Below the pieces are notes generated by a model. It saw nothing but the letters and a program-made list of their open reading frames with translations, searched no databases and had not been told where the DNA came from. Below are positions 1-60,411 of a stretch of 60,411 nucleotides of DNA, one piece after another. Made by a program: the position numbers and the translations under genes. Origin of the DNA: a virus. Each line of letters starts with the position of its first letter. The stretch's first letter is position 1. The stretch spans positions 1 to 60,411 of the IMG/VR virus record IMGVR_UViG_3300036781_000814, one strand, 5' to 3'.

Positions 1-627
1 TTACTCGTTACCGTCATTTCGACCCAGTTTTTTGCGAAGACCCTTCGAAGGATCGGTTTTTTGAAGCCGTAATTGTGAAAATTGATCGCGAATTTCTTCG
101 ATTGCCAGTTCCTGACGCTCTACCAGAGTTGTCACTTTCTTCCTTACGTCCGTCAAATTAGCCTCCACTGTCCTTACCGAATCCGAAATTATGGCCTGGG
201 TTGTTTCCTGGGCCATTTTGCTTCTGATATCATTTAAAATGAGAGTCTGAGCATCGGAAACTCTAAGGAACATGGCAATCAAATCTCGGTCGGAAATAGT
301 GTCATGATCGAGCCTATTCGTTGACAATTGTGCTGCATCTCCCTGTTTTTTTCCCTCTTCAGCAAACATTCTCCCCTTGCCGATCAATAGCCACTGGGGG
401 TTCACTTCCGGGTAAGCTTTGATAATTGCAGTAAAAATGTCTGATGAAACTCCTGGGTAAATTCCGCTTCTTCTGTCTATATGGAAAATGCGATTAAAGC
501 TTTGGTAAAGAACGTCCTGCAATTTTTCTACAAACGCGCTAACATTTCCCGATGAGAAGTGCTCTACAAGCTGCTTTACCCGTTCATTTTCGTCTGGTAA
601 TGGCGTCTTATTTTTCTCTCCTTTCAT
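1..627 (-). CDS. Repressor-like DNA-binding protein (Cro/CI type, Bacteroidota phage family)
   Basis: Predicted lysogeny repressor or regulator of 208 residues. The N-terminal half carries a helix-turn-helix-like region followed by the block VNPQWLLIGKGRMF, which is very common in Xre-family repressors of Bacteroidota prophages. The C-terminal half is hydrophilic and probably coiled (about residues 115-190), consistent with oligomerisation. No LexA/CI-type Ser-Lys protease domain is visible. I chose the ATG at 627; a TTG three codons upstream is in frame but less likely. It lies 21 nt downstream of a lipoprotein gene in the same direction. Its stop codon is the first three bases of the window, directly followed, if the molecule is circular, by the integrase ATG. 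Family assignment is from recognition of the motif; binding sites may be the direct repeats at 1213-1243. Confidence 0.75.
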   Translation of the reverse strand: MKGEKNKTPLPDENERVKQLVEHFSSGNVSAFVEKLQDVLYQSFNRIFHIDRRSGIYPGVSSDIFTAIIKAYPEVNPQWLLIGKGRMFAEEGKKQGDAAQLSTNRLDHDTISDRDLIAMFLRVSDAQTLILNDIRSKMAQETTQAIISDSVRTVEANLTDVRKKVTTLVERQELAIEEIRDQFSQLRLQKTDPSKGLRKKLGRNDGNE

Positions 628-648
628 TGAAAACAAGTTTGTAAGATT

Positions 649-1173
649 CTATTTTATTGGAATGTTGGAAAAGGCGCCGTTGCTAATGGACACGAAGAAG
701 CTTCCGTTCAAAAAATTTACCGAAAAATTCCCATCGACGGAACCTGCTGAATATCTAGTGATGTTTATTGAAATCGATGCGCTGTCCGGCTGAAGCATGG
801 TCCCGTCAGCAAATTCCCAATTATCTAATCCTAGAGGAAGAGGCCAGCTCTGGGAAAAGGCCTTATATGTATAAAGCCCGGACTGCAATCTGGGTATTTC
901 AAAGCTTAGCGACAGGTAAGATCCATTCGAACCAGAAACGGCGAAACAATATCCGTGGGTTGTGTCATTGGCGGCTGTATTACCTCCGCTTACTTTCGAA
1001 ATAGCTCCTCCGTTGATGGTCGCGGAAAGTCCATTAGTCACCTTGTTGTCCCTATAATCAAAGGAAACCGAAGAAATCTTTGAACTGGAAGATTCATTTT
1101 TTTTCGAACATCCCAATATTGACAAAAGAACGATCGTCGTAGAATAAATGTATACTATTGATTTACAATTCAT
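649..1173 (-). CDS. Lipoprotein of unknown function in the lysogeny operon
   Basis: 174-residue protein with a lipoprotein signal: hydrophobic segment about residues 7-21 ending in a lipobox ILG|C at Cys22, followed by Ser/Lys-rich linker. The rest is rich in Ser, Gly and Asn with alternating hydrophobic residues, suggesting a beta-sandwich. It would be exported and lipid-anchored in the host envelope. It is the promoter-proximal gene of the leftward unit with the repressor (21 nt apart), so it should be expressed in the lysogen. A lysogenic-conversion or superinfection-exclusion role is an inference from position only. No homologue recognised. Confidence 0.7.
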   Translation of the reverse strand: MNCKSIVYIYSTTIVLLSILGCSKKNESSSSKISSVSFDYRDNKVTNGLSATINGGAISKVSGGNTAANDTTHGYCFAVSGSNGSYLSLSFEIPRLQSGLYTYKAFSQSWPLPLGLDNWEFADGTMLQPDSASISINITRYSAGSVDGNFSVNFLNGSFFVSISNGAFSNIPIK

Positions 1174-1212
1174 AAAATAATATATAAATAAATATGCAAA
1201 AATGTGTGTATT

Positions 1213-1248
1213 ACATGTTTGTATATTAAAAACATGTTTGTATGTTTG
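1213..1248 (+). promoter_or_regulatory. Rightward early promoter with 12-bp direct repeats (candidate operators)
   Basis: The sequence acatgtttgtat occurs twice, at 1213-1224 and 1232-1243. A Bacteroidota-type promoter is visible: TTTG at 1217-1220 as the -33 element and TATGTTTG at 1241-1248, matching TAnnTTTG, as the -7 element, 20 bases apart. The first repeat covers the -33 element and the second runs into the -7 element, so a protein bound to the repeats would block transcription of the gene at 1274. Binding by the leftward repressor is an inference. Confidence 0.55.
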
Positions 1249-1273
1249 CTATGCAAATCAAATGTAACACAAA

Positions 1274-1504
1274 ATGGATGCAAACACAATAGTCAGGAAG
1301 AGGAAAAGCGAGCGGCTCACTGAGGCCGAGCTGCAAATCCTAAAGGGCTACCGTGCCGGTTTCCAAACGGAAGTGGATTGTGCTATTTCGATAGGCATTG
1401 ACAGAACTGTGCTGGGTCGTGTGATATTGGCCGGCTCCGGATCTCCGGAGACCATCGAGAAAGTCAGAAAAGTTTTGCAGCAGGATGCTGGGGGTAGCTA
1501 CTAA
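1274..1504 (+). CDS. Small helix-turn-helix protein, Cro-like
   Basis: 76-residue basic protein, first gene of the rightward early unit and divergent from the repressor. Residues about 15-65 read as a helix-turn-helix: LRxxG-type helix, then 'TEVDCAISIGIDRTVLGRVI' as the turn and recognition helix, ending SGSPETIEKVRKVL, a tail common in Xre-like proteins of Bacteroidota phages. Position directly behind the putative operator makes a Cro-type antagonist of the repressor likely. The ATG at 1274 follows a purine-poor leader with no Shine-Dalgarno, usual for this phylum. Confidence 0.65.
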   Translation: MDANTIVRKRKSERLTEAELQILKGYRAGFQTEVDCAISIGIDRTVLGRVILAGSGSPETIEKVRKVLQQDAGGSY

Positions 1505-1576
1505 AGTTCCACAAAGCTAATACCGATTTTTCATCATTGCAACCCGTCAAATCACCTTTTTTCAAATATCACATAT

Positions 1577-1900
1577 ATGAGTACCGGCTCCTCAATTGCC
1601 TTCACCCATCACTTTGTCGATGACCTTGCCCTGGTCGATGGGTTCTGCCAGCCTTGGGAGCTGGCGATGGATCTTCTTCGATTCAACGGTAAGATCCCCG
1701 TCGACAGTTTCAGCCTCCGGGATGAAGGAAGAACCATGATCCTCAGCATGACGGGCAGTAAACTGGCAGATAACTATGAGACGATGATCCGGTTTTTGAT
1801 CACCGCCCATCGGCTTCCGCTGGAGGCGAAGCGTGACAGGTTTGCTGTAGGTGAAGCGGTATTCGAAGACAAGATAACAATAACCTATACCGGCAGATAA
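1577..1900 (+). CDS. Hypothetical early protein (107 aa)
   Basis: 107-residue soluble protein, no signal peptide or membrane segment. Mixed alpha/beta composition with a well-formed amphipathic pattern; no motif that I recognise. Its stop shares one base with the ATG of the next gene (taATG), so the pair is translationally coupled. Early operon position suggests a role in host takeover or the lysis-lysogeny switch, but nothing in the sequence shows which. Confidence 0.6.
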   Translation: MSTGSSIAFTHHFVDDLALVDGFCQPWELAMDLLRFNGKIPVDSFSLRDEGRTMILSMTGSKLADNYETMIRFLITAHRLPLEAKRDRFAVGEAVFEDKITITYTGR

Positions 1901-2106
1901 TGGACAAAGCCGCCATAGAGAAAAGACTTAGCTCCGCAGAGGCGTTGGCAATGGCGCTGATGCAGGAGGTCTGTAAAACAAGAGAGCTGATCCATAAGGA
2001 AGAGGTCTCTACCCCATCCACGGAAAGGCAACCTCTTACGCAGGCGCAGCTGGCTGCGATCGGCGCGAAACAAGATCTCCGAAGGGCAAAAGCCAGGAAG
2101 CGATGA
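1900..2106 (+). CDS. Hypothetical small helical protein (68 aa)
   Basis: 68 residues, strongly helical at the N-terminus (MDKAAIEKRLSSAEALAMAL) with a basic C-terminus ending in KARKR. Coupled to both neighbours: it starts inside the previous stop and its own TGA overlaps the next ATG (ATGA). The charge pattern could suit nucleic-acid binding, but no fold is recognised. Confidence 0.55.
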   Translation: MDKAAIEKRLSSAEALAMALMQEVCKTRELIHKEEVSTPSTERQPLTQAQLAAIGAKQDLRRAKARKR

Positions 2107-2252
2107 TCAGAGTCTTTGACGATATACCCAACGTGGCGTTCCGGGCGATCATCCAGCAATACGCCGTCCAGGTAAGCCAGCCGGTATTTACGGTGAGAGA
2201 AGAGACGGCAGCCTTAGTCAACTATACCTTTTTCGCAATAACCAGAAACTGA
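2103..2252 (+). CDS. Small hypothetical protein (49 aa)
   Basis: A 49-codon gene beginning at the ATG that overlaps the preceding stop as ATGA. The product begins MIRVFDDIPNVAFRAII and ends in YTFFAITRN. No motif is recognised. Support comes from the 4-base coupling overlap, the uninterrupted coding run on the operon strand and the closely following next gene (6-base gap). Confidence 0.5.
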   Translation: MIRVFDDIPNVAFRAIIQQYAVQVSQPVFTVREETAALVNYTFFAITRN

Positions 2253-2258
2253 TCCTTT

Positions 2259-2426
2259 ATGAAAGAAACAACCTTGGTCACGCTTATCCTCTGGATTGGA
2301 TTGGCAATTATCGGCATCTCCTTGTGGGGCCTTTGCCTGAGCTCGATCGCGATTTTTTGGCTCTTTCTTTTGGCAGGGTCAGCTATGGTTTCATTCTCAA
2401 TAATCCAAATCTGTAAAAACGAATAA
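2259..2426 (+). CDS. Small membrane protein (55 aa)
   Basis: 55 codons. Almost the whole product is hydrophobic: two transmembrane stretches (about residues 5-26 and 28-48) joined by a very short turn, then a polar KNE tail. Likely a helical-hairpin inner-membrane peptide. It sits six bases after the previous gene and one base before the next. Function unknown; small early membrane proteins of phages are often superinfection or host-physiology factors, which is only an analogy. Confidence 0.55.
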   Translation: MKETTLVTLILWIGLAIIGISLWGLCLSSIAIFWLFLLAGSAMVSFSIIQICKNE

Positions 2427-2427
2427 C

Positions 2428-2601
2428 ATGGACATCAACATGGATCCGACGCTACCATTACACCTCGGAGCAATCTTCTGCCTGGCTATAATCTTCCTAG
2501 TCTTCCATATCGGATACGACACAAAGGAGCGGGCATGGGTCAAACAGCAGAGACGCCTTGTAAGGGAGGAGAAGAGAAATGCTCCCCGGGCCAAACGATA
2601 G
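2428..2601 (+). CDS. Small single-pass membrane protein (57 aa)
   Basis: 57 codons. One transmembrane segment (about residues 9-28, LHLGAIFCLAIIFLVFHI) followed by a strongly basic cytoplasmic tail rich in Lys and Arg (RRLVREEKRNAPRAKR). The positive tail implies an N-out, C-in orientation. Last gene before a strong terminator. No homologue recognised. Confidence 0.55.
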   Translation: MDINMDPTLPLHLGAIFCLAIIFLVFHIGYDTKERAWVKQQRRLVREEKRNAPRAKR

Positions 2602-2613
2602 GGTTTAAGGGTT

Positions 2614-2653
2614 GGGCCGCGTCTTTCCGGTTTTTCAGCGCGGCCCTTTTTTT
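2614..2653 (+). terminator. Rho-independent terminator of the first early unit
   Basis: Perfect 8-bp stem gggccgcg (2614-2621) with cgcggccc (2639-2646), followed by seven T residues (2647-2653). It lies directly after the small membrane gene and before the tRNA. Confidence 0.85.
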
Positions 2654-2668
2654 AGAAGTTCTTTAAAG

Positions 2669-2740
2669 TGCGGGGTAGAGCAGCGGTAGCTCGCGGGTCT
2701 CATAATCCCGAAGTCGTGGGTTCGAATCCCTCTCCCGCAA
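2669..2740 (+). tRNA. tRNA-Met (anticodon CAU)
   Basis: A full cloverleaf can be drawn: acceptor stem 2669-2675 with 2733-2739, D arm 2678-2692 with four pairs, anticodon arm 2694-2710 with anticodon CAT at 2701-2703, five-base variable loop, and T arm 2717-2732 with the standard TTCGAAT loop. Discriminator base A at 2740; no encoded CCA. Two U-U mismatches are present, at the last pair of the anticodon stem (2698/2706) and the second pair of the T stem (2718/2731). A CAU anticodon could also be read as Ile after lysidine modification; I cannot decide this from sequence alone. It is 15 bases after a terminator, so it may need its own promoter or processing. Confidence 0.85.
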
Positions 2741-2844
2741 CGGATGAGGTTAATGGGCTTTAATGCCATTAATTAGCCAAGCAATCGTTAGTGCCGAGCC
2801 TGTTCTCAGGTCTGGCTTTAATAAAGCTAAAACACTTCCAATAT

Positions 2845-3144
2845 ATGAACGCGTTCGAAATTCTTACAGCCAATAAAGTGCCGGTAGAAAAAGCCAGGTT
2901 GATCAGCCGTGCACTGGACAACCATATCCGAATGAAGATCCTGGAGATGCTGACAGGTTCGTCTATCAATGTTACCGAGATCACCCGGGCCCTCGGGATG
3001 GATCAGTCAACAGTTTCCATGCACCTCAGGATCCTCCGTGAATCTGGTCTGCTTTCAAAAGTGAGGGAAGGCAAGTGGGTGAAATACGCCATCGATGAGA
3101 GCAAGGTAGAGCAGATCGTGCAAACCTTTTCGCTTCTGCAGTAA
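2845..3144 (+). CDS. ArsR-type winged-helix transcriptional regulator
   Basis: 99-residue protein with the classical ArsR/SmtB winged-helix layout: helices about residues 10-40, recognition helix in 'INVTEITRALGMDQSTVSMHLRILRESGLL' split around the turn, then the wing KVREGKWVKYAID. No metal-binding cysteines are seen, so metal sensing is not indicated. The ATG at 2845 follows atat; an in-frame extension to 2791 reads through a hairpin-like leader and is rejected. The stop shares one base with the next ATG. Probably controls middle or late transcription of the phage. Confidence 0.75.
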   Translation: MNAFEILTANKVPVEKARLISRALDNHIRMKILEMLTGSSINVTEITRALGMDQSTVSMHLRILRESGLLSKVREGKWVKYAIDESKVEQIVQTFSLLQ

Positions 3145-3539
3145 TGGAGAAGTCTCCATCCTTCTGCGGAGGGTGCGGCACGAATTGGGCCGCGCTGCTC
3201 ACAGCGGATGAGGAAGAAGAGGACGAGTCTTACCAATACTGCCCGCTTTGCAGGACTGATGCGCATCTGGAGCCGGTTCATCCTGGACCGTTATTCAGAT
3301 TCAACCCGATCACCGGCGAAACCCTGGACGAACATGGAGCGCCAAAAATATACCCTATATCCGATGCCCCACCTATTCCTTCCTGGTTTGGCTCTTTCGA
3401 CGAGATGAGATACATATCAGAGAAGAGTAGCAGGGAGGAAAAGGAAAATGAAGCATTGGCGGCCTATCACGCAGCTCTACCGAATGGGGAAGGCGCCGCA
3501 AAATACGCCTACCGTACATCACTCATAAAAAACCGATAA
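3144..3539 (+). CDS. Zinc-ribbon protein of unknown function
   Basis: 131 residues. Two CxxC pairs (CGGC at about residues 8-11 and CPLC at about 33-36) separated by an acidic run make a zinc ribbon at the N-terminus. The middle is Pro-rich, the C-terminal third is helical. Coupled to the ArsR-type regulator by a one-base overlap, which suggests a regulatory pair. No specific family recognised. Confidence 0.6.
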   Translation: MEKSPSFCGGCGTNWAALLTADEEEEDESYQYCPLCRTDAHLEPVHPGPLFRFNPITGETLDEHGAPKIYPISDAPPIPSWFGSFDEMRYISEKSSREEKENEALAAYHAALPNGEGAAKYAYRTSLIKNR

Positions 3540-3550
3540 ATATCATCACC

Positions 3551-4087
3551 ATGGGAATGAATGAGATCCGCGCAATGAACGCAAAGCGCACGGGATATCT
3601 CCCGCCGGCAGACACATATGTTGAGGTGAAACCGTCCGGCCCCAAAGAAAAGAAGCCTCTAAAGCGGAGCAGGCCTACGAAGAGGGATAACGCAAAGGAG
3701 ATCGAGGCTTATTTTGCGACTGTTGAGGCTGAGCATGCTGGCGATTGCCAGTGCTGGGAGTGCGGATCTTTAGTACCCGATAAATTCATTCGGTTCGCAA
3801 CCGCGCATATTTTCCCGAAGTCAGACTTCGAATCCGTCGCCGCTCACCCTTCCAACTATATAATCCTGGGCGCCCACTGCTGTCACGACAAGAGTCACCG
3901 TGTTGACCTTTTCTGCAAGATGGGCATTTGGAAGGAGGCCGTCGAGCGCTTCCTCATCTTCGAATATCTGCTGACGGCGGAAGAAAAGGCCAAGAAATAC
4001 TACACGCTCTTCAGAGAGGCTGCAATGGCATCCTTCCCTGCGTTATTCCCCGAATCGATAACCCATCAACTTTTAACCAATGCGTAA
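3551..4087 (+). CDS. HNH-like endonuclease / NinG-like recombination protein
   Basis: 178 residues. Basic N-terminus (KKPLKRSRPTKR) followed by a zinc-knuckle arrangement: CxCxxC (CQCWECG), a central AHIFPKS with its histidine, an Asn in HPSNYIILGAHCCHDKSH, and a final HDxxH. This Cys-His-Asn-His order is what HNH nucleases and phage NinG/Rap-like junction enzymes show. Role would be DNA cleavage in recombination or packaging. The stop overlaps the start of the next gene by eight bases. Confidence 0.6.
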   Translation: MGMNEIRAMNAKRTGYLPPADTYVEVKPSGPKEKKPLKRSRPTKRDNAKEIEAYFATVEAEHAGDCQCWECGSLVPDKFIRFATAHIFPKSDFESVAAHPSNYIILGAHCCHDKSHRVDLFCKMGIWKEAVERFLIFEYLLTAEEKAKKYYTLFREAAMASFPALFPESITHQLLTNA

Positions 4088-4328
4088 AGAAATGCTCAAG
4101 ACCGGCGGTAAGACCGTCGCCACCATCTACCATGTCAACAAGCCAGTCCATGTGGCGCCGACCATTGTCGACGTGAAGACGGTCGGCGGCACCAGGTTCT
4201 ATGTGGACAGCGCGGGCAAAAGCCATGTGGCAGATATGTATGACGCGGTCTTCGGCAAGCGTGACGCAAAGGCCATCAATCCTAAACCGAAGTTCGCCTA
4301 CCAGCGCACTTTTAAACCCAACAAATAG
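4080..4328 (+). CDS. Hypothetical protein (82 aa)
   Basis: 82 residues, basic, mostly beta in appearance, with no recognised motif; ends in KPKFAYQRTFKPNK. The first ATG overlaps the previous gene by eight bases; a second ATG at 4092 would remove the overlap and is also possible. Confidence 0.5.
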   Translation: MRKEMLKTGGKTVATIYHVNKPVHVAPTIVDVKTVGGTRFYVDSAGKSHVADMYDAVFGKRDAKAINPKPKFAYQRTFKPNK

Positions 4329-4330
4329 CC

Positions 4331-4699
4331 GTGCCATACCTCACTGAAGATATCAGCTCAACGCTCTATCGGGGACAGATCTACGCCACGGCCTGGACCG
4401 AGGTGGATCTCATCAGTGATCATGGCGGCATCCTCATTGTCAAACCGAAGATAGGAATTGGATTCTCTGTCTTCCCATCTCAATTAACCAATGAACCAGG
4501 CACAATCTCATTACGTCGGAGTTCAGACGCTGAGCACGAGGAGGCTGCAGCAATACGCCGACCGAAGCGGGCTCAGCGTGCAACAGGTAAAGGTCCTGCT
4601 CAGCTATCCCAGCAGCCATCGCTGCTACAGGATGATATCGGGAGCTTTGCGGGATTCCCAGACAAACGATCCGTCAGTAACACATCACCAAATTCATAA
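4331..4699 (+). CDS. Hypothetical protein, GTG start, C-terminal part doubtful
   Basis: Open frame from GTG 4331 right after the previous stop. The first ~52 residues look like a real protein (beta-rich, GGILIVKPKIGIGFSVFPS). After about 4485 the product becomes low-quality (Arg/Gln/Ser-rich) and overlaps another open frame at 4491-4706 by more than 200 bases. A TAA in the +1 frame at 4485-4487 lies four bases before that ATG, so the real gene may end there in the ancestor and a small indel may have fused a spurious tail. Confidence 0.4.
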   Translation: MPYLTEDISSTLYRGQIYATAWTEVDLISDHGGILIVKPKIGIGFSVFPSQLTNEPGTISLRRSSDAEHEEAAAIRRPKRAQRATGKGPAQLSQQPSLLQDDIGSFAGFPDKRSVSNTSPNS

Positions 4700-4706
4700 A
4701 AACTAA
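4491..4706 (+). CDS. Hypothetical protein with possible helix-turn-helix (71 aa)
   Basis: 71 residues. The segment LSTRRLQQYADRSGLSVQQV followed by KVLLSYP reads like a helix-turn-helix, with helices either side of SGLS. It ends one base before the first DGR target gene, so it may belong to the same transcript. It overlaps the questionable tail of the gene at 4331; this frame has the more protein-like composition of the two. Confidence 0.45.
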   Translation: MNQAQSHYVGVQTLSTRRLQQYADRSGLSVQQVKVLLSYPSSHRCYRMISGALRDSQTNDPSVTHHQIHKN

Positions 4707-4707
4707 A

Positions 4708-5175
4708 ATGGCAACAATTACCATTGACGACAGTAAGATCAGGCGCCTTTACAAGACCGCCGGCCAGGAATTCAAGGAGCTTCTGGAGGCCGAATTCGGT
4801 CCGAAATTTTTCTCCGGTGACATCACCGGACGCATATTAAGCTTCGAAGACGCCTGCGCTGAGGTTGGCAAGGATCCGCATGACCGCTTCTTTTCGGAAG
4901 CTCGTCCTCACGAAAACGCTATTCGGAAGATAGAGGTATGGGCGCTTGCTCTCAATGAAGGGAACGTGCTAAGCTATACAGATCCTTCCACTGAAAAGTG
5001 GCGCGTATGGGTAGTCTATGACGAGTCTATCTCCGGCTTCCGGTTGTGCGCTGTCGACTACGATGGCACGGGTACGTACTCGGGCCTCGGCTCCCGGACC
5101 GCCTTTGCTTCTGAGAAGCTGGCTCGGCATTTTGCCAAACATGCCATGCCGCTGATAAACGAGTCTTTGGCCTGA
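4708..5175 (+). CDS. DGR target protein 1 (155 aa, carries variable repeat VR1)
   Basis: Small soluble protein without signal peptide. Residues 45-50 (SFEDAC) begin a block shared with the next gene; residues 109-130 are encoded by the variable repeat and start GFR and end SGLGSR; then a conserved tail with the pattern AF-SE---RHFAKH. The layout (SFEDAC, long helical middle, Trp-rich stretch, GF, variable core, GSR-CF-SE) matches a family of small proteins I recall as common in Bacteroidota prophages. Unlike most DGR targets the variable segment is internal, 26 residues from the C-terminus, and no tail-fibre or adhesin domain is visible. Diversification by the downstream reverse transcriptase is inferred from adenine-specific differences to the template repeat. 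Ligand or function unknown. Confidence 0.85.
   Translation: MATITIDDSKIRRLYKTAGQEFKELLEAEFGPKFFSGDITGRILSFEDACAEVGKDPHDRFFSEARPHENAIRKIEVWALALNEGNVLSYTDPSTEKWRVWVVYDESISGFRLCAVDYDGTGTYSGLGSRTAFASEKLARHFAKHAMPLINESLA
5032..5097 (+). repeat. DGR variable repeat 1 (VR1)
   Basis: 66 bases aligned without gaps to the template repeat at 5629-5694. Of 17 template adenines, 11 are replaced here (nine by G, one by C, one by T); none of the 49 non-adenine positions differs. The reading frame puts template AAC/AAT codons at the most changed residues. The 3' end ctcgggcctc-gctccc is GC-rich and fits an IMH-like anchor. Confidence 0.93.
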
Positions 5176-5207
5176 TCTCATTTTTTAACCATTTACAACT
5201 CAATAAC

Positions 5208-5588
5208 ATGCAAATCGAAAGTTTAGAGCAGGCCTGCGAAATGCGCGGATGGGACGCTCAAACCGTGATCCCCGATATGTCCTGCTATCCGGAGAAGCAT
5301 CGCGCCGCCCTCATGGCTGTTGCCGAGATGATCCTGATCACGGACGCCGCCAGGGAAAAAGATCCTGATTGGAATAACCGCGACGAAGAGAAGCATACCG
5401 GCTGGATGGATATGGAGGTAGACAGAAACAACCCCACCGGCTTCCGGTTGTTCGCTGTCGTCTACGATTACGCGAGTGCGCACTCGGGCCTCGGCTCCCG
5501 GCTTTGCTTCGAAAGCGAGGGCGATGTGAGATACCATTTCGAGAAACATCTGGATAAGATGCGCGCCATGATGGTCATCGAGAAATAA
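5208..5588 (+). CDS. DGR target protein 2 (126 aa, carries variable repeat VR2)
   Basis: Paralogue of the preceding gene, lacking its first ~40 residues. It starts SLEQAC (compare SFEDAC), keeps the helical middle and a DWNN/W-W region, then the variable segment at residues 77-98 starting GFR and ending SGLGSR, and a conserved tail LCFESE---RYHFEKH. Outside the variable region the two proteins are only moderately alike, so this is an old duplication and not a fresh copy. Cytoplasmic by sequence. Stop at 5586-5588, followed 40 bases later by the template repeat, so target and template are probably on one transcript. Confidence 0.85.
   Translation: MQIESLEQACEMRGWDAQTVIPDMSCYPEKHRAALMAVAEMILITDAAREKDPDWNNRDEEKHTGWMDMEVDRNNPTGFRLFAVVYDYASAHSGLGSRLCFESEGDVRYHFEKHLDKMRAMMVIEK
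5437..5501 (+). repeat. DGR variable repeat 2 (VR2)
   Basis: 65 bases aligned without gaps to template 5630-5694. Twelve of 17 template adenines are replaced (seven G, three T, two C) and no other position differs. VR1 and VR2 differ from each other at eight positions, every one a template adenine. Same reading frame as VR1. Confidence 0.93.
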
Positions 5589-5811
5589 GATTTTGGGTTG
5601 TGCGGCGCCAGAGCGGCGAGGTTTTCGGTCCGGCTTCCAGTTGTACGATGTCAACTACGATAACACGAATACGAACTCGGGCCTCAGCTCCCAGCAATTG
5701 CAATTTAATTTTTCCGCGCAGCAGACCCTGCCAACAGGGCAAAAAAAGACTCATTAATAAGAGGCGTCAGTAGGGTGAATGCCCGGCCGCGACTCTTTGA
5801 AAGCAAAGGGA
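5589..5811 (+). ncRNA. Non-coding TR-containing region (putative DGR template RNA)
   Basis: 223 bases without a credible gene between target 2 and the reverse transcriptase. Upstream of the TR is a GC-rich stretch; downstream is an A/T-rich spacer of about 117 bases with a short hairpin ccctg (5726-5730) / caggg (5735-5739) followed by seven A residues. In the characterised BPP-1 DGR, the spacer between TR and RT gene is part of the structured RNA that primes cDNA synthesis; a similar role here is inferred. RNA ends are unknown. Confidence 0.5.
5629..5694 (+). repeat. DGR template repeat (TR)
   Basis: Non-coding copy between target gene 2 and the reverse transcriptase. Read in the target frame it would code for S-G-F-Q-L-Y-D-V-N-Y-D-N and then T-N-T-N-S-G-L-S-S-Q. 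It holds 17 adenines in 13 codons (CAG, TAC, GAT, AAC, AAT, ACG, AGC types); no substitution of these adenines can produce a stop codon. Adenines 5657, 5660 and 5675 are unchanged in both variable repeats; 5639, 5648, 5653, 5669, 5686 and 5693 carry the same new base in both. Confidence 0.95.
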
Positions 5812-6942
5812 ATGAAAAGAATAAATGGACTTTACGATCGGATCATATCGCTGGAGAACCTCCGGGCGGCTGACACTATTGCCCGAAAAGGTAAGCGTCG
5901 GCAGTACGGGATATACAGGCATGATAGGAACCGGGAATCCAATATTCTGGATCTTCACTCTTCCCTGCAGTCCGAAACTTACCGGACATCACAGTATTCC
6001 ACCTTTAAGGTATTCGAGCCAAAGGAGCGGATAGTATTTCGGCTGCCTTACTATCCCGATCGGATCGTCCACCATGCCATAATGAATGTCCTGGAGCCGG
6101 TGTTCGTTGCATCGTTTACGACTGACACCTATTCCTGCATCAAGGGGCGAGGTATCCATGGCTGTCTTAGGGCAGTCAAAAGAGCGCTTCGGGATGCGCC
6201 GGGGACCAGGTACTGCCTCAAGTTGGATATCACCAAATTTTACCCATCCGTCAATCACAGGATACTAAAGAATCTTCTTCGCCGGAAACTCAAAGACGAG
6301 CGGCTCCTGGCGTTGCTGGACGAGATCATCGATAGTGCTGACGGGCTGCCGATCGGAAACTACCTGAGTCAATATTTCGCCAACTTCTACCTGACCGGTT
6401 TTGACCATTGGCTGAAGGAGACAAAGCGCGTTCGCTATTATTTCCGATACGCTGACGACTTGGTCTTCCTGGCGCCTGACAAGGGATCGCTACACCAGCT
6501 GCTGGCGGACATCCGGGAATATCTCTGGCTAACGCTTAAGCTCCAGGTCAAAGGCAATTACCAGGTTTTCCCTATCGGCAAGAAGAGGGGCAGAGGCCTT
6601 GACTTTATTGGCTATGTATTTTACTCACATCTCCATATCCTACTGAGAAAATCCACTAAAAAGAGGTTCGCACGGTTAGTAGCAAAAAGACCCAATCTCG
6701 CATCGATAGCGTCCTACTACGGATGGGCCTGTCACTGCAATTCAAAAAACCTGCTTAAAACCTTATTGGATGAAAAGTTTTTCAGATTTCGGCATCGAAT
6801 CAAGCCAGGAGGCATTCACAGGAGACAAAATAAAGATCGAGCGCCTATTGAATCTGCCTATCCTGGTGCTCAAATACAAAATCGGGCAGTCAAATTTCAA
6901 AGGCAGATTGCTCACGCTGCAGATAAAGAAGGGAGAAAGTGA
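5812..6942 (+). CDS. DGR-type reverse transcriptase
   Basis: Error-prone reverse transcriptase that would copy the TR into mutagenised cDNA. Counting from ATG 5812 (aaaggga just upstream; the ATG at 5779 adds 11 unlikely residues): RT motifs are LKLDI with Asp139, the DGR signature IGNYLSQ at 181-187 (Ser-Gln where group II intron RTs have Ser-Pro), and catalytic YADD at 213-216. The thumb-like end runs to SYYGWACHCNSKNLLKTLL near residue 318. No maturase, HNH or primase domain is fused. The last ~57 residues are Arg/Gln-rich and overlap the better-looking frame starting at 6770; known DGR RTs are usually shorter, so this tail may come from a small frameshift. A TGA in the third frame overlaps the 6770 ATG (ATGA), as expected of an ancestral stop. 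Confidence 0.95.
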   Translation: MKRINGLYDRIISLENLRAADTIARKGKRRQYGIYRHDRNRESNILDLHSSLQSETYRTSQYSTFKVFEPKERIVFRLPYYPDRIVHHAIMNVLEPVFVASFTTDTYSCIKGRGIHGCLRAVKRALRDAPGTRYCLKLDITKFYPSVNHRILKNLLRRKLKDERLLALLDEIIDSADGLPIGNYLSQYFANFYLTGFDHWLKETKRVRYYFRYADDLVFLAPDKGSLHQLLADIREYLWLTLKLQVKGNYQVFPIGKKRGRGLDFIGYVFYSHLHILLRKSTKKRFARLVAKRPNLASIASYYGWACHCNSKNLLKTLLDEKFFRFRHRIKPGGIHRRQNKDRAPIESAYPGAQIQNRAVKFQRQIAHAADKEGRK

Positions 6943-7060
6943 GCATGTGGTCTTTACTGGTTCCGCTACGCTCATAGAAATGATTGAAAAGGTTCCTGCT
7001 GATGGATTCCCATTCCAGGCAACCATTATAAAGAAGGACGAACGATTCATTTTTACTTAG
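6770..7060 (+). CDS. Putative DGR accessory protein (96 aa)
   Basis: 96-residue alpha/beta protein starting MKSFSDFGIESSQEAFTGDK and ending DERFIFT, with a central VVFTGSATLIEMIEKVPADGFPFQATI. I recall related small proteins downstream of RT genes in Bacteroidota, but cannot name a domain. It lacks the helical-bundle look of the Avd accessory protein of classical DGRs. It overlaps the final part of the RT reading frame by 173 bases; its codon usage and composition favour this frame as the real one. Likely co-translated with the RT. Confidence 0.7.
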   Translation: MKSFSDFGIESSQEAFTGDKIKIERLLNLPILVLKYKIGQSNFKGRLLTLQIKKGESEHVVFTGSATLIEMIEKVPADGFPFQATIIKKDERFIFT

Positions 7061-7084
7061 TTGAAGAACATCGAGATATAGGAA

Positions 7085-7513
7085 ATGCAAAGAAGGTCAG
7101 ACATAGTGAAAGAGTTACTGGAAGGCGCTTACATAATGTATGCCGGCAGCCGGCCGACCTTATACACCGGCAACCAGCAGCCATCTCTGCGACTGACGAA
7201 TGGCACCTATAAGTACTTGCGGAACGTGCTGAAGACCAGCAAAAAGAACAAACGACAGTATATCAGCATCCGGGCGATCCAGCAGCTACGCCGGCATCAC
7301 GGAATAAAGAAAGCCTATAAAAAGTTTCACAATGAAAAAGTTAATCATCAACTCCAAGGATCTGAAAGCCGCCCTGCAGAAGCTCAGCCAGGTAATCGTC
7401 AAAAAACCTGTCATCCCTGCTCTATCCAATATTTATTTGCGGGTCCGGGGCAACGAAGTGGAGTTGATCACGTCCGATCTGGAACTGACCATCAGTTATG
7501 TCTGCAAATGTGA
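7085..7513 (+). CDS. Hypothetical protein, 3' part overlaps dnaN
   Basis: About 80 good residues from ATG 7085 (basic, ends ...RAIQQLRRHHGIKKAYKKFHNEK) and then a stretch that only mirrors the dnaN frame. The overlap with dnaN is 182 bases, unusually long. Either the stop was lost by mutation or the true gene ends close to 7332 after a small indel. Basic character suggests nucleic-acid binding; no family recognised. Confidence 0.45.
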   Translation: MQRRSDIVKELLEGAYIMYAGSRPTLYTGNQQPSLRLTNGTYKYLRNVLKTSKKNKRQYISIRAIQQLRRHHGIKKAYKKFHNEKVNHQLQGSESRPAEAQPGNRQKTCHPCSIQYLFAGPGQRSGVDHVRSGTDHQLCLQM

Positions 7514-8411
7514 GTGCGTCGAGGAGTTCGAGCTGCTGCTGCCTTTCGAATTCGTTTCGAAGCTGGTTGGCCTTCTTCCCCAGCAGCCAATCACCATCTC
7601 TCTCCTTCCTAAGAATAAGGGAGAGATCATAGGCGAGGGAGACATTCACAAGCTGGGTACACTGGATAAGGTGGAAGACTTTCCGAAGATCCCCAACATC
7701 CCCTCCAGGAAAGCCGTTGACCTGGATGCGAGTTTCATGCGGTGGTTAGAACGGGCGATGGAATCGGTAAGTAAGGATAAGCTGCGTCCGGCAATGACAA
7801 AGGCGCTGCTGGAGATCAGCCCGGATGACATAACGATCGTCAGCACCGACGCCCACAGCCTCTTCCGCCATAAGTTTCCCGTTCAGTCGCTGATGACGGA
7901 GCAGATACTGATCTCTCCTAAGATCGCCCTATCCTTGCAAGGGTTTGAAACCACAAAGCTGTCCTGGAATGCGACACATCTTGCGATGAAAGCGGATAAC
8001 GTGACCATTATCGCCACCCGGCATAATGATAAGTTCCCCGATTACCGCGTAGTGATCCCCAACCAGCCGGCCAACCTCGATATCAGCCGCGCGGAACTGA
8101 TCAGCGGGATAAACCGCGTCAGCCTTGTCAGTTCCCAGCAGATTAAATTCCAATTCACCGGCGACGCCCTGGACAAACTGACCTTATATGCGGAGAATGA
8201 GGAAAGGAATTCGGCGGTAGAGGTATCCGTCAGCTATTCCGGCAATACTCCATCGATCGCATTCGCGCCGGAGCTTTTCAAAACCCTGCTTCATCAGATA
8301 CCTTTTTCGGAAATCCGGCTTCATATCGACTCTGCTGTCCGCGGGGTCCTCATCACAGCAGAAGAGGATCCTGATTATCTGGGAATGATTATGCCACTCT
8401 TACTTAACTAA
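7332..8411 (+). CDS. dnaN: DNA polymerase III beta subunit (sliding clamp), phage copy
   Basis: 359 residues, full length for a bacterial beta clamp. It begins MKKLIINSKDLKAALQKLSQ, the normal domain I start, shows the domain pattern SNIYLRVRGNEVELITSDLE, a second-domain region with ISTDAHSLFRH-like turn (VSTDAHSLFRHKF), and the C-terminal signature ..EEDPDYLGMIMPLLLN in the place of the usual MPMRL. It forms a ring that tethers a DNA polymerase. A phage copy next to a PRTRC cassette and DGR implies use of a host polymerase with a phage clamp. Directly followed by the PRTRC E gene with no gap. Confidence 0.85.
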   Translation: MKKLIINSKDLKAALQKLSQVIVKKPVIPALSNIYLRVRGNEVELITSDLELTISYVCKCECVEEFELLLPFEFVSKLVGLLPQQPITISLLPKNKGEIIGEGDIHKLGTLDKVEDFPKIPNIPSRKAVDLDASFMRWLERAMESVSKDKLRPAMTKALLEISPDDITIVSTDAHSLFRHKFPVQSLMTEQILISPKIALSLQGFETTKLSWNATHLAMKADNVTIIATRHNDKFPDYRVVIPNQPANLDISRAELISGINRVSLVSSQQIKFQFTGDALDKLTLYAENEERNSAVEVSVSYSGNTPSIAFAPELFKTLLHQIPFSEIRLHIDSAVRGVLITAEEDPDYLGMIMPLLLN

Positions 8412-8918
8412 ATGAATATGAACTTTTTTACTGACCTGGCTGCCTACGGGCAGGGAATTGACATCAGTCTGCGGATCAAGGGCAAAAATGGGAAGCTGAC
8501 GATCCAGATCGAGCCCCAGCCCGCACATAACTCGACACTTAAGGCCTTGCGTGTTACGGGTAGCCCCGAGGATCTGGACCGGGAGTTTTCCGAAGCGGCC
8601 AAGGCTGCCAGCGTTGTTCCGGAAGGAGTGCAGAATAGCACGGCAGATATGGAAGCTGATGTTGCTTCGGCGGCTCATAAGCCAAAGGAAGAAGGCCGAT
8701 CCTTCCCTACAAAGAAGAATACCGGCAAGAAAAGCAACAAGGCTAAAAAGACGGTGCCGCCAAAGAAGGGAACTCCTCCGGTCTCAAAGACCTCTCCAAC
8801 ACCGGTGGATATGTTCAGTCCTGGCACCCCGGGGGCGGCGGTAGCTGACGAGCCCAACACCGACGACCAGGATGAAGTGGAGGAAGGCGGAGAGACCGAT
8901 GAAACCGAAACCGAATAA
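8412..8918 (+). CDS. PRTRC system protein E
   Basis: 168 residues. N-terminal ~70 residues (MNMNFFTDLAAYGQGIDISLR...GKLTIQIEPQP) match my memory of PRTRC protein E; the remainder is a disordered Lys/Pro-rich then acidic tail (KKSNKAKKTVPPKKGTPP, ending ETDETETE). It begins at the base after the dnaN stop. Biochemical role of PRTRC E is not established. Identification rests on the N-terminal pattern plus the typical neighbours C, F, B and ThiF. Confidence 0.75.
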   Translation: MNMNFFTDLAAYGQGIDISLRIKGKNGKLTIQIEPQPAHNSTLKALRVTGSPEDLDREFSEAAKAASVVPEGVQNSTADMEADVASAAHKPKEEGRSFPTKKNTGKKSNKAKKTVPPKKGTPPVSKTSPTPVDMFSPGTPGAAVADEPNTDDQDEVEEGGETDETETE

Positions 8919-8939
8919 TCACTTTAATATTTTCCTTAT

Positions 8940-9161
8940 ATGCCACTCGAAGTAACCAATCTCAAAAGAGCCTTTTCCTTTAAGAAGGACGGCAAACGCA
9001 TCGATCTAAGCGATCCCAACCCTGAGTTCTCTGTCCAGGAGGTGCTTCAGTTCTATTCCGGACAGCACTCCGAACTGACCACCTGTACCATCGATGGTCC
9101 TAAGATCGAAGGAGATAAGGCCATCTACGAATTTAAGACGACAGTAGGGACAAAGGGATAA
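8940..9161 (+). CDS. PRTRC system protein C
   Basis: 73 residues with the clear PRTRC C pattern: LKRAFSFKKDGKRIDLSDP, then FSVQEVLQFYSGQHSELTTC, and the ending YEFKTTVGTKG. The small all-in-one domain resembles E2/ubiquitin-like partner proteins encoded beside ThiF-type enzymes only by context; its function is unproven. Two bases upstream of the next small gene. Confidence 0.85.
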   Translation: MPLEVTNLKRAFSFKKDGKRIDLSDPNPEFSVQEVLQFYSGQHSELTTCTIDGPKIEGDKAIYEFKTTVGTKG

Positions 9162-9163
9162 TC

Positions 9164-9337
9164 ATGAAACTCAAAGATTTCAAAAAGTCATGCCGAAAAA
9201 AGCTACCAGCAAAAGATCTTCACAGCAAGTTGGGCGCCGCGCTAAAAGGCGAGCTGCGGGACCACCATCTTCACGCAAGAGACCAGTACATGCTCCGCAG
9301 ACTGCCAGCATCGTCGGAGATTCCCTGGCTGCCATGA
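9164..9337 (+). CDS. Small basic protein inside the PRTRC cassette (57 aa)
   Basis: 57-codon frame starting two bases after the PRTRC C stop and ending in TGA that overlaps the ATG of PRTRC F at 9334 (ATGA). The product is basic and helical: MKLKDFKKSCRKKLPAKDLH at the start, WLP at the end. This frame has a better residue mix than the alternative, in which PRTRC F would begin at 9190 with a Lys/Arg/Ser-rich leader. Coupling at both ends supports it. No homologue recognised. Confidence 0.55.
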   Translation: MKLKDFKKSCRKKLPAKDLHSKLGAALKGELRDHHLHARDQYMLRRLPASSEIPWLP

Positions 9338-10329
9338 GGTTCAAACCGAAATCCGGAACGGAAGTGTTTTTTGCCGTAGGCGGCTTGGATGGCGATGATG
9401 CAGAGCGGATCTACGGAGATATCTATAAAGGATACACCCGGTTATACGAGCTTCTCAGGAAAGAAAGGATGGCCTTCGATCCGTTGAAAAAAGGCTTGTC
9501 TTACCCGGTGGCGCTCGGCTGGCTTCTTCGGCAGATCAAAACATTAGTGCCGGCTGAGTTTGATTTCAATATTGACTCGGAAGAAAACGGGTCAGGTTGC
9601 CACCTCACCATTTTCAAGGAATGCTATTGGCCCAATCAATTTCTTGCCCTGGAATGCGGACCCGCATTGCTTAAACTTGGCAAAGTAAACCGTCCCCTGC
9701 AAGCTCTCTTTATGAGTTTTATCCGGACTTTCGGCGGCGCGACATCCATTGACATTTGGACAGCAGGTATGATGGGTAACAGCCTGGAGATGCTCGACGA
9801 TAATATGTTGCAAATGGAAGGCGACCGCGATCCGCAAGACCTCGAGGAGATGGGAATCGAAATTAAGGCGCACCGATCGGGAATTCCATACAAACTTTCA
9901 AAGCAGATCAGAAAAGCTCCCTTAATGAGCCCTGATGAGCTGCAGCGCCGGGCTAAGCGGTATAAGGCCGGCAACCCCATTGCGAATCTTATTCACCAAG
10001 GCGCTGAATTACTCAGAGAGGGATGCAGCCTGATGGATTACACGTACTGGTCCAGTCCTGAAGACATGTACCACAATGCCTGCCTCCTCTTACTCGATCA
10101 GGCATCGTTCGTATGGGAATTCAACACCCATCTGATGAATGAGCATGAAGAATACCTCGACTGTCAGGCGCAAGAAGGTGTTCAGCAGCCTATCGTATCT
10201 GCCACAATCGATCGGGCGACGAAAAGCCTTGATATGAAAGCGCTTTCCAAAAAGGCAGACTGGCCGACGCGTTTGGTGGACTTCTTCAGCCGGGCGTATG
10301 AACTAACCGAAAAATTCAAACAGGCATGA
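9334..10329 (+). CDS. PRTRC system protein F
   Basis: 331 residues from ATG 9334 (an in-frame ATG at 9190 gives 379 residues but its leader looks like the shadow of the 57-codon gene). Key blocks: PLKKGLSYPVALGWLLRQIK, the DFNIDSEENGSGCHLTIFKE segment and a C-terminal helical region. Matches PRTRC F by memory and by order in the cassette. Its stop overlaps the PRTRC B start (ATGA). Function unknown. Confidence 0.75.
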   Translation: MRFKPKSGTEVFFAVGGLDGDDAERIYGDIYKGYTRLYELLRKERMAFDPLKKGLSYPVALGWLLRQIKTLVPAEFDFNIDSEENGSGCHLTIFKECYWPNQFLALECGPALLKLGKVNRPLQALFMSFIRTFGGATSIDIWTAGMMGNSLEMLDDNMLQMEGDRDPQDLEEMGIEIKAHRSGIPYKLSKQIRKAPLMSPDELQRRAKRYKAGNPIANLIHQGAELLREGCSLMDYTYWSSPEDMYHNACLLLLDQASFVWEFNTHLMNEHEEYLDCQAQEGVQQPIVSATIDRATKSLDMKALSKKADWPTRLVDFFSRAYELTEKFKQA

Positions 10330-11051
10330 ACGAGCTTACCGACAACCTCATTAAAGAGTATCATCCCAGACTGGCGATCATCGCACACACCTCTGCCCTG
10401 AATGACTGGCGGGATGTATACCTCGAAAGCCACCCTATAAACGAGGCTGGGCAGATACTGGAAGGAAGACCCCTGAAGCAAGAGACAATCCAGGAAATAG
10501 TAGATGTGTTTTTTGATGAACGGCAGAACGCGGTCGCGGTCAGCGGTATGATCCCCGCCAATGTGCTCCAATTCGAGGTTTTACCCGGCGGCAGATACTC
10601 TCTGATGTGGTACCGCCCGGCAGAACGCCGCCGGATCTATTTTTCAGAGTCTCTTAATATTCCATCCGGTGAGGCCTGGATGCCTCCGATGATCTATCAT
10701 ACGAAGGACAGCCGGGGACTGGCGATGTATGCATTGGCAAACGACGACCGCCCTGCCGAATCAACCCGGTTATTTAGAGCGCCATTCCATAACATCTATG
10801 ACGATGGTGACGTCTGCCTGGGAAATGCGCAGGTAAAGAAGCCGTCTCAGAAGACCTACGCATCCCTTATGAAATATTGGGAAGATCTCTTTTGGCTGAG
10901 CGAGTTTACTCACCTCAATGGCACCGCCAATCCTACAAAAAGTAACCTCGCGTTGCTTTGGCCAAAGCTGGTGAAAAATAAGAAGCTGACCTGGTCGCAG
11001 TTGGATGAGCTCAAGCCCTATAAAAAACAAACCGTAAAAGACTTAATATGA
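10326..11051 (+). CDS. PRTRC system protein B
   Basis: 241 residues. Central block ISGMIPANVLQFEVLPGGRY-like (SGMIPANVLQFE) followed by LMWYRPAERRRIYFSESLNI and PPMIYHTKDSRGLAMYALA are the PRTRC B hallmarks; the later PFHNIYDDGDVCLGNA carries the single conserved Cys. PRTRC B has an overall prokaryotic E2-like look, which would fit pairing with the ThiF/E1-like enzyme encoded next, but this is inference. Overlaps both neighbours by four bases. Confidence 0.8.
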   Translation: MNELTDNLIKEYHPRLAIIAHTSALNDWRDVYLESHPINEAGQILEGRPLKQETIQEIVDVFFDERQNAVAVSGMIPANVLQFEVLPGGRYSLMWYRPAERRRIYFSESLNIPSGEAWMPPMIYHTKDSRGLAMYALANDDRPAESTRLFRAPFHNIYDDGDVCLGNAQVKKPSQKTYASLMKYWEDLFWLSEFTHLNGTANPTKSNLALLWPKLVKNKKLTWSQLDELKPYKKQTVKDLI

Positions 11052-11809
11052 TCGTTCACTATACCGAGAAATATCTGCTGAACCCCGTCCATAGGATCAC
11101 CGTCAACCTGGTGGGCCTCGGCGGCACCGGATCACAGATGCTGACCTGCCTGGCCCGGCTCAACGAAACCCTCAAGGCCTTGGGTCATCCGGGACTTCAC
11201 CTGAAGGCCTGGGATCCGGATACGGTAACCTCCGCGAACCTGGGCCGCCAACTCTTTTCTCCGGCAGATCTTAACCAGTCGAAGGCCATAGTGCTGACTT
11301 CCCGTATAAACAGGTTCATGGGCCTGGATTGGGAGGCTCATCCCCGGGAGTACAACGGAGGCGAACCCGCCAATATCCTGATCACCTGCATCGATACTGC
11401 CGCCGGGCGAGTTGCGCTTTCGGAACATGTCGTTGAACGCAAAACTGTAGAGGTAATAAAAAGACCCTATTACTGGCTGGATCTTGGCAACCTGCAGAAG
11501 ACCGGTCAGGCCATACTCGGAACTGTCAATAACATATCGCAGCCGAAAAGCGATGAACACACCACCCGGGCGACATTGCCCAATGTGGTCAAATTCTTCC
11601 CGCGGCTCAGGAAAATTAAAGAGGAGCAGCAGGGCCCCAGCTGCTCCCTGGCAGAAGCCATCAGAAAGCAGGATCTGTTCATCAATAGTGCGCTGGCGCA
11701 ATTCGGTGCCACTCTTCTTTGGAAGTTGTTCCGGGAGGGAATGATTCGGCACCATGGCTTCTATCTGAACCTTGATACTCTGCAGACCAATCCTATACCT
11801 ATTAAGTAA
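11048..11809 (+). CDS. PRTRC system ThiF-family (E1-like) adenylating protein
   Basis: 253 residues with a Rossmann-type nucleotide site: GLGGTG at residues 23-28, acidic DPD at 56-58 and N64-LGRQ for ribose and phosphate contact. ThiF/MoeB/E1 enzymes adenylate the C-terminus of a ubiquitin-like protein. A Cys (Cys201 region, GPSCSL) could be the transthiolation residue but is not in a canonical position. No ubiquitin-like partner ending in Gly-Gly is visible nearby. Final gene of the cassette; PRTRC A, D and ParB are absent. Confidence 0.85.
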   Translation: MIVHYTEKYLLNPVHRITVNLVGLGGTGSQMLTCLARLNETLKALGHPGLHLKAWDPDTVTSANLGRQLFSPADLNQSKAIVLTSRINRFMGLDWEAHPREYNGGEPANILITCIDTAAGRVALSEHVVERKTVEVIKRPYYWLDLGNLQKTGQAILGTVNNISQPKSDEHTTRATLPNVVKFFPRLRKIKEEQQGPSCSLAEAIRKQDLFINSALAQFGATLLWKLFREGMIRHHGFYLNLDTLQTNPIPIK

Positions 11810-11834
11810 CCAATCACTCTAAATAAGACCAAAG

Positions 11835-12242
11835 ATGAAACTGAAGTATTTCTCAGAACAAACGATGCCCCGGAATATGGGGGGGGGGAAATCGTGCATT
11901 CCCCGGGTCAATTTTGGCAACAAAGGCGCCGTTGCCTTCAATAAGGAAGCCGGTAAGTTGCTTGGCTTCAAAGTCGGCGACAAAATATCTCTCGGCCAGG
12001 ACGAGGAGGATCCGGAAAACTGGTACTTCTTCCTCGACAAGGACAACGGGTTCGCGGTACGCCAATATAAGGACGGCGCCTGGCTCTTTAATCACGCGGC
12101 CCTGGTTTCAGCCTTCGTGGAGTCGAAAGGTTTTGATGCCGGCAAAACCATAAAAGCGTTGATCGCTGGCCAACCAACGATCATGAAAGGCGACAAAGCC
12201 CAGACGAAGTACTGGGGTATCCTGGTCCGGCCGAGCATATAG
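11835..12242 (+). CDS. Hypothetical protein with G10 tract near the start (135 aa)
   Basis: 135-residue alpha/beta protein (KEAGKLLGFKVGDKISLGQD, then EDPENWYFFLDKDNGFAVRQY), no recognised domain. Codons 15-18 are ATG GGG GGG GGG, a run of ten G residues at 11879-11888. Slippage in the run would frameshift the gene, so expression could switch on and off; it could also be a sequencing artefact. The next ATG after the run is far downstream, so loss of frame would abolish the product. Confidence 0.6.
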   Translation: MKLKYFSEQTMPRNMGGGKSCIPRVNFGNKGAVAFNKEAGKLLGFKVGDKISLGQDEEDPENWYFFLDKDNGFAVRQYKDGAWLFNHAALVSAFVESKGFDAGKTIKALIAGQPTIMKGDKAQTKYWGILVRPSI

Positions 12243-12260
12243 TTTAAAACACCTTTCTAT

Positions 12261-12464
12261 ATGACCGACTATTATTTATTAACCCAGCTGGTCGAGAAGA
12301 CCAGGAAGTTGAGAGAGGCGCAGGAGGCTTACATCAAACAGCCTGGTGATCCGAAAACGGATCAGTTGAAAAAGGCCCATTGGGCAGAGCGAAAGCGGCG
12401 GGAGGAGGATGTAGATCGTCTTCTTCCGCTGATCAAGACCGCCCGACCGGAGCTATTTTGTTGA
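12261..12464 (+). CDS. Hypothetical helical protein (67 aa)
   Basis: 67 residues, almost wholly helical and charged (VEKTRKLREAQEAYIKQPGD then KKAHWAERKRREEDVDRLL), possibly a coiled coil. No homologue recognised. 18 bases after the preceding gene. Confidence 0.5.
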   Translation: MTDYYLLTQLVEKTRKLREAQEAYIKQPGDPKTDQLKKAHWAERKRREEDVDRLLPLIKTARPELFC

Positions 12465-12508
12465 CGCCTTAGTTTTTAATCCGTACCCGCCAATCCTAAA
12501 AAGCCGTT

Positions 12509-13687
12509 ATGGGCAGATCCGTTAAGCCAGGTATTACATTTTATAGGATGGACAGCGGTCACATCCTGAATAAGAAGATCAGACTTTTGTTCAACGAGTT
12601 CGACAGCGACGGGTATTATATCTGGCATGCCCTGGTAGACTATGGCTACGGCAAGTGGGGGTATTATTTCGATATGAACGACAGGGACGAGCTGGAGCTC
12701 TTTGCGTCCGAATACTGTAAGAAAAAAGTGAGCGCCATCCAGGAAGTGATTGCCGGGTGTATCCGTCGGGGTCTTTTTGATAAGACCGTGGCCGATATGT
12801 TTGGGATCCTTACCTCCGACATGATGCAGGAGACTTTCCTTATTGCGACGTCTGAGAGGCGTGCTAAGGATACGTACTTCGAAATGCGACAGGAATGGGT
12901 GCTCATTGATCTTTCTTCGGATGTTCCAAAGAATATAGTCATTGTTCCGGGGAACAATTTGATTGTTCCGCCGAAAAATCAAGAAAATCCGCCGAACAAT
13001 CCACAGATTAGAGAAGATAAGAGTAGAAAAGAAGAGAGAGGGGCGCCTGGGGCGCCACGCGATCGGGACAATGGGGAGGGTAGTGGGAGGAAAAAATTCA
13101 TTCCTCCGGTATTTTCCCAAGTGAAGGCCTACTTCCTTGCCACGATAGGGGCGCCCGACCATCCAAAGCACTGGCCTGAAGACAAGTGCGTCAACCAGGC
13201 GAGTTTGTTTTTAGATCACTACAAGGGAAATGGTTGGATCCAGGGGCAGGGTCGGGGCCGGCCGATCAAAGACTGGGAGGCGACAGCTCGCAACTGGATC
13301 AAACGGGAACTCGGCGGCGAATTCAAATTGCCAGAGCGAGCCAAGCCCGAGCCACCAACACCGAAACGCCAGGAAGATAACGGGCCGAAGCTCACCCCGC
13401 TACAGATCGAGATCAATGCCCTCTTTGACCTATGGTCTGAAAATCCGGAGCACTGCACGGTGATCAGCGTTACCGCCGATCACTACAACCTTCTGAAGAG
13501 CGCCGGCAGGGTAGCGTTTTCGCCGACGGAGACAGAGACGATCAAGCAGCTGGCGCTGGCGCACATGCAGGAAAAGAAGCTGGAAGGCGAGAGCTATCAG
13601 ATCCGACTGATGAAGTCGTTCGGCGTCCTCGAGTTTTTCAAGCAGCAGAAGGCCGCCGGCAACATTGAAATTTTCGAATTAAAATAA
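12509..13687 (+). CDS. Replication protein with DUF4373/DnaD-like N-terminal domain
   Basis: 392 residues. The N-terminal ~110 residues (TFYRMDSGHILNKKIRLLFN, GYYIWHALVDYGYGKWGYYF, and CKKKVSAIQEVIAGCIRRGL) have the layout of the Lin1244/Lin1753-like (DUF4373) domain of phage replication initiators. A Pro/Asn/Arg-rich linker (about 150-205) leads to a helical C-terminal region with WEATARNWIKREL, a pattern seen in DnaD-like proteins that load helicases. It probably acts as origin-binding or helicase-loading factor. No gene for a phage DNA polymerase or primase is seen, so host enzymes are likely used. Confidence 0.75.
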   Translation: MGRSVKPGITFYRMDSGHILNKKIRLLFNEFDSDGYYIWHALVDYGYGKWGYYFDMNDRDELELFASEYCKKKVSAIQEVIAGCIRRGLFDKTVADMFGILTSDMMQETFLIATSERRAKDTYFEMRQEWVLIDLSSDVPKNIVIVPGNNLIVPPKNQENPPNNPQIREDKSRKEERGAPGAPRDRDNGEGSGRKKFIPPVFSQVKAYFLATIGAPDHPKHWPEDKCVNQASLFLDHYKGNGWIQGQGRGRPIKDWEATARNWIKRELGGEFKLPERAKPEPPTPKRQEDNGPKLTPLQIEINALFDLWSENPEHCTVISVTADHYNLLKSAGRVAFSPTETETIKQLALAHMQEKKLEGESYQIRLMKSFGVLEFFKQQKAAGNIEIFELK

Positions 13688-13694
13688 ATCCGAT

Positions 13695-13922
13695 ATGGCA
13701 AAAGCTAATATGGACCTCTTTGCTGCAAACCTGCAGTACCTGATGCGGAGGCTGGATCTCACTGGCGACGAGCTGGCTGATCTGCTGAAAATGAAATACC
13801 CCCGGATCAAGGCCTGGGTAAACGGCAAGACCTATCCGGCGCACGAGGCGATGGTGCAGCTATGCCAGGTGTTGGGTTACTACGACATTTTCAAAATGCT
13901 CACCGAAAAGATCACCCTATGA
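13695..13922 (+). CDS. Xre-family helix-turn-helix protein
   Basis: 75 residues forming essentially one HTH domain: FAANLQYLMRRLDLTGDELA, then DLLKMKYPRIKAWVNGKTYP, with the recognition helix at YPRIKAW, and AHEAMVQLCQVLGYYDIFKM after it. Coupled to the next gene by ATGA. Probably a transcriptional switch or co-regulator of the early region. Confidence 0.7.
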   Translation: MAKANMDLFAANLQYLMRRLDLTGDELADLLKMKYPRIKAWVNGKTYPAHEAMVQLCQVLGYYDIFKMLTEKITL

Positions 13923-14119
13923 AGGGTACGACCCATGACCGGTATGTCGAAATGGTCTCGATGCTTTGCGCCGGCGAGACGCAGAAAGAGATAGCCGCCA
14001 AGTTTAAGACCCGAAGTAGAGTAATCTCCGCATCGATCGTTCGTCTTCAAAAAGCCTACAGCGCGAGGACCACCGACCAGCTGATCGCCATCCTCTTCAG
14101 GCACGGATTGCTAAAATGA
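13919..14119 (+). CDS. LuxR-like helix-turn-helix protein (66 aa)
   Basis: 66 residues from the ATG overlapping the preceding TGA. The block MVSMLCAGETQKEIAAKFKT followed by RSRVISASIVRLQKAYSART fits the GerE/LuxR-type DNA-binding helix-turn-helix, and the ending TDQLIAILFRHGLL is the usual final helix. No receiver or autoinducer domain. Often found as orphan regulators in Bacteroidota phages. Confidence 0.7.
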   Translation: MKGTTHDRYVEMVSMLCAGETQKEIAAKFKTRSRVISASIVRLQKAYSARTTDQLIAILFRHGLLK

Positions 14120-14137
14120 AATTATTAAAAACTCAAT

Positions 14138-14374
14138 ATGTCAGAAACACAAAATACCCCCCCCCATGCGCATTTCGACATTATCGTCACCGAAGATCTC
14201 CAGGTGTCAGAGAAGGGGCTCAACAACGGCACATTACAGTTTACGGGCTGCAGCGTCTGTATGGCCGCAGCCATCGCTTCGCACATGTGCCAGAGTGAGG
14301 CAATCCGAGAAATGATCTTTCGATCGGTCGGCATGTATACCATGCAAATCATGTCATCCCAAAAACCAACATAA
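14138..14374 (+). CDS. Hypothetical protein with C9 tract at the start (78 aa)
   Basis: 78 residues, Met-rich, no signal peptide. Codons 7-9 (ACC CCC CCC) sit in a run of nine C residues at 14157-14165, right behind the start. As with the G10 tract at 11879, this is a slippage-prone site where the reading frame could be switched. Function unknown. Confidence 0.55.
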   Translation: MSETQNTPPHAHFDIIVTEDLQVSEKGLNNGTLQFTGCSVCMAAAIASHMCQSEAIREMIFRSVGMYTMQIMSSQKPT

Positions 14375-14384
14375 AATTTACTAT

Positions 14385-14741
14385 ATGAATGATTTTTCAT
14401 TGTGTAGCAACATCCCCAGTGGCTTCGCGAGCATCGGGTGCGACGCGGGTGGCAATACCATCACGGCCCTGGTGGTGGTTGAATTCAAAAGGGTAGATGG
14501 CCGGCTTATCGCCTTCTGCCGGGATGCCGCTGATCCGATATACGGGCGGATACTACAGGCGGATGTGACCGAACACTATACTCATCTCCGAGATGAACAG
14601 ATCCCTGTGCTGCCCGCTCAGCTCAAAATGCCGCCAGTGGGCCAATTAAACGTAGAACGCCCGATTGAGCAGCAAACGCCGTTGCAAAGTATTCAGGGCC
14701 GACATCCCCGGTATAAGAATCATAAAAACAGGAAACGATGA
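14385..14741 (+). CDS. Hypothetical protein (118 aa)
   Basis: 118 residues; globular first ~70 residues followed by a Pro/Gln-rich and then basic, probably unstructured tail (RYKNHKNRKR). No recognised motif. Overlaps the next start by four bases (ATGA). Confidence 0.5.
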   Translation: MNDFSLCSNIPSGFASIGCDAGGNTITALVVVEFKRVDGRLIAFCRDAADPIYGRILQADVTEHYTHLRDEQIPVLPAQLKMPPVGQLNVERPIEQQTPLQSIQGRHPRYKNHKNRKR

Positions 14742-14956
14742 ACCAAGGACTCATATCCGTCATCCTCCCACGTAGGGAGAATCCGGAACAGCTGGCGATC
14801 AAAAGGCTCGAAGCTGCCGCCCATAAGGTCCCCAACTTCCAGATCAGCTTTCGCTCCCGGGTGATCTGGGGGATCAAGGCTGGTCCGCTCGAGGTCCGAC
14901 ATGAGGACTTCGTAGAGTGTGCAAACGAATTTTCAAAAAAGGCCCTTCAAGGGTAA
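14738..14956 (+). CDS. Hypothetical protein (72 aa)
   Basis: 72 residues, mixed alpha/beta, ending ECANEFSKKALQG. No motif recognised. Coupled to the gene upstream; ten bases before the next start. Confidence 0.5.
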   Translation: MNQGLISVILPRRENPEQLAIKRLEAAAHKVPNFQISFRSRVIWGIKAGPLEVRHEDFVECANEFSKKALQG

Positions 14957-14966
14957 AACAACACAA

Positions 14967-15680
14967 ATGAAATTTATACCAATACTTTTTTCCCGGCCAA
15001 TGGTTTTGGCGATCCGTTTTGGCTGGAAGACAATGACCAGGAGAACTACCCACGATAATGGAGATACTCTTATCGGGTATGAGTATGTGACTGGCTGCCC
15101 GACTTACCCGGCGACTTGGAAGGGTAAGTCATCAGAACCCTATACAGGATGGGCTGCAAAATTTTCGAACCTGCCTCTGGCTATGCCACGGATATGTCCT
15201 TATGGGCAGCTTGGAGACGTGCTATGGGTAAGGGAGGAACACTACGCCTTCGGTTGGTGGGAAGACATAGAAGGCGAATTCACCGAAACCGGCAAGCAAA
15301 AGACACAATTCGTCCACACTGACGATCCGGCCATGAGTGACATCTACTTCGCTGATACCCTTCCGTCATTTATCCGTCTTTCCGAATCCAGGGGATCCTT
15401 TCCTGCCTGGCACAGACGGCCCGGGATGTTCATGCCAGCAAAATACGCTCGGCTATTTCTTGAGGTCACCGCCGCCCGAGTTGAACGAATTCAGGAGATA
15501 ACCGAAGCGGATTGTATAGCTGAAGGCGTCACGATCGGCGAATATCCCAATAATCTCGCATCCGTCGCCTTCGTTGACTTGTGGATGTCAGTTAACGGCA
15601 AGCGCTCCTGGTTGGACAATCCCTGGGTATGGGCAGTTTCTTTCAAGAATGTCGAAAAGTCTCAAAATTTCCCGATATGA
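14967..15680 (+). CDS. Phage ASCH-like / morphogenetic-type protein
   Basis: 237 residues from ATG 14967. It shows the pattern MKFIPILFSRPMVLAIRFGW..KTMTRR, then CPYGQLGDVLWVREEHYAFG, then MFMPAKYARLFLEVTAARVE and the IQEITEADCIAEGV block, which is shared by ASCH-domain-like proteins found in many phages and annotated as morphogenetic protein. ASCH/PUA-like domains bind RNA or modified bases; the phage role is not known to me. The longer frame from 14919 adds an unlikely leader. Confidence 0.65.
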   Translation: MKFIPILFSRPMVLAIRFGWKTMTRRTTHDNGDTLIGYEYVTGCPTYPATWKGKSSEPYTGWAAKFSNLPLAMPRICPYGQLGDVLWVREEHYAFGWWEDIEGEFTETGKQKTQFVHTDDPAMSDIYFADTLPSFIRLSESRGSFPAWHRRPGMFMPAKYARLFLEVTAARVERIQEITEADCIAEGVTIGEYPNNLASVAFVDLWMSVNGKRSWLDNPWVWAVSFKNVEKSQNFPI

Positions 15681-16009
15681 CTCAGTTGCAATTATCGAAG
15701 CTACCAGGTATACCATGCATGTTTGGAGCACCCTTTTATCCCGGTGGAATGCCACTGTCTCCTGACAATGTATCTTTCTGCGACCTCACCATTCGTCAGC
15801 TTTTTATGAAAAGGGCTAAGGATATATCCCTGAAGATCGTCCCAGATTTTGATGAAGAGGAAATCCTGCGGAATTACGCCTTGTATCATATCCACGCTCC
15901 ATTATTTCAAAGCGAATTTACCGAGGAGTTGACCAGTCGGGATTTATCCGATGAAAGCCTGGATAGGCTCATATTTCTTTGTCTCGAATATGGGCTCGAC
16001 CCATTTTAA
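15677..16009 (+). CDS. Hypothetical protein (110 aa)
   Basis: 110 residues from ATG 15677, which overlaps the preceding TGA (ATGA). Acidic C-terminus (ELTSRDLSDESLDRLIFLCL). No motif recognised; the frame is open upstream but the coupling overlap fixes the start. Confidence 0.55.
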   Translation: MTQLQLSKLPGIPCMFGAPFYPGGMPLSPDNVSFCDLTIRQLFMKRAKDISLKIVPDFDEEEILRNYALYHIHAPLFQSEFTEELTSRDLSDESLDRLIFLCLEYGLDPF

Positions 16010-16038
16010 CTATTAAATACGGGAAACCGGATAATATC

Positions 16039-16422
16039 ATGGAGCAGAATAAGCAAATGATGGAGGAAGAGGCGTTAGATTTCTTTTCAGAGTTATACGG
16101 AGGCATGCACCATGTACCCGGATACAAAGTCCATGAATGGGGCGACGGATCGATGGTAAAGCATGACGCCGGAGAGATGGCGACCTACGACCACAACATG
16201 CTCACCCGCCTCGTGCTGATGGCTCACGACAACTGCTATAGGGTGTCAATTTCTAACCACGGACCCAAATGCTTGAAGATATGCGTCTGGAAAAGAAAGG
16301 GAAGAGAAGGTAGCTTATTTGAACGCCATCCTACAATAGAGCAGGCCATAGAGAAGCATAGGGACGCATCAAATCCAATTAACAGCTACCGGAAATCCCC
16401 TTCATTAACCCCTAATAAATAA
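16039..16422 (+). CDS. Hypothetical protein (127 aa)
   Basis: 127 residues starting MEQNKQMMEEEALDFFSELY. The middle contains NMLTRLVLMAHDNCYRVSIS, a pattern of a small alpha/beta domain. No family recognised. I took the ATG at 16039 because the upstream in-frame region reads as the shadow of the preceding intergenic sequence. Confidence 0.5.
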   Translation: MEQNKQMMEEEALDFFSELYGGMHHVPGYKVHEWGDGSMVKHDAGEMATYDHNMLTRLVLMAHDNCYRVSISNHGPKCLKICVWKRKGREGSLFERHPTIEQAIEKHRDASNPINSYRKSPSLTPNK

Positions 16423-16428
16423 GTCTAT

Positions 16429-16863
16429 ATGCCTACATGGATAACAGATGGGTCATTACCCAAAAAACCAGGCAATTATGTGTGTGAGGTTGAAATCGAA
16501 GAATTCGGGATAAAGTACTGGCCCGCAACCTACGCTTACTTTGATGGAGAATCTTGGTTTGACCTTAAGGCCTGCGGAATGAAGGCTACAAAGGTTCGCC
16601 GCTGGCTCGAAGAATCAGACTCCATCATCCATGCTAAGGGAGGGGCCGGCCAAAATGAACTCGCTCAAACATTCACCATCACCCGCCAGATAACCGTAAG
16701 CGCCGATAAGCTGCCTATGCCTCAGGCTACCTACGAGGCCCTGATCGATCAGGCTATCCGGCAGATCCTGTCCTTCCCGAACTGGACCAACTACAGCTGG
16801 GAGAACAGGACTGTTGAACCGGAAACCAAGGTCGACGACATTGATGCCGTCAACCTATTGTAA
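16429..16863 (+). CDS. DUF551-like phage protein (144 aa)
   Basis: 144 residues. The N-terminal half (W-T-GSLPKKPGNYVCEVEIEE..YFDGESWF) resembles the short DUF551-like domain seen in many phage small proteins. The C-terminal half is a separate helical/beta region. No enzymatic residues recognised. Confidence 0.5.
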   Translation: MPTWITDGSLPKKPGNYVCEVEIEEFGIKYWPATYAYFDGESWFDLKACGMKATKVRRWLEESDSIIHAKGGAGQNELAQTFTITRQITVSADKLPMPQATYEALIDQAIRQILSFPNWTNYSWENRTVEPETKVDDIDAVNLL

Positions 16864-16895
16864 ACTATTAACCGTCAATACAAAACAATTCAATT

Positions 16896-17093
16896 ATGCC
16901 GATGAGCGAAGAGACTAAAAAGATACTGCGCGAAAAAGGACGCGAGGACCTGATCGAGATAATGGAAATAAAAGACGCGGGCTATGCCGGTGTCCTTTCC
17001 AACGGAAATATTGTCGATCGGCGAAAGCACCCCGAAGCAGTGCCTATGCAGGAGAATCAGCTATTGGGCATACCCAAACCAAAACCAGTATAG
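16896..17093 (+). CDS. Hypothetical protein (65 aa)
   Basis: 65 residues; MPMSEETKKILREKGREDLI helix, then a turn AGYAGVLSNGNIVDRRKHPE that may contain a short beta hairpin. Four bases before the next small lipoprotein gene. Function unknown. Confidence 0.5.
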   Translation: MPMSEETKKILREKGREDLIEIMEIKDAGYAGVLSNGNIVDRRKHPEAVPMQENQLLGIPKPKPV

Positions 17094-17097
17094 CAAA

Positions 17098-17259
17098 ATG
17101 AAGAAACTATTATTAGCCTCCCTGATCTTCCTAACCAGCTGCGGACCAGCCCGTGACCTGAATGATCGCCCATGGAGAGCAACCCAGGTATGGCGCCGGG
17201 TAACGGCCGGCAACGGAAATAACAGTTTAAAACAAGTTCAATATCCACCACGACCATGA
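17098..17259 (+). CDS. Small lipoprotein (53 aa)
   Basis: 53 codons from ATG 17098. Typical lipoprotein signal: KK, then a hydrophobic run, ending LTS|C with Cys17. Only about 36 residues follow, basic and Arg-rich. It is probably anchored in the membrane facing the periplasm. It overlaps the next gene by four bases. Such short phage lipoproteins can act in superinfection exclusion or lysis, but nothing here decides this. Confidence 0.55.
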   Translation: MKKLLLASLIFLTSCGPARDLNDRPWRATQVWRRVTAGNGNNSLKQVQYPPRP

Positions 17260-17606
17260 GTGAAATGAAAGTAATCATCGAAGGGGTTTGTATTTCATTG
17301 ACGCCGAGTCAAATAAATGCGATTACCAAAGAGAGGAAACGGCGGGAAAAGTGTCGAAGCTCCTTTGAAAAAATGCTTGTGCATTTTGGGTTCACCGGGG
17401 TGCCGGACCTGCCCAATTCTTTCGAGCATAAGGCCTGCGACTGGTATGCAGAAATAACTGACAGGGGTGGATGGAGTGATGTATGGATGGTGGGTCATGG
17501 CCTTCGACAAGGAAGATTTCCTGGAGGATGGATATATGACGATCCGGAAGAAATTGAAAAGGAAATTATTCGGGCCTTGGAGCAAACAGATTTTACAAAG
17601 CATTAA
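17256..17606 (+). CDS. Hypothetical protein (116 aa)
   Basis: 116 residues. Begins MSEMKVIIEGVCISLTPSQI, then a basic helix KERKRREKCRSSFEKM, and ends in an acidic helix. No signal peptide. Overlaps the small lipoprotein gene by four bases. No recognised domain. Confidence 0.5.
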   Translation: MSEMKVIIEGVCISLTPSQINAITKERKRREKCRSSFEKMLVHFGFTGVPDLPNSFEHKACDWYAEITDRGGWSDVWMVGHGLRQGRFPGGWIYDDPEEIEKEIIRALEQTDFTKH

Positions 17607-17617
17607 ACAAACAAATT

Positions 17618-17770
17618 ATGAACCCAGCCACACCCCGCCGCGCCTTACTGATCATCGGCGCTACTATCGCCGCGATCGTTATCCTGGCCGCCTGCCATCA
17701 CTTCTTTTACGACTGCCCGGCCTTTAACCCTATTATCGAACATTCTGAAATAAAGGAGGATAGCGTATGA
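17618..17770 (+). CDS. Small membrane protein (50 aa)
   Basis: 50 codons. A transmembrane segment at about residues 9-25 (LLIIGATIAAIVILAAC) is followed by HHFFYDCPAF and a polar tail. It could alternatively be a lipoprotein ending at LAAC, but there is little protein after the Cys. Twelve bases after the previous gene; last rightward gene before a leftward gene. Confidence 0.5.
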   Translation: MNPATPRRALLIIGATIAAIVILAACHHFFYDCPAFNPIIEHSEIKEDSV

Positions 17771-17774
17771 GGTT

Positions 17775-18035
17775 TCAGTCCATCAATCTCCGGTCAATCA
17801 GGTATTTTGTGAGCGCCCAACCTGTGGCCCGGAGGAAGGAATCCGCCGGCTCGTATGCGCGAGGCTCCCATGTGACACCTGCTCCGGGATAGAACCTCCA
17901 CATTGAGATAGTGCCGACCTGAGCATCGACAGTTTTATCAGATACGCGAATGTTGAAGCGCCCGTTGCCAATGTCCTGGCCGATAGCTTCGAAGGTCTCA
18001 GATTGAAAAGGAACGATAAAAGTAAAGGCGGTCAT
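17775..18035 (-). CDS. Lone leftward gene in the early region (86 aa)
   Basis: 86 residues (MTAFTFIVPFQSETFEAIGQ ... WALTKYLIDRRLMD), good protein-like composition, no homologue recognised. It is the only gene on the minus strand between 1274 and 58546, ending five bases beyond the end of the previous rightward gene and starting 49 bases before the next. No rightward gene is seen in this stretch. A 6-bp palindrome lies directly upstream (18036-18052). It may be expressed independently of the early operon, as moron genes are. Confidence 0.5.
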   Translation of the reverse strand: MTAFTFIVPFQSETFEAIGQDIGNGRFNIRVSDKTVDAQVGTISMWRFYPGAGVTWEPRAYEPADSFLRATGWALTKYLIDRRLMD

Positions 18036-18052
18036 GATGCATATTTTGCATC
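18036..18052. promoter_or_regulatory. Inverted repeat upstream of the leftward gene
   Basis: gatgca (18036-18041) and tgcatc (18047-18052) form a perfect 6-bp inverted repeat with a 5-base spacer. It touches the start codon of the leftward gene and lies 32 bases before the next rightward gene, a place fitting an operator. No protein is assigned. Confidence 0.35.
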
Positions 18053-18083
18053 CAATGTAAACAATTAAAAATCAAATAGCAAG

Positions 18084-18320
18084 ATGAAAGCCTACATAAG
18101 CAAATACGCCCTGACGGCAGACGTCTATGAGGTGGAGGGCCGCTTGGATGGACTCGTATTTAGATACCAGCGGAAGGGCATCGAAGCGGCGCTGCTCTGG
18201 TGTGTGGAAGTCCATGCCACGAAAGAGCAAGCCGTATCAATGGCAGATCGCCGCCGGGATGACCGAATCAAGTCGTTGGAGAAACAGATTCATAAACTTA
18301 AAATGCTGGAATTCAAATGA
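18084..18320 (+). CDS. Hypothetical protein (78 aa)
   Basis: 78 residues: beta-rich N-terminal half (AYISKYALTADVYEVEGRLD) and a basic helical end (DDRIKSLEKQIHKLKMLEFK). Overlaps the next gene by four bases. No motif recognised. Confidence 0.5.
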   Translation: MKAYISKYALTADVYEVEGRLDGLVFRYQRKGIEAALLWCVEVHATKEQAVSMADRRRDDRIKSLEKQIHKLKMLEFK

Positions 18321-18601
18321 ACAAGTCGAAACTGTTGTGCATCATTGACGGAACATGGGAAGAAGAAATAAGGGTTTTAGGGGGATTTGTCAAGTATTGG
18401 AAGGACTCCACCGGACCAGCCTATGGCGACATTGTAGCGAAAACCGGAAGCTTTCACGAAGGCGGCGACCTATACTACTTTCTTGAGGAATGGCCTCCGA
18501 AAGACGATACTGATGGATATTCGGCCGACTGCTTTATCCCCATCGAAGAAGAGAGTGAAACAGCAGAGTTCGCTATCGAAAGGGAAAATAAGACTATATG
18601 A
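18317..18601 (+). CDS. Hypothetical protein (94 aa)
   Basis: 94 residues, acidic, beta-rich (LLCIIDGTWEEEIRVLGG), ending in an acidic tail. No motif recognised. Coupled to both neighbours by ATGA overlaps, so it belongs to a run of co-translated small genes 18084-18996. Confidence 0.5.
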   Translation: MNKSKLLCIIDGTWEEEIRVLGGFVKYWKDSTGPAYGDIVAKTGSFHEGGDLYYFLEEWPPKDDTDGYSADCFIPIEEESETAEFAIERENKTI

Positions 18602-18996
18602 AATCCAGAAACCAAACCATCCACCAGGCCCCGATCGGCATCCTCCTCACCATGGGCGCCCAGATCATATCTGCCAACGGAGGCCTGCGAAGTTTCGTCA
18701 CCCACTTCACCAACTGCTGCAGGGACGAGAATAGCGGCTTATGGCTCCAAAAGAGCAGAGCCTGCCCAACACAGGACATAGCACAGGTGTACCTCATTCT
18801 CTGCAATAGGATCTGGGCCAGGGTATACTTCGGTGGCTACAGCAAGGAGCCGACAACCGTATGGATGCTGGACGGGACAGAGCGCACCTTTCCGTACCCA
18901 CACATGATCCTTTCAGGTCCTATTGAGATGGCCCCGCGTAAAATGCCCATGCGCGGTTTTCAGGGATTCCGCTATGTCCACGAATCACTTTGGTAA
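18598..18996 (+). CDS. Hypothetical protein (132 aa)
   Basis: 132 residues with several Cys (TNCCRD, ACPT) and a basic C-terminal stretch PIEMAPRKMPMRGFQGFRYV. No zinc motif with clear spacing and no signal peptide. Overlaps the upstream gene by four bases. Confidence 0.5.
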   Translation: MKSRNQTIHQAPIGILLTMGAQIISANGGLRSFVTHFTNCCRDENSGLWLQKSRACPTQDIAQVYLILCNRIWARVYFGGYSKEPTTVWMLDGTERTFPYPHMILSGPIEMAPRKMPMRGFQGFRYVHESLW

Positions 18997-19016
18997 CAAT
19001 TCTAAAAAAGCAATAT

Positions 19017-19316
19017 ATGTTTCGACTATTTAAAGGAAAGGAGCGAATGAAATTGATCGCAAAAAAGACGATCATCTATCAAGGGTATGAGATTATCATG
19101 GAGGTATTTGAGCTGAAATTATCCGAATGGTCAGCCACCATCCTCTATCGAATACGGTATACCGTAGCGGGCTATGAGCGAGATGAGGATGTCGATATTA
19201 CTCAGCTTCAAAGAATGCTGGACCGGCAACTCGACAGGGCTCGTACCTATGTCGAACGTCTGGTGGGCAAAAAAGGCCTGGAATCTATCGCTCTGGAGTG
19301 GTTAAACAAACAATAA
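19017..19316 (+). CDS. Hypothetical protein (99 aa)
   Basis: 99 residues from ATG 19017 (an in-frame upstream ATG at 18990 overlaps the previous gene). Mainly beta strands (MKLIAKKTIIYQGYEIIMEV) with a helical C-terminus; no recognised family. Its TAA shares a base with the start of the HerA-type ATPase gene, so it may be a cofactor of that unit. Confidence 0.5.
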   Translation: MFRLFKGKERMKLIAKKTIIYQGYEIIMEVFELKLSEWSATILYRIRYTVAGYERDEDVDITQLQRMLDRQLDRARTYVERLVGKKGLESIALEWLNKQ

Positions 19317-21112
19317 TGCAAGACAAAACCATTAACATTGGCATCAGCTGCCATCTTCAACGGCTTATCGAGACATGCGCCCTTGTTCAAGCCTCGCGCG
19401 GTGGAGGCAAATCCTACCTTGTCCGGAAAATGGATGAGGAGATAAGCGGGCACTGCCAGCAAATCATCATAGATCTTGAGGGTGAATTTGTTTCCCTTCG
19501 AGAAAAATTCCCATTTGCTCTTCTTTCCGTGGAGGGAGGTGATATTCCGCTGAATATACGCCACGCCGGAACCTATGCCCGTAAGTTCATGGAAAGCAAC
19601 ATGTCGGTGATCATCGACTTATCTGACCTGATGCCGGCTGATAGGATCCTCTTCGTGCGCGACTTCTGCCATGCGCTGATGAATCTCCCCAAGCACCTAT
19701 ATCATCCCCTTCTGGTGTATATCGACGAGGCGCATGTCTTTTGTCCACAGGACGAGAGTGCTATCTCTTACGCCTCCATAATAGATATGGCTGCCAGGGG
19801 AAGGAAGAGGGATATCGGGCTGGTCCTGTCCACCCAGCGCGTAAGTAAGCTGCACAAGGACGTGACAGCCGAACTGCTCAATAAGGTTATCGGCAGGACC
19901 GGCCAGGACATTGATCAGGCTCGTGCCGCAAAGGAGCTGGACTGGAAACAATCAGACAAGACCCTACTCCGCAAGCTCGAGCCCGGCGATTTCTATTGTT
20001 TTGGGCCGGCATTCCAGGAGGAAACGGTTAAATTCCACGTCGCTCCTGTTGCCACCTCCCACAAAAAGACTGGCTCCATGGGTACCGTAACCCCACCGAC
20101 GCCCGATGCCATCAAAGCGATGCTGCAATCTCTCCAGGATCTACCAGAAGAAGCCGAACGCGAGCTGGAGACTAACGAGCAGCTGCGCAATGAGGTTACC
20201 CGGCTTACAGCTCAGTTGAAAAAGGGTATTATTTCGCGGCCCGACAATAGCGAGGAGATAGGGCGGCTGAAAGGGGAAATCAACACAAGGGACGAAGTAA
20301 TAAATTCGATGACAATCGTCATCGACCGGCTTGAAAGCATACTTTCTGAGATCAAAGACTTGGCCGATAAGCATGCAATATCTATTCCCGGAACCTTTCA
20401 ATCTCAGGCAATGCGTTCCGGTCCTGAGCATCCATTCGAGCCTGCTATTGTTGGGGATACACTTGGGCTCTATGCGACGATCAAATCTTCTATGCCGCGC
20501 CATGCTCCCGGCTCATCTGCTCCAACGCTCCTCGATAATGAAATCGAAGCGGTCGAGGCGGAGAAGATGCGTCTCGATCAACAGCTGCGTACCCCGCGGG
20601 TGAAGTCACTATCACCTGGCTTGCAAAGTGGAGTCAGTCCGATCGGTAAATGCGCCCGCGCGATCTTGCACTTCCTGGCTTCCCATAACCGGGAGTTCAG
20701 CAAGGCGCAAATCTCTGTGGCGACAGGTTACTCTGCGACATCCAGCAGCTTTAATAATGCCCTGGGGGAGCTGAATACCAAAGGCCTTATTATCCGCGGC
20801 TCAAAAATAAAGGCAAACCGGGACAATCTTGCTGCCATTACCGAGGCGGTCGGAGCGGTGAAAAAGCAGCCATATAATATTGCCACTTTCAAGGATAAGC
20901 TCAGCAAATGTGAAGGCGAGATATACGACATCCTTTTGGCGAACCCTCGCGGCAAATTCTCGAAAGAGTCCCTTGCTGGCAAGACACCCAGTAGCTATTC
21001 GCCAACGTCGAGCAGTTTCAGTAACGCCCTCGGTCGCTTAAATACGCTTGAGTTGATCAGCAGGGATAAAGGGGTAATTACCCTCAATCCTGAATTACTG
21101 GAACTACTATGA
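19316..21112 (+). CDS. HerA/FtsK-superfamily ATPase with duplicated C-terminal winged helix
   Basis: 598 residues from ATG 19316. A P-loop ATPase core: Walker A ASRGGGKS at residues 26-33, Walker B LLVYIDEAH at 132-140 and a downstream STQR, all as in HerA/DUF853-type DNA translocases. A coiled-coil linker follows (about 270-340). The C-terminus holds two related winged-helix repeats, each with a YSxTSSSFxNALGxLNTxxLI core (near residues 476-500 and 560-580), unusual for HerA proteins of cellular origin. It would pump or unwind DNA for end processing or segregation. Coupled by four bases to the nuclease-like gene next to it. Confidence 0.8.
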   Translation: MQDKTINIGISCHLQRLIETCALVQASRGGGKSYLVRKMDEEISGHCQQIIIDLEGEFVSLREKFPFALLSVEGGDIPLNIRHAGTYARKFMESNMSVIIDLSDLMPADRILFVRDFCHALMNLPKHLYHPLLVYIDEAHVFCPQDESAISYASIIDMAARGRKRDIGLVLSTQRVSKLHKDVTAELLNKVIGRTGQDIDQARAAKELDWKQSDKTLLRKLEPGDFYCFGPAFQEETVKFHVAPVATSHKKTGSMGTVTPPTPDAIKAMLQSLQDLPEEAERELETNEQLRNEVTRLTAQLKKGIISRPDNSEEIGRLKGEINTRDEVINSMTIVIDRLESILSEIKDLADKHAISIPGTFQSQAMRSGPEHPFEPAIVGDTLGLYATIKSSMPRHAPGSSAPTLLDNEIEAVEAEKMRLDQQLRTPRVKSLSPGLQSGVSPIGKCARAILHFLASHNREFSKAQISVATGYSATSSSFNNALGELNTKGLIIRGSKIKANRDNLAAITEAVGAVKKQPYNIATFKDKLSKCEGEIYDILLANPRGKFSKESLAGKTPSSYSPTSSSFSNALGRLNTLELISRDKGVITLNPELLELL

Positions 21113-21468
21113 CGGCAATATCCGATATCGCCTTAGCCATAAGGAAAAGGCGCTTCCCGCTGCATGACGAAAAGCAGCTGCAGAAAGAAATCGGCGAGGC
21201 CCTGGCATCTATCATACAAGGCGGTACCCTGAGCCGTGAGTTTGTCCTGGATAGGAATAACATCATTGACTTCTTCGTCGATCCTGGTATCGGCATCGAG
21301 GTGAAGATCAAAGGATCAAAGCGAGACATTTTCCGACAGTGCACCAGGTACTGCCAATTTGATATAGTGAAATCTCTAATTCTCATTACCAACCTTAGCA
21401 TGGGCTTTCCCGAACAGATAAACGGGAAGGACTGCTATGTGATAAAACTCGGCACAGCATGGCTTTAA
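21109..21468 (+). CDS. PD-(D/E)XK-like nuclease, partner of the HerA-type ATPase
   Basis: 119 residues. The spacing IIDFFVDPGIGIEVKIKGS gives Asp54, Glu64 and Lys66, the D-(x)9-E-x-K pattern of PD-(D/E)XK nucleases; a Glu in an N-terminal helix (QLQKEIGEAL) and a following RDIFRQCTRY helix also fit. Small domain-only size. Overlaps the ATPase gene by four bases and the helicase gene by ten, so the three products likely act together on DNA ends. HerA paired with a nuclease resembles HerA-NurA logic, though this is not NurA. Confidence 0.65.
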   Translation: MTAISDIALAIRKRRFPLHDEKQLQKEIGEALASIIQGGTLSREFVLDRNNIIDFFVDPGIGIEVKIKGSKRDIFRQCTRYCQFDIVKSLILITNLSMGFPEQINGKDCYVIKLGTAWL

Positions 21469-23123
21469 AGACTTTCGGCAATCTACGGTATCATCCGGAC
21501 GAGAACAGGTGGGGACTGCATGACCTCAAACCCCACGTCTGCATTAAGCTAAAGGCATTGTTTCCCAAGATTGGGAAAGGGGCAATAGCACCCTTCTTTT
21601 TCCAAAATACCCCCGAGATCTGCCACGATCTGCTTTGGTTTATCGATCGCTACCCACTGGCTGCTGCCGACGATGACCTGGACCGGTTAATGGATGGTCG
21701 TAATCAGCAGCGTGCGACGGTGGCGGCCCTGGAAAGCATCCTAATGCCTGATTATGATCCGCCGATGATCACCCTTAAGCCCGGGTTCACACCGCGCAAC
21801 TATCAGCTGCAGGCCGCCCGGTTCGATGCAGTGCAAAAGCGCTGGCTCTGTGGTGACGATCTTGGACTGGGAAAGACCTTGGAAGCGATCCTTGCTCTGA
21901 GGAACCAGGCTAAGCTGCCGGCGCTGGTATGCGTACAGACTCACTTACCAAAGCAGTGGAAGGAAGAAGGGATTGAAAAGTTTACCGACCTGCGCACACA
22001 TATCATCAAAGGGACGAAGCCCTACAGCCTTCCGGAAGCCGACGTATACATTATAAAATACTCCTGTCTGTCGGGGTGGGTAGATGTATTTCAAACGGGC
22101 TTTTTTAAGTCTGTCACCTTTGATGAGATCCAGGAGCTGCGGATAACGGGCAGCGACAAGTACTGCGCTGCGAAAGTTCTTTGTGAAAATGTCGAATACG
22201 TTCTGGGGATGTCGGCCACTCCGATTTATAATTATGGGGACGAGATCTTCAATGTGCTCGACCTGATCAATCCCGGCTGTCTGGGCAATCTCGACGACTT
22301 TCTTAGGGAATGGTCAGGCAGCTGGGGCAGGCATGCGAAAATAAACGATCCGATAGCGTTGGGTTCTTATCTCCGGGACAATTATCTATTCCTTCGACGC
22401 ACCCGGGCGCAAGTAGGCCGTGAGCTGCCGCAGGTCAATAAGATAGTCCATACGGTCGGGTATGATAGCGGAGAGGTGAAGAAGTCTCAGGATATCGCCC
22501 GTCAACTGGCGATGAAGGTGATCGGCGGATCCTTTATGGAACGTGGTCAGGCAGCCCGGGAACTTGATTCCCTGCTCCGGCATCAGACGGGCGTATCAAA
22601 GGCGCGCGAGGTCGCCGCGTTTGTCAGGATCCTGCTGGACAACAATGAACCCGTGCTGTTGGCTGGATGGCACCGGGATGTCTATGATATTTGGATGGCA
22701 GAGTTGCAGGAGTTTAAGCCTGTCATGTATACTGGCAGCGAAACGCCAAGGCAAAAGGAGCTTGCAAAGCACGCCTTTATTACCGGCGAGACCAACCTTT
22801 TTATCATCAGCCTGCGGTCGGGTGTCGGCCTCGACGGCCTGCAGCAGCGATGCAAGACGGTCGTGATTGGAGAGCTGGACTGGTCGCCAATGGTCCATAC
22901 TCAGCTGATCGGCCGAGTCGATCGGGAGGGGCAGGAGAACCAGGTTACAGCCTATTTCCCCGTCAGCGAGTTTGGGTCGGACCCAGTTATTATCGATCTG
23001 CTGGGACTGAAGTCCTCCCAGGCTCACGGGATCATCGACCCGCTGACGGCCATCCCGGAACAATTCAGCGACGAGAGCAGGATAAAGCTTTTGGCGCAAT
23101 CATATTTAAACAACAAGCTGTGA
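21459..23123 (+). CDS. SNF2-type helicase/translocase
   Basis: 554 residues with the SF2/SNF2 motif series: motif I DDLGLGKT at residues 133-140, motif II DEIQ at 222-225, motif III SATP at 252-255, and motif VI QLIGRVDREGQ near the C-terminus. An N-terminal ~110-residue domain of unknown fold precedes it. SNF2 proteins remodel protein-DNA or branched DNA; a phage copy next to a HerA ATPase and a nuclease suggests recombination or replication-fork work. Confidence 0.85.
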   Translation: MALKTFGNLRYHPDENRWGLHDLKPHVCIKLKALFPKIGKGAIAPFFFQNTPEICHDLLWFIDRYPLAAADDDLDRLMDGRNQQRATVAALESILMPDYDPPMITLKPGFTPRNYQLQAARFDAVQKRWLCGDDLGLGKTLEAILALRNQAKLPALVCVQTHLPKQWKEEGIEKFTDLRTHIIKGTKPYSLPEADVYIIKYSCLSGWVDVFQTGFFKSVTFDEIQELRITGSDKYCAAKVLCENVEYVLGMSATPIYNYGDEIFNVLDLINPGCLGNLDDFLREWSGSWGRHAKINDPIALGSYLRDNYLFLRRTRAQVGRELPQVNKIVHTVGYDSGEVKKSQDIARQLAMKVIGGSFMERGQAARELDSLLRHQTGVSKAREVAAFVRILLDNNEPVLLAGWHRDVYDIWMAELQEFKPVMYTGSETPRQKELAKHAFITGETNLFIISLRSGVGLDGLQQRCKTVVIGELDWSPMVHTQLIGRVDREGQENQVTAYFPVSEFGSDPVIIDLLGLKSSQAHGIIDPLTAIPEQFSDESRIKLLAQSYLNNKL

Positions 23124-23227
23124 GTGTGGACGCAGGGTATTTTGTAGTTATTAAAGCATGAACTATCTTGCTATTAATAAAGGTAACACATTGTGTTTTA
23201 CCTGATTTATTAAGGAGACACTTTTCA

Positions 23228-23806
23228 ATGGCCGCCCCTAAAGGCAATCAATTTTGGAAGCTGCGCTCAGAGCATGGGCGTGAAAAGCTTTTTGCAAGCC
23301 CTGATCTTCTCTGGGAGGCTGCTCAGCAATATTTCAACTGGTGTGATGGGCATCCCTGGTATATGGTGGAGGCAGCTCGCCAGGGTGCGCGCCTCACTAA
23401 AACCAAAGACGGGCAATACAAGGAACCGGATAAACTACTGAAAATTCCTACAGTAATTCCTTATACGCTTACAGGCTTCTGTCTGTACATTGACGCCAGT
23501 AAATACTATTGGGGAAATTTCCGCAAGCAATTGCATAAGGCGTTGGATAATAACAAGAACGACAAGTTATCTGAAGATTTTATTGGGATCATAGACCGTA
23601 TTGAGCTCATAATTGAAACGCAAAAGTTCACCGGCGTTGCCGTTGGTGCATTCAAAGGCAATATCATTTCGAGCGAGATGGGCGCTGCTGCTAAAATTGA
23701 GGTGCGCCAGGTGGATAAAGAAGGCAATGATGTCAAGGCGCCGCCGGCTCTGAATATTGTTGTACAAAGGGCCGCTGCGCCGATCGCCGAGTCGGAGGAG
23801 GAATGA
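23228..23806 (+). CDS. Terminase small subunit
   Basis: 192 residues from ATG 23228 with a good leader aaggaga nine bases earlier. It starts MAAPKGNQFWKLRSEHGREK, a common opening of Bacteroidota phage small terminases, and has the helical DNA-recognition half followed by a Lys-poor C-terminus. Its TGA overlaps the large-subunit ATG. Upstream, an imperfect inverted repeat at 23182-23202 (ggtaacaca / gtgttttacc) could be a late-operon control site. Confidence 0.8.
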   Translation: MAAPKGNQFWKLRSEHGREKLFASPDLLWEAAQQYFNWCDGHPWYMVEAARQGARLTKTKDGQYKEPDKLLKIPTVIPYTLTGFCLYIDASKYYWGNFRKQLHKALDNNKNDKLSEDFIGIIDRIELIIETQKFTGVAVGAFKGNIISSEMGAAAKIEVRQVDKEGNDVKAPPALNIVVQRAAAPIAESEEE

Positions 23807-24972
23807 CGACCGGCCCACTCTTCAAAAAATTAATAGAATGCCTCAGAAGGATTGTTGTATGCCAGGGCGGTGGTGATGCTGGTAAGACGGTTGCTATCCT
23901 GCAACTGTTCGCTACAAAAGCCATCACTGAACCCGGGAGCATATTGACAGTAGACGGCGAGGACATCCCCAATTTGAAAGCCGGAGCCCTGCGGACGTTT
24001 CAACGATATGTAATTCCTGATCCGGAGATAGCCTCTTACCTAGTGAGCTATAATAAGACCGAACGCGTCTATACCTTTAAGGGAGGCAGCATCATTGAGT
24101 TTGTCAGTTTCGAAGATGAGCAGGACGCCCGCGGATCCGAGCGCGACTACCTATATATTAATGAGGCCAACAGCCGGACCTATTCCTATTTCTGGCAATT
24201 GCAGCGTAAGACCCGCAAGCAGGTATTCATTGACTATAATCCGACATCTGCCTTCTGGTGCCACGAAAAGCTGCTGGATAGGGCAACCATCGAAAAGCAG
24301 TTCATTGGCCAGGTCCAGCTATTCATTACCGATCACCGGCACAATCCCTTCCTCAGCCAGGAAGAACACAATAATTACGAGAACATCGGGGATCCGGAGC
24401 TGTTCCAGGTGTATTCCCGCGGCAAGACCGGCAAGGTTAAGGGCCTCATCTTCGCCCACTTCAAGAAAATCGAGGTGTTCCCTATTGATATTGACCGTAT
24501 TATATGGGGGATTGACTACGGGTATACAAACGATCCGACGGCGCTGGTGAAAATCGGCGTGAAGCAGCGGAAGCGGTACCATCATGAATGCTGCTATGAG
24601 CCTGGCATCACCGCTGACCGCCTGCAGGAGATACTCGTTCTTAATGGGTATCAAAGCGACCAGGACATTTACAGCGAAGCCGATCCTAACATGATCAACC
24701 AGCTCCGAGTGCTGGGGCTTTCTGTTTACCCAGCCATCAAAGGTCCTGGCAGCCTGATCGCCAGCATATCCAAGGTTAAGGAGTTTGAATGCTTTTATAC
24801 AGCCACGTCCGTCAACTTCGAAAAAGAGATCAATACCTGGAAGTGGATGATCGCAGAGGACGTGCTCACCGGCAAAAAAGTGATGACCAATGTTCCTATT
24901 GACGGCAACGACCACTGCTGCGCAGCTTCCCGGTATGGTATATATACGGATAGTTTCCGGGGCGCCGCATAG
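23803..24972 (+). CDS. Terminase large subunit
   Basis: 389 residues. Walker A-like GGGDAGKT at 22-29, Walker B YLYINEAN at 116-123 and the nuclease half beginning WGIDYGYTNDPTAL with Asp238, with a further acidic site in SEADPN and GNDHCCAASRYGIY. This enzyme packages DNA and cuts it. Shorter than the average terminase because the N-terminal ATPase starts directly at the P-loop, as in many compact Bacteroidota phages. Confidence 0.9.
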   Translation: MTTGPLFKKLIECLRRIVVCQGGGDAGKTVAILQLFATKAITEPGSILTVDGEDIPNLKAGALRTFQRYVIPDPEIASYLVSYNKTERVYTFKGGSIIEFVSFEDEQDARGSERDYLYINEANSRTYSYFWQLQRKTRKQVFIDYNPTSAFWCHEKLLDRATIEKQFIGQVQLFITDHRHNPFLSQEEHNNYENIGDPELFQVYSRGKTGKVKGLIFAHFKKIEVFPIDIDRIIWGIDYGYTNDPTALVKIGVKQRKRYHHECCYEPGITADRLQEILVLNGYQSDQDIYSEADPNMINQLRVLGLSVYPAIKGPGSLIASISKVKEFECFYTATSVNFEKEINTWKWMIAEDVLTGKKVMTNVPIDGNDHCCAASRYGIYTDSFRGAA

Positions 24973-25013
24973 GTATTCTATGCGATTTGCAGGGTAAACA
25001 TTAATTTTGAGAT

Positions 25014-25289
25014 ATGCCAGAGAGATACAATTTTGTAACCGACAACCTCGGTGACCGAGCAAAGGCCATTGAGGCAATTGCCGAGCTAAACGAGTTCGCC
25101 AACAATGTAATGCTGCACGAGTTTGAGCGGTATGACCGTAAGCCAGGCTATTTTATAACCGGCCAAAGCATAGAAGTTGATAGCAATGCCGGGTGCTATG
25201 AACTGATCGCCATGTGCCAGGCTCATGAATTGGCAGCAGTTTTTATTAATGGGCCTTCGGAAATGGGGATTATAAAATCAAGTGTATGA
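25014..25289 (+). CDS. Hypothetical protein (91 aa)
   Basis: 91 residues, acidic helical N-terminus (AKAIEAIAELNEFANNVMLH), no motif recognised. Starts 41 bases after the terminase and overlaps the next gene by four bases. Lies between terminase and portal. Confidence 0.5.
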   Translation: MPERYNFVTDNLGDRAKAIEAIAELNEFANNVMLHEFERYDRKPGYFITGQSIEVDSNAGCYELIAMCQAHELAAVFINGPSEMGIIKSSV

Positions 25290-25678
25290 TAAAAGCGTCG
25301 GAATTGAGGATCGGAAATCTTATAGAGGGCAAGCGCGGCGAGGTCCTTACTGTTAGTGGCTCAATGATAGATTTGCTCAGTAGAAAGGACGGCGACCCGA
25401 GGGGAACTGTCGATGAACGCGTTGAACCCATCCCCCTTACCGAAGAGTGGCTGGAAAGGATAGGGTTTATTAAGGGTACAGCAATGACCGACAGAAAAGT
25501 GTTTTACTCATCAGGATCGCACTCGGTCATACATTCCGTCAATCTTTCCGGGAGCGTAATGATTCATCGTGCTGGAGACAAGATGGTCCTTGACAGTCAT
25601 ATCGAATACGTCCACCAGCTCCAAAACCTTTACTTCGCCCTGACTGGTGAAGAGTTAACAATAAAAGAAACAGCATGA
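25286..25678 (+). CDS. Conserved phage protein of unknown function (130 aa)
   Basis: 130 residues with the pattern ELRIGNLIEG, EPIPLTEEWLERIGF and HQLQNLYFALTGEELT. I recall this family as frequent in Bacteroidota phages, never with an assigned role. Coupled on both sides by ATGA overlaps. Confidence 0.6.
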   Translation: MIKASELRIGNLIEGKRGEVLTVSGSMIDLLSRKDGDPRGTVDERVEPIPLTEEWLERIGFIKGTAMTDRKVFYSSGSHSVIHSVNLSGSVMIHRAGDKMVLDSHIEYVHQLQNLYFALTGEELTIKETA

Positions 25679-25884
25679 GCTGCGCCGGCCATACCTGCCC
25701 AAAGTGTCATGAATGCCATCTGACATACCTCCGTCTCTCCGATGAATGGGAGAAACGACTTATAAGTAAATGGGGGCAAGGTTTATGCGAACTTTGTAAG
25801 CGTGGAATCATGATGGATAACATACGTGCCGGCTTGGCACTTGCCTGGGATTTACCAGGCCATGTCACAACTAATGCTCGTTGA
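25675..25884 (+). CDS. Small Cys-rich zinc-binding protein (69 aa)
   Basis: 69 residues: CPKCHECH near the start and CELCKRG later give two CxxC-type pairs, a probable zinc ribbon. No signal peptide. Four-base overlap with the gene before it. Confidence 0.5.
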   Translation: MSCAGHTCPKCHECHLTYLRLSDEWEKRLISKWGQGLCELCKRGIMMDNIRAGLALAWDLPGHVTTNAR

Positions 25885-25967
25885 ACAAATTAGGTCTTTA
25901 TCAATATCAAAAAATAAACTGCGAAAATCTTTAGTCGGTAAAAATTTCATGTATTTTTATTATCAGA

Positions 25968-26177
25968 ATGCCTCAGAATCAAAAGATAATCGAGAAGCCC
26001 ATTCACTGCATAAGCTGTGGAAAGGTTATCGCTAAGGGCCACATGAAGTTAGGGAGTATGGAGATTACGTGTAAGTGTGGAGTGAAGAACCGTATTGAGG
26101 CTGATACTAAACCCGAGGGCCGCGTTATACCGCAACGGACAACGGTCGTAAGTGTTCTTACGAATCGTTTGCGTTAG
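25968..26177 (+). CDS. Com-like zinc-finger protein (69 aa)
   Basis: 69 residues with CISCGKVIAKG and ITCKCGVKNRI, two CxxC/CxC knuckles 15-20 residues apart and a following basic NR, the layout of Mu Com-like zinc-finger regulators. Com of phage Mu controls translation of the Mom modification gene; here an orphan methylase lies far downstream, so a link is only a guess. Upstream 83 bases hold no gene. Confidence 0.55.
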   Translation: MPQNQKIIEKPIHCISCGKVIAKGHMKLGSMEITCKCGVKNRIEADTKPEGRVIPQRTTVVSVLTNRLR

Positions 26178-26224
26178 AGCTCCAGTGTTGTCGATTACAA
26201 ATTAAGTTGCGCCAAATATAATTG

Positions 26225-26262
26225 AGCGCCAACATCACCAAACGGTGATGTTGGCGCTTTTT
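26225..26262 (+). terminator. Strong terminator between the terminase and portal units
   Basis: Perfect 15-bp stem agcgccaacatcacc (26225-26239) with ggtgatgttggcgct (26244-26258), loop aaac, then four T residues ending at 26262. Termination here would separate packaging from structural transcripts, so the portal unit needs its own promoter or antitermination. Confidence 0.75.
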
Positions 26263-26268
26263 GCATTT

Positions 26269-26520
26269 ATGATACTCACCATCATCGCCATCTACGCCGC
26301 AGGCTATCTATTGTCTTATGCTATGCTTCGCATCGAGCATGAGGCAGAGCAAAGGCCTTACACCCATGGTGATCGCCTTCTCAATCTTTCTGTATCCCTG
26401 GGATCGCTCGTAACAGTCGCGGCAGTGCTGGTGATCACCTGGGTCAAACATATAGGGCAATTGGGCTACTGGGCCCGACCGGTCGGGCCCGAGCCGAAAA
26501 AAAAGGAGGATGCTAAATGA
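26269..26520 (+). CDS. Small membrane protein (83 aa)
   Basis: 83 residues from ATG 26269 (an in-frame GTG at 26245 lies inside the terminator stem and is unlikely). Two transmembrane segments, about residues 1-22 and 45-62, then a polar tail. Overlaps the portal gene by four bases. Role unknown. Confidence 0.55.
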   Translation: MILTIIAIYAAGYLLSYAMLRIEHEAEQRPYTHGDRLLNLSVSLGSLVTVAAVLVITWVKHIGQLGYWARPVGPEPKKKEDAK

Positions 26521-27875
26521 GCATCCTCAGCTCTATACCTCTTACTGCCCGTGTTGCAGATTACCAACAACAATACAGCCCCACTCAATACAACGCTTGG
26601 GCAGGCGGCGCATCCTTCTTCGAGTTCAACGGCAAGACGCTTTATTTCAGCATGGACTGCGAGGACGATTACCGCAAGGCATATATCCAGTGTGCTCCAC
26701 TCAAAGCCGTCGTCAACCGTCGCGCATCCATGTTCGTCAACGGCAAATATGCGTTGTTCAATGCGGATGGTGATAAACCTGCCCGCGGAGCATTTTCCAA
26801 AGATCTTCTGACAATACTGGGCCAGCCGAATGTTTTACAGACCGGCAAGCAGTTTAAAGCTCAGCAGGATATCTATATCGACCTGTTCGGCTATTGCCCG
26901 GTGCTGAAAGTAACACCGGTAGGGTTTCCTAAGAGCATAAAAGCCCTCTGGAACTTACCGCCCTGGCTTTTCGACATTGATTTCACCGGCGACTGGTACA
27001 ATCAAACTGATCTGAAAGGCATCTATAAACAGTTTTACATCAACTGGGGCGGCGTAAAACGCCCGCTCGACATGGACGCCATCTTCCTTATCCTTGATAA
27101 TTCGATAGGAACAGACAACGATGGGAACCTGCTGATGCCTGACTCAAGGGTTAAGTCGCTCCAAAACTCCGTCAACATCGACATTGCCTCCCAGCGCTCA
27201 CTCTATACCCTCATCGATAAGAAGGGTGCAATCGGGATTTTATCCAATGCGCCCGGCAGTGGACAATATGCGCCTCTTAAGGTAGGTACCGAAAAAGAAG
27301 CTATACAAAGGGATTTTCGGCGATATGGCCTAACCGGCCAGGAATGGCAGATCATCATTACCGATGCGTCGCTGAACTGGCAGTCCATGAGCTTCCCAAC
27401 CAAGGATCTGATGCTTTTCGAAGCTATGACGGCGGCCCAGGCAAATATCTGTGATGGTATCGGTATGTATGCCTATTTGATGAACCCAAAGAATGGGCTG
27501 GGAACCACATTCGCCAACCTGAACGAAGCGAAGAAAAGTCAATATCAGGATTTTATCATCCCTGACGACGAGGCTCGAACCGAGCAGCTGGGGAAGAATC
27601 TGATACCGGCCGATGAGAACTTGTCACTTAAGACGGATTTCTCCCATGTGGAGGTGCTGCAGGAGAGCCAGCAGGCGAAGGCCGTCACCGCCAAAGCTCA
27701 AACTGATGTTTACCAGGCACAGTACGATCTCGGGCTGATGACACGTAACGACATTTTGGAAGCTCAGGGAAAGCCCCGGATTACCGGTGTACCTGAGATG
27801 GATCTATATGCATTTCAACAAACAACGCCACCGCCGGCGCCGGGTACATTCCCGACACAGGCAGCGGCAATATAA
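26517..27875 (+). CDS. Portal protein
   Basis: 452 residues. Position between terminase and protease, size and fold markers (LYFSMDCEDDYRKAYIQCAP, the long MYAYLMNPKNGLGTTFANLN segment, Pro-rich C-terminus) fit a phage portal of the SPP1/HK97-like type. It forms the ring through which DNA enters the head. No unusual features. Confidence 0.85.
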   Translation: MSILSSIPLTARVADYQQQYSPTQYNAWAGGASFFEFNGKTLYFSMDCEDDYRKAYIQCAPLKAVVNRRASMFVNGKYALFNADGDKPARGAFSKDLLTILGQPNVLQTGKQFKAQQDIYIDLFGYCPVLKVTPVGFPKSIKALWNLPPWLFDIDFTGDWYNQTDLKGIYKQFYINWGGVKRPLDMDAIFLILDNSIGTDNDGNLLMPDSRVKSLQNSVNIDIASQRSLYTLIDKKGAIGILSNAPGSGQYAPLKVGTEKEAIQRDFRRYGLTGQEWQIIITDASLNWQSMSFPTKDLMLFEAMTAAQANICDGIGMYAYLMNPKNGLGTTFANLNEAKKSQYQDFIIPDDEARTEQLGKNLIPADENLSLKTDFSHVEVLQESQQAKAVTAKAQTDVYQAQYDLGLMTRNDILEAQGKPRITGVPEMDLYAFQQTTPPPAPGTFPTQAAAI

Positions 27876-27886
27876 AACGAACGACC

Positions 27887-28657
27887 ATGAGTTTACATCC
27901 TAAGATCAAAGCCGCTATGGCCCGCGCCACCCCGCTCAACAAGCGGGCGATGGCCATTGATGTTACCGGTAAGCTGATCCCGACTTTTCAGGAGGACCTG
28001 AACAACCGGATTATAAATGGCTATCTGGCAACCTGGGGGACTGTGAACGACTATGGGGAGAAAGTCATCAAGGGTGCATTCTCGAAATCCATCCAGGAAC
28101 GGGGCCCGAATAGCAATAGCAAGTACAAGATCCTATTTCTCTGGATGCACGATATGAAGGATCCGCTGGCTCAGTTCGACGAGCTGGTCGAGGACGATTA
28201 TGGTCTTCGCTTCCGGACAAAGCCGCTGGACGATGTCCCCAATGCCGACCGGTGCATTAAGCAGATCCGCAGCGGAACCCTGAACCAGTTCAGCTACGGC
28301 TTCGATTACGTCTGGGATAAAGTGGAGTGGGATTCCTCCGATGATAGCTTGGTGCTGAAGGAAGTGGATTTATGGGAAGGCAGCCCCGTCTCGATCGGCG
28401 CCGACACCGAGACTTTCGCGCTACGGTCAAGCCGATCCGTGGAGGATGCCTGGGTCGAATTCAACGAAGAGATGGAGGACTTTATCCGCACCATTCCCCG
28501 CAAAAGCCAGCTGGAACTACGTCACCTCATTACTCGCCATAAGTCACTCGCTCAACTGGAGCCGTCTGAGCAACGCAAGAAGACACTCGAGCAAGAAGAG
28601 CCGGCAGGGGCCGAGATCGATTATATCAAATTGTTAACAGACCAAAAAATTTTCTAA
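27887..28657 (+). CDS. HK97-family prohead protease
   Basis: 256 residues. The GYLATWGTVNDYGEKVIKGA start, His88 in LWMHD and Ser136 in QFSYGF are the catalytic pair of HK97 proteases; the later EGSPVSIGAD is the usual third element. It cleaves the scaffold part of the capsid protein during maturation. Two bases before the capsid gene. Confidence 0.85.
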   Translation: MSLHPKIKAAMARATPLNKRAMAIDVTGKLIPTFQEDLNNRIINGYLATWGTVNDYGEKVIKGAFSKSIQERGPNSNSKYKILFLWMHDMKDPLAQFDELVEDDYGLRFRTKPLDDVPNADRCIKQIRSGTLNQFSYGFDYVWDKVEWDSSDDSLVLKEVDLWEGSPVSIGADTETFALRSSRSVEDAWVEFNEEMEDFIRTIPRKSQLELRHLITRHKSLAQLEPSEQRKKTLEQEEPAGAEIDYIKLLTDQKIF

Positions 28658-28658
28658 A

Positions 28659-30080
28659 ATGAAACACAATTTCATTCCCTTTTCTGGTCAGCCCCGCAAC
28701 GCCATGAAGTTTCATAGCCGCCGGATGGCGATCAGAGATTTTGTTTGTTCCGCGTATAAGTCTGATGGTGATGATGCCGTACAGATACGCGAAAAACTTT
28801 TGGAAGATATCCGTAAGCAGCTGACCGATGAGCTGCAGAAGCGCGGGTTGACGACCAAAGAGCAGGTAGACGCAGCCATCCTGGAAAGGATGAAGAGCTT
28901 TGAAGGCATCGACCTGGAAGGCCTCCGGACGCACAAAGCGGACAAGGAAGCCAATGTCAAGGAACTTGGTGAACTCCGAGCAGCCATGGAAGTTCAGGGG
29001 CTGGAGCTCAAGGCACTTAAAGATGCCGCGAAGTCCCAGCTGCCTGATCGCAAGACTATTGCAGGCCAGATCCGCGCAGCCATTGAAAAGGACAAGGCGG
29101 CATTCGATCGCTTCAAACGCGGCGAGAGCCGTTCTTTCGGCGTTGATGACAAGGGCAACTCTTCTATCGTGCTCGAAGGCATTCGTGCGGCTATTACGAT
29201 GACTGTTGCCGGGTCTACAGGCGGCGGCGCATTTGTTCCAACTCCCGAAATCGTTCCCGGTCTGGTGGACCTTGCCCGCAACCAGCCCTTCCTGGAGAAT
29301 TACTCCAATACGACAACTACTACCAGTCCCCGTATTGTATGGACTGAAAAGTACAATCCCCAGGGCAATGCAACTTTCCTTGCAGAAGGAGGCGTAAAGC
29401 AGCTGGTATCCTTCGAGATCCGACCAATGGAGAGCTACGCGAAGAAGGTGGCCGATAAGATCAAGGTGTCAACTGAAATGGTCGATGATATCGACTTCAT
29501 TGCCGGCGAGATCGAATCCGAGCTTCACTACCAGGTCGATATCGCTGTGGATAATGCACTCTTGTCAGGCAATGGTGATGCATCCAACGGAGCTGTCAAC
29601 CTTAAAGGGCTGACTCAGTATGTTGGGGGCTATGCGCTCACAACTATTTCGACGACCACGCCCAACGACTTCGACGCCATTCGTGCGGCGATCGCTCAGG
29701 TGATTTCCCTGAATAAAACGCCGAACGTAGTCTTTTATAACACGATCGATGGCGCCAACATGGATCTCATAAAGGATGCCCAGGGCCGCCCTCTCGCAAT
29801 GGAGTATCGGGATGCCAACGGTAAGCTTTATCGTCTCGCGACGGTAGAGACCAATCAGTTGCCTGTCGGTTCCTTCTTGGTCGGAGATATGACCCGTTTC
29901 AAGGTTCGTAATTATCAGCCTTTCAGTGTATCCTATGGTTGGGTAAACGATGACTTTGAAAAGAATCTTTTTACGGTAATCGGCGAGCGTAGGCTTCATT
30001 GCTATGTGGCTGCCAATGATACAGGTGCATTTGTCTTCGACACTTTCGCCAACGTCAAGACAGCCATCACAGCGGCATAA
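28659..30080 (+). CDS. Major capsid protein, HK97-like
   Basis: 473 residues. The first ~155 residues are charged and coiled coil (delta/scaffold domain, to be removed by the protease). The mature part begins around residue 160-190 (GSTGGGAFVPTPEIV) and shows the HK97 fold pattern: ENYSNTTTTTSPRIVWTEKY, SFEIRPMESYAKKVADKIKV, ALLSGNGDASN and VFYNTIDGANMDLIKDAQGR. Main head shell protein. Confidence 0.9.
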   Translation: MKHNFIPFSGQPRNAMKFHSRRMAIRDFVCSAYKSDGDDAVQIREKLLEDIRKQLTDELQKRGLTTKEQVDAAILERMKSFEGIDLEGLRTHKADKEANVKELGELRAAMEVQGLELKALKDAAKSQLPDRKTIAGQIRAAIEKDKAAFDRFKRGESRSFGVDDKGNSSIVLEGIRAAITMTVAGSTGGGAFVPTPEIVPGLVDLARNQPFLENYSNTTTTTSPRIVWTEKYNPQGNATFLAEGGVKQLVSFEIRPMESYAKKVADKIKVSTEMVDDIDFIAGEIESELHYQVDIAVDNALLSGNGDASNGAVNLKGLTQYVGGYALTTISTTTPNDFDAIRAAIAQVISLNKTPNVVFYNTIDGANMDLIKDAQGRPLAMEYRDANGKLYRLATVETNQLPVGSFLVGDMTRFKVRNYQPFSVSYGWVNDDFEKNLFTVIGERRLHCYVAANDTGAFVFDTFANVKTAITAA

Positions 30081-30126
30081 AGACCGGACCCAGATACAAC
30101 ATTTTTAACAGCCAAATACAAGTTTT

Positions 30127-30411
30127 ATGGCAGATGTAAAGAAAGAAGAAAAGGGCACACCTTTCTTCACCACGGAGAAGGTTACTCTCTTTGCTCCAAA
30201 GGGGGCGAAGCATTATGAGCACATGCAGGAGATCAGCGTACAAGCCAGGCAAAAGCCCAAATTCCTGAAGCTCGGGTTCACCGAGACAAAGGAAGAAGCT
30301 GCCGAATCCGAGGCTCATGCTGCAATAGCTGTTGCTTCGGCTCCACAGAAGCCGGCAAAGGGAAGGAAAGCAGAGACGGAATCTGATGCAGGAACAAAAG
30401 AGCCCGCATAA
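30127..30411 (+). CDS. Hypothetical head-region protein (94 aa)
   Basis: 94 residues, Lys/Ala-rich with a long disordered C-terminal tail (APQKPAKGRKAETESDAGTK). Globular part is the first ~60 residues. Between capsid and connector; could be a head decoration or chaperone. No family recognised. Confidence 0.55.
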   Translation: MADVKKEEKGTPFFTTEKVTLFAPKGAKHYEHMQEISVQARQKPKFLKLGFTETKEEAAESEAHAAIAVASAPQKPAKGRKAETESDAGTKEPA

Positions 30412-30413
30412 GC

Positions 30414-31292
30414 ATGTCTCTTATCGACATATCGTATTTCGTCGGTGATATCAACATTCCGAATACCGACCAGGAGCCTGTACAGCAGCGGGTAAACTAT
30501 GCCATCCAGAAGTATGAGCAAGAGTTCCTGCGCAAACTGCTCGGCTATCCCTTGTACAAGGCCTTTATTTCGAGCCTGCAGGTTATTCCGCCAGCTGTTC
30601 CCGAACAGCGCATGGTGGACATCCTGTATGGTAAGGAGTACACCAACCTCCAGGGACGCCTGACGCAGTGGCGGGGCCTGATCCTGACGGACAATCCGGT
30701 CTTTAACCTGGCTGGCGAGTATATCTTCAAACCAGCTGTTTACCTAACGGCCGGTACCTCTATTGGTCTGACTCCTGGCACGACATCCTTCACCTTCGAC
30801 GGCACCCTTGGGAGGCCTGATTGGAGGGGTTGGACGCCGGTCATCTTCCGGTCAGCGCCGATGGAGCCCGGTGTGGACTACTCCTGGAATCCTGATACCG
30901 CTCAGCTGAATCTGCTGAAGCCAGGCGATAAGTTTGGTAATGGCGATAAGCTCTTCGTTCAGTTTGAACTGAGGACCGATCCCATTGACTCTACTGACGT
31001 CTCGCCCAAACAGAGCCCCATCGCGAACTATATCTATTACTGGCATCGCAGGGGCCAATTCACGAAGACGACGGATTTCGGGGAAGTCACGAGCACAGCG
31101 GATAACACCATCAACAGGACCAGCAATGAGAAAATGGCCAGTGCCTGGAATGAGATGCATGATTGGGTATGTGAGTTCATCGAGTTTATGGACACCTACA
31201 CCTCGCAGGAGCCGGTCATTTATCCGGAATGGCAGTGGATTTACCGATGGGATACGATTAGGCATTTTGAATTTATGAACCCAATTTTTTAA
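30414..31292 (+). CDS. Head-tail connector-like protein with inserted module
   Basis: 292 residues. The N-terminal half (NYAIQKYEQEFLRKLLGYPL) resembles phage head-tail connector proteins of Bacteroidota (DUF6712-like; recalled, not certain). Residues ~112-186 form an inserted beta module with FDGTLGRPDWRGW and EPGVDYSW, which also occurs in the tail protein at 43302. The C-terminal third contains DWVCEFIEFMDTYTSQEPVI. Confidence 0.6.
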   Translation: MSLIDISYFVGDINIPNTDQEPVQQRVNYAIQKYEQEFLRKLLGYPLYKAFISSLQVIPPAVPEQRMVDILYGKEYTNLQGRLTQWRGLILTDNPVFNLAGEYIFKPAVYLTAGTSIGLTPGTTSFTFDGTLGRPDWRGWTPVIFRSAPMEPGVDYSWNPDTAQLNLLKPGDKFGNGDKLFVQFELRTDPIDSTDVSPKQSPIANYIYYWHRRGQFTKTTDFGEVTSTADNTINRTSNEKMASAWNEMHDWVCEFIEFMDTYTSQEPVIYPEWQWIYRWDTIRHFEFMNPIF

Positions 31293-31310
31293 CGCATTCA
31301 ACTTTTTATA

Positions 31311-31736
31311 ATGAGAAAGTTTGTTTTATCGCTATTTATTGCGGCGATCGCCTTCTTTTCGCCGCCTCTTCAGTCGCAGGCGCAGGTCAGCCTGATCAGC
31401 ACCGGCAACAGTCTTGCAAAAGACACAGTATCCGGCACTGGTGTTAAGATCCTGGCGACAAGAGTTCCCGGATACCAAGCGACAGTAGGTATCCAGGTTA
31501 ATGTGACCAAGATTTCCGGCACGTTGGCGGGTACTATTCTCCCCGTTGCCAGCATTGACGGAGTAACCTATTTCCCTGCCGGCTCCGGCACATTCACCGC
31601 TACTGATGTAACGAGCCAGGGTGTGCTATTCGCTCCGCCGCTTGGATATCTGTACTACGGCGTCCAGTGGACGGGCACGGGAACCATGTCAGGATCTATA
31701 ACCGCCAAATTACTGGCTCGTAAACCTACCCAGTAA
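31311..31736 (+). CDS. Exported-type protein of the head-tail region (141 aa)
   Basis: 141 residues with a standard signal peptide: MRKFVLSLFIAAIAFFSPP with cleavage expected after SQA|QVSLIS, then a small beta domain rich in Thr and Gly. A signal peptide on a gene inside the head-tail operon is unexpected. It may be a phage-coded surface or periplasmic protein. Its TAA overlaps the next ATG. Confidence 0.6.
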   Translation: MRKFVLSLFIAAIAFFSPPLQSQAQVSLISTGNSLAKDTVSGTGVKILATRVPGYQATVGIQVNVTKISGTLAGTILPVASIDGVTYFPAGSGTFTATDVTSQGVLFAPPLGYLYYGVQWTGTGTMSGSITAKLLARKPTQ

Positions 31737-32281
31737 TGCAACAAGCCCCACCGATAGTAATAGTTAAGATCATCCTGGAAGTGGTGGCAGCTACCAGTAC
31801 GGTAGTGGCTCCATTAGTTGGAGGCGTCCTCGACTATCAACCGGGGCGGGCTTCTCAGATTAAAGCTGAGCTGGAGAAGATCTCCGATGCGATCGCGCAG
31901 GCCACGCGTGCCGGCCGGTACCCGCTGATAGCGTTGTTTCAGGATATTCCGGAGCAGATGGGATCAGGTTACGATGTGGTGGTGACGATACCGAAAATAT
32001 CGATCGCAATGCTGACCGTCCAGACAGATCCGGTCCTCAAGCGTTACGAGAGCACCTTTCCGAAACTGTATATCATCTATAAGGAGTTCCTGCGACAGCT
32101 CACCCGGCACAAGAACATAGTCGCCGGTGATCCGGGCGCCATCCTGCACACGAAGATGGATCGCCCGGGTGACAAGCCCGAGCTGACAGGATTTAACGAC
32201 TACCTGGACGCGATCGAGCTTTCCAATCTGCAGCTCACATTTCGACAAGTAAACAAATGTAAATCACTTACAAAATCTTAA
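31736..32281 (+). CDS. Tail completion/neck-like protein (181 aa)
   Basis: 181 residues, soluble. Position between connector and tail tube, and the pattern SQIKAELEKISDAIAQAT then YPLIALFQDIPEQMGSGYDV, fit head-closure or tail-terminator proteins. No firm family. Confidence 0.5.
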   Translation: MQQAPPIVIVKIILEVVAATSTVVAPLVGGVLDYQPGRASQIKAELEKISDAIAQATRAGRYPLIALFQDIPEQMGSGYDVVVTIPKISIAMLTVQTDPVLKRYESTFPKLYIIYKEFLRQLTRHKNIVAGDPGAILHTKMDRPGDKPELTGFNDYLDAIELSNLQLTFRQVNKCKSLTKS

Positions 32282-32285
32282 TCTC

Positions 32286-33227
32286 ATGGGAGCAGCTGTT
32301 TCCGCATGTAAAAAGACCCAGAACCTCAAGAATACGGGAGTCGTCTGTAAAGAAATGATGGGCCCGACTTCTCAGCTCTGGGTAATACCGCCCACAGCCA
32401 AATGGACCAAAGAGGACCAGGCTGATTTCACTCAATATGCCCTGGAGAAAGCAAACGGGCCCAAAGCTCAGCGCTGGTATCCGCTGTTCGGCCCTGCGGC
32501 ACCTATACGCCGTATCACGCTGAATAAGACCGCTGACGTGATCTTCACGGCCGATGACAATACCCAGATCTTCATCAACTACGGGGTGCTCAACCGCGCT
32601 TTCAGTACGACCGAAGCCGGTCTCTGCTACGCTGAAGCACTAATGGCCCTGCTGAACTCTGGCTATTCGATCATCGAGGTCGACGTCAATGATCAGATCA
32701 TGCATCGTAAGAATACGGACGGCACGTTCAGCGGCCTGAAGACCACTTTCATGTATGCTCCTTCCATCGACACAGCAGACTTCAAGAACCCGGGCTTTGT
32801 AAACTTCCAGATCAGCGTCGACCCGAAAGAGTACGTAAGGAACGGCGCCATTTTCCAGATGGATGACAGCAGCCTGACGGACATAATGGGCCTGATCGAT
32901 GTCGCGATCACCGACGCCACTGGTTCTTCGACAACCAAACTGAAGATCGGCGCTGAGATCATCTGTTCCGAAGAAGATCTGCTGGCTCAGGATGACACCC
33001 TGACCACCAACCTGGCAGCCATCGCCAACTTCGTGGTGACGAACAAGAGCACAGGAGCTCCGGTCACCATTACAGCTGCTGCCGTGGTCGGTAACCACAT
33101 CGAACTCACCGGCACTTTCGTCACCGCTACGACCTACACAGTAGCCGGCGCCGGATCGGATGTCTGGTTCGGAAACGATGTCGAGGGTTACGAAGCCATC
33201 GAGTCGGTGGATATCGCCATACCATAA
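32286..33227 (+). CDS. Putative major tail tube protein
   Basis: 313 residues, beta-rich, Thr/Asp-rich, with a C-terminal Ig-like looking tail (AAAVVGNHIELTGTFVTATT). Size and position before the tape measure suit a tail tube protein. No contractile-sheath gene is present, so the tail is probably siphovirus type. Assignment by position and composition. Confidence 0.6.
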   Translation: MGAAVSACKKTQNLKNTGVVCKEMMGPTSQLWVIPPTAKWTKEDQADFTQYALEKANGPKAQRWYPLFGPAAPIRRITLNKTADVIFTADDNTQIFINYGVLNRAFSTTEAGLCYAEALMALLNSGYSIIEVDVNDQIMHRKNTDGTFSGLKTTFMYAPSIDTADFKNPGFVNFQISVDPKEYVRNGAIFQMDDSSLTDIMGLIDVAITDATGSSTTKLKIGAEIICSEEDLLAQDDTLTTNLAAIANFVVTNKSTGAPVTITAAAVVGNHIELTGTFVTATTYTVAGAGSDVWFGNDVEGYEAIESVDIAIP

Positions 33228-33290
33228 CCTTGAATCGGCCGGCTGATAACCGGCTGATTTCTCATTTCATCACCTTTTTAACTTTCAATC

Positions 33291-33542
33291 ATGCCCACTA
33301 AGAATAAGAAAGACAAGCCAAAGCGGATCTTCGGTGTAGATGTCAGCCGTAATGACGTAAAAGAGGCCGCGAATCTGGAGGCCTTTAAAAAGGCCAATCC
33401 GAATATTTTCGATCATTTACCTGCTCACCAGGAAGATGAGGCCTATAAAGAGCTCGCAGCCGAAGGCTATATCATCGCGCCAGCTGCTGCTCCTGCGAAG
33501 GTGCCGCCAGCCGCTTCTGCCAGTGCGAATTCGAATTCATAA
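33291..33542 (+). CDS. Hypothetical tail-region protein (83 aa)
   Basis: 83 residues: basic N-terminus (KNKKDKPKRIFGVDVSRNDV), helical middle, and an Ala/Pro-rich tail. It could be a tail chaperone from its place, but no slippery overlap with the next gene is visible. Confidence 0.5.
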   Translation: MPTKNKKDKPKRIFGVDVSRNDVKEAANLEAFKKANPNIFDHLPAHQEDEAYKELAAEGYIIAPAAAPAKVPPAASASANSNS

Positions 33543-33549
33543 GAATACC

Positions 33550-33577
33550 ATGTCTCCGACATCCGTGTCGGAGACAT
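33550..33577 (+). terminator. Perfect 12-bp hairpin between tail genes
   Basis: atgtctccgaca (33550-33561) pairs fully with tgtcggagacat (33566-33577), loop tccg, followed by a T-rich but interrupted stretch. Could be a weak terminator or an RNA-stability element. It contains an ATG that would extend the next gene; the ATG at 33595 is preferred. Confidence 0.5.
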
Positions 33578-33594
33578 CCTTTAAATCTTTTGCC

Positions 33595-33840
33595 ATGGTC
33601 GAGAAAAAATCTTGGGATGAATTTAGGAAAGCAGGCCTCTTATGGCTTATAAACTCAACGCTTCATCTATTCGGATGGGCAATTGTAGTTGAAACGGAAG
33701 AAGGAGTTGTAAAAAACTGCTACCCTGCCCGGGTCAAATTTCGCGGCTTCGATGGGCAGTCGAATGATGAAGGCTACAAGAGCGTAACCGACTATCTCGC
33801 TGAAAACATTGACGAACTTAAAAAAGAAACGGAGGACTAG
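33595..33840 (+). CDS. Hypothetical protein (81 aa)
   Basis: 81 residues from ATG 33595, with a VEKKSWDEFRKAGLLWLINS helix and an alternating beta stretch, ending in an acidic helix. No motif recognised. Two bases before the next gene. Confidence 0.5.
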   Translation: MVEKKSWDEFRKAGLLWLINSTLHLFGWAIVVETEEGVVKNCYPARVKFRGFDGQSNDEGYKSVTDYLAENIDELKKETED

Positions 33841-33842
33841 CA

Positions 33843-34334
33843 ATGCCTTTTCCCGGTGTAGAGAAGCTCGTATCTGACCTCACGGCCTTTGACTTCGGAG
33901 CCGAGATGGAGACGATCGTCAACACCTATGCCGACCAGCTGGGCGACTTACAGCGGGAACAGTGGTACGCGGGTAAGGATAGGGATGGGAACTGGATCCG
34001 ACCGCTATACACTGAGGATCCTTTCTTTGAGTCACCGAAGCAGGCGTTGGCATACGCAAAATGGAAGCAGAAGATCACGCCCAACCCGAACCGACCGCTC
34101 GAAGTTCCAAACCTGATCATTAATGGGTACTTCTATAGCACGCTCAAGCCGAAGATCGAGGGTAGGGTGTTCGACTTCGACACGAACGACTTTGGCGACA
34201 AGGTCCTGGAGGAGCATCCGAACGCCGCGGGTCTGGATCCTGAGAAGCGGCTGGAGTTCGCAGAAACCTTCACCATGCCGGATATCCGGTTTTCACTGTT
34301 CGAAAAGACAGGTTTATATATAACAGCGCTATGA
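33843..34334 (+). CDS. Hypothetical tail assembly protein (163 aa)
   Basis: 163 residues, no signal peptide. Acidic helical start (SDLTAFDFGAEMETIVNTYA) and a central beta part. Coupled by ATGA to the next gene and placed directly upstream of the tape measure pair, so tail assembly is likely. No domain recognised. Confidence 0.5.
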   Translation: MPFPGVEKLVSDLTAFDFGAEMETIVNTYADQLGDLQREQWYAGKDRDGNWIRPLYTEDPFFESPKQALAYAKWKQKITPNPNRPLEVPNLIINGYFYSTLKPKIEGRVFDFDTNDFGDKVLEEHPNAAGLDPEKRLEFAETFTMPDIRFSLFEKTGLYITAL

Positions 34335-34978
34335 ACAGTTACATCAATACCGCGTCCGACTGTACGGTCAAGCAGTTTGAAGAATGCGCCTTCAAGCAGA
34401 AGTACCGGGTGCTGGTACTGGAAGGTGATCCCAGCGCAGAAGAGCTGCAGCAGGCCTTCGAACTGATCTATGCGCAGTACGTCGACCTGTCCGGCCTGTT
34501 TGTCTCGCGGGAGTTTGACCTATCGGCGTACATCCACTCTCTGGAAGTACGCACGACCACGGTTAAGAATTTCGTCGAACTACAGAAGCTATTTATTAAA
34601 GAGTTCGGCCAGCCCTTCCCGCCGGCATTCCGTCTGGTGAAGAGATATGGGCACACCCTGTACTGGAACGCCGAGAGCCCGAACCTGGAGCTTTTCATCC
34701 AGAAGCTGAATAAAATCCCCTCCAAGGAGGTTCGCTATGAGATTGAACTGAAGAATAAGAAGACTGAGCTGGTGGAGCTGCATCGTAAGCGGATTAAAAA
34801 AGAGTTTACACTGCAAGAGACACGGAGCCAGTTTGTCACGATGATTAACCGGCTGCGCCAGTCCCATTTTGTCATCAACCGGAACGAGACGACGGTCGAG
34901 GAGCTTGCTCTGGCGATCGCCGATCAAAGAGAACAACAGGAAGCCGCCAACGCGCAGCGCCAATTTAAAAGGAGGTAA
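34331..34978 (+). CDS. Hypothetical tail assembly protein (215 aa)
   Basis: 215 residues, strongly helical, with a charged C-terminal coiled-coil (ELKNKKTELVELHRKRIKKE). Lies immediately before the tape measure gene, where tail assembly chaperones usually are. Its 3' end holds the Shine-Dalgarno ggaggt for the next gene. Confidence 0.5.
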   Translation: MNSYINTASDCTVKQFEECAFKQKYRVLVLEGDPSAEELQQAFELIYAQYVDLSGLFVSREFDLSAYIHSLEVRTTTVKNFVELQKLFIKEFGQPFPPAFRLVKRYGHTLYWNAESPNLELFIQKLNKIPSKEVRYEIELKNKKTELVELHRKRIKKEFTLQETRSQFVTMINRLRQSHFVINRNETTVEELALAIADQREQQEAANAQRQFKRR

Positions 34979-34981
34979 CCA

Positions 34982-37900
34982 TTGCCAGGGCAAAATATTA
35001 TTCAATTAGGATTCGACATTGACACGCTCACCGCTGAAAAAAAGCAGGTGTTGGATATTGTCGCTGATCTTTTCGATAAGCTGGGGAAATACGATGGCGC
35101 TAAGTTTGATCCATTGAAAGGTGGCGGCCTTGGCGATTTCCGAAAGGCCATTCAGGACACCGGCAAGGCAATGGGGGAATATCAACAGACCGCAGAGAAA
35201 TACAACCAGACCATTACCGACCAGGTCACTAAGCATCAGGCCGCAAAGAAGGCAGTTGATGATCTCGGAGCATCTCAAAAAGCAAATGCCGGATCCGCGG
35301 ACTCGTATTCTACATCACAGGATAGGCTCCGGCGTCAAGCAACAGACCTTAAGGTGAGCATGGAAGACGTAGCTGCCTCGATCAGACGGGTAAGAGATGA
35401 ATACAATGAGGGAAAAATATCGATTTCGCAGTATAAAGAAAAGCTCGATCCCCTGCTTGCCCAACAGCTCTCCCTTAAAGTTGCAAACACAGATGTGACC
35501 AAGACTCTCACGGTGTTGGAAAAGCAATTCCAGGCGGTCGGAGGCTCAACAGCCCAACTTGAGGCCAGGCTTAAAGACCTGCAGCATGTTTATGATAATC
35601 TGTCCCCGGAGGGCAGGAATGCCGATGCGGGGAAGACACTTTTGAAAGAGATCCAGGATGTCGACGCTGCCTTTAAGGAACTTAAAGGCGACACCGGCCG
35701 CTTCCAGGACAATGTAGGTAATTATGCCGGAGCACTAGCTCCGGGATTCGCCGCATTAAGGGGGCAGCTTGAGGAAGTCAATAAGCAGATGGCGGAGATA
35801 GAAGCCCGGGGAAAGCCTGGGGTGACCAACCTGAACCCAGTCGGCTTTGATAGGGATCGGCATAAATCAAATACCGGTCCGACGGCCTTTGCCGGGGGGA
35901 GCTCCGAGACTTCCAGCATATTGGAAACAGACTCTGCTGCTTATCAAAAACTGACCCTTCAACAAAAGATACTCGAAGGATCACTGGAGAGACAAAGGAT
36001 CGGATTCGCGAACTCAAATCAGGAGATGAGAAACGCCAAAGCGACATTGGATTCGTTGGCGTTGGCAGGCGCAAACAACACGGAGGGGTTTGAAAAGATG
36101 AATTTGGCGTATACATCTGCTGAGCAGAAAATAAAGGATTTGCACCAGGAGCAAACAATCTTAAGCTCTGACGCTCCGGCTTTGACTGCATTGACCGGAA
36201 TAGCAAAAGGTTTAGGAGGCGCTTATGCACTTGGGGCTGGCGCCGCTGGTCTATTTGCAGATGGAGACGAAAAGCTTGAAAAAGAGCTGAACAAACTTGT
36301 GGCAGTCATGACCTTTTTACAGGGTCTTGAGGAGGCCAGCAAAGCCCTGAAGGACAGAAACGCGCTATCGACTGCCCTGGAAGAATCGGCAACAAAAGCC
36401 CTAAATGTTGTTAAAGAGCTCGAAGTAAAGTGGTTTGGCAAAGAAAAAACTGTTTTGCAGGAAAATATTGCAGCGAAAGCAGCTGATACTGGGGCGACAG
36501 AAGTTAATACAGAGGCAGCAGCGCTTAATACTACAGCTGTGGAAGGTATGACTGTCGCCAATGAAGAAGCGGCTGCCGCCACCCTTGAGCTCAGCACAGC
36601 TCTTTTGGCTACCGGCCTTGGAGCGGCTATCCTGGCAATAGGCGTAGGGGTTGGCTTCCTGGTTGAACATCTAATTGAGCTTTCTGAAGCTGACACGAAG
36701 GCCGCGCAACGATCGGCTGACCTGGCTGAATCCTTGGAAAAAACCAATGAGATCATGTTGGAGCAAATAAAGCTGTCAGACGAATCGGCTGAAAACCAGA
36801 GGAAAAACCTCGAAAACGCGATCACTCTGGCTGAGAAAAATAAACAAAATGAGACCGATCTATTAAAAATAAGGCAGGACCAGTCCGATCTGGATCGGAA
36901 AAAGGCTGAGGATGATCTTAAAAAATTAGCGAAAACCGGTGACTTGGGCGATGCGTATAAGATTGTGCAGGGCAAGGTAGACGCCGCAACAAAATCCGTA
37001 GACTCCCTGGGGAAAAAACAAATCGAACTCAACGGTATTGCCGACATATATAAGAAGGTGAGTGACCCTACGGCCGATTATACTCTTTCGCAAGCTCGCT
37101 TTGACGTTTATGCTAAGTATAAAAAGAACATCACCGAGGAAGATCTGAAGGATCAGCTTGAGGCGGCGGAAAAAGAAAAGACCGCAACAAAAAAGTTTCT
37201 GGAGGATAGCAAGGTGCTCCTCGATGCGTATGACAAATCAAATATCGATGCAACTGGCGTCAGTATTGACGAGAAGCAACATGCAGATGAAGAACTAAGA
37301 AAAATTACCCTTGATACTGCCATCCAGGAGGCCAATGCCACTAAGGCGAAAAACGAGCTGATCCTGAACGATGATCGCAGTACTTTGGCCCAAAGGCTGG
37401 CCGCCATCCGATCCAATGGCGAGGAGGAAATAAAAATTGCCGCCGCCACCAGGAACGACGCCTTAAAACGACCCGGAGCTATAGCTGCCAACGGAGATAA
37501 GTCGGCAGACGCAGTGATAGCGGAAAACGATTACCAGAAAAGGAGGGTAGAAATATCTGATTCAACCGAACAGAAAATGTTCCAGACGACGGTTGAGTAT
37601 AACGATAAGCGACTGTCCTTCCTCAACGATATACTTAAGAATGAGATCGAGACGGACGCTGCGGCTCAAAAAGCCATTACTGATAACGGACAGAAAGAGC
37701 TGGAAGATCGTCTTGGCGCCCTGCAGGCGAATATTGCCGATCGTGCGAAATTGATCGCTGCTGATTACCAGCTACAGATCACCCTGGCCAAAGAACACAA
37801 TAAAACCCAGGAAGAGCTGGATAAGATCGAAAGTAATCGGCAGAAGGCATTGGCGGAACTGGCCCAGACCACACAAAAAGAGATATACGATATCGTTGTC

Positions 37901-39223
37901 AGTTGGGGCGAAAAAAGGGTAAAAGCCATTGAGGAATTAAACAAAACCGGAACCGCCTCTAACACCACTGCTGAGAATTATAACAAGGAGGAAGATGCAC
38001 TAAACCAATCCTTAATCCATAGAGATACCTCATATACGAGGTATCTGACCGAAAAAAAACTGGCCGACCAGCAGTATGCTGTCGATAAAGCCAAGGCAGA
38101 TATTAAAGACGACGAGGACGCGCTGAAGAGGCTAAAAGACTTCCAGGATAGTGAGCTTAAGGTAAAATTGGACGCTGCACAGTTTGCTCTCGACGCTGCC
38201 AAGGGGGAGGGCAATGACGACGAAATAGCAAATGCTCAGGCTAAGGTTGATGCCTTGAAGGCAATAGAAACTAAAGCCAATGCCGATACGGTGGCTGCTA
38301 CAGCGAAATTAGAAAAGGATAAAACTGCCCTTCATCAGGCTCAGGTGAAGCCAATTGAAGAAGCTGATGCACTTCTATATTCTCGCCAGCAGGAGTTACA
38401 AAAAGCAACCTACGATTTCGCGAAAGATCTCGTCGATTCTTCTTATGAGAATGAGATCAATAAAATCCAGGCGAAGATGGATCTGCAGGACCAGGCCTCC
38501 GCAGAACAGATTGCAGCCATTCAGCGTTCCTCGCTGAGTCAGCAGAACCAGGCGGCCGAAGTGACCATCCTCAGCGCTCAGCAGCGGGCTCGCGACACTC
38601 AGTATAAGCTCGAGCAAAAGAAAGATAAGATCGCCGAGGCTAAGTTCGACCGGGACGTTGCTGTTGCCCAGGTTGTATGGAACACCGCGAAGGCCATTAT
38701 GAAGGATACAGCAGGTATTCCTTTTCCCCTATCACTGGCGATCGCCGCTACCGATGCAGCCCTCGGCGCCGTCCAGGTTGCCACCATCCTGGCAAAGCCC
38801 ATCCCAGCATACGCCGAGGGTGTCGGTATACCTGGTAGAGGTCGCCACCCGGGCGGAGAAGCATTAGTGGGTGAGGAATACAGACCGGAACTGGTCACGC
38901 CACGTGGCGGCCGGCCTTTCATCGTGGACCAACCGACGTTACTGAACCTGCCGGCTGACTCCATGGTCCAGCCATTGGACATCTCCAACATGGTCTTCGA
39001 GCTGGCGGGTATCGGTATGATGCGGGGCGCGATGATGATCAATTCTCACGGCGAGCTGCAGGATAACCGGGTAGAGGCAGCCATTCAGGCCCAAACAGCG
39101 CAGCTTTCCCGGGTATTCCGCAAGAACCAGCGGAAAATCCTAAATGTCGTCCACATCCACAATGAAATGAATGGCCTCTCGGTCGATTACATCAACACTA
39201 AAATACTGGGTAAGAAAAGATAA
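34982..39223 (+). CDS. Tape measure protein (TTG start)
   Basis: 1413 residues, so the tail would be about 200 nm by the usual 1.5 A per residue. Long helical coiled coil (Lys/Glu/Ala/Gln-rich) with a hydrophobic stretch near residue 540-560 and a second around 1245-1270, and the typical end GEEYRPELVTPRGGRPFIVD. The start is TTG at 34982 with a perfect aaggaggt nine bases upstream, rare in this phylum and deciding the start. It sets tail length and carries the host-penetration segments. Confidence 0.85.
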   Translation: MPGQNIIQLGFDIDTLTAEKKQVLDIVADLFDKLGKYDGAKFDPLKGGGLGDFRKAIQDTGKAMGEYQQTAEKYNQTITDQVTKHQAAKKAVDDLGASQKANAGSADSYSTSQDRLRRQATDLKVSMEDVAASIRRVRDEYNEGKISISQYKEKLDPLLAQQLSLKVANTDVTKTLTVLEKQFQAVGGSTAQLEARLKDLQHVYDNLSPEGRNADAGKTLLKEIQDVDAAFKELKGDTGRFQDNVGNYAGALAPGFAALRGQLEEVNKQMAEIEARGKPGVTNLNPVGFDRDRHKSNTGPTAFAGGSSETSSILETDSAAYQKLTLQQKILEGSLERQRIGFANSNQEMRNAKATLDSLALAGANNTEGFEKMNLAYTSAEQKIKDLHQEQTILSSDAPALTALTGIAKGLGGAYALGAGAAGLFADGDEKLEKELNKLVAVMTFLQGLEEASKALKDRNALSTALEESATKALNVVKELEVKWFGKEKTVLQENIAAKAADTGATEVNTEAAALNTTAVEGMTVANEEAAAATLELSTALLATGLGAAILAIGVGVGFLVEHLIELSEADTKAAQRSADLAESLEKTNEIMLEQIKLSDESAENQRKNLENAITLAEKNKQNETDLLKIRQDQSDLDRKKAEDDLKKLAKTGDLGDAYKIVQGKVDAATKSVDSLGKKQIELNGIADIYKKVSDPTADYTLSQARFDVYAKYKKNITEEDLKDQLEAAEKEKTATKKFLEDSKVLLDAYDKSNIDATGVSIDEKQHADEELRKITLDTAIQEANATKAKNELILNDDRSTLAQRLAAIRSNGEEEIKIAAATRNDALKRPGAIAANGDKSADAVIAENDYQKRRVEISDSTEQKMFQTTVEYNDKRLSFLNDILKNEIETDAAAQKAITDNGQKELEDRLGALQANIADRAKLIAADYQLQITLAKEHNKTQEELDKIESNRQKALAELAQTTQKEIYDIVVSWGEKRVKAIEELNKTGTASNTTAENYNKEEDALNQSLIHRDTSYTRYLTEKKLADQQYAVDKAKADIKDDEDALKRLKDFQDSELKVKLDAAQFALDAAKGEGNDDEIANAQAKVDALKAIETKANADTVAATAKLEKDKTALHQAQVKPIEEADALLYSRQQELQKATYDFAKDLVDSSYENEINKIQAKMDLQDQASAEQIAAIQRSSLSQQNQAAEVTILSAQQRARDTQYKLEQKKDKIAEAKFDRDVAVAQVVWNTAKAIMKDTAGIPFPLSLAIAATDAALGAVQVATILAKPIPAYAEGVGIPGRGRHPGGEALVGEEYRPELVTPRGGRPFIVDQPTLLNLPADSMVQPLDISNMVFELAGIGMMRGAMMINSHGELQDNRVEAAIQAQTAQLSRVFRKNQRKILNVVHIHNEMNGLSVDYINTKILGKKR

Positions 39224-42200
39224 TGGGACCGGTATCAACCAAGAAGCTGATGTTTTTACTGGCTGACGACCAGGACAGGACGTACTATGTCGATCGCGGT
39301 ACCGTCAAAAAGAGGTCCATCCCCACCTGGGTGAAGAAGAACCCCAGCGGCTGGAAGGACATCACTTTGCAGTTTGCCACCAACCAGAAATATTTTGCGA
39401 CACTGCGATCTTTCTCTAATGCGATAAAATTTATTGATGACGGCGAGCTGATCATAGCGGACCGCATGCTCAATGGCGCTGGAACGGAGGAGATCATGTA
39501 CCTGATCATTCTCCGATGGGATCCTACTGGCGGCCTGAACAACTATAAGCTGGAATACAAAAGCCGCCTGGACTTCAGCCAGTTTAATGGTGACGTTCGC
39601 ACGGGCGTTGGGATCAACACGTTACAGGACGATGTCTTTGCGCTCGTTCAGGCGAATGAGGACGCGATATATTCGGTTCAGTGCAATTCCAGCAACCCTA
39701 AAGCTATTCCGGTATTGTTCGACGGGATCTTGCTGCAGGACAAGCTGAACTACTCCCTGCTGAATTCACCCATCGTCAATGACACCGGGAAGTTTTGGTG
39801 GGCTATCCCGCTGGTTTTTGTAAATAATGAGGGCGACAACATCGATACGGTCTTCAACTCCCAGGAGTTTGCCAATTTCGACAACCCCATCACCTATTGC
39901 CATGATCCCGCGAACGGGAATAGTGCATTGTACTTTACAAACCCTACCAAGGTAGTTATAAAAGGCACTTTTTCTTTTACCTGGACGACTCTGACCCAGC
40001 CATCGGGCGGGTTCATCGCGCTTTTCATGACCAGCCTGGACGCCGCACCTGATCCCGCCAAAGTAGTTTTTTCAAATAATGGACTCGGCACCCCGGCTTT
40101 TCCGCTAGTCCCTGGAAAAGAGTATTCTGTCACCATTAACATGACGATCAACCTGCAGGCGAATGAGAAGCTGTTCTTTATCGGAAATATCGCGGATAAC
40201 ATTGCCAGGAAGATGACGATCACCCCGCTGGCGTCTATTGTCTCCATTATGTTTGCCAGCAAGAACGATCCATCTATCGCGTATGTGCTTCGGCCGCTGG
40301 ATCTCGTGCAGGACCTCGTCTCACAGATCACCACCGGTAAATACACAGTTCAGAGCAACTTCCTGGCCAGCAACAACCGGAAGGTGGCGCTGAGTGGTAG
40401 TAGTTTGAGGTCCTTCCCGGATGCTGTAATACAAACCAGCTTTTCGGATTTCTTTCAATCCTACACCGCAGCCTATAACTTGGGCATTGCCGTCCGTAAC
40501 GGTGTGATGTGGATCGAGCCGGTAGAAGACCTTTACCGGGCGCGGAACGAGCTGCTGCGACTGGCGCGGATCAGCAAGGTATCGCTTACTGTCGCAAAGG
40601 AGTACATCTACACCTCGGCAAAAGTGGGCTATGTCAAGCAGACCTATAACCAGCGGAACGGCCGCTATGAGTTTAATTGCACGCATAACTATAAATTCCC
40701 GATATATACGGTCCTGAATCAGCTCAACCTGGTGTCCCCATACCGAGCCGACTCGTTCGGCATGGAATTCATCCGGACTGGCTATCCCAACCTTAACTCG
40801 ACCGACGACAAAGGAGACGCAGATGTTTTTGTTGCCATGATTTCGGACTCGGTCGGCCAGACCGACGGTGAGGTTAGCACAGCCGTCGTGATAAACGTCG
40901 AGACGCTGATCCTGGCCGCGCCGATCATCAAAAGCCCGTTCACCAACTCCACCGTATATAATCAAAACCCGACCATAGCCGGGGTCGCACAGGCCTTTAA
41001 GACGATCACGGTATTTGTCCAGGGCGTGCAGGATGGGACGACGATGTCCGACGAGAACGGAAATTGGTCTTACCAGATCCAGACGCCGCTCCAAAGTGTC
41101 TCTCTGGTTTATAACGGCATCCACACAATCTCCGCCAATGCGACCGATGGGGGAAACGTATCTCAGTTCAGCAACCTTATTTCCATTGTCGTCAACACCA
41201 GCCAGCAATCCGCCTTCCTGATCACCTCGCCGACGAATAACGGAACGCTATATAACAATCTGCCCATCATAACAGGGATTGCCCCGGCTGGTCAGGCCAT
41301 CACTTTGAAACTGGATGGCGGAGCGCTGGTAACACTGGTGACAAATAGCTCAGGTATCTGGAAATACCAAATTATTACAGCATTGGCCGATGGTGCGCAC
41401 GTCCTCATAGCGTCTTCCCCAGGCTTGCCGGATGCGCCGGCTGTTTCGATCACAGTGAACAAGAATGTTTCGTCTCCCCTGATCACATCCCTTGCTTATG
41501 GGGATATTCTTTATAATAACAGGCCGCTAATCAAGGGGGTAGCCATTTCCGGAACAGTTGTTCCTATCTATCTGGATGGCGGCGGTGGGATTATAACTGG
41601 CGGAGTCGCCGCTCCTTTGGGGACGGTCGTCGCCGACGTAAATGGCGACTGGTCTTTTCACGTGACAACGGTTTTCGATTCCAATAATCTGGAAACGGAC
41701 TTTATCCCTGAAGGGCAGCATGTGTTTAGCACCACACCCACCCCGGTCAATGTCCTGGCATCGATCACTGGCTACCGGTTGATGCGCGGATCCGATAAGG
41801 GGCCAGTGATGGACTATGACGCGATCAAGCTGGACGATGCCTATATCCCACCAGGTGTAGATCCATCGGCATTACCTCCAACGCTGGGCCAGTTTTTGCA
41901 TCCGGAAACGCTTTACAATATTGAAGAGACCACCGCGCTGCGCATGCTCCGGGCGCACGATAATGTCCTAAACAGTTTTCTTCTTCAGCAGCCGGCTGCG
42001 CAGATCGCCTTCAATGGTGCTGAGATCAATGCCAACCTGGTCACGAAGAAGAGTGGTATAATCTTCAATGAAGGAGCGAACGTCAATGTCAATGAGCTAT
42101 CGCAAAACCTCTTCGTACCCTTCTATCTCAACTTCACCACAAAGGTGCCCTTCACATTCAATGATATTATGACGGCGGCACAAAATGGGGGTTATTTCCC

Positions 42201-43296
42201 CGTGGAAGTCAACGGCCTCGAGATCGATCTGCTCCCGATCGGGACGATGACTATGAAGCCGGCTACTGATGAGGCACAGGCCTGGAAGCTATTAATCTCC
42301 GGTACTACAGCTTTATCCACCCTGCTGAAGCTGTTCGCCGGAGGCACCACCATAAATCTCGGTAAGAATATGATCTACTTCTCGGACAAAAACCCTATCC
42401 ATATCGTCCGGTACAATTTTACACCGGCAGCTGGATATCATTTCGCCGACATCTACGATGATTGGCAAAAGAACCGTTTTAAGAGTTGGCCTATGGCCCA
42501 CCCAGATTATTATCAGCCGGTGCAAATGGATGATAATACGGCCATCCAGGCGATCGCCAACGGCGTGGGAGCTGCGGAGCTGCACATTATATCGATAGAA
42601 ACAGGCGAGGCAGTCGATATTGTCCAGCTGGCGCCGGTCGGCGGATCACTTGTACAATTACCCAATATATTACTGGAGGCCGATATTGAATGGGCTACTT
42701 ATCCGGAAGGGCAGTATTGGATAGCCGTCATTGTCGATGGGGCGATCATCGGTATCTCCGAAAAGCTCTGGGTCAAAGTCGACTGGGACGACACGCTCAA
42801 AGTGGAATTCGACGAATCAGAGGACAAGATCGACTACTATTTCTCCACCGGCATTCGGTCCATGATCAGGGTCCAGGGACAAATGCTGCTTTGGGTTCCC
42901 GACAGTGAGGTGGACAACTACGAGGACGAGGAAGGCGATTACGAGATTACCCGAGGGATACCGCTGAAAGTTCGAAATATCCAGTTTGGTAATGATAAGA
43001 GCCTTCTTTCCGACTGGATGAGCCTGAAGATGAACACGATCACCTTATTGGAAAACGTCCGGATAGAAAACACCCACTATACCAGGAACGAAAACAGCAA
43101 ATGGGAAGCCCAGGATCTTGGAAAGGGGATCCCTGAAGTGCTGATCCTGATGGAAATGATACTGGCCGAGAATCAGGCCGGGGTAACATTCGCAACCCCA
43201 GGGGACTCCGATATCAATTCGGTAACCTGGACGCTTGACGCGACCGCATTTGGTCGTAACTCCGGCGTAATTAACGTAACAGCAGATCAAACCTAA
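39223..43296 (+). CDS. Large baseplate/distal-tail protein with three Ig-like repeats
   Basis: 1357 residues, starting at a coupled ATG. N-terminal part resembles distal tail/baseplate proteins by place (after the tape measure). Residues about 566-660, 663-750 and 752-850 are three tandem Ig-like repeats, each with a SPxxxxxLYNxxPxIxGxA opening, an L-D-G or similar turn, and a NG-W-YQI close; such repeats usually bind cell-surface sugars. The C-terminal half is large and without named domain. No catalytic motif is visible. Confidence 0.7.
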   Translation: MGPVSTKKLMFLLADDQDRTYYVDRGTVKKRSIPTWVKKNPSGWKDITLQFATNQKYFATLRSFSNAIKFIDDGELIIADRMLNGAGTEEIMYLIILRWDPTGGLNNYKLEYKSRLDFSQFNGDVRTGVGINTLQDDVFALVQANEDAIYSVQCNSSNPKAIPVLFDGILLQDKLNYSLLNSPIVNDTGKFWWAIPLVFVNNEGDNIDTVFNSQEFANFDNPITYCHDPANGNSALYFTNPTKVVIKGTFSFTWTTLTQPSGGFIALFMTSLDAAPDPAKVVFSNNGLGTPAFPLVPGKEYSVTINMTINLQANEKLFFIGNIADNIARKMTITPLASIVSIMFASKNDPSIAYVLRPLDLVQDLVSQITTGKYTVQSNFLASNNRKVALSGSSLRSFPDAVIQTSFSDFFQSYTAAYNLGIAVRNGVMWIEPVEDLYRARNELLRLARISKVSLTVAKEYIYTSAKVGYVKQTYNQRNGRYEFNCTHNYKFPIYTVLNQLNLVSPYRADSFGMEFIRTGYPNLNSTDDKGDADVFVAMISDSVGQTDGEVSTAVVINVETLILAAPIIKSPFTNSTVYNQNPTIAGVAQAFKTITVFVQGVQDGTTMSDENGNWSYQIQTPLQSVSLVYNGIHTISANATDGGNVSQFSNLISIVVNTSQQSAFLITSPTNNGTLYNNLPIITGIAPAGQAITLKLDGGALVTLVTNSSGIWKYQIITALADGAHVLIASSPGLPDAPAVSITVNKNVSSPLITSLAYGDILYNNRPLIKGVAISGTVVPIYLDGGGGIITGGVAAPLGTVVADVNGDWSFHVTTVFDSNNLETDFIPEGQHVFSTTPTPVNVLASITGYRLMRGSDKGPVMDYDAIKLDDAYIPPGVDPSALPPTLGQFLHPETLYNIEETTALRMLRAHDNVLNSFLLQQPAAQIAFNGAEINANLVTKKSGIIFNEGANVNVNELSQNLFVPFYLNFTTKVPFTFNDIMTAAQNGGYFPVEVNGLEIDLLPIGTMTMKPATDEAQAWKLLISGTTALSTLLKLFAGGTTINLGKNMIYFSDKNPIHIVRYNFTPAAGYHFADIYDDWQKNRFKSWPMAHPDYYQPVQMDDNTAIQAIANGVGAAELHIISIETGEAVDIVQLAPVGGSLVQLPNILLEADIEWATYPEGQYWIAVIVDGAIIGISEKLWVKVDWDDTLKVEFDESEDKIDYYFSTGIRSMIRVQGQMLLWVPDSEVDNYEDEEGDYEITRGIPLKVRNIQFGNDKSLLSDWMSLKMNTITLLENVRIENTHYTRNENSKWEAQDLGKGIPEVLILMEMILAENQAGVTFATPGDSDINSVTWTLDATAFGRNSGVINVTADQT

Positions 43297-43301
43297 AATA
43301 A

Positions 43302-44753
43302 ATGGCAACTGTAGCACTTGAAATATGGACCGGGGCGTATAACACCATCGTCAACCCTATCGAGCTTAGAGTATATCGCGAGGATGATCCACTCGCAATA
43401 GTGGTTTCCCAACGACATCCGGCGCCGCATCTTGCTGACACCTGGTTTTTCCCGGGGCTGGATCGCACAAATTACGTGTTCCGGATCTTTGAGATGACCA
43501 ATATGGTGGACAATGACATCATCCGCCAGCTGGGCGATGATATGAACGTTGTCCCAGGGTCGGCAAGCGGAGTAGCGTATCGAGCGACCGAACAGATTGT
43601 CGCAGACGTGACCACTGGATTCTCTTCGGGGGTGAACACTGTTGTCTTCGACGGCACCGATGGAAGGGAGGACTGGAGGGGCTGGGATATCGCTACGTTG
43701 GATCGCATCGGCAGCGACTCAATGAAACGCGGAGTTGATTACTCCTATGATAAAGTCACCGGTACACTCACCCTGCTCGTTGACGGAGATCTATTCGGCC
43801 CCAACGAATGGTACAATGTGGACTTCCAGGTCCAAACGACTGACATCACCCAGTCAACACCTACGACATTCCCGCAATTCACAACTCCAAAGATCATTTC
43901 CGTCAACTACCTGATCAGCGCCGGTGGTGATTTCGGTGGATTGCTCATTGTTCGACCCGCCGACAACTACCTGGAGATTACCCTGCCCGATATCGCCACT
44001 GTCGTCGCTGGAAAATTGTTGACTATCGAAATGGCGCCCAGTCTGGACGTGCAAAAATGTGGGAAGCTGATTGCTGCCGCCGGACAACCCATCGACTGGC
44101 TGGCAGGAAATCGTTCAGATCTTTATTTTTGTCCTACCGACAGCTTCTCGGTTTATAAATTTATTGATACGACGGGCGCGGATCCAGTCAGCATGTGGAG
44201 AATATTCAATCCTTTTGGAAACTTTACCCGTGTAGGGGAGCAGGTTGTCGATGACAACATAGCCGCCAATGTGTTCAACAAGGTGCTCCTTGACGGCAGC
44301 GACGGAGATATTCAGCAATATGCCCGCTTCTATAATGACTACCTCCTGCAGCTCCCTGGCGCTGAACTGGTCAACTATGATGATTGGGGCACCGGTAACA
44401 ACAAGTACAAATTCTCCCTGGCCAATTCGTCAAACCCTGCGAATGCCGGGAAGTTCAAATTTGCCAATCGTTCCAACATATTTGAGAGAATCACCGATGG
44501 TGTTCGTAAGCCAGGGGATTTTCAAGCCCAAATGATTTTGCTGCACGATCATATCATGCACGGAAAGGGTGGCATCATCGGCGCTGGGTTGACATGGTTT
44601 TTATCGATCATCAATTCGGCATACTCGGGAGGTGGATCGCATAAGTTCGGTGGCAAATCAAATGGGCCAGATCCAAATATGCGTACAGGCGATACCGGTG
44701 GTTCGGAAAATATTCCGAATAATATAGCGGTAAGGAAATACTGTTTTGTATAA
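43302..44753 (+). CDS. Tail fibre-like protein
   Basis: 483 residues. An N-terminal region, then a module at about residues 104-178 (FDGTDGREDWRGW, MKRGVDYSYD, VDFQVQ) that is also in the connector protein at 30414. The C-terminus ends GENIPNNIAVRKYCFV-like (SENIPNNIAVRKYCFV), a typical tail-collar fibre ending. It probably contacts the host. It has no resemblance to the template repeat, so it is not a DGR target in this window. Confidence 0.6.
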   Translation: MATVALEIWTGAYNTIVNPIELRVYREDDPLAIVVSQRHPAPHLADTWFFPGLDRTNYVFRIFEMTNMVDNDIIRQLGDDMNVVPGSASGVAYRATEQIVADVTTGFSSGVNTVVFDGTDGREDWRGWDIATLDRIGSDSMKRGVDYSYDKVTGTLTLLVDGDLFGPNEWYNVDFQVQTTDITQSTPTTFPQFTTPKIISVNYLISAGGDFGGLLIVRPADNYLEITLPDIATVVAGKLLTIEMAPSLDVQKCGKLIAAAGQPIDWLAGNRSDLYFCPTDSFSVYKFIDTTGADPVSMWRIFNPFGNFTRVGEQVVDDNIAANVFNKVLLDGSDGDIQQYARFYNDYLLQLPGAELVNYDDWGTGNNKYKFSLANSSNPANAGKFKFANRSNIFERITDGVRKPGDFQAQMILLHDHIMHGKGGIIGAGLTWFLSIINSAYSGGGSHKFGGKSNGPDPNMRTGDTGGSENIPNNIAVRKYCFV

Positions 44754-44843
44754 AACGTCTTATTTTTATAGATAAAAGATTGCTGCTAAACAAATTAGTA
44801 AAAAGATAATTTGAATAAATAGCAATCTCAAATAACCAACAGC

Positions 44844-47800
44844 ATGCAAATGGCCATCGGGCCAAAGCGTCGGGCCTTCCGGGATAACTACCTGGCGGTC
44901 ATCATCGGCGCGGCGGCCTTCCTTCTGACTGCGGCGTCGGTGAACGCGCAAATATATTCGAAGCCGAATCCCGGGAATTTTGGCACAACGTCTAACCGGG
45001 GATCCTTCGACTCGACGCTTTTCTTTCCTACGGGCTGCGGTGTCCCAACGGACTCGACCTGGCTTTTCAGCGAAGGGTTTGGTCACAAAGGAGAAAAGAA
45101 AAAACAGTTCGCCATCTACGGCGACAGCTGCGGCAACCAGGCTTACCTCTGGATCCCATCTCTGAAGGCCTGGCAACCGATAGGACAGGGAGGCGGAGGC
45201 ATCGATACGATGTACGCCCGGGGAGACAGCGCCTTTTATGTCAAGACATCAGTCGAATACTTTGCCTTTATCCTCGGTACCGGAGGCGCGGGAGATACCA
45301 ATAATATCTCTCGCAGGATCGACACGCTCAGCGCCAACGTGGACAGCACGAAGCACAACCTGCGAACCGACATCAATGGCAAGGTTACCAATTTCCTCAA
45401 TTCAAGCTTCCTCGGATATGGAACATATGCAGCCAAGCCGACTTCTGGCAGTGGCTTTTACTATGCGCAGGACTCGGCCCGGCTGGCCTATATCAGCTCC
45501 GGTACACTGATCTGGCTAACTGATGCGCCCGGCAAAACCTTCTCCCTCTACATGCAGAAAGACGGACGCCGTGGTATTATGATGCTCCGGGGGCACGATA
45601 GCGTACTACTTTCCAAAGGGCTGATAGATTCCGGGTCTGTACATCTGTTCTTAAACCCGGATAGTACCGTCACTATATATGGTGATCCATCCAGCGGATC
45701 AGGAACAGACTCAACGATCCTTTCAGGATATGCCATGCACCAGACGTACGTTGGCAAGGTAAAGACGCTCAGTAATGACACCGCCTCAGCCACGCAGCCA
45801 GGCGTATTATCTCCAGCGGATTATGTAAGCATCCACACTCCGGTATTTCCTTTTAACGATTCGGTGGGCGGCCTCGTTGATTCCATAGGCTATTATGACG
45901 CTGCTACCCATTTCTGGCACTTCAAAGGCCACTACAACAGATACGGCCATAAGCCTTTCAGCACCCAGCTGGTCAACTATGACGACATTGACACAACAGC
46001 TACCGGTCTGGCACCTTACCATGATCTAACCGATACAGCAAGAGTGCTCAGGCAGGCTATTGCGGCGGGCAGTGGATCGTCACCCGTCGTTACGGGTGCT
46101 TCTATAACCGGTAATGGCACACTTTCAAATCCATTAGACATATCTATTCCCGTCGGTATTGACACGCTTCGTCTGGATACTTTCGGATTGATCCGATACG
46201 ATACCTTATATACCGGTCTCGTTGGAAACTATTATAGCCAAAACGGATCAGTATCGGCAAGCATATCAGGGGGAAATATTCTTTTGGCGAACACAACAAA
46301 TAACGACTACGGTTCCTATCTGGCCGACCTGATCGGGGGGGTGAATTATTATTCCATGCTGCCTAATTGGAACAAGGCTATATATGTGAAATTAACGAGC
46401 GCCCCATCCTCTACTACATACGGCATTGGTGTGGCTAAGCTGGGAGGATACGCGGCGGAAGGTTGGATAGACTTGACCACTGGCGCAAATGCTGGAAAGG
46501 TTTTCATTAATCAGGGATCAACAAATTTAGTCACCTCCGCTACGGCGCTTTCTTTCAGTCAGAACGATATATTCCGGATGGAATTGTGGATGCAACACGA
46601 CTCTGCTTACTTCACTGTTCGCAATATGACGACGGGGGCTGCTGGAATAACAGTCAGCTACGCTTTCAACTACGTGTACGGTCAGACGATAAACCCGCCT
46701 GCGAGCAGTAGCTTTGGTATTATCCAGAAAGGTGGCGCGTATACATTGCTATCCAACAGGCTGGCAACTAATATTCCTGTTAACGCGCCCCTGGCCGTGG
46801 TAGGCGACAGTAAAGCGCAGGGGGATTTCTCCGGATCGACAACCGCTTCATATGCGGCGCTGCTTAATTCTAATTATACGACTACGATCAACCTGGGCGG
46901 CTCTGGCGATATGACCTCTAATGTATTGCAGAGAATCAGTGAGGTAAATAACATTGTCTCCCCGAAACAGGTGATTTTAGAGGTAGCTTCAAACGATCTT
47001 CGAAGTATTACCGCGGATACAGTTTGGAGAAACAATTATAAAAAAATAGTCGATACGCTGACCGGTGCGGGTATAAAAGTCTACCACATTGTTTTGAAAG
47101 AGACTGCGCTAAATCAAGCACCGCTAGTCGCTTTCATCGACTCTTTTTACCACGACACATATATAGCGGGGGTTTATAATTCGCTTGTCGCTTGCGGATC
47201 TGCGTGTCTTGTCGCCGACGGAGTACATCCGAATGCGAGAGGGCATGATTCGGTGTATGTGAATATTGTTCGCGATGGCCGGGTGTTTCAGGGTAACTAC
47301 AGACTTCGCCTAAATTATGTAGATGCGCGAAAGGTCGGTAAGAATACATCGTCTGTATCGAAATTACTGGTTAGTGATCGAGGCGCTGTTAAAACAACAG
47401 ACCCTTCTGTAATCGGATTGCTATCCGCTAGCGGTAATTCTTTTTCGACAAATTCAAACGCCGCAGCCCCTGTGTTGGTAAACGATAACGGTACAGTAAA
47501 ACAATCAACTAATAACACGATAGGATTGCTTCAGTTGGGGGGTAATACGTTTGGCGTTCCATATGTTTTTGGCTCAAAAGATAACGGCCAATTACAAATG
47601 ATATACAATAATGTAAACACGATAAGATTTCAAGCCTATCCAACCAATATGACTTTCTACAGCACGATTGGGAGCGAGATGGCCCGCTTTCGGATTGACT
47701 CCGTAGAGAACACAGCGATAGGCAGATTTAGTATGCAGTCACTTACCAGCGGGACGAAAAACGTGTCTCTTGGTTGGACGTCTGCATCAGGATTAACTAC

Positions 47801-48662
47801 AGGATTTCAAAATACTTTTATAGGCGCGGAATCAGGCGTAGGCGCCACAACCGCATCCGCGAACGTATATGTAGGCTTTTCAGCGGCCCCTTTCAACAAT
47901 GGTATCCAGAACGTCATAGCCGGAGCGCTTGCCGCGTCCGGACAATCCGGAACAACCTTCAATCAGTCTACCGGGATGGGATATGCGGCGCTGTATAATA
48001 ACAAGGCAGATAATAATACCGGCTTTGGATTTAGGGCCTTGCAAAACGTCACTACCGGGGCGAATAATCTAGGTGTCGGAGCGGGTGTTGATGTTCCTTG
48101 CATAACTTGCAGTAATCAGTTTAATCTCGGCAATATTCACAGAGGAACCATGCCGACTTCTGGGGGATTTAATGGTGCAGATTCTGTATTTGGAACGATG
48201 ACAGTTTTAAATACGCCTGCGGGAAATACTTCGACAGACTCAATCGCTACACTACTTGCCGGTAGGGTGCGTGTAATAAGTGTTTCCACCCTTGCTTCCG
48301 CAATAGGCGGATCTGGTTCCAGCGGAGGATATTTACCAACGCTTACAGGCGTAACAAACACATCATCGGCGACGCCAGACAGTGCATATTTTATTCGGTC
48401 GGGAGATATATGTATAGTGACAGGCATTGCGACGGTCACAGCAACTGCCACTGGCACAACGGAGGTTCGTATTTCGCTTCCTTTTTCCTCCAATCTCGGC
48501 GCATCGGCAAGGTATCTCAACGGCGACGGGACAGGATTTGAGAATTATACTTCTGCAATTGTCTACTGCGACAACACAAACAAGGCTGCTGTTCTGAAAT
48601 TCAATACCACTGTGACCACAGCGGAGCAATTTAGATTCAGATTTACTTACCATGTCAATTAA
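44844..48662 (+). CDS. Exported fibre with SGNH-hydrolase and beta-roll-like repeats
   Basis: 1272 residues. An N-terminal hydrophobic signal ends VNA|QIYSKP at about residue 36. At about residues 649-805 there is a GDSL/SGNH esterase: GDS block VVGDSKAQGD, SND block LEVASNDLR, and the DxxH block DGVHPNARGH. It would deacetylate surface polysaccharide. The C-terminal part (from ~955) contains NTAIG/TGANNLG-like short repeats as in trimeric adhesin heads. A tail fibre with host-envelope esterase activity is the best reading, though a signal peptide on a phage virion protein is odd. Confidence 0.7.
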   Translation: MQMAIGPKRRAFRDNYLAVIIGAAAFLLTAASVNAQIYSKPNPGNFGTTSNRGSFDSTLFFPTGCGVPTDSTWLFSEGFGHKGEKKKQFAIYGDSCGNQAYLWIPSLKAWQPIGQGGGGIDTMYARGDSAFYVKTSVEYFAFILGTGGAGDTNNISRRIDTLSANVDSTKHNLRTDINGKVTNFLNSSFLGYGTYAAKPTSGSGFYYAQDSARLAYISSGTLIWLTDAPGKTFSLYMQKDGRRGIMMLRGHDSVLLSKGLIDSGSVHLFLNPDSTVTIYGDPSSGSGTDSTILSGYAMHQTYVGKVKTLSNDTASATQPGVLSPADYVSIHTPVFPFNDSVGGLVDSIGYYDAATHFWHFKGHYNRYGHKPFSTQLVNYDDIDTTATGLAPYHDLTDTARVLRQAIAAGSGSSPVVTGASITGNGTLSNPLDISIPVGIDTLRLDTFGLIRYDTLYTGLVGNYYSQNGSVSASISGGNILLANTTNNDYGSYLADLIGGVNYYSMLPNWNKAIYVKLTSAPSSTTYGIGVAKLGGYAAEGWIDLTTGANAGKVFINQGSTNLVTSATALSFSQNDIFRMELWMQHDSAYFTVRNMTTGAAGITVSYAFNYVYGQTINPPASSSFGIIQKGGAYTLLSNRLATNIPVNAPLAVVGDSKAQGDFSGSTTASYAALLNSNYTTTINLGGSGDMTSNVLQRISEVNNIVSPKQVILEVASNDLRSITADTVWRNNYKKIVDTLTGAGIKVYHIVLKETALNQAPLVAFIDSFYHDTYIAGVYNSLVACGSACLVADGVHPNARGHDSVYVNIVRDGRVFQGNYRLRLNYVDARKVGKNTSSVSKLLVSDRGAVKTTDPSVIGLLSASGNSFSTNSNAAAPVLVNDNGTVKQSTNNTIGLLQLGGNTFGVPYVFGSKDNGQLQMIYNNVNTIRFQAYPTNMTFYSTIGSEMARFRIDSVENTAIGRFSMQSLTSGTKNVSLGWTSASGLTTGFQNTFIGAESGVGATTASANVYVGFSAAPFNNGIQNVIAGALAASGQSGTTFNQSTGMGYAALYNNKADNNTGFGFRALQNVTTGANNLGVGAGVDVPCITCSNQFNLGNIHRGTMPTSGGFNGADSVFGTMTVLNTPAGNTSTDSIATLLAGRVRVISVSTLASAIGGSGSSGGYLPTLTGVTNTSSATPDSAYFIRSGDICIVTGIATVTATATGTTEVRISLPFSSNLGASARYLNGDGTGFENYTSAIVYCDNTNKAAVLKFNTTVTTAEQFRFRFTYHVN

Positions 48663-51600
48663 ATGAAAAAGTTCCTCACCATACTGCTTTTCATTCCCTG
48701 CCTTTTGCGAGGGCAGGCTAAATATTATGTGAAAGCCTCCGGGTCCGACGGCAATGCCGGGACCTCCAGTACGTTGGCGTGGGCAACGCTGGCGAAAGCT
48801 TGTACAACACCTGTTGCCGGAGATAGTGTGTTTGTGAATGGCGGAGATGTTTTCAATGAGACCTTTCGGCCTAAAACAGGAGTGGTGTACACGTCTTACG
48901 GCACCGGTAAGTTCGTGGTAGGCGGCTTTGTGACGTTGACGGGGTGGACCTCAGTAGGCGGTGGAGTATACCAGTCTACGTGTTCCGGATGCACACCAAG
49001 TACGAGCATGCTGCTGATGAACGGCAGTCAGCAGCCCTTCGCCCGTTATCCGAACACCGGTTATCTGACCTATCAGTCCTTCTCCGGAACCACTTCGATC
49101 ACCTCCAGCAGCCTGACAGGAACACCGAACTGGACGAATGGATATGTCGCTATTCGCGCATTCAACGCCGGTTTGGGCGTTCATAAGATCACTGCTCAAT
49201 CAGGAGGCACGATAACTTATACCAATGCCACGGGATGGACCCCTGCTGCAAACTTTGGTTTTTTCATCCTCAACGACTCATTGGCACTTGACACGCTGGG
49301 GGAATACATTCCAGGTCCCGGGTATATAAAAATGTTTTTCGGGGGCGCGTCGCCGGCATCCTACCTGGTGCAGGTCCCCAATCGGGATACGCTGGTCAGC
49401 TTTCCGAACGGTTCGAAGAACATCACCATCATAAACATGGACGCAGAGGGCGCCAATGTGATCGGGCTATACGGGGATAACGACACGTCAATTGTCATCA
49501 ATAATAGCGTCGTAGCATTCAGTGGCGGGACAGGCCAGCAGCTAAACCGCTGCGTGAATTGCCGCATTACCAACACCACAGTCCGCCGGTGCAATGAGAA
49601 CGGGATCATGATAGGGGATAGTTCCAAGAATGCTTACGTAGGCATGAACGACGTCCGGCATATCGGGGTGATCCCTGGACAGGGAACCTACCGCCAGGGC
49701 GATAGCTACAAGGGCATCAACACCCGGGGAGTGAAGACCATCACCGAGCTTAACCGCGTACACGCCATCGGCTATGATGGGATTTTGGGGTATAACGACT
49801 CCTCTATCTCGTACAATGTCATCGACTCTACCAACTTTGTCACAGATGATGGGGCCGGCATTTACCATCTGGGATATGACGCAGATACAACCCGCGTCCA
49901 TCTTATCCGGGGTAATGTGATATGGAATGCCGTGGGCGCAGCTGCGGGAACCAATAACCTTAGCTTTGCGCCAGCTTATGGGATATATGCCGACAACAAC
50001 AACACTGGATGTAATGTGGATAGCAATACGATCTATTCCTGCGCTCAGGCCGGGATTTTCTTCCACAACACCCGCCGCAGCAATATCACGAACAATAACG
50101 TGTACGCCTGCAAATACCAGCTGGACTTCCAGGGCGATGACGCGACAAAACCCATACGGGCGAATACTATAAAGCATAATGTGTTGGGATTAGCAAACTC
50201 CAGTCAAAGCCTTTGGAATATCGCTTCTTTCAATAACATTTATTTTACGAAGACGATAGGGGCGATAGATAGCAATGCTTACGGTTACACGAACCTGTCG
50301 AGCACGCCGTTTCAATACTATCCCCCGCTTTCCCAGACCTACAAACAATGGGGCGACTCCATCACAGAGACCAACACAACGATCCTGAATGCGCCGGATG
50401 CCTTCGCCGTCAATACCGGATCTTCTGCTATGGCATTGCGATCTAACCCTTGCTATGGCGATGCCGCCGGAACGAACTACGTCGGCAATAGCTCGATCCC
50501 CCGGTATTCCAGCAAACTCCTGTTTCTCAAATCGCCGTGTACGCTTCCCTCCCCGGATGTCAGCATCTGGGACTTATCGCGGATAGCGGTGGACATACAG
50601 CCGTCTGTAGCGCTTACCCCTCATTCTTTTGTGTTCGCCAATACAGCCGGTAGTGCTTCGACGTCGCGAAGCCTTTCCTATACCTTCTATTCCACGCCCG
50701 TAAGCGCCGATACCATAACGACCCCATCCGGATTTGAGGCGTCTATCGATAACGGTAGTAACTGGGCCACTACTTTCAACGGGATTGCGTCCGGTACTGG
50801 GTCGGCCCTGATCAGGGTAGCAGCCTCAACTGCGGCCGGGACCTACGCGGGCAATGTGGTGCTGAAGTCAAAGACGACGAAAGCGGTTTATGTGTCGGCT
50901 GTAGTCAGCTCCGGAGGCTCATTAAGCGCCAGCCCCTCCAGTATTACCGGTCTGAACGGAACGGCGGGATCAGCAGGAACCGCCCAGACAGTGATGGTCA
51001 CCTTTGCCGGAACGATGGTGACCGCTACTCCACCATCGAGCACAGAGATAAGCCAAGATGGAGGAGGTACATATAATGCGGTATCTCAGGTCTTTTCTAC
51101 CGGTTCGCCCTTAAGCCTGAAGATACGGACAACGGCAGCGGCTTCGGCCGGGTCAGTATCCGGCAATCTGCATCTATCCGGAACAGGTGGAGCGACTGCG
51201 GTAGATGTGCCGGTAACTGGAACTATCAGCGCCGTTTCCTCTGCCCTATTTAATTTCAGCGCTTCGGCTTCGACCGTGTCGGGCGCGACCAATGCGTTCG
51301 GTGACCCAACTGCCAGCCCAACATTCACGGATGGCACAACAGGATGGCAGGTGAAGATGCAGGGTGCCAACTGGGTGAAGTTTGGGGGATCTAATTACGG
51401 CGGCGTAGCCAATGGCGCGACCGCGGCTTCCGGTGATGGGATATTCACCATGGCACAAATCAACTCGAACCTCTATAACATCAACAGTTATTCTTCCCCT
51501 GCTCCTCAAATAATTATCGATAAGTCAGGCGGACTTGCAGCGGGCACCTATGCCATCTATCTTTTGGGAAGCATACCGACGAGTGTTTTCGACAACTCGG

Positions 51601-51848
51601 GTAATATGGAGTTCCATGTGGTCTTTGGTTCGGGTAGTGACAACCATGCGTACGTTGATCCCAACGGGAAACCAGCATCCACCGGCAATATTACCACTTC
51701 TGGACCAGGTACGGTAACGAGCGGATCATTCACGGGGACGATTACAGCAGGGCAGACTATCAAGATCTGGGTGACGAAAGGAACCGCCGGCGGAAATCTG
51801 GGCGCGCTGGGATACATAAACGCGCTCAAAATTGTAAAAACGAATTAA
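48663..51848 (+). CDS. Exported right-handed beta-helix protein with Ig-like domains
   Basis: 1061 residues. Signal peptide MKKFLTILLFIPCLLRGQA. The next ~500 residues have many Asn/Gly ladders (NNSVV, RITNTTVRR, SNITNNNVYACK) typical of pectate-lyase-like beta helices; these fold as trimeric tailspikes or polysaccharide lyases. Two or three Ig-like stretches follow (about 660-870). No catalytic residues can be named. Coupled to the next gene by an overlap of one base. Confidence 0.65.
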   Translation: MKKFLTILLFIPCLLRGQAKYYVKASGSDGNAGTSSTLAWATLAKACTTPVAGDSVFVNGGDVFNETFRPKTGVVYTSYGTGKFVVGGFVTLTGWTSVGGGVYQSTCSGCTPSTSMLLMNGSQQPFARYPNTGYLTYQSFSGTTSITSSSLTGTPNWTNGYVAIRAFNAGLGVHKITAQSGGTITYTNATGWTPAANFGFFILNDSLALDTLGEYIPGPGYIKMFFGGASPASYLVQVPNRDTLVSFPNGSKNITIINMDAEGANVIGLYGDNDTSIVINNSVVAFSGGTGQQLNRCVNCRITNTTVRRCNENGIMIGDSSKNAYVGMNDVRHIGVIPGQGTYRQGDSYKGINTRGVKTITELNRVHAIGYDGILGYNDSSISYNVIDSTNFVTDDGAGIYHLGYDADTTRVHLIRGNVIWNAVGAAAGTNNLSFAPAYGIYADNNNTGCNVDSNTIYSCAQAGIFFHNTRRSNITNNNVYACKYQLDFQGDDATKPIRANTIKHNVLGLANSSQSLWNIASFNNIYFTKTIGAIDSNAYGYTNLSSTPFQYYPPLSQTYKQWGDSITETNTTILNAPDAFAVNTGSSAMALRSNPCYGDAAGTNYVGNSSIPRYSSKLLFLKSPCTLPSPDVSIWDLSRIAVDIQPSVALTPHSFVFANTAGSASTSRSLSYTFYSTPVSADTITTPSGFEASIDNGSNWATTFNGIASGTGSALIRVAASTAAGTYAGNVVLKSKTTKAVYVSAVVSSGGSLSASPSSITGLNGTAGSAGTAQTVMVTFAGTMVTATPPSSTEISQDGGGTYNAVSQVFSTGSPLSLKIRTTAAASAGSVSGNLHLSGTGGATAVDVPVTGTISAVSSALFNFSASASTVSGATNAFGDPTASPTFTDGTTGWQVKMQGANWVKFGGSNYGGVANGATAASGDGIFTMAQINSNLYNINSYSSPAPQIIIDKSGGLAAGTYAIYLLGSIPTSVFDNSGNMEFHVVFGSGSDNHAYVDPNGKPASTGNITTSGPGTVTSGSFTGTITAGQTIKIWVTKGTAGGNLGALGYINALKIVKTN

Positions 51849-53794
51849 TGAGAAAACTTCTTTTCATACTTTTATTTTTTCCGGCGCTCGCGCATGCTCA
51901 ATGGACAGGGTCCGGCGGCGAGTATGTGCCACTGTTGTTAAATACGGCCACTCACCGGGCATATACGCTCAATAATGGAGTGCCGACTATCGTAACAAGC
52001 CCAACTAACGTCTCACAGGTTATTGGAGGTCCGCATAGCGCTGCTTTGATTGATAATTTGGGAAACGTATGGGCAAAGGGACAGAACGGTAACGGTGTGG
52101 TCCCTTGTGGCTCTACCGCCGATCAAGCTAATTTTGTGATGTGCATGACCGATAACCTTGGAGCAACGCTAGATCCCGTGGTACAGGTCTTCCTAGGCGG
52201 TAACGGTAATCATGGATTGTTTTGGAATATATTCGCCGTCACCTCAACCGGTAAACTCTACGGAGCCGGTGAGATGGAGGGGTATGTACAGGGCGATGGA
52301 ACAGCTGGAGATGCCATTAACACGAGGTGGGTCCGCATCGATGTAGGCGGCGAACTAGTTACGAAAATTCAGGGCGGCTATGGTATGCTTGCAATGACTT
52401 CTCTGGGTCACACGTATACATGGGGAGCAGATAAGGACCCCTATGTCAACGGTCAGGGGAACAGTGTAGGGAATGGTCCGGTGCAAATTTCTTTGGGCGC
52501 CGGGAGAACAGCAATTGATATCGCCAGCAATGGACTGGTCCATGTGATCGTCCTAGACAATGGTGACGAGCTGGCGACCAGCCAGCAATTCCTCAATGAT
52601 TACACTGGATTATATCCGACAGCCACAACTAAGAACTTTCAAAATGTAACGGCTTTTTTGAATCTTCCAGCACACCCGAAAGCAGTCTCAATGAATAGCT
52701 CAACGACATATGCAATCCTGACAACAGGTGCATTATGGGCTTGGGGCGACAATTCTTGTGGCACCATCGGCAACGGTGATATGCTGGATTGGGGAGCGTA
52801 CAAGTGTTGCCCAGGTCCCAGCAGCGGAAGTCCTGCTCGTTACGCTTATGACAATGGAAATCACGAACACATGGTGATCCACCCCGTCGAAGTCATACCC
52901 GGCAAACTGGATTGGATGAAAGTTATTGGAAGTCCGTCAAATTCCTGGTTCGCCTATGCCAATGACTCTTTGGGTAGGTTCTACACATGGGGGCGTAACA
53001 AGTTTGGACCCCTTGTTAACGGGATCATCGGCGCCAATCCAATCAACGGAGCTATTGGCGCAGCTTATCCGGATTCATATGAAGATCCTAATGTAACGGA
53101 GCGCTTCCCGGGCTCTATCACTTCTTATACAGAGAGCACTAGTCAGTATTGCATTCTGAATCCGTCAGGAACACCGTGCAATACTTATTCAATCCCGACA
53201 AACACAAAACCAACTTCTGTATTTACGGCCACGTATATCGGAAATGGCAAGGTCGTCCTGGATAATTCAGCGTCTACGGATAATGTCCGAATTGTTTACA
53301 GGATTTTTTCTCAGACGGCCGGCACATCGCTACTGCTAAGAGTTCGAACAGGGGAAACTGACACTCTTACCGGCGCGACGCCGGGTGTCTATACCTTCAA
53401 ATCGGTAATTAGGGACAATGGCTGGCTTTCTGATTCATCGACGGCCACCGTGACAGTATCAGACGGAACCCCGCCAACCGTAACCCCCGGAGGCCCCTAC
53501 ACAATTACGCTTCCCACCAACTCCCAGGTGATAACCGTCACAGCTACCGGCAACGGCGGAGCCACGATCACGGGCTATGCGTGGACAAAGACGTCAGGAC
53601 CCGGCGCGACAACCATCACTGGAAATACAACCAGAACGCCGACGGTATCAGGATTGCAGCAAGGAGCCTATGTCTTTAATTGTGTCGTGACTGATAGTAA
53701 CGGCAGCACGACCGGCGCGGACGTAAGCGTAACGGTGAACCCGGCAAGCTGCACAAATTGTGTCACCCTTCCAATACGAGTAAAATTAAACTAA
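51848..53794 (+). CDS. Exported RCC1-like propeller protein
   Basis: 648 residues. Signal peptide ending AHA|QWTG. Then several blades with the RCC1 pattern G-YxWG or G-LWAWGDNSCGTIGNGD, GRFYTWGRNKFGPL, TWGAD, which form a seven-bladed propeller. A PKD/Ig-like domain follows (PTVTPGGPYTITLPTNSQVI ...). Unusual on a phage; presumably a binding platform outside the cell or on the virion. Confidence 0.6.
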   Translation: MRKLLFILLFFPALAHAQWTGSGGEYVPLLLNTATHRAYTLNNGVPTIVTSPTNVSQVIGGPHSAALIDNLGNVWAKGQNGNGVVPCGSTADQANFVMCMTDNLGATLDPVVQVFLGGNGNHGLFWNIFAVTSTGKLYGAGEMEGYVQGDGTAGDAINTRWVRIDVGGELVTKIQGGYGMLAMTSLGHTYTWGADKDPYVNGQGNSVGNGPVQISLGAGRTAIDIASNGLVHVIVLDNGDELATSQQFLNDYTGLYPTATTKNFQNVTAFLNLPAHPKAVSMNSSTTYAILTTGALWAWGDNSCGTIGNGDMLDWGAYKCCPGPSSGSPARYAYDNGNHEHMVIHPVEVIPGKLDWMKVIGSPSNSWFAYANDSLGRFYTWGRNKFGPLVNGIIGANPINGAIGAAYPDSYEDPNVTERFPGSITSYTESTSQYCILNPSGTPCNTYSIPTNTKPTSVFTATYIGNGKVVLDNSASTDNVRIVYRIFSQTAGTSLLLRVRTGETDTLTGATPGVYTFKSVIRDNGWLSDSSTATVTVSDGTPPTVTPGGPYTITLPTNSQVITVTATGNGGATITGYAWTKTSGPGATTITGNTTRTPTVSGLQQGAYVFNCVVTDSNGSTTGADVSVTVNPASCTNCVTLPIRVKLN

Positions 53795-53795
53795 T

Positions 53796-54293
53796 ATGAA
53801 GAAGATCATCCTATCAATTTCGATTCTTATCTCGCTCGCGGCTTCCGCTCAAACCAGTTCGCAGCTGGGGGAGCTATTCTACTTCCTTCCTGTATCCGGC
53901 GCTCAGCGGGTGCATTCGTCTGATTCCGTGAATGTGTTTGCCACGCTGGTAACCAGCAGTACCATTACCAGCATGACCGTTGCGCAGACCGGAGGGCCTA
54001 CTGTGACTATCCCAGCCGGCCAGCCGGTTTATACGTCCGGGGTGCTTGCTGTGCGAAACTTCTGGCTGCAAGGCCTTGCGCCGGGGGCGTACACCTTCAA
54101 GTTTACAGGCGTCACTCAATCGGGTAGTACGGGATCATTCACGGAGACCGTGACCGTTATCCCGGATGTTGTCTGCCCGCCTGTGCCCGCGCAGAGGGTA
54201 GCTACTTCGGTAACCTTCACGATCAACGGCGTAGCGGTAACGGTGCCGGCAACAGGGCTGAAGATTACTTATAACAATGGATCATCTCAATAA
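53796..54293 (+). CDS. Exported beta-sandwich protein (165 aa)
   Basis: 165 residues with signal peptide MKKIILSISILISLAASA|Q. The rest is an Ig-like beta protein rich in Thr, Val and Gly. Last of four adjacent secreted-type genes (44844-54293). Function unknown; probably surface adhesion. Confidence 0.6.
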   Translation: MKKIILSISILISLAASAQTSSQLGELFYFLPVSGAQRVHSSDSVNVFATLVTSSTITSMTVAQTGGPTVTIPAGQPVYTSGVLAVRNFWLQGLAPGAYTFKFTGVTQSGSTGSFTETVTVIPDVVCPPVPAQRVATSVTFTINGVAVTVPATGLKITYNNGSSQ

Positions 54294-54313
54294 ACGATCT
54301 CAAAAGCATTTTT

Positions 54314-54760
54314 ATGCAACGATTAAATATCGCTACACTGATTCTGGATGACGACCGGGACATGCTCATGTTCATTGAGGATGCCCTGAAAGAAAACCAT
54401 ATCACTAACTACCACCTCTTCCAGGAGGATGCCTCTTTTTTGGAAAAGATTGGGGAGAATATGCACATTCTTGTGATCGATCACCACCTGAATGCAGGAC
54501 TTACGGGCCTGGACGTGATGGCACGGGCGATTGAAAAGAACCCAAATGTTTTTGTGATCGCCATGTCCGGCACGAGTGACCCCCAGCTGATCGTCGACTA
54601 CCTGAATGGCGGATGCAACCGGTTTATCTTAAAAGAGCGCAAAGATTATCTGCATAAACTGGTGGAATACATCAAAGCGGGGATAGATCGATTCATGAGG
54701 GATATGGAATTTTTCCGACGCCAGGAACAGCATTTAGGTTTCACCATACCCACAAATTAG
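54314..54760 (+). CDS. Stand-alone response-regulator receiver protein
   Basis: 148 residues, a single CheY-like receiver. The acidic trio is Asp12-Asp13-Asp14, the phospho-acceptor Asp56 in LVIDHHL, switch residues Ser85 and Thr87 in MSGTSD, and Lys107 in FILKE. No output domain. It sits right behind the secreted adhesin genes and before the lysis genes. It might tap a host two-component pathway to time lysis; no kinase is encoded in the window. Confidence 0.8.
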   Translation: MQRLNIATLILDDDRDMLMFIEDALKENHITNYHLFQEDASFLEKIGENMHILVIDHHLNAGLTGLDVMARAIEKNPNVFVIAMSGTSDPQLIVDYLNGGCNRFILKERKDYLHKLVEYIKAGIDRFMRDMEFFRRQEQHLGFTIPTN

Positions 54761-54767
54761 AAAGAAG

Positions 54768-55028
54768 ATGGATCCGAATCTTGTCAAAGCTATTGCTCAG
54801 TTCCTGGGAAGCCTGGGGATTACCATATTCACAGTCATGCGCATGATGGTAGCCAAGGTTAGTAAGATGGCCGAACGGATGCTAAAGCTTGAAGAGCAGG
54901 TCAGGCATAACCGGGAATTGATCGAGACAGAGGTTGAAAATATGAAGGAGAAAATTCAGAGTGAGCGGCTGGATTTCAAGGAGCGCTTGAAGGAAATCAC
55001 CGACTACATGTATAACCGACCTCGTTAA
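54768..55028 (+). CDS. Membrane-associated coiled-coil protein (86 aa)
   Basis: 86 residues: an N-terminal hydrophobic stretch (VKAIAQFLGSLGITIFTVMR) followed by a long charged coiled coil. Short and located at the lysis module; a holin or holin-regulator is possible. Confidence 0.5.
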   Translation: MDPNLVKAIAQFLGSLGITIFTVMRMMVAKVSKMAERMLKLEEQVRHNRELIETEVENMKEKIQSERLDFKERLKEITDYMYNRPR

Positions 55029-55038
55029 AATACACATC

Positions 55039-55497
55039 ATGAAAAAAGTAAAAATTGTCCATGTCGCGCTGGTTGCCGGCGCGCTGTTTTCATTTCAGAG
55101 CCCCATGGGCGACTCCGTGCAGGCTGACCAGGTTACGCAGCGAACAGTGGAGTCCTATGCAGATAGCGTCCATAATACGGACAGCGTGATCAAGGTGGCG
55201 GTGCAGACTACGGCCGAGACCATCGCGCCGGCGGATACAACCGTAGGGCCGTTTAAACTGCCGACCTGGTTATTGACCCTTTTGACTGCAATTAGCGCCG
55301 GGGCAACCTTCGCCCAATGGCTGCTCAAAAGAATCCCGACGGATGTAAGCATTAAGATCCCGGGTTGGGTGGGAGTTGTGCTCGACGCGCTCACTTTCTG
55401 GCAACCTGATAAAAGCACAGCTGTCCGGCCTACTGCCCCTCCGCCTGTTCAAAATGGCGTTGAGAAGCCAGCGCTAAAGGACCTGCAGAACCATTAG
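55039..55497 (+). CDS. Holin-like membrane protein (152 aa)
   Basis: 152 residues, with an N-terminal hydrophobic segment (residues ~7-19) and a stronger one at about 75-94 (WLLTLLTAISAGATFAQWLL), then a Pro-rich tail. Position before lipoprotein and lysozyme suits a holin. No firm family assignment. Confidence 0.5.
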   Translation: MKKVKIVHVALVAGALFSFQSPMGDSVQADQVTQRTVESYADSVHNTDSVIKVAVQTTAETIAPADTTVGPFKLPTWLLTLLTAISAGATFAQWLLKRIPTDVSIKIPGWVGVVLDALTFWQPDKSTAVRPTAPPPVQNGVEKPALKDLQNH

Positions 55498-55528
55498 TAA
55501 TTACTTTCCTCATTTATAAAAAACATCT

Positions 55529-55993
55529 ATGCGTTTCAAAATCTTCCTTTCGCTGATCGCTATTATTACTTTCGCCAGCTGCTCGGCGCAGTCTTTCTTT
55601 AAGCCCATACCAAAGCAGCCGCAGCGGGCTCGCTTTATTCAGGTCTATGGCGACTCTGTTATTGCCTCTCCATCTGTGCCCACTACGACAGCCTTCCGCC
55701 CGATATTGAATGCGGTTACGTATTCCGAACCCGATCATATCGCAATGGCAGGGATAGGGGTGTCCTATCAGTGGCTGAAATACAATAACACTACTCAGAA
55801 ATGGGAGACGACGTTTGCCATCAATGGACTTTTTTACGGTGGCGCGGGGCTGGCGTCGCCGAATCAGGGTATATATGCGGCCGGGCCTTCCATAAGCCTG
55901 TTAAACGGATTCATCTCCTTTGGCGGGGCCTACAACTTCACAACTAAGAAGATTGGGCCCACCCTGGGAATTAATGTTCAGCTTAACAACTAA
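55529..55993 (+). CDS. Lipoprotein of the lysis region (154 aa)
   Basis: 154 residues; lipoprotein signal with lipobox FAS|C at Cys18. The rest is beta-rich (GVSYQWLKYN, TFAINGLFYGGAG) and resembles a small outer-membrane barrel or lipoprotein. It sits 30 bases after the holin-like gene and six before the lysozyme, so a spanin-like role is conceivable. Confidence 0.6.
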   Translation: MRFKIFLSLIAIITFASCSAQSFFKPIPKQPQRARFIQVYGDSVIASPSVPTTTAFRPILNAVTYSEPDHIAMAGIGVSYQWLKYNNTTQKWETTFAINGLFYGGAGLASPNQGIYAAGPSISLLNGFISFGGAYNFTTKKIGPTLGINVQLNN

Positions 55994-55998
55994 AAACT

Positions 55999-56457
55999 AT
56001 GCGCATTTCAGACAAGGGATTGGATCTCATTAAGTACATGGAGGGTTGTATCCTGCATCCGTATCTCGACCAGGCGGGCGTTCCCACGATCGGGTGGGGA
56101 TCGACAATATACTCCACTGGAGACCATGTCTCAATGCAGGACAGGCGATTAACTCAGGATCAGGCTGACAAGCTGTTGGACTGGCAAGTCGCTGTTGTAG
56201 CCCTTGCCGTCACAAAGATGACGCCGGGTGGGTTAAACCAAAACCAGTTCGACGCCCTGGTCGACTTCGCTTACAATGTCGGATTGGGGGCGCTCAAGGG
56301 ATCCACCGCACTGAAGCTGATTATGGCGAACCCAAATGATCCAGGCATCGCGACCGCCCTGAAATTGTGGAACAAGATACATGTGGATGGCGCTCTGGTG
56401 GTGTGCGAGGACCTGGTGAAGCGCAGGCAGAAAGAGGTCGAATTATATTTTTCCTAA
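55999..56457 (+). CDS. Phage lysozyme (GH24 endolysin)
   Basis: 152 residues. The catalytic triad spacing is right for T4-type lysozymes: Glu15, Asp24 and Thr30 in MEGCILHPYLDQAGVPTIGW, followed by NQNQFDALVDFAYNVG and the final RRQKEVELY. It would cut the cell-wall glycan to release phages. No signal peptide, so export depends on the holin. Confidence 0.9.
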   Translation: MRISDKGLDLIKYMEGCILHPYLDQAGVPTIGWGSTIYSTGDHVSMQDRRLTQDQADKLLDWQVAVVALAVTKMTPGGLNQNQFDALVDFAYNVGLGALKGSTALKLIMANPNDPGIATALKLWNKIHVDGALVVCEDLVKRRQKEVELYFS

Positions 56458-56618
56458 TTCAATATTCGATCATGGGCATGGCAGTAATAGTTTTTGTGCT
56501 CGTCGGGGCAGTCGGGTTAATCTGGCTGCTTGGACCCATGTTCCGGCCAAAAGAGGCAAGGACGCAATTTGTTTTAACAACAATTATTTATAAACACTTA
56601 AAATTCGAGGGAATTATT

Positions 56619-56999
56619 ATGAGTAGCAAGCTTAACATCAAGGAGTTCGTAAAAGGCACTTTCGGAATCGTAAAGCACGATGACCAAACTCCCATTGAGG
56701 CGACTTTCGCCAATGAAAAATTCACATCAGCGGACGAGACGATCGCAAAGGTCGCTCAGGATCCGACAGACACTGCCGATACGGCGATCGTAGATATCGA
56801 AGGGGTCGCTGAGGGCGAGACAGATATAACCGTTGAAGTTGACGCGACTTACGTGGATCCCATCACGCTGCAGGAAGTGACAAAGCATAAGACCGCCATT
56901 GTGCATGTCACAATCTCAGCGCCGACAAGTGACACAGAAACAGACCTGGTTGTTACACTCGGCGATCCACAGCCCGTTGTTGATCAATCCGCGCAGTAA
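56619..56999 (+). CDS. Ig-like hypothetical protein (126 aa)
   Basis: 126 residues from ATG 56619, preceded by gaggga. Beta-rich with a repeated ITVEVDATYV / TAIVHVTIS feel, like the small Ig-type virion proteins of Bacteroidota phages. The frame stays open upstream to ATG 56472, where about 22 hydrophobic residues (MGMAVIVFVLVGAVGLIWLL) read as a transmembrane segment; that start would give one 175-residue anchored protein. I prefer two products but cannot exclude the fusion. Confidence 0.55.
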   Translation: MSSKLNIKEFVKGTFGIVKHDDQTPIEATFANEKFTSADETIAKVAQDPTDTADTAIVDIEGVAEGETDITVEVDATYVDPITLQEVTKHKTAIVHVTISAPTSDTETDLVVTLGDPQPVVDQSAQ

Positions 57000-57034
57000 C
57001 CCATCAGGGTTTTTTCTCATAAGCAGTTAGTTAC

Positions 57035-57064
57035 CCCGGCCTGTTCTCAGGCTGGGTTTTTTTT
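57035..57064 (+). terminator. Terminator after the structural and lysis genes
   Basis: Stem cccggcctg (57035-57043) with caggctggg (57048-57056), nine pairs with one G-T, loop ttct, then eight T residues (57057-57064). The loop and stem core gcctgttctcagg also occur at 2798-2810, next to the tRNA. Confidence 0.85.
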
Positions 57065-57100
57065 GAGGGAACAAGCATTAACCCCTTAAAAAAATAGACC

Positions 57101-57901
57101 ATGTCACAAATCAGAATGAGGCCTCCGCTGACTTACTATGGCGGAAAGCAGAAATTAGCCAGTGAAATAATTTCCCGTATCCCCGAACACACGCTTTACG
57201 CTTCGGTTTTCGCCGGCGGCGCTGCTGAGTTCTTTGCAAAGGAGCCCAGCGAGATCGAGATCCTCAACGACACCAACAAGGAGGTGATGAATTTCTACCA
57301 GGTGGTAAAGACGAAATTCATCGACCTGGAGAAGATGATCAAGATCAGCCTGCACAGCAGAGATCTCCACCGCGATGCCGGCATTATCTATGGCGCCCCG
57401 CATCTGTTCACCGATATCCAGCGGGCGTGGGCCGTCTGGATCCTGGCCGCCCAAAGTTTCTCCAGCATGCTCGATGGCACCTGGGGATACGACAAGACGC
57501 GAAACCAGACCAGTAAGAAAGTCGAGAGCAAGAAAGTCTCTTTCACCGAAGACTACGCCATCCGCCTGCAGAACGTCCAGCTGGAGTGTGCCAATGCCAT
57601 TTATATCATTCAAAGTAGGGATACCGTCAACAGCTTTTTCTATTGCGATCCCCCATACTTCAACTCGGACTGCGGGCATTATGGCGGATACTCAAGGAGT
57701 GATTTTTTAGGGCTTTTGAATAGCCTGGCCCAGATTGAGGGGAGATTCCTGCTTTCGTCATATCCCTCGCCCGAGCTGGCTGAATTTGTCAAGGCCCGAA
57801 ATTGGCAAATTGTCGAATTCGAGCAGACGGTGTCAGTCAATGCAAAGGGAAAGAACGGGAAGAAGAAAATCGAAGTCCTGACGGCCAACTATCCAATTTA
57901 A
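57101..57901 (+). CDS. D12-class N6-adenine DNA methyltransferase (Dam-like)
   Basis: 266 residues. Motif I region YYGGK (residues 12-16) and VFAGGAAEFF, motif IV DPPY at 183-186, both as in Dam/D12 adenine methylases. It would methylate adenine in a short target, often GATC, protecting phage DNA from host restriction. No partner nuclease is seen, so it is an orphan methylase. Confidence 0.9.
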   Translation: MSQIRMRPPLTYYGGKQKLASEIISRIPEHTLYASVFAGGAAEFFAKEPSEIEILNDTNKEVMNFYQVVKTKFIDLEKMIKISLHSRDLHRDAGIIYGAPHLFTDIQRAWAVWILAAQSFSSMLDGTWGYDKTRNQTSKKVESKKVSFTEDYAIRLQNVQLECANAIYIIQSRDTVNSFFYCDPPYFNSDCGHYGGYSRSDFLGLLNSLAQIEGRFLLSSYPSPELAEFVKARNWQIVEFEQTVSVNAKGKNGKKKIEVLTANYPI

Positions 57902-57903
57902 CG

Positions 57904-57940
57904 AAGGATGCCTTCCAAACCAGGGAGGCATCCTTTTTTT
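57904..57940 (+). terminator. Terminator after the methylase
   Basis: Stem aaggatgcct (57904-57913) with aggcatcctt (57926-57935), ten perfect pairs, and an unbroken T run from 57934 to 57940. Confidence 0.85.
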
Positions 57941-57976
57941 GAACGCTGTTCCCAATCTTCCTTTTACCTTAGAGGA

Positions 57977-58270
57977 ATGGCAATTCCTTTCGACACCATA
58001 CGTCTGGACATTAAAGAAAAGCGAATCAACCGCATAAACCAGCTGTTTGACTATGGAACTATTTCAGAATGGAAAGATGCCACCGGGTTTCGAAAAGGGG
58101 TAATAGAAAGCTTGTTGGAAGATTCAAAACGATTTCAATTCAGGCATATTTTTAAAATAGCCGACAACAGTGGGATCAAGGAAAGTACAATAAGACGCCT
58201 CGTCCAGGGGCAAAAAAGCTACAATTTTATTGCGAAGCGATTGGCGCGTAAAAAAGATCTGCCCGAGTAA
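57977..58270 (+). CDS. Hypothetical DNA-binding-like protein (97 aa)
   Basis: 97 residues from ATG 57977, with agagga two bases upstream. Basic and helical; the order EWKDATGFRKGVIESLLEDS and STIRRLVQGQKSYNFIAKRL fits a small helix-turn-helix protein, but I cannot name it. Confidence 0.5.
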   Translation: MAIPFDTIRLDIKEKRINRINQLFDYGTISEWKDATGFRKGVIESLLEDSKRFQFRHIFKIADNSGIKESTIRRLVQGQKSYNFIAKRLARKKDLPE

Positions 58271-58282
58271 GAACATCCCGAT

Positions 58283-58501
58283 ATGAAGTATTACCTGGTA
58301 CGGGTGAAAATGAAATGGGGGGAAATTAAGAGAGCAGTCCGGCCCAGCGACATCGAGGCGGCGGTGCTGCGGGAAAAGGACTTTGAGCAAAAAGCCGAAA
58401 CGGGTTTTGGGAAAGACAACATTTCAGAGGTGCAGGTAGTAAAGCTTCCCGAGGACCACCCTGAGGTGATTGCCTATAAAAATGCCAATCCAGGCAAATA
58501 A
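58283..58501 (+). CDS. Hypothetical protein (72 aa)
   Basis: 72 residues, charged, alpha/beta (YYLVRVKMKWGEIKRAVRPS then DIEAAVLREKDFEQK). No motif recognised. Last rightward gene before the leftward regulator. Confidence 0.5.
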   Translation: MKYYLVRVKMKWGEIKRAVRPSDIEAAVLREKDFEQKAETGFGKDNISEVQVVKLPEDHPEVIAYKNANPGK

Positions 58502-58545
58502 TGACCGGGCGGCCGGAGCCGCCTCGGCCTGAAGGAACAAGCTAT

Positions 58546-58770
58546 TTAGTAAATCAATAAATCGGCAAGTGGAATCTCCAGAGCCTCAGCGAGAGTAATA
58601 ATCATGGTAAGCTTTGGATTTGAAACACCTTTCTCGATCCTTTGGATCGAAGAGTGGTCGACATCCGCCAAATGGGCAAGGTCTCGCAGGCTCAGATTTT
58701 TCTCTTTTCGAATTTTTTCTAAGTTTTTACCGAAATTCTTGATTACCTGCGCCTCACGCTTGGAATTCAT
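58546..58770 (-). CDS. Xre-family regulator, probably of the integrase side
   Basis: 74 residues from the ATG at 58770: a complete helix-turn-helix domain, NFGKNLEKIRKEKNLSLRDL, then AHLADVDHSSIQRIEKGVSN with the recognition helix SSIQRIEKG, then PKLTMIITLAEALEIPLADL. An in-frame longer form from 58830 adds a doubtful leader. Leftward like the integrase but separated from it by 324 bases. Confidence 0.75.
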   Translation of the reverse strand: MNSKREAQVIKNFGKNLEKIRKEKNLSLRDLAHLADVDHSSIQRIEKGVSNPKLTMIITLAEALEIPLADLLIY

Positions 58771-58977
58771 TGCCGGAATATCAACGAATTGCCGATTATT
58801 TTTGTATGCGTGTACGCAACACTTTCCCAAAAAACTCGTATATTAGCTTCTTAGGATAAGGTTTAATGGTTATGGAATGATTAGTGATGGAGACGGACCC
58901 GGCGGTTGGAATTCTATGGGACGTCTTGGCTCCGGATCTCGCCCGCAATGCGACCTAAATTAGTAGCAAATTTCTTT

Positions 58978-59014
58978 AGCCCCCACTGTAGAAATACATG
59001 GGGGCTTATTTTTT
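58978..59014 (+). terminator. Terminator in the intergenic stretch
   Basis: agccccca (58978-58985) pairs with tgggggct (58999-59006), with inner pairs tgta/taca around gaaa, followed by T-rich ttatttttt to 59014. No rightward gene ends just before it, so a short non-coding transcript from the upstream stretch is possible. Confidence 0.7.
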
Positions 59015-59058
59015 GGGGTAGGCCCGATTAGTAGCCGCATCCGGAACCGCGAAAAATG

Positions 59059-59092
59059 AGAGCCCCGGCTGACAGCTCAGCGGGGCTCTTTT
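59059..59092. terminator. Bidirectional terminator behind the integrase
   Basis: agagcccc (59059-59066) pairs with ggggctct (59082-59089), with an inner gctga/tcagc stem. T residues lie on both sides (tttt at 59089-59092; the other strand has a T run after the stem), so it can stop transcription from either side, including the leftward integrase message. Confidence 0.7.
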
Positions 59093-59094
59093 AA

Positions 59095-60411
59095 TTATGC
59101 AAAAGGGTTGTTGATCTTCTTCAGCTCTTCGTGTTTGCGGTTTGCCCGATCTGTGTCATATATATTTATGACCATTGCCGTACTCTTATGAGCGTTGTGA
59201 TCAGCTGCTGCCTGGTCGCCAGCGATGGCTGCTGTTTCCCCGGTATTGCTATGCTTCAGGCTATAGATATCGGCTTCAATGCCCAGCGCATCTTTTACCC
59301 ATCGACGCCATCTTTTGGTAATCTGTCGCGGGTTTATTGGCTGCGGGCCTGGACGCAAACCTTCACTGAAAAGGAAATCTTCCGGGCCGGCTTGATCCAA
59401 GATCTCCTGCCACAGATCCTTCACGATATCTTTTACTGTCCCGACTTCCTCGGAGTATGCCCTTCCTTTCTTCACCATTCGAATAAACCGCTGAAATCCC
59501 GTATTATGTTTCTTTTGGACAAGCAATATCTCCGACTCCCTGCAGCCGCTATGAAAGAAAATATGCATGAACCGCCAAAAAGCATAGGCTTCTCCCCTCG
59601 TTTTGGGGTTTCGATACAAAAAGGCCAGCTGCCGGAGGTGGGCGTCTATTTTTAGGCGCTCCTCATCTGTAAGGGTCTTCCTGATTCGCTTTACTCTTTT
59701 CTTTGGCTTTATCTGGCCGGCTACAGGGTTCTGCTCTATGGCGCCATATTCTATCAGTTCTGAGAACAGGATCATCAGGTTTGATCGGTATTTATTGTAT
59801 TTATGGGCGCTCCAGATGGCGAATCCGGTTTTTGGGTCTAACTCGCATTTTGTTTTTATCACCTCGCGGGTTTCCGGATCCACCCTGGAAGTGATCTCCC
59901 TGCATTTGTCCAATATAGGCCGGATATGTTTCGGCAATACCTCGCAGACAGGCAGGTTCTCCCATCCAAGATGAATGACTGCTATTGGGATCCAATACAG
60001 CATGCTTTTGATGTCAGCCTTGGTCGTCGGGGCCACGGTCAATTTCTCGTAGGCCAGCTGCAACGCAATGTTCAGGGGCGTATATTCTTCGATAATGCCG
60101 GCATCTCCGGATCTGGTATAGGAATCTGTTCGAGGGTTGTAGCCGGCTTTGAGCTTTTCTGCTTCCTTATCCAGGAGATAGCTGGTGATCTGCCGCCTTT
60201 CTTCCGCGGTCTTGTACTCATTCATGCCTTTCATAAGGACCTGTTTTCCTCCCGGCTTGCCGCCCGGCTCATAAAATCGATAATAGAAGTACCAGGTGCT
60301 GGTGACCTTTTCTGTTGTTTTCCAATTTGCTGGGGAAATGACAGGCATGCTCATTGAGCACCCTCCAGGGAGTTTGATGCGCTCGTTGCGCTTGACGGGC
60401 TTTTTTTTCAT
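59095..60411 (-). CDS. int: Tyrosine-type integrase/recombinase
   Basis: 438 residues. The C-terminal catalytic part has Arg291 in SGCRES, His387 at the start of the HxxR box (here HSNT, with Thr in the place of the second Arg), His408 in HKS and the nucleophile Tyr418 in VINIYD. The last ~140 residues match the tyrosine recombinase fold; residues ~110-240 are the core-binding domain. The missing second Arg is a feature also seen in some Bacteroidota phage integrases. The ATG is the last base of the window; if the molecule is circular the repressor stop at base 1 lies directly before it. Confidence 0.85.
   Translation of the reverse strand: MKKKPVKRNERIKLPGGCSMSMPVISPANWKTTEKVTSTWYFYYRFYEPGGKPGGKQVLMKGMNEYKTAEERRQITSYLLDKEAEKLKAGYNPRTDSYTRSGDAGIIEEYTPLNIALQLAYEKLTVAPTTKADIKSMLYWIPIAVIHLGWENLPVCEVLPKHIRPILDKCREITSRVDPETREVIKTKCELDPKTGFAIWSAHKYNKYRSNLMILFSELIEYGAIEQNPVAGQIKPKKRVKRIRKTLTDEERLKIDAHLRQLAFLYRNPKTRGEAYAFWRFMHIFFHSGCRESEILLVQKKHNTGFQRFIRMVKKGRAYSEEVGTVKDIVKDLWQEILDQAGPEDFLFSEGLRPGPQPINPRQITKRWRRWVKDALGIEADIYSLKHSNTGETAAIAGDQAAADHNAHKSTAMVINIYDTDRANRKHEELKKINNPFA

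Follow-up and report, generated by a model that had tools for sequence, protein, structure and literature searches.

A variant diversity-generating retroelement with two small target genes and a predicted OB-fold protein in a tailed temperate phage

The window, by which we mean the whole 60,411-nucleotide stretch of DNA analysed here, is an IMG/VR virus contig. It encodes a terminase, a portal protein, a prohead protease, an HK97-type capsid protein and a lysozyme together with an integrase-like gene, so that an earlier note on this DNA was right to place it in a phage genome. Between positions 4708 and 7060 lie two short target genes that each enclose a variable repeat (VR), followed by a template repeat (TR), a structured spacer, a reverse transcriptase (RT) gene and a small further reading frame (Table 1). 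Directly 3' of this cassette is a gene for DNA polymerase III beta, the sliding clamp (7332-8411), and beyond it a PRTRC/E1-E2-like operon (8412-11809) with a PRTRC_E-like gene (a weak match, below cut-off), Prok-E2_D and an E1-like ThiF gene.

Table 1. Features of the retroelement cassette, in window coordinates.
Feature	Position	Strand	Remarks
Target gene 1, 155 aa, distal of the pair	4708..5175	+	ORF; phrog_11581 (function unknown), E 1.4e-10; no Pfam match
Variable repeat 1 (VR1)	5033..5097	+	11/65 positions unlike TR, every one a TR adenine
Target gene 2, 126 aa, TR-proximal	5208..5588	+	ORF; phrog_11581, E 0.0027; target profile, E 1e-35
Variable repeat 2 (VR2)	5437..5501	+	12/65 positions unlike TR, every one a TR adenine
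Template repeat (TR)	5630..5694	+	17 adenines; IMH* at 3' end
Structured spacer RNA	5699..5814	+	R1 model, 75.9 bits (R1 was built from sequences that include the window)
DGR reverse transcriptase, 376 aa	5812..6942	+	phrog_1423, E 1e-119; RVT_1; BPP-1 bRT nearest solved structure
Predicted OB-fold protein, 96 aa, candidate accessory factor	6770..7060	+	start overlaps RT end; AF2 pLDDT 91.8

The TR and the two VRs align without gaps over 65 nucleotides. The earlier note had set the TR at 5629-5694, VR1 at 5032-5097 and VR2 at 5437-5501; its ungapped alignment holds, but position 5629 stands opposite T in VR1 and A in VR2 and falls outside the shared repeat. Our recount agrees with its claim that every difference in either VR falls on one of the template adenines: the 48 non-adenine positions of the TR have 0 mismatches in VR1 and 0 in VR2, and the hypergeometric probability of such confinement is 1.4e-8 for VR1 and 1.5e-9 for VR2. 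When the 60 kb were scanned with the adenines masked (at most 3 mismatches), the TR, VR1 and VR2 were the only matches, with no further repeat copy and 0 matches in shuffled sequence. Both VRs sit inside coding genes, and all 17 adenines occupy codon positions 1 or 2 in both target ORFs, the residue-changing positions expected in a diversity-generating retroelement (DGR).

A minority of these differences recur at fixed places. The TR ends in CTCAGCTCCCAG where VR1 and VR2 both have CTCGGCTCCCGG, and both VRs have G at the TR adenines 5639, 5686 and 5693. The same fixed replacements, A to G and also A to T, are found at the flanks of the repeat in almost every relative: the VR ends in approximately GTCGGCTCnCGCCTTTGC where the TR has GTCAGCTCnCACCTATGC, and the 5' flank carries similar fixed A-to-G differences. 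Across the family, the VR end (IMH) is unlike the TR end (IMH*), with fixed differences at three TR adenines. On the sequence comparison, the differences at 5639, 5686 and 5693 look like IMH/IMH* and 5'-boundary marks and are best read in this way, not as products of mutagenesis. Since such terminal differences are fixed in nearly all relatives, three per repeat are not to be counted as mutations; of the 11 and 12 differences previously taken as marks of mutagenesis, 8 in VR1 and 9 in VR2 are informative, all within a 46-nucleotide core with 14 adenines (P 1.2e-5 and 1.8e-6, respectively). A stem-loop just 3' of the VR gave no signal in 109 VRs, the mean best stem being 6.57 compared with 6.34 ± 0.56 in synonymous shuffles.

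The reading frame after the TR carries the motifs LPIGNYLSQ and YADD, which bears out the DGR signature IGxxxSQ and YADD assigned to it previously. Among solved structures the encoded RT is closest to the BPP-1 DGR RT (8ub7_A, E 1.4e-42, the identity of this chain being confirmed by searches with BPP-1 bRT and Avd), and the best group II intron RT follows at 7.7e-19. Given adenine-only differences between TR and VRs, an RT closest to BPP-1 bRT and one TR serving two VRs, the reading of this locus as a DGR is upheld. The stretch from 4708 to 7060 is a real DGR of variant type in a tailed temperate phage; we describe it as a variant because it has the defining core of a DGR but neither a BPP-1-type Avd nor a downstream stem-loop was found.

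Relatives were gathered by way of the RT, because viral contigs searched with single target proteins yielded none and alignments A1 and A2 were too divergent to support pattern scans. An RT scan gave 80 viral loci (numbered with the prefix L below), to which we applied a purpose-written search for adenine-tolerant repeats allowing at most 1 non-A mismatch. In nearly all of these loci the TR lies shortly before the RT and the VRs lie upstream. VR and TR differ at 1,352 of 1,974 TR-adenine sites in the relatives and at 13 of 5,472 other sites, a disparity that is partly built in by the mismatch limit of the search. Members of this lineage as a rule have two targets: at least two VRs are present in 49 of the 51 lineage loci that have at least 700 nucleotides upstream of the TR (two in 42, three in 7), and the other 2 have one. 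The earlier note's description of two adjacent targets as less common is correct for DGRs overall, about 13% of which have two (PMC10743442), but does not hold within the lineage.

In the relatives, one VR-containing ORF is about 150 residues long and the TR-proximal one about 125. A single ORF spans two VRs in L015, L040 and L057, which hints that the two target proteins work together. Distal and proximal targets separate in a tree computed without the VR (8 changes, compared with 27 in shuffles), albeit with weak support for the deep forks, and from this split the target duplication is probably old.

The second target of the window has no counterpart of the N-terminal extension of the first. 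No Pfam family is common to the 86 aligned targets. The AF2 model of target 1 (86 rows) is mostly helical, with a pLDDT of 86 overall and a low-confidence VR stretch at 55-70. Foldseek and VIA found no PDB match for the fold, an absence that does not show the fold to be new, and the BFVD matches are uncharacterised phage proteins only, some of them from crAss-like phages. With a consensus-like target as query, there were no plasmid homologues, and the phage homologues comprise 14 records, all unannotated or hypothetical bar one overlapping 'tail protein' label. The targets, on whose nature the earlier note offers no view, cannot be recognised as tail proteins or C-lectins.

It is rather unlikely, in our judgement, that the targets are C-type lectins in strongly reduced form and the element thus an ordinary DGR with short targets. 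Their sole link to C-lectin targets is a profile match between VR segments, covering 29 columns of VR and IMH and including VGSRLCF (probability 91). The survey of 30,000 DGRs by Roux et al., which used JGI metagenomes, found annotated VR regions to fall systematically into C-lectin folds, and its authors expect VR domains that go unrecognised to be variants of the C-lectin (PMC8144416); the present targets may already belong to one of its 24 target clusters. Against this, the predicted fold is mostly helical and has no PDB match, albeit with low confidence in the VR itself, and the shared motif covers IMH DNA that is perhaps held constant by homing itself.

A second alternative keeps the same DGR but places the small targets in the virion, where, as minor tail or decoration proteins, they would bind receptors on the host surface in the manner of BPP-1. 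The same survey gives tail proteins as most phage DGR targets (PMC8144416), C-lectin tail targets have a VR segment similar to that of the small targets, and related RTs serve tail-type C-lectin targets (L053, L087, L106 and L110). The location of the targets argues against such a role, as they lie far from the tail genes and beside the sliding clamp, the PRTRC operon and replication genes, and the neighbours of the DGR in relatives likewise tally as DNA-metabolism families (primases, methyltransferases, RecT, SbcC-like proteins and replication initiators). Their small size (108-195 residues) without a Pfam domain also speaks against virion proteins, although small ones may be encoded away from the tail module. 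We consider this alternative unlikely.

A hydrophobic 19-mer scoring above 1.6 is present in only 2 of the 86 targets and a signal-like N-terminus in 0 of the 86. Together with the replication and DNA-modification neighbours, this makes an intracellular role more likely, and the targets are probably cytoplasmic, non-structural proteins of the early region. Their hypervariable loop would then probably bind a varying partner in the cell, for which host defence proteins or competing phages are the leading candidates. We put forward tentatively the fuller proposal that phages of a Bacteroidota lineage diversify pairs, and in places as many as four, of small non-lectin proteins that work inside the cell in conflicts with rival phages or the host, with an OB-fold protein replacing Avd.

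The spacer between TR and RT contains three covarying helices in which 95.1% of cells are paired. Covariation is 0.581, compared with 0.208 in shuffled alignments and at most 0.162 when the pairing partners are slid. The R1 covariance model matches lineage loci outside its training set (for example L085, E 6e-15) and, more weakly, C-lectin DGRs of related RTs. The Rfam family RT-17 (RF03020) aligns to the window spacer over the full model length at 25.3 bits (E 0.063) and to the spacers of L025 and L032 at 37.2 and 35.0 bits, all below its gathering threshold of 40.4. The TR-RT spacer of hankyphage corresponds to Rfam RT-3 and that of L064 to RT-14; these assignments suggest that the 'RT-n' families of Rfam represent DGR spacer RNAs. 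In BPP-1 a structured spacer recruits bRT-Avd (PMC12875486), and by analogy the spacer RNA here is likely to recruit the RT.

The product of the last reading frame is modelled by AF2 with a five-strand topology and a helix between strands 3 and 4. Its best structural matches are OB proteins, among them SSB, PriB, RPA and RuvBL-type proteins, at Z 4.5-6.6, values that can also arise from a common arrangement; the match to the SSB 3pgz has Z 6.0 and 2.4 Å over 67 residues. Of the 57 loci with downstream sequence, 55 have a gene for this protein after the RT. In hankyphage p00 (L106:3023-4327), for which DGR activity has been measured (PMC12135933), and in BT-TP2 (L111:2014-3309) an unannotated OB domain is fused at the RT C-terminus, in frame in the case of p00. 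Since DGRs with C-lectin targets likewise have the protein after their RT (L087, L090, L091, L093 and L110), this protein belongs with the machinery and not with the targets.

Avd (PF22296) was found in 0 of 18 small-target phage records (the window and 17 related ones) by a model that finds BPP-1 Avd, and bAvd had no match in hankyphage p00. Avd is present in 13 of 40 records, none of which has both Avd and the OB protein (Fisher P 7e-7, with the caveat that related records are not independent). Most likely the OB-fold protein does the work of Avd, for example by holding RNA or single-stranded cDNA on the RT. Avd, HRDC and MSL are named DGR accessories (PMC10053308), and the literature we searched contains no OB-fold accessory. 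An OB-fold protein that excludes Avd would be a second type of accessory factor.

Evidence that elements of this lineage are active comes from pairs of close relatives. L031 and L052 differ at 22 positions in 8,152 nucleotides; 17 of these lie in the repeats and all 17 are at TR adenines (9 in VR1, 8 in VR2), compared with 0 in the TR and 5 in 7,930 positions elsewhere. L003 and L004 differ in VR1 at 9 positions, 9 of them adenine sites, and not at all in VR2, so the repeats change independently. The DGR reading thus also finds support in near-identical relatives, whose repeats change at template adenines only. These pairs, in which the VRs vary over a fixed TR, are relatives of the window's phage (60-64% RT identity) and not that phage itself; as no close relative of it was found, activity of the window's copy rests on its relatives. 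That the window instead holds a decayed or inactive element with old changes still recorded in its VRs is improbable. The RT, TR, spacer RNA and OB frames are intact, neither VR differs from the TR at any non-adenine position, and the close relatives are active. An origin of the RT in a defence RT (DRT) or retron, with the repeats as coincidental duplications, merits virtually no weight: PADLOC matched generic RT, DRT and E1-E2 models only (best DRT model 90 bits), but phrog_1423 reaches 402 bits, the nearest solved structure is a DGR RT and the adenine pattern, at P about 1e-8 per repeat, rules this identity out.

The locus as a whole is very probably best explained as a Bacteroidota-type temperate-phage DGR with two paralogous targets, most likely with an OB-fold protein in place of Avd and probably with targets that are cytoplasmic. 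In this mechanism the TR transcript, together with the folded spacer, would be copied by the RT, which would misincorporate opposite template adenines. The cDNA would replace the core of VR1 and VR2 and stop before the fixed IMH end, so that the two small paralogous proteins are diversified from one template but independently of each other. The OB-fold protein would take the part of Avd, perhaps keeping RNA or single-stranded cDNA on the RT, and the diversified loop of the cytoplasmic targets would bind a varying intracellular partner.

The element shares with the BPP-1 DGR (Mtd, Avd, bRT) the order target-TR-RT, adenine-specific differences, distinct IMH and IMH*, a homologous RT and a structured TR-RT spacer (PMC12875486 for BPP-1). 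However, BPP-1 has one C-lectin tail fibre, Avd, a hairpin after the VR and repeats of 134 nucleotides, whereas the window has two small targets, an OB protein after the RT, no Avd, no conserved hairpin and repeats of 65 nucleotides. Hankyphage p00 (PMC6199706, PMC12135933) is alike in its phrog_1423-like RT, OB domain, lack of a bAvd match and structured spacer, but its OB domain is fused to the RT and a single large C-lectin tail-fibre target carries 117-nucleotide repeats. One TR serving two targets is also seen in the nd4/nd12 tentaclins (PMC10743442) and the Bacuni phages (PMC8143477), from gut Bacteroidota-type or other phages; there the targets are C-lectins of differing architecture and not both adjacent small paralogues, and Bacuni has Avd. 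The Quimbyviridae DGR (PMC8008677) likewise has a phage target away from structural genes that is suggested to be non-structural, but there a C-lectin domain is present and the setting is a defence island, whereas the targets here are small and predicted to be non-C-lectin.

The phage DGRs known so far act mostly on tail lectins, and conserved small targets of the early region would extend what DGRs are for. If correct, this would be a phage-encoded repertoire acting inside the cell, not a tail-fibre switch.

Three further loci depart from the usual arrangement. The TR of L027 (2730-2815) has only 11 adenines, compared with 17-27 in relatives, and its VR has a duplicated GSR motif; this is possibly a degenerating element. 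In L122 (G370), whose genome lacks the OB protein, an orphan target homologue at 3830-4195 is joined to a longer C-terminal part. In Dyadobacter sp. Leaf189 (L119, L120) a single TR supplies four VRs, all in small paralogues of the targets; three of them lie within about 13 kb, and the fourth is about 48 kb from the TR-side VR in a second stretch, an example of DGR action at a distance.
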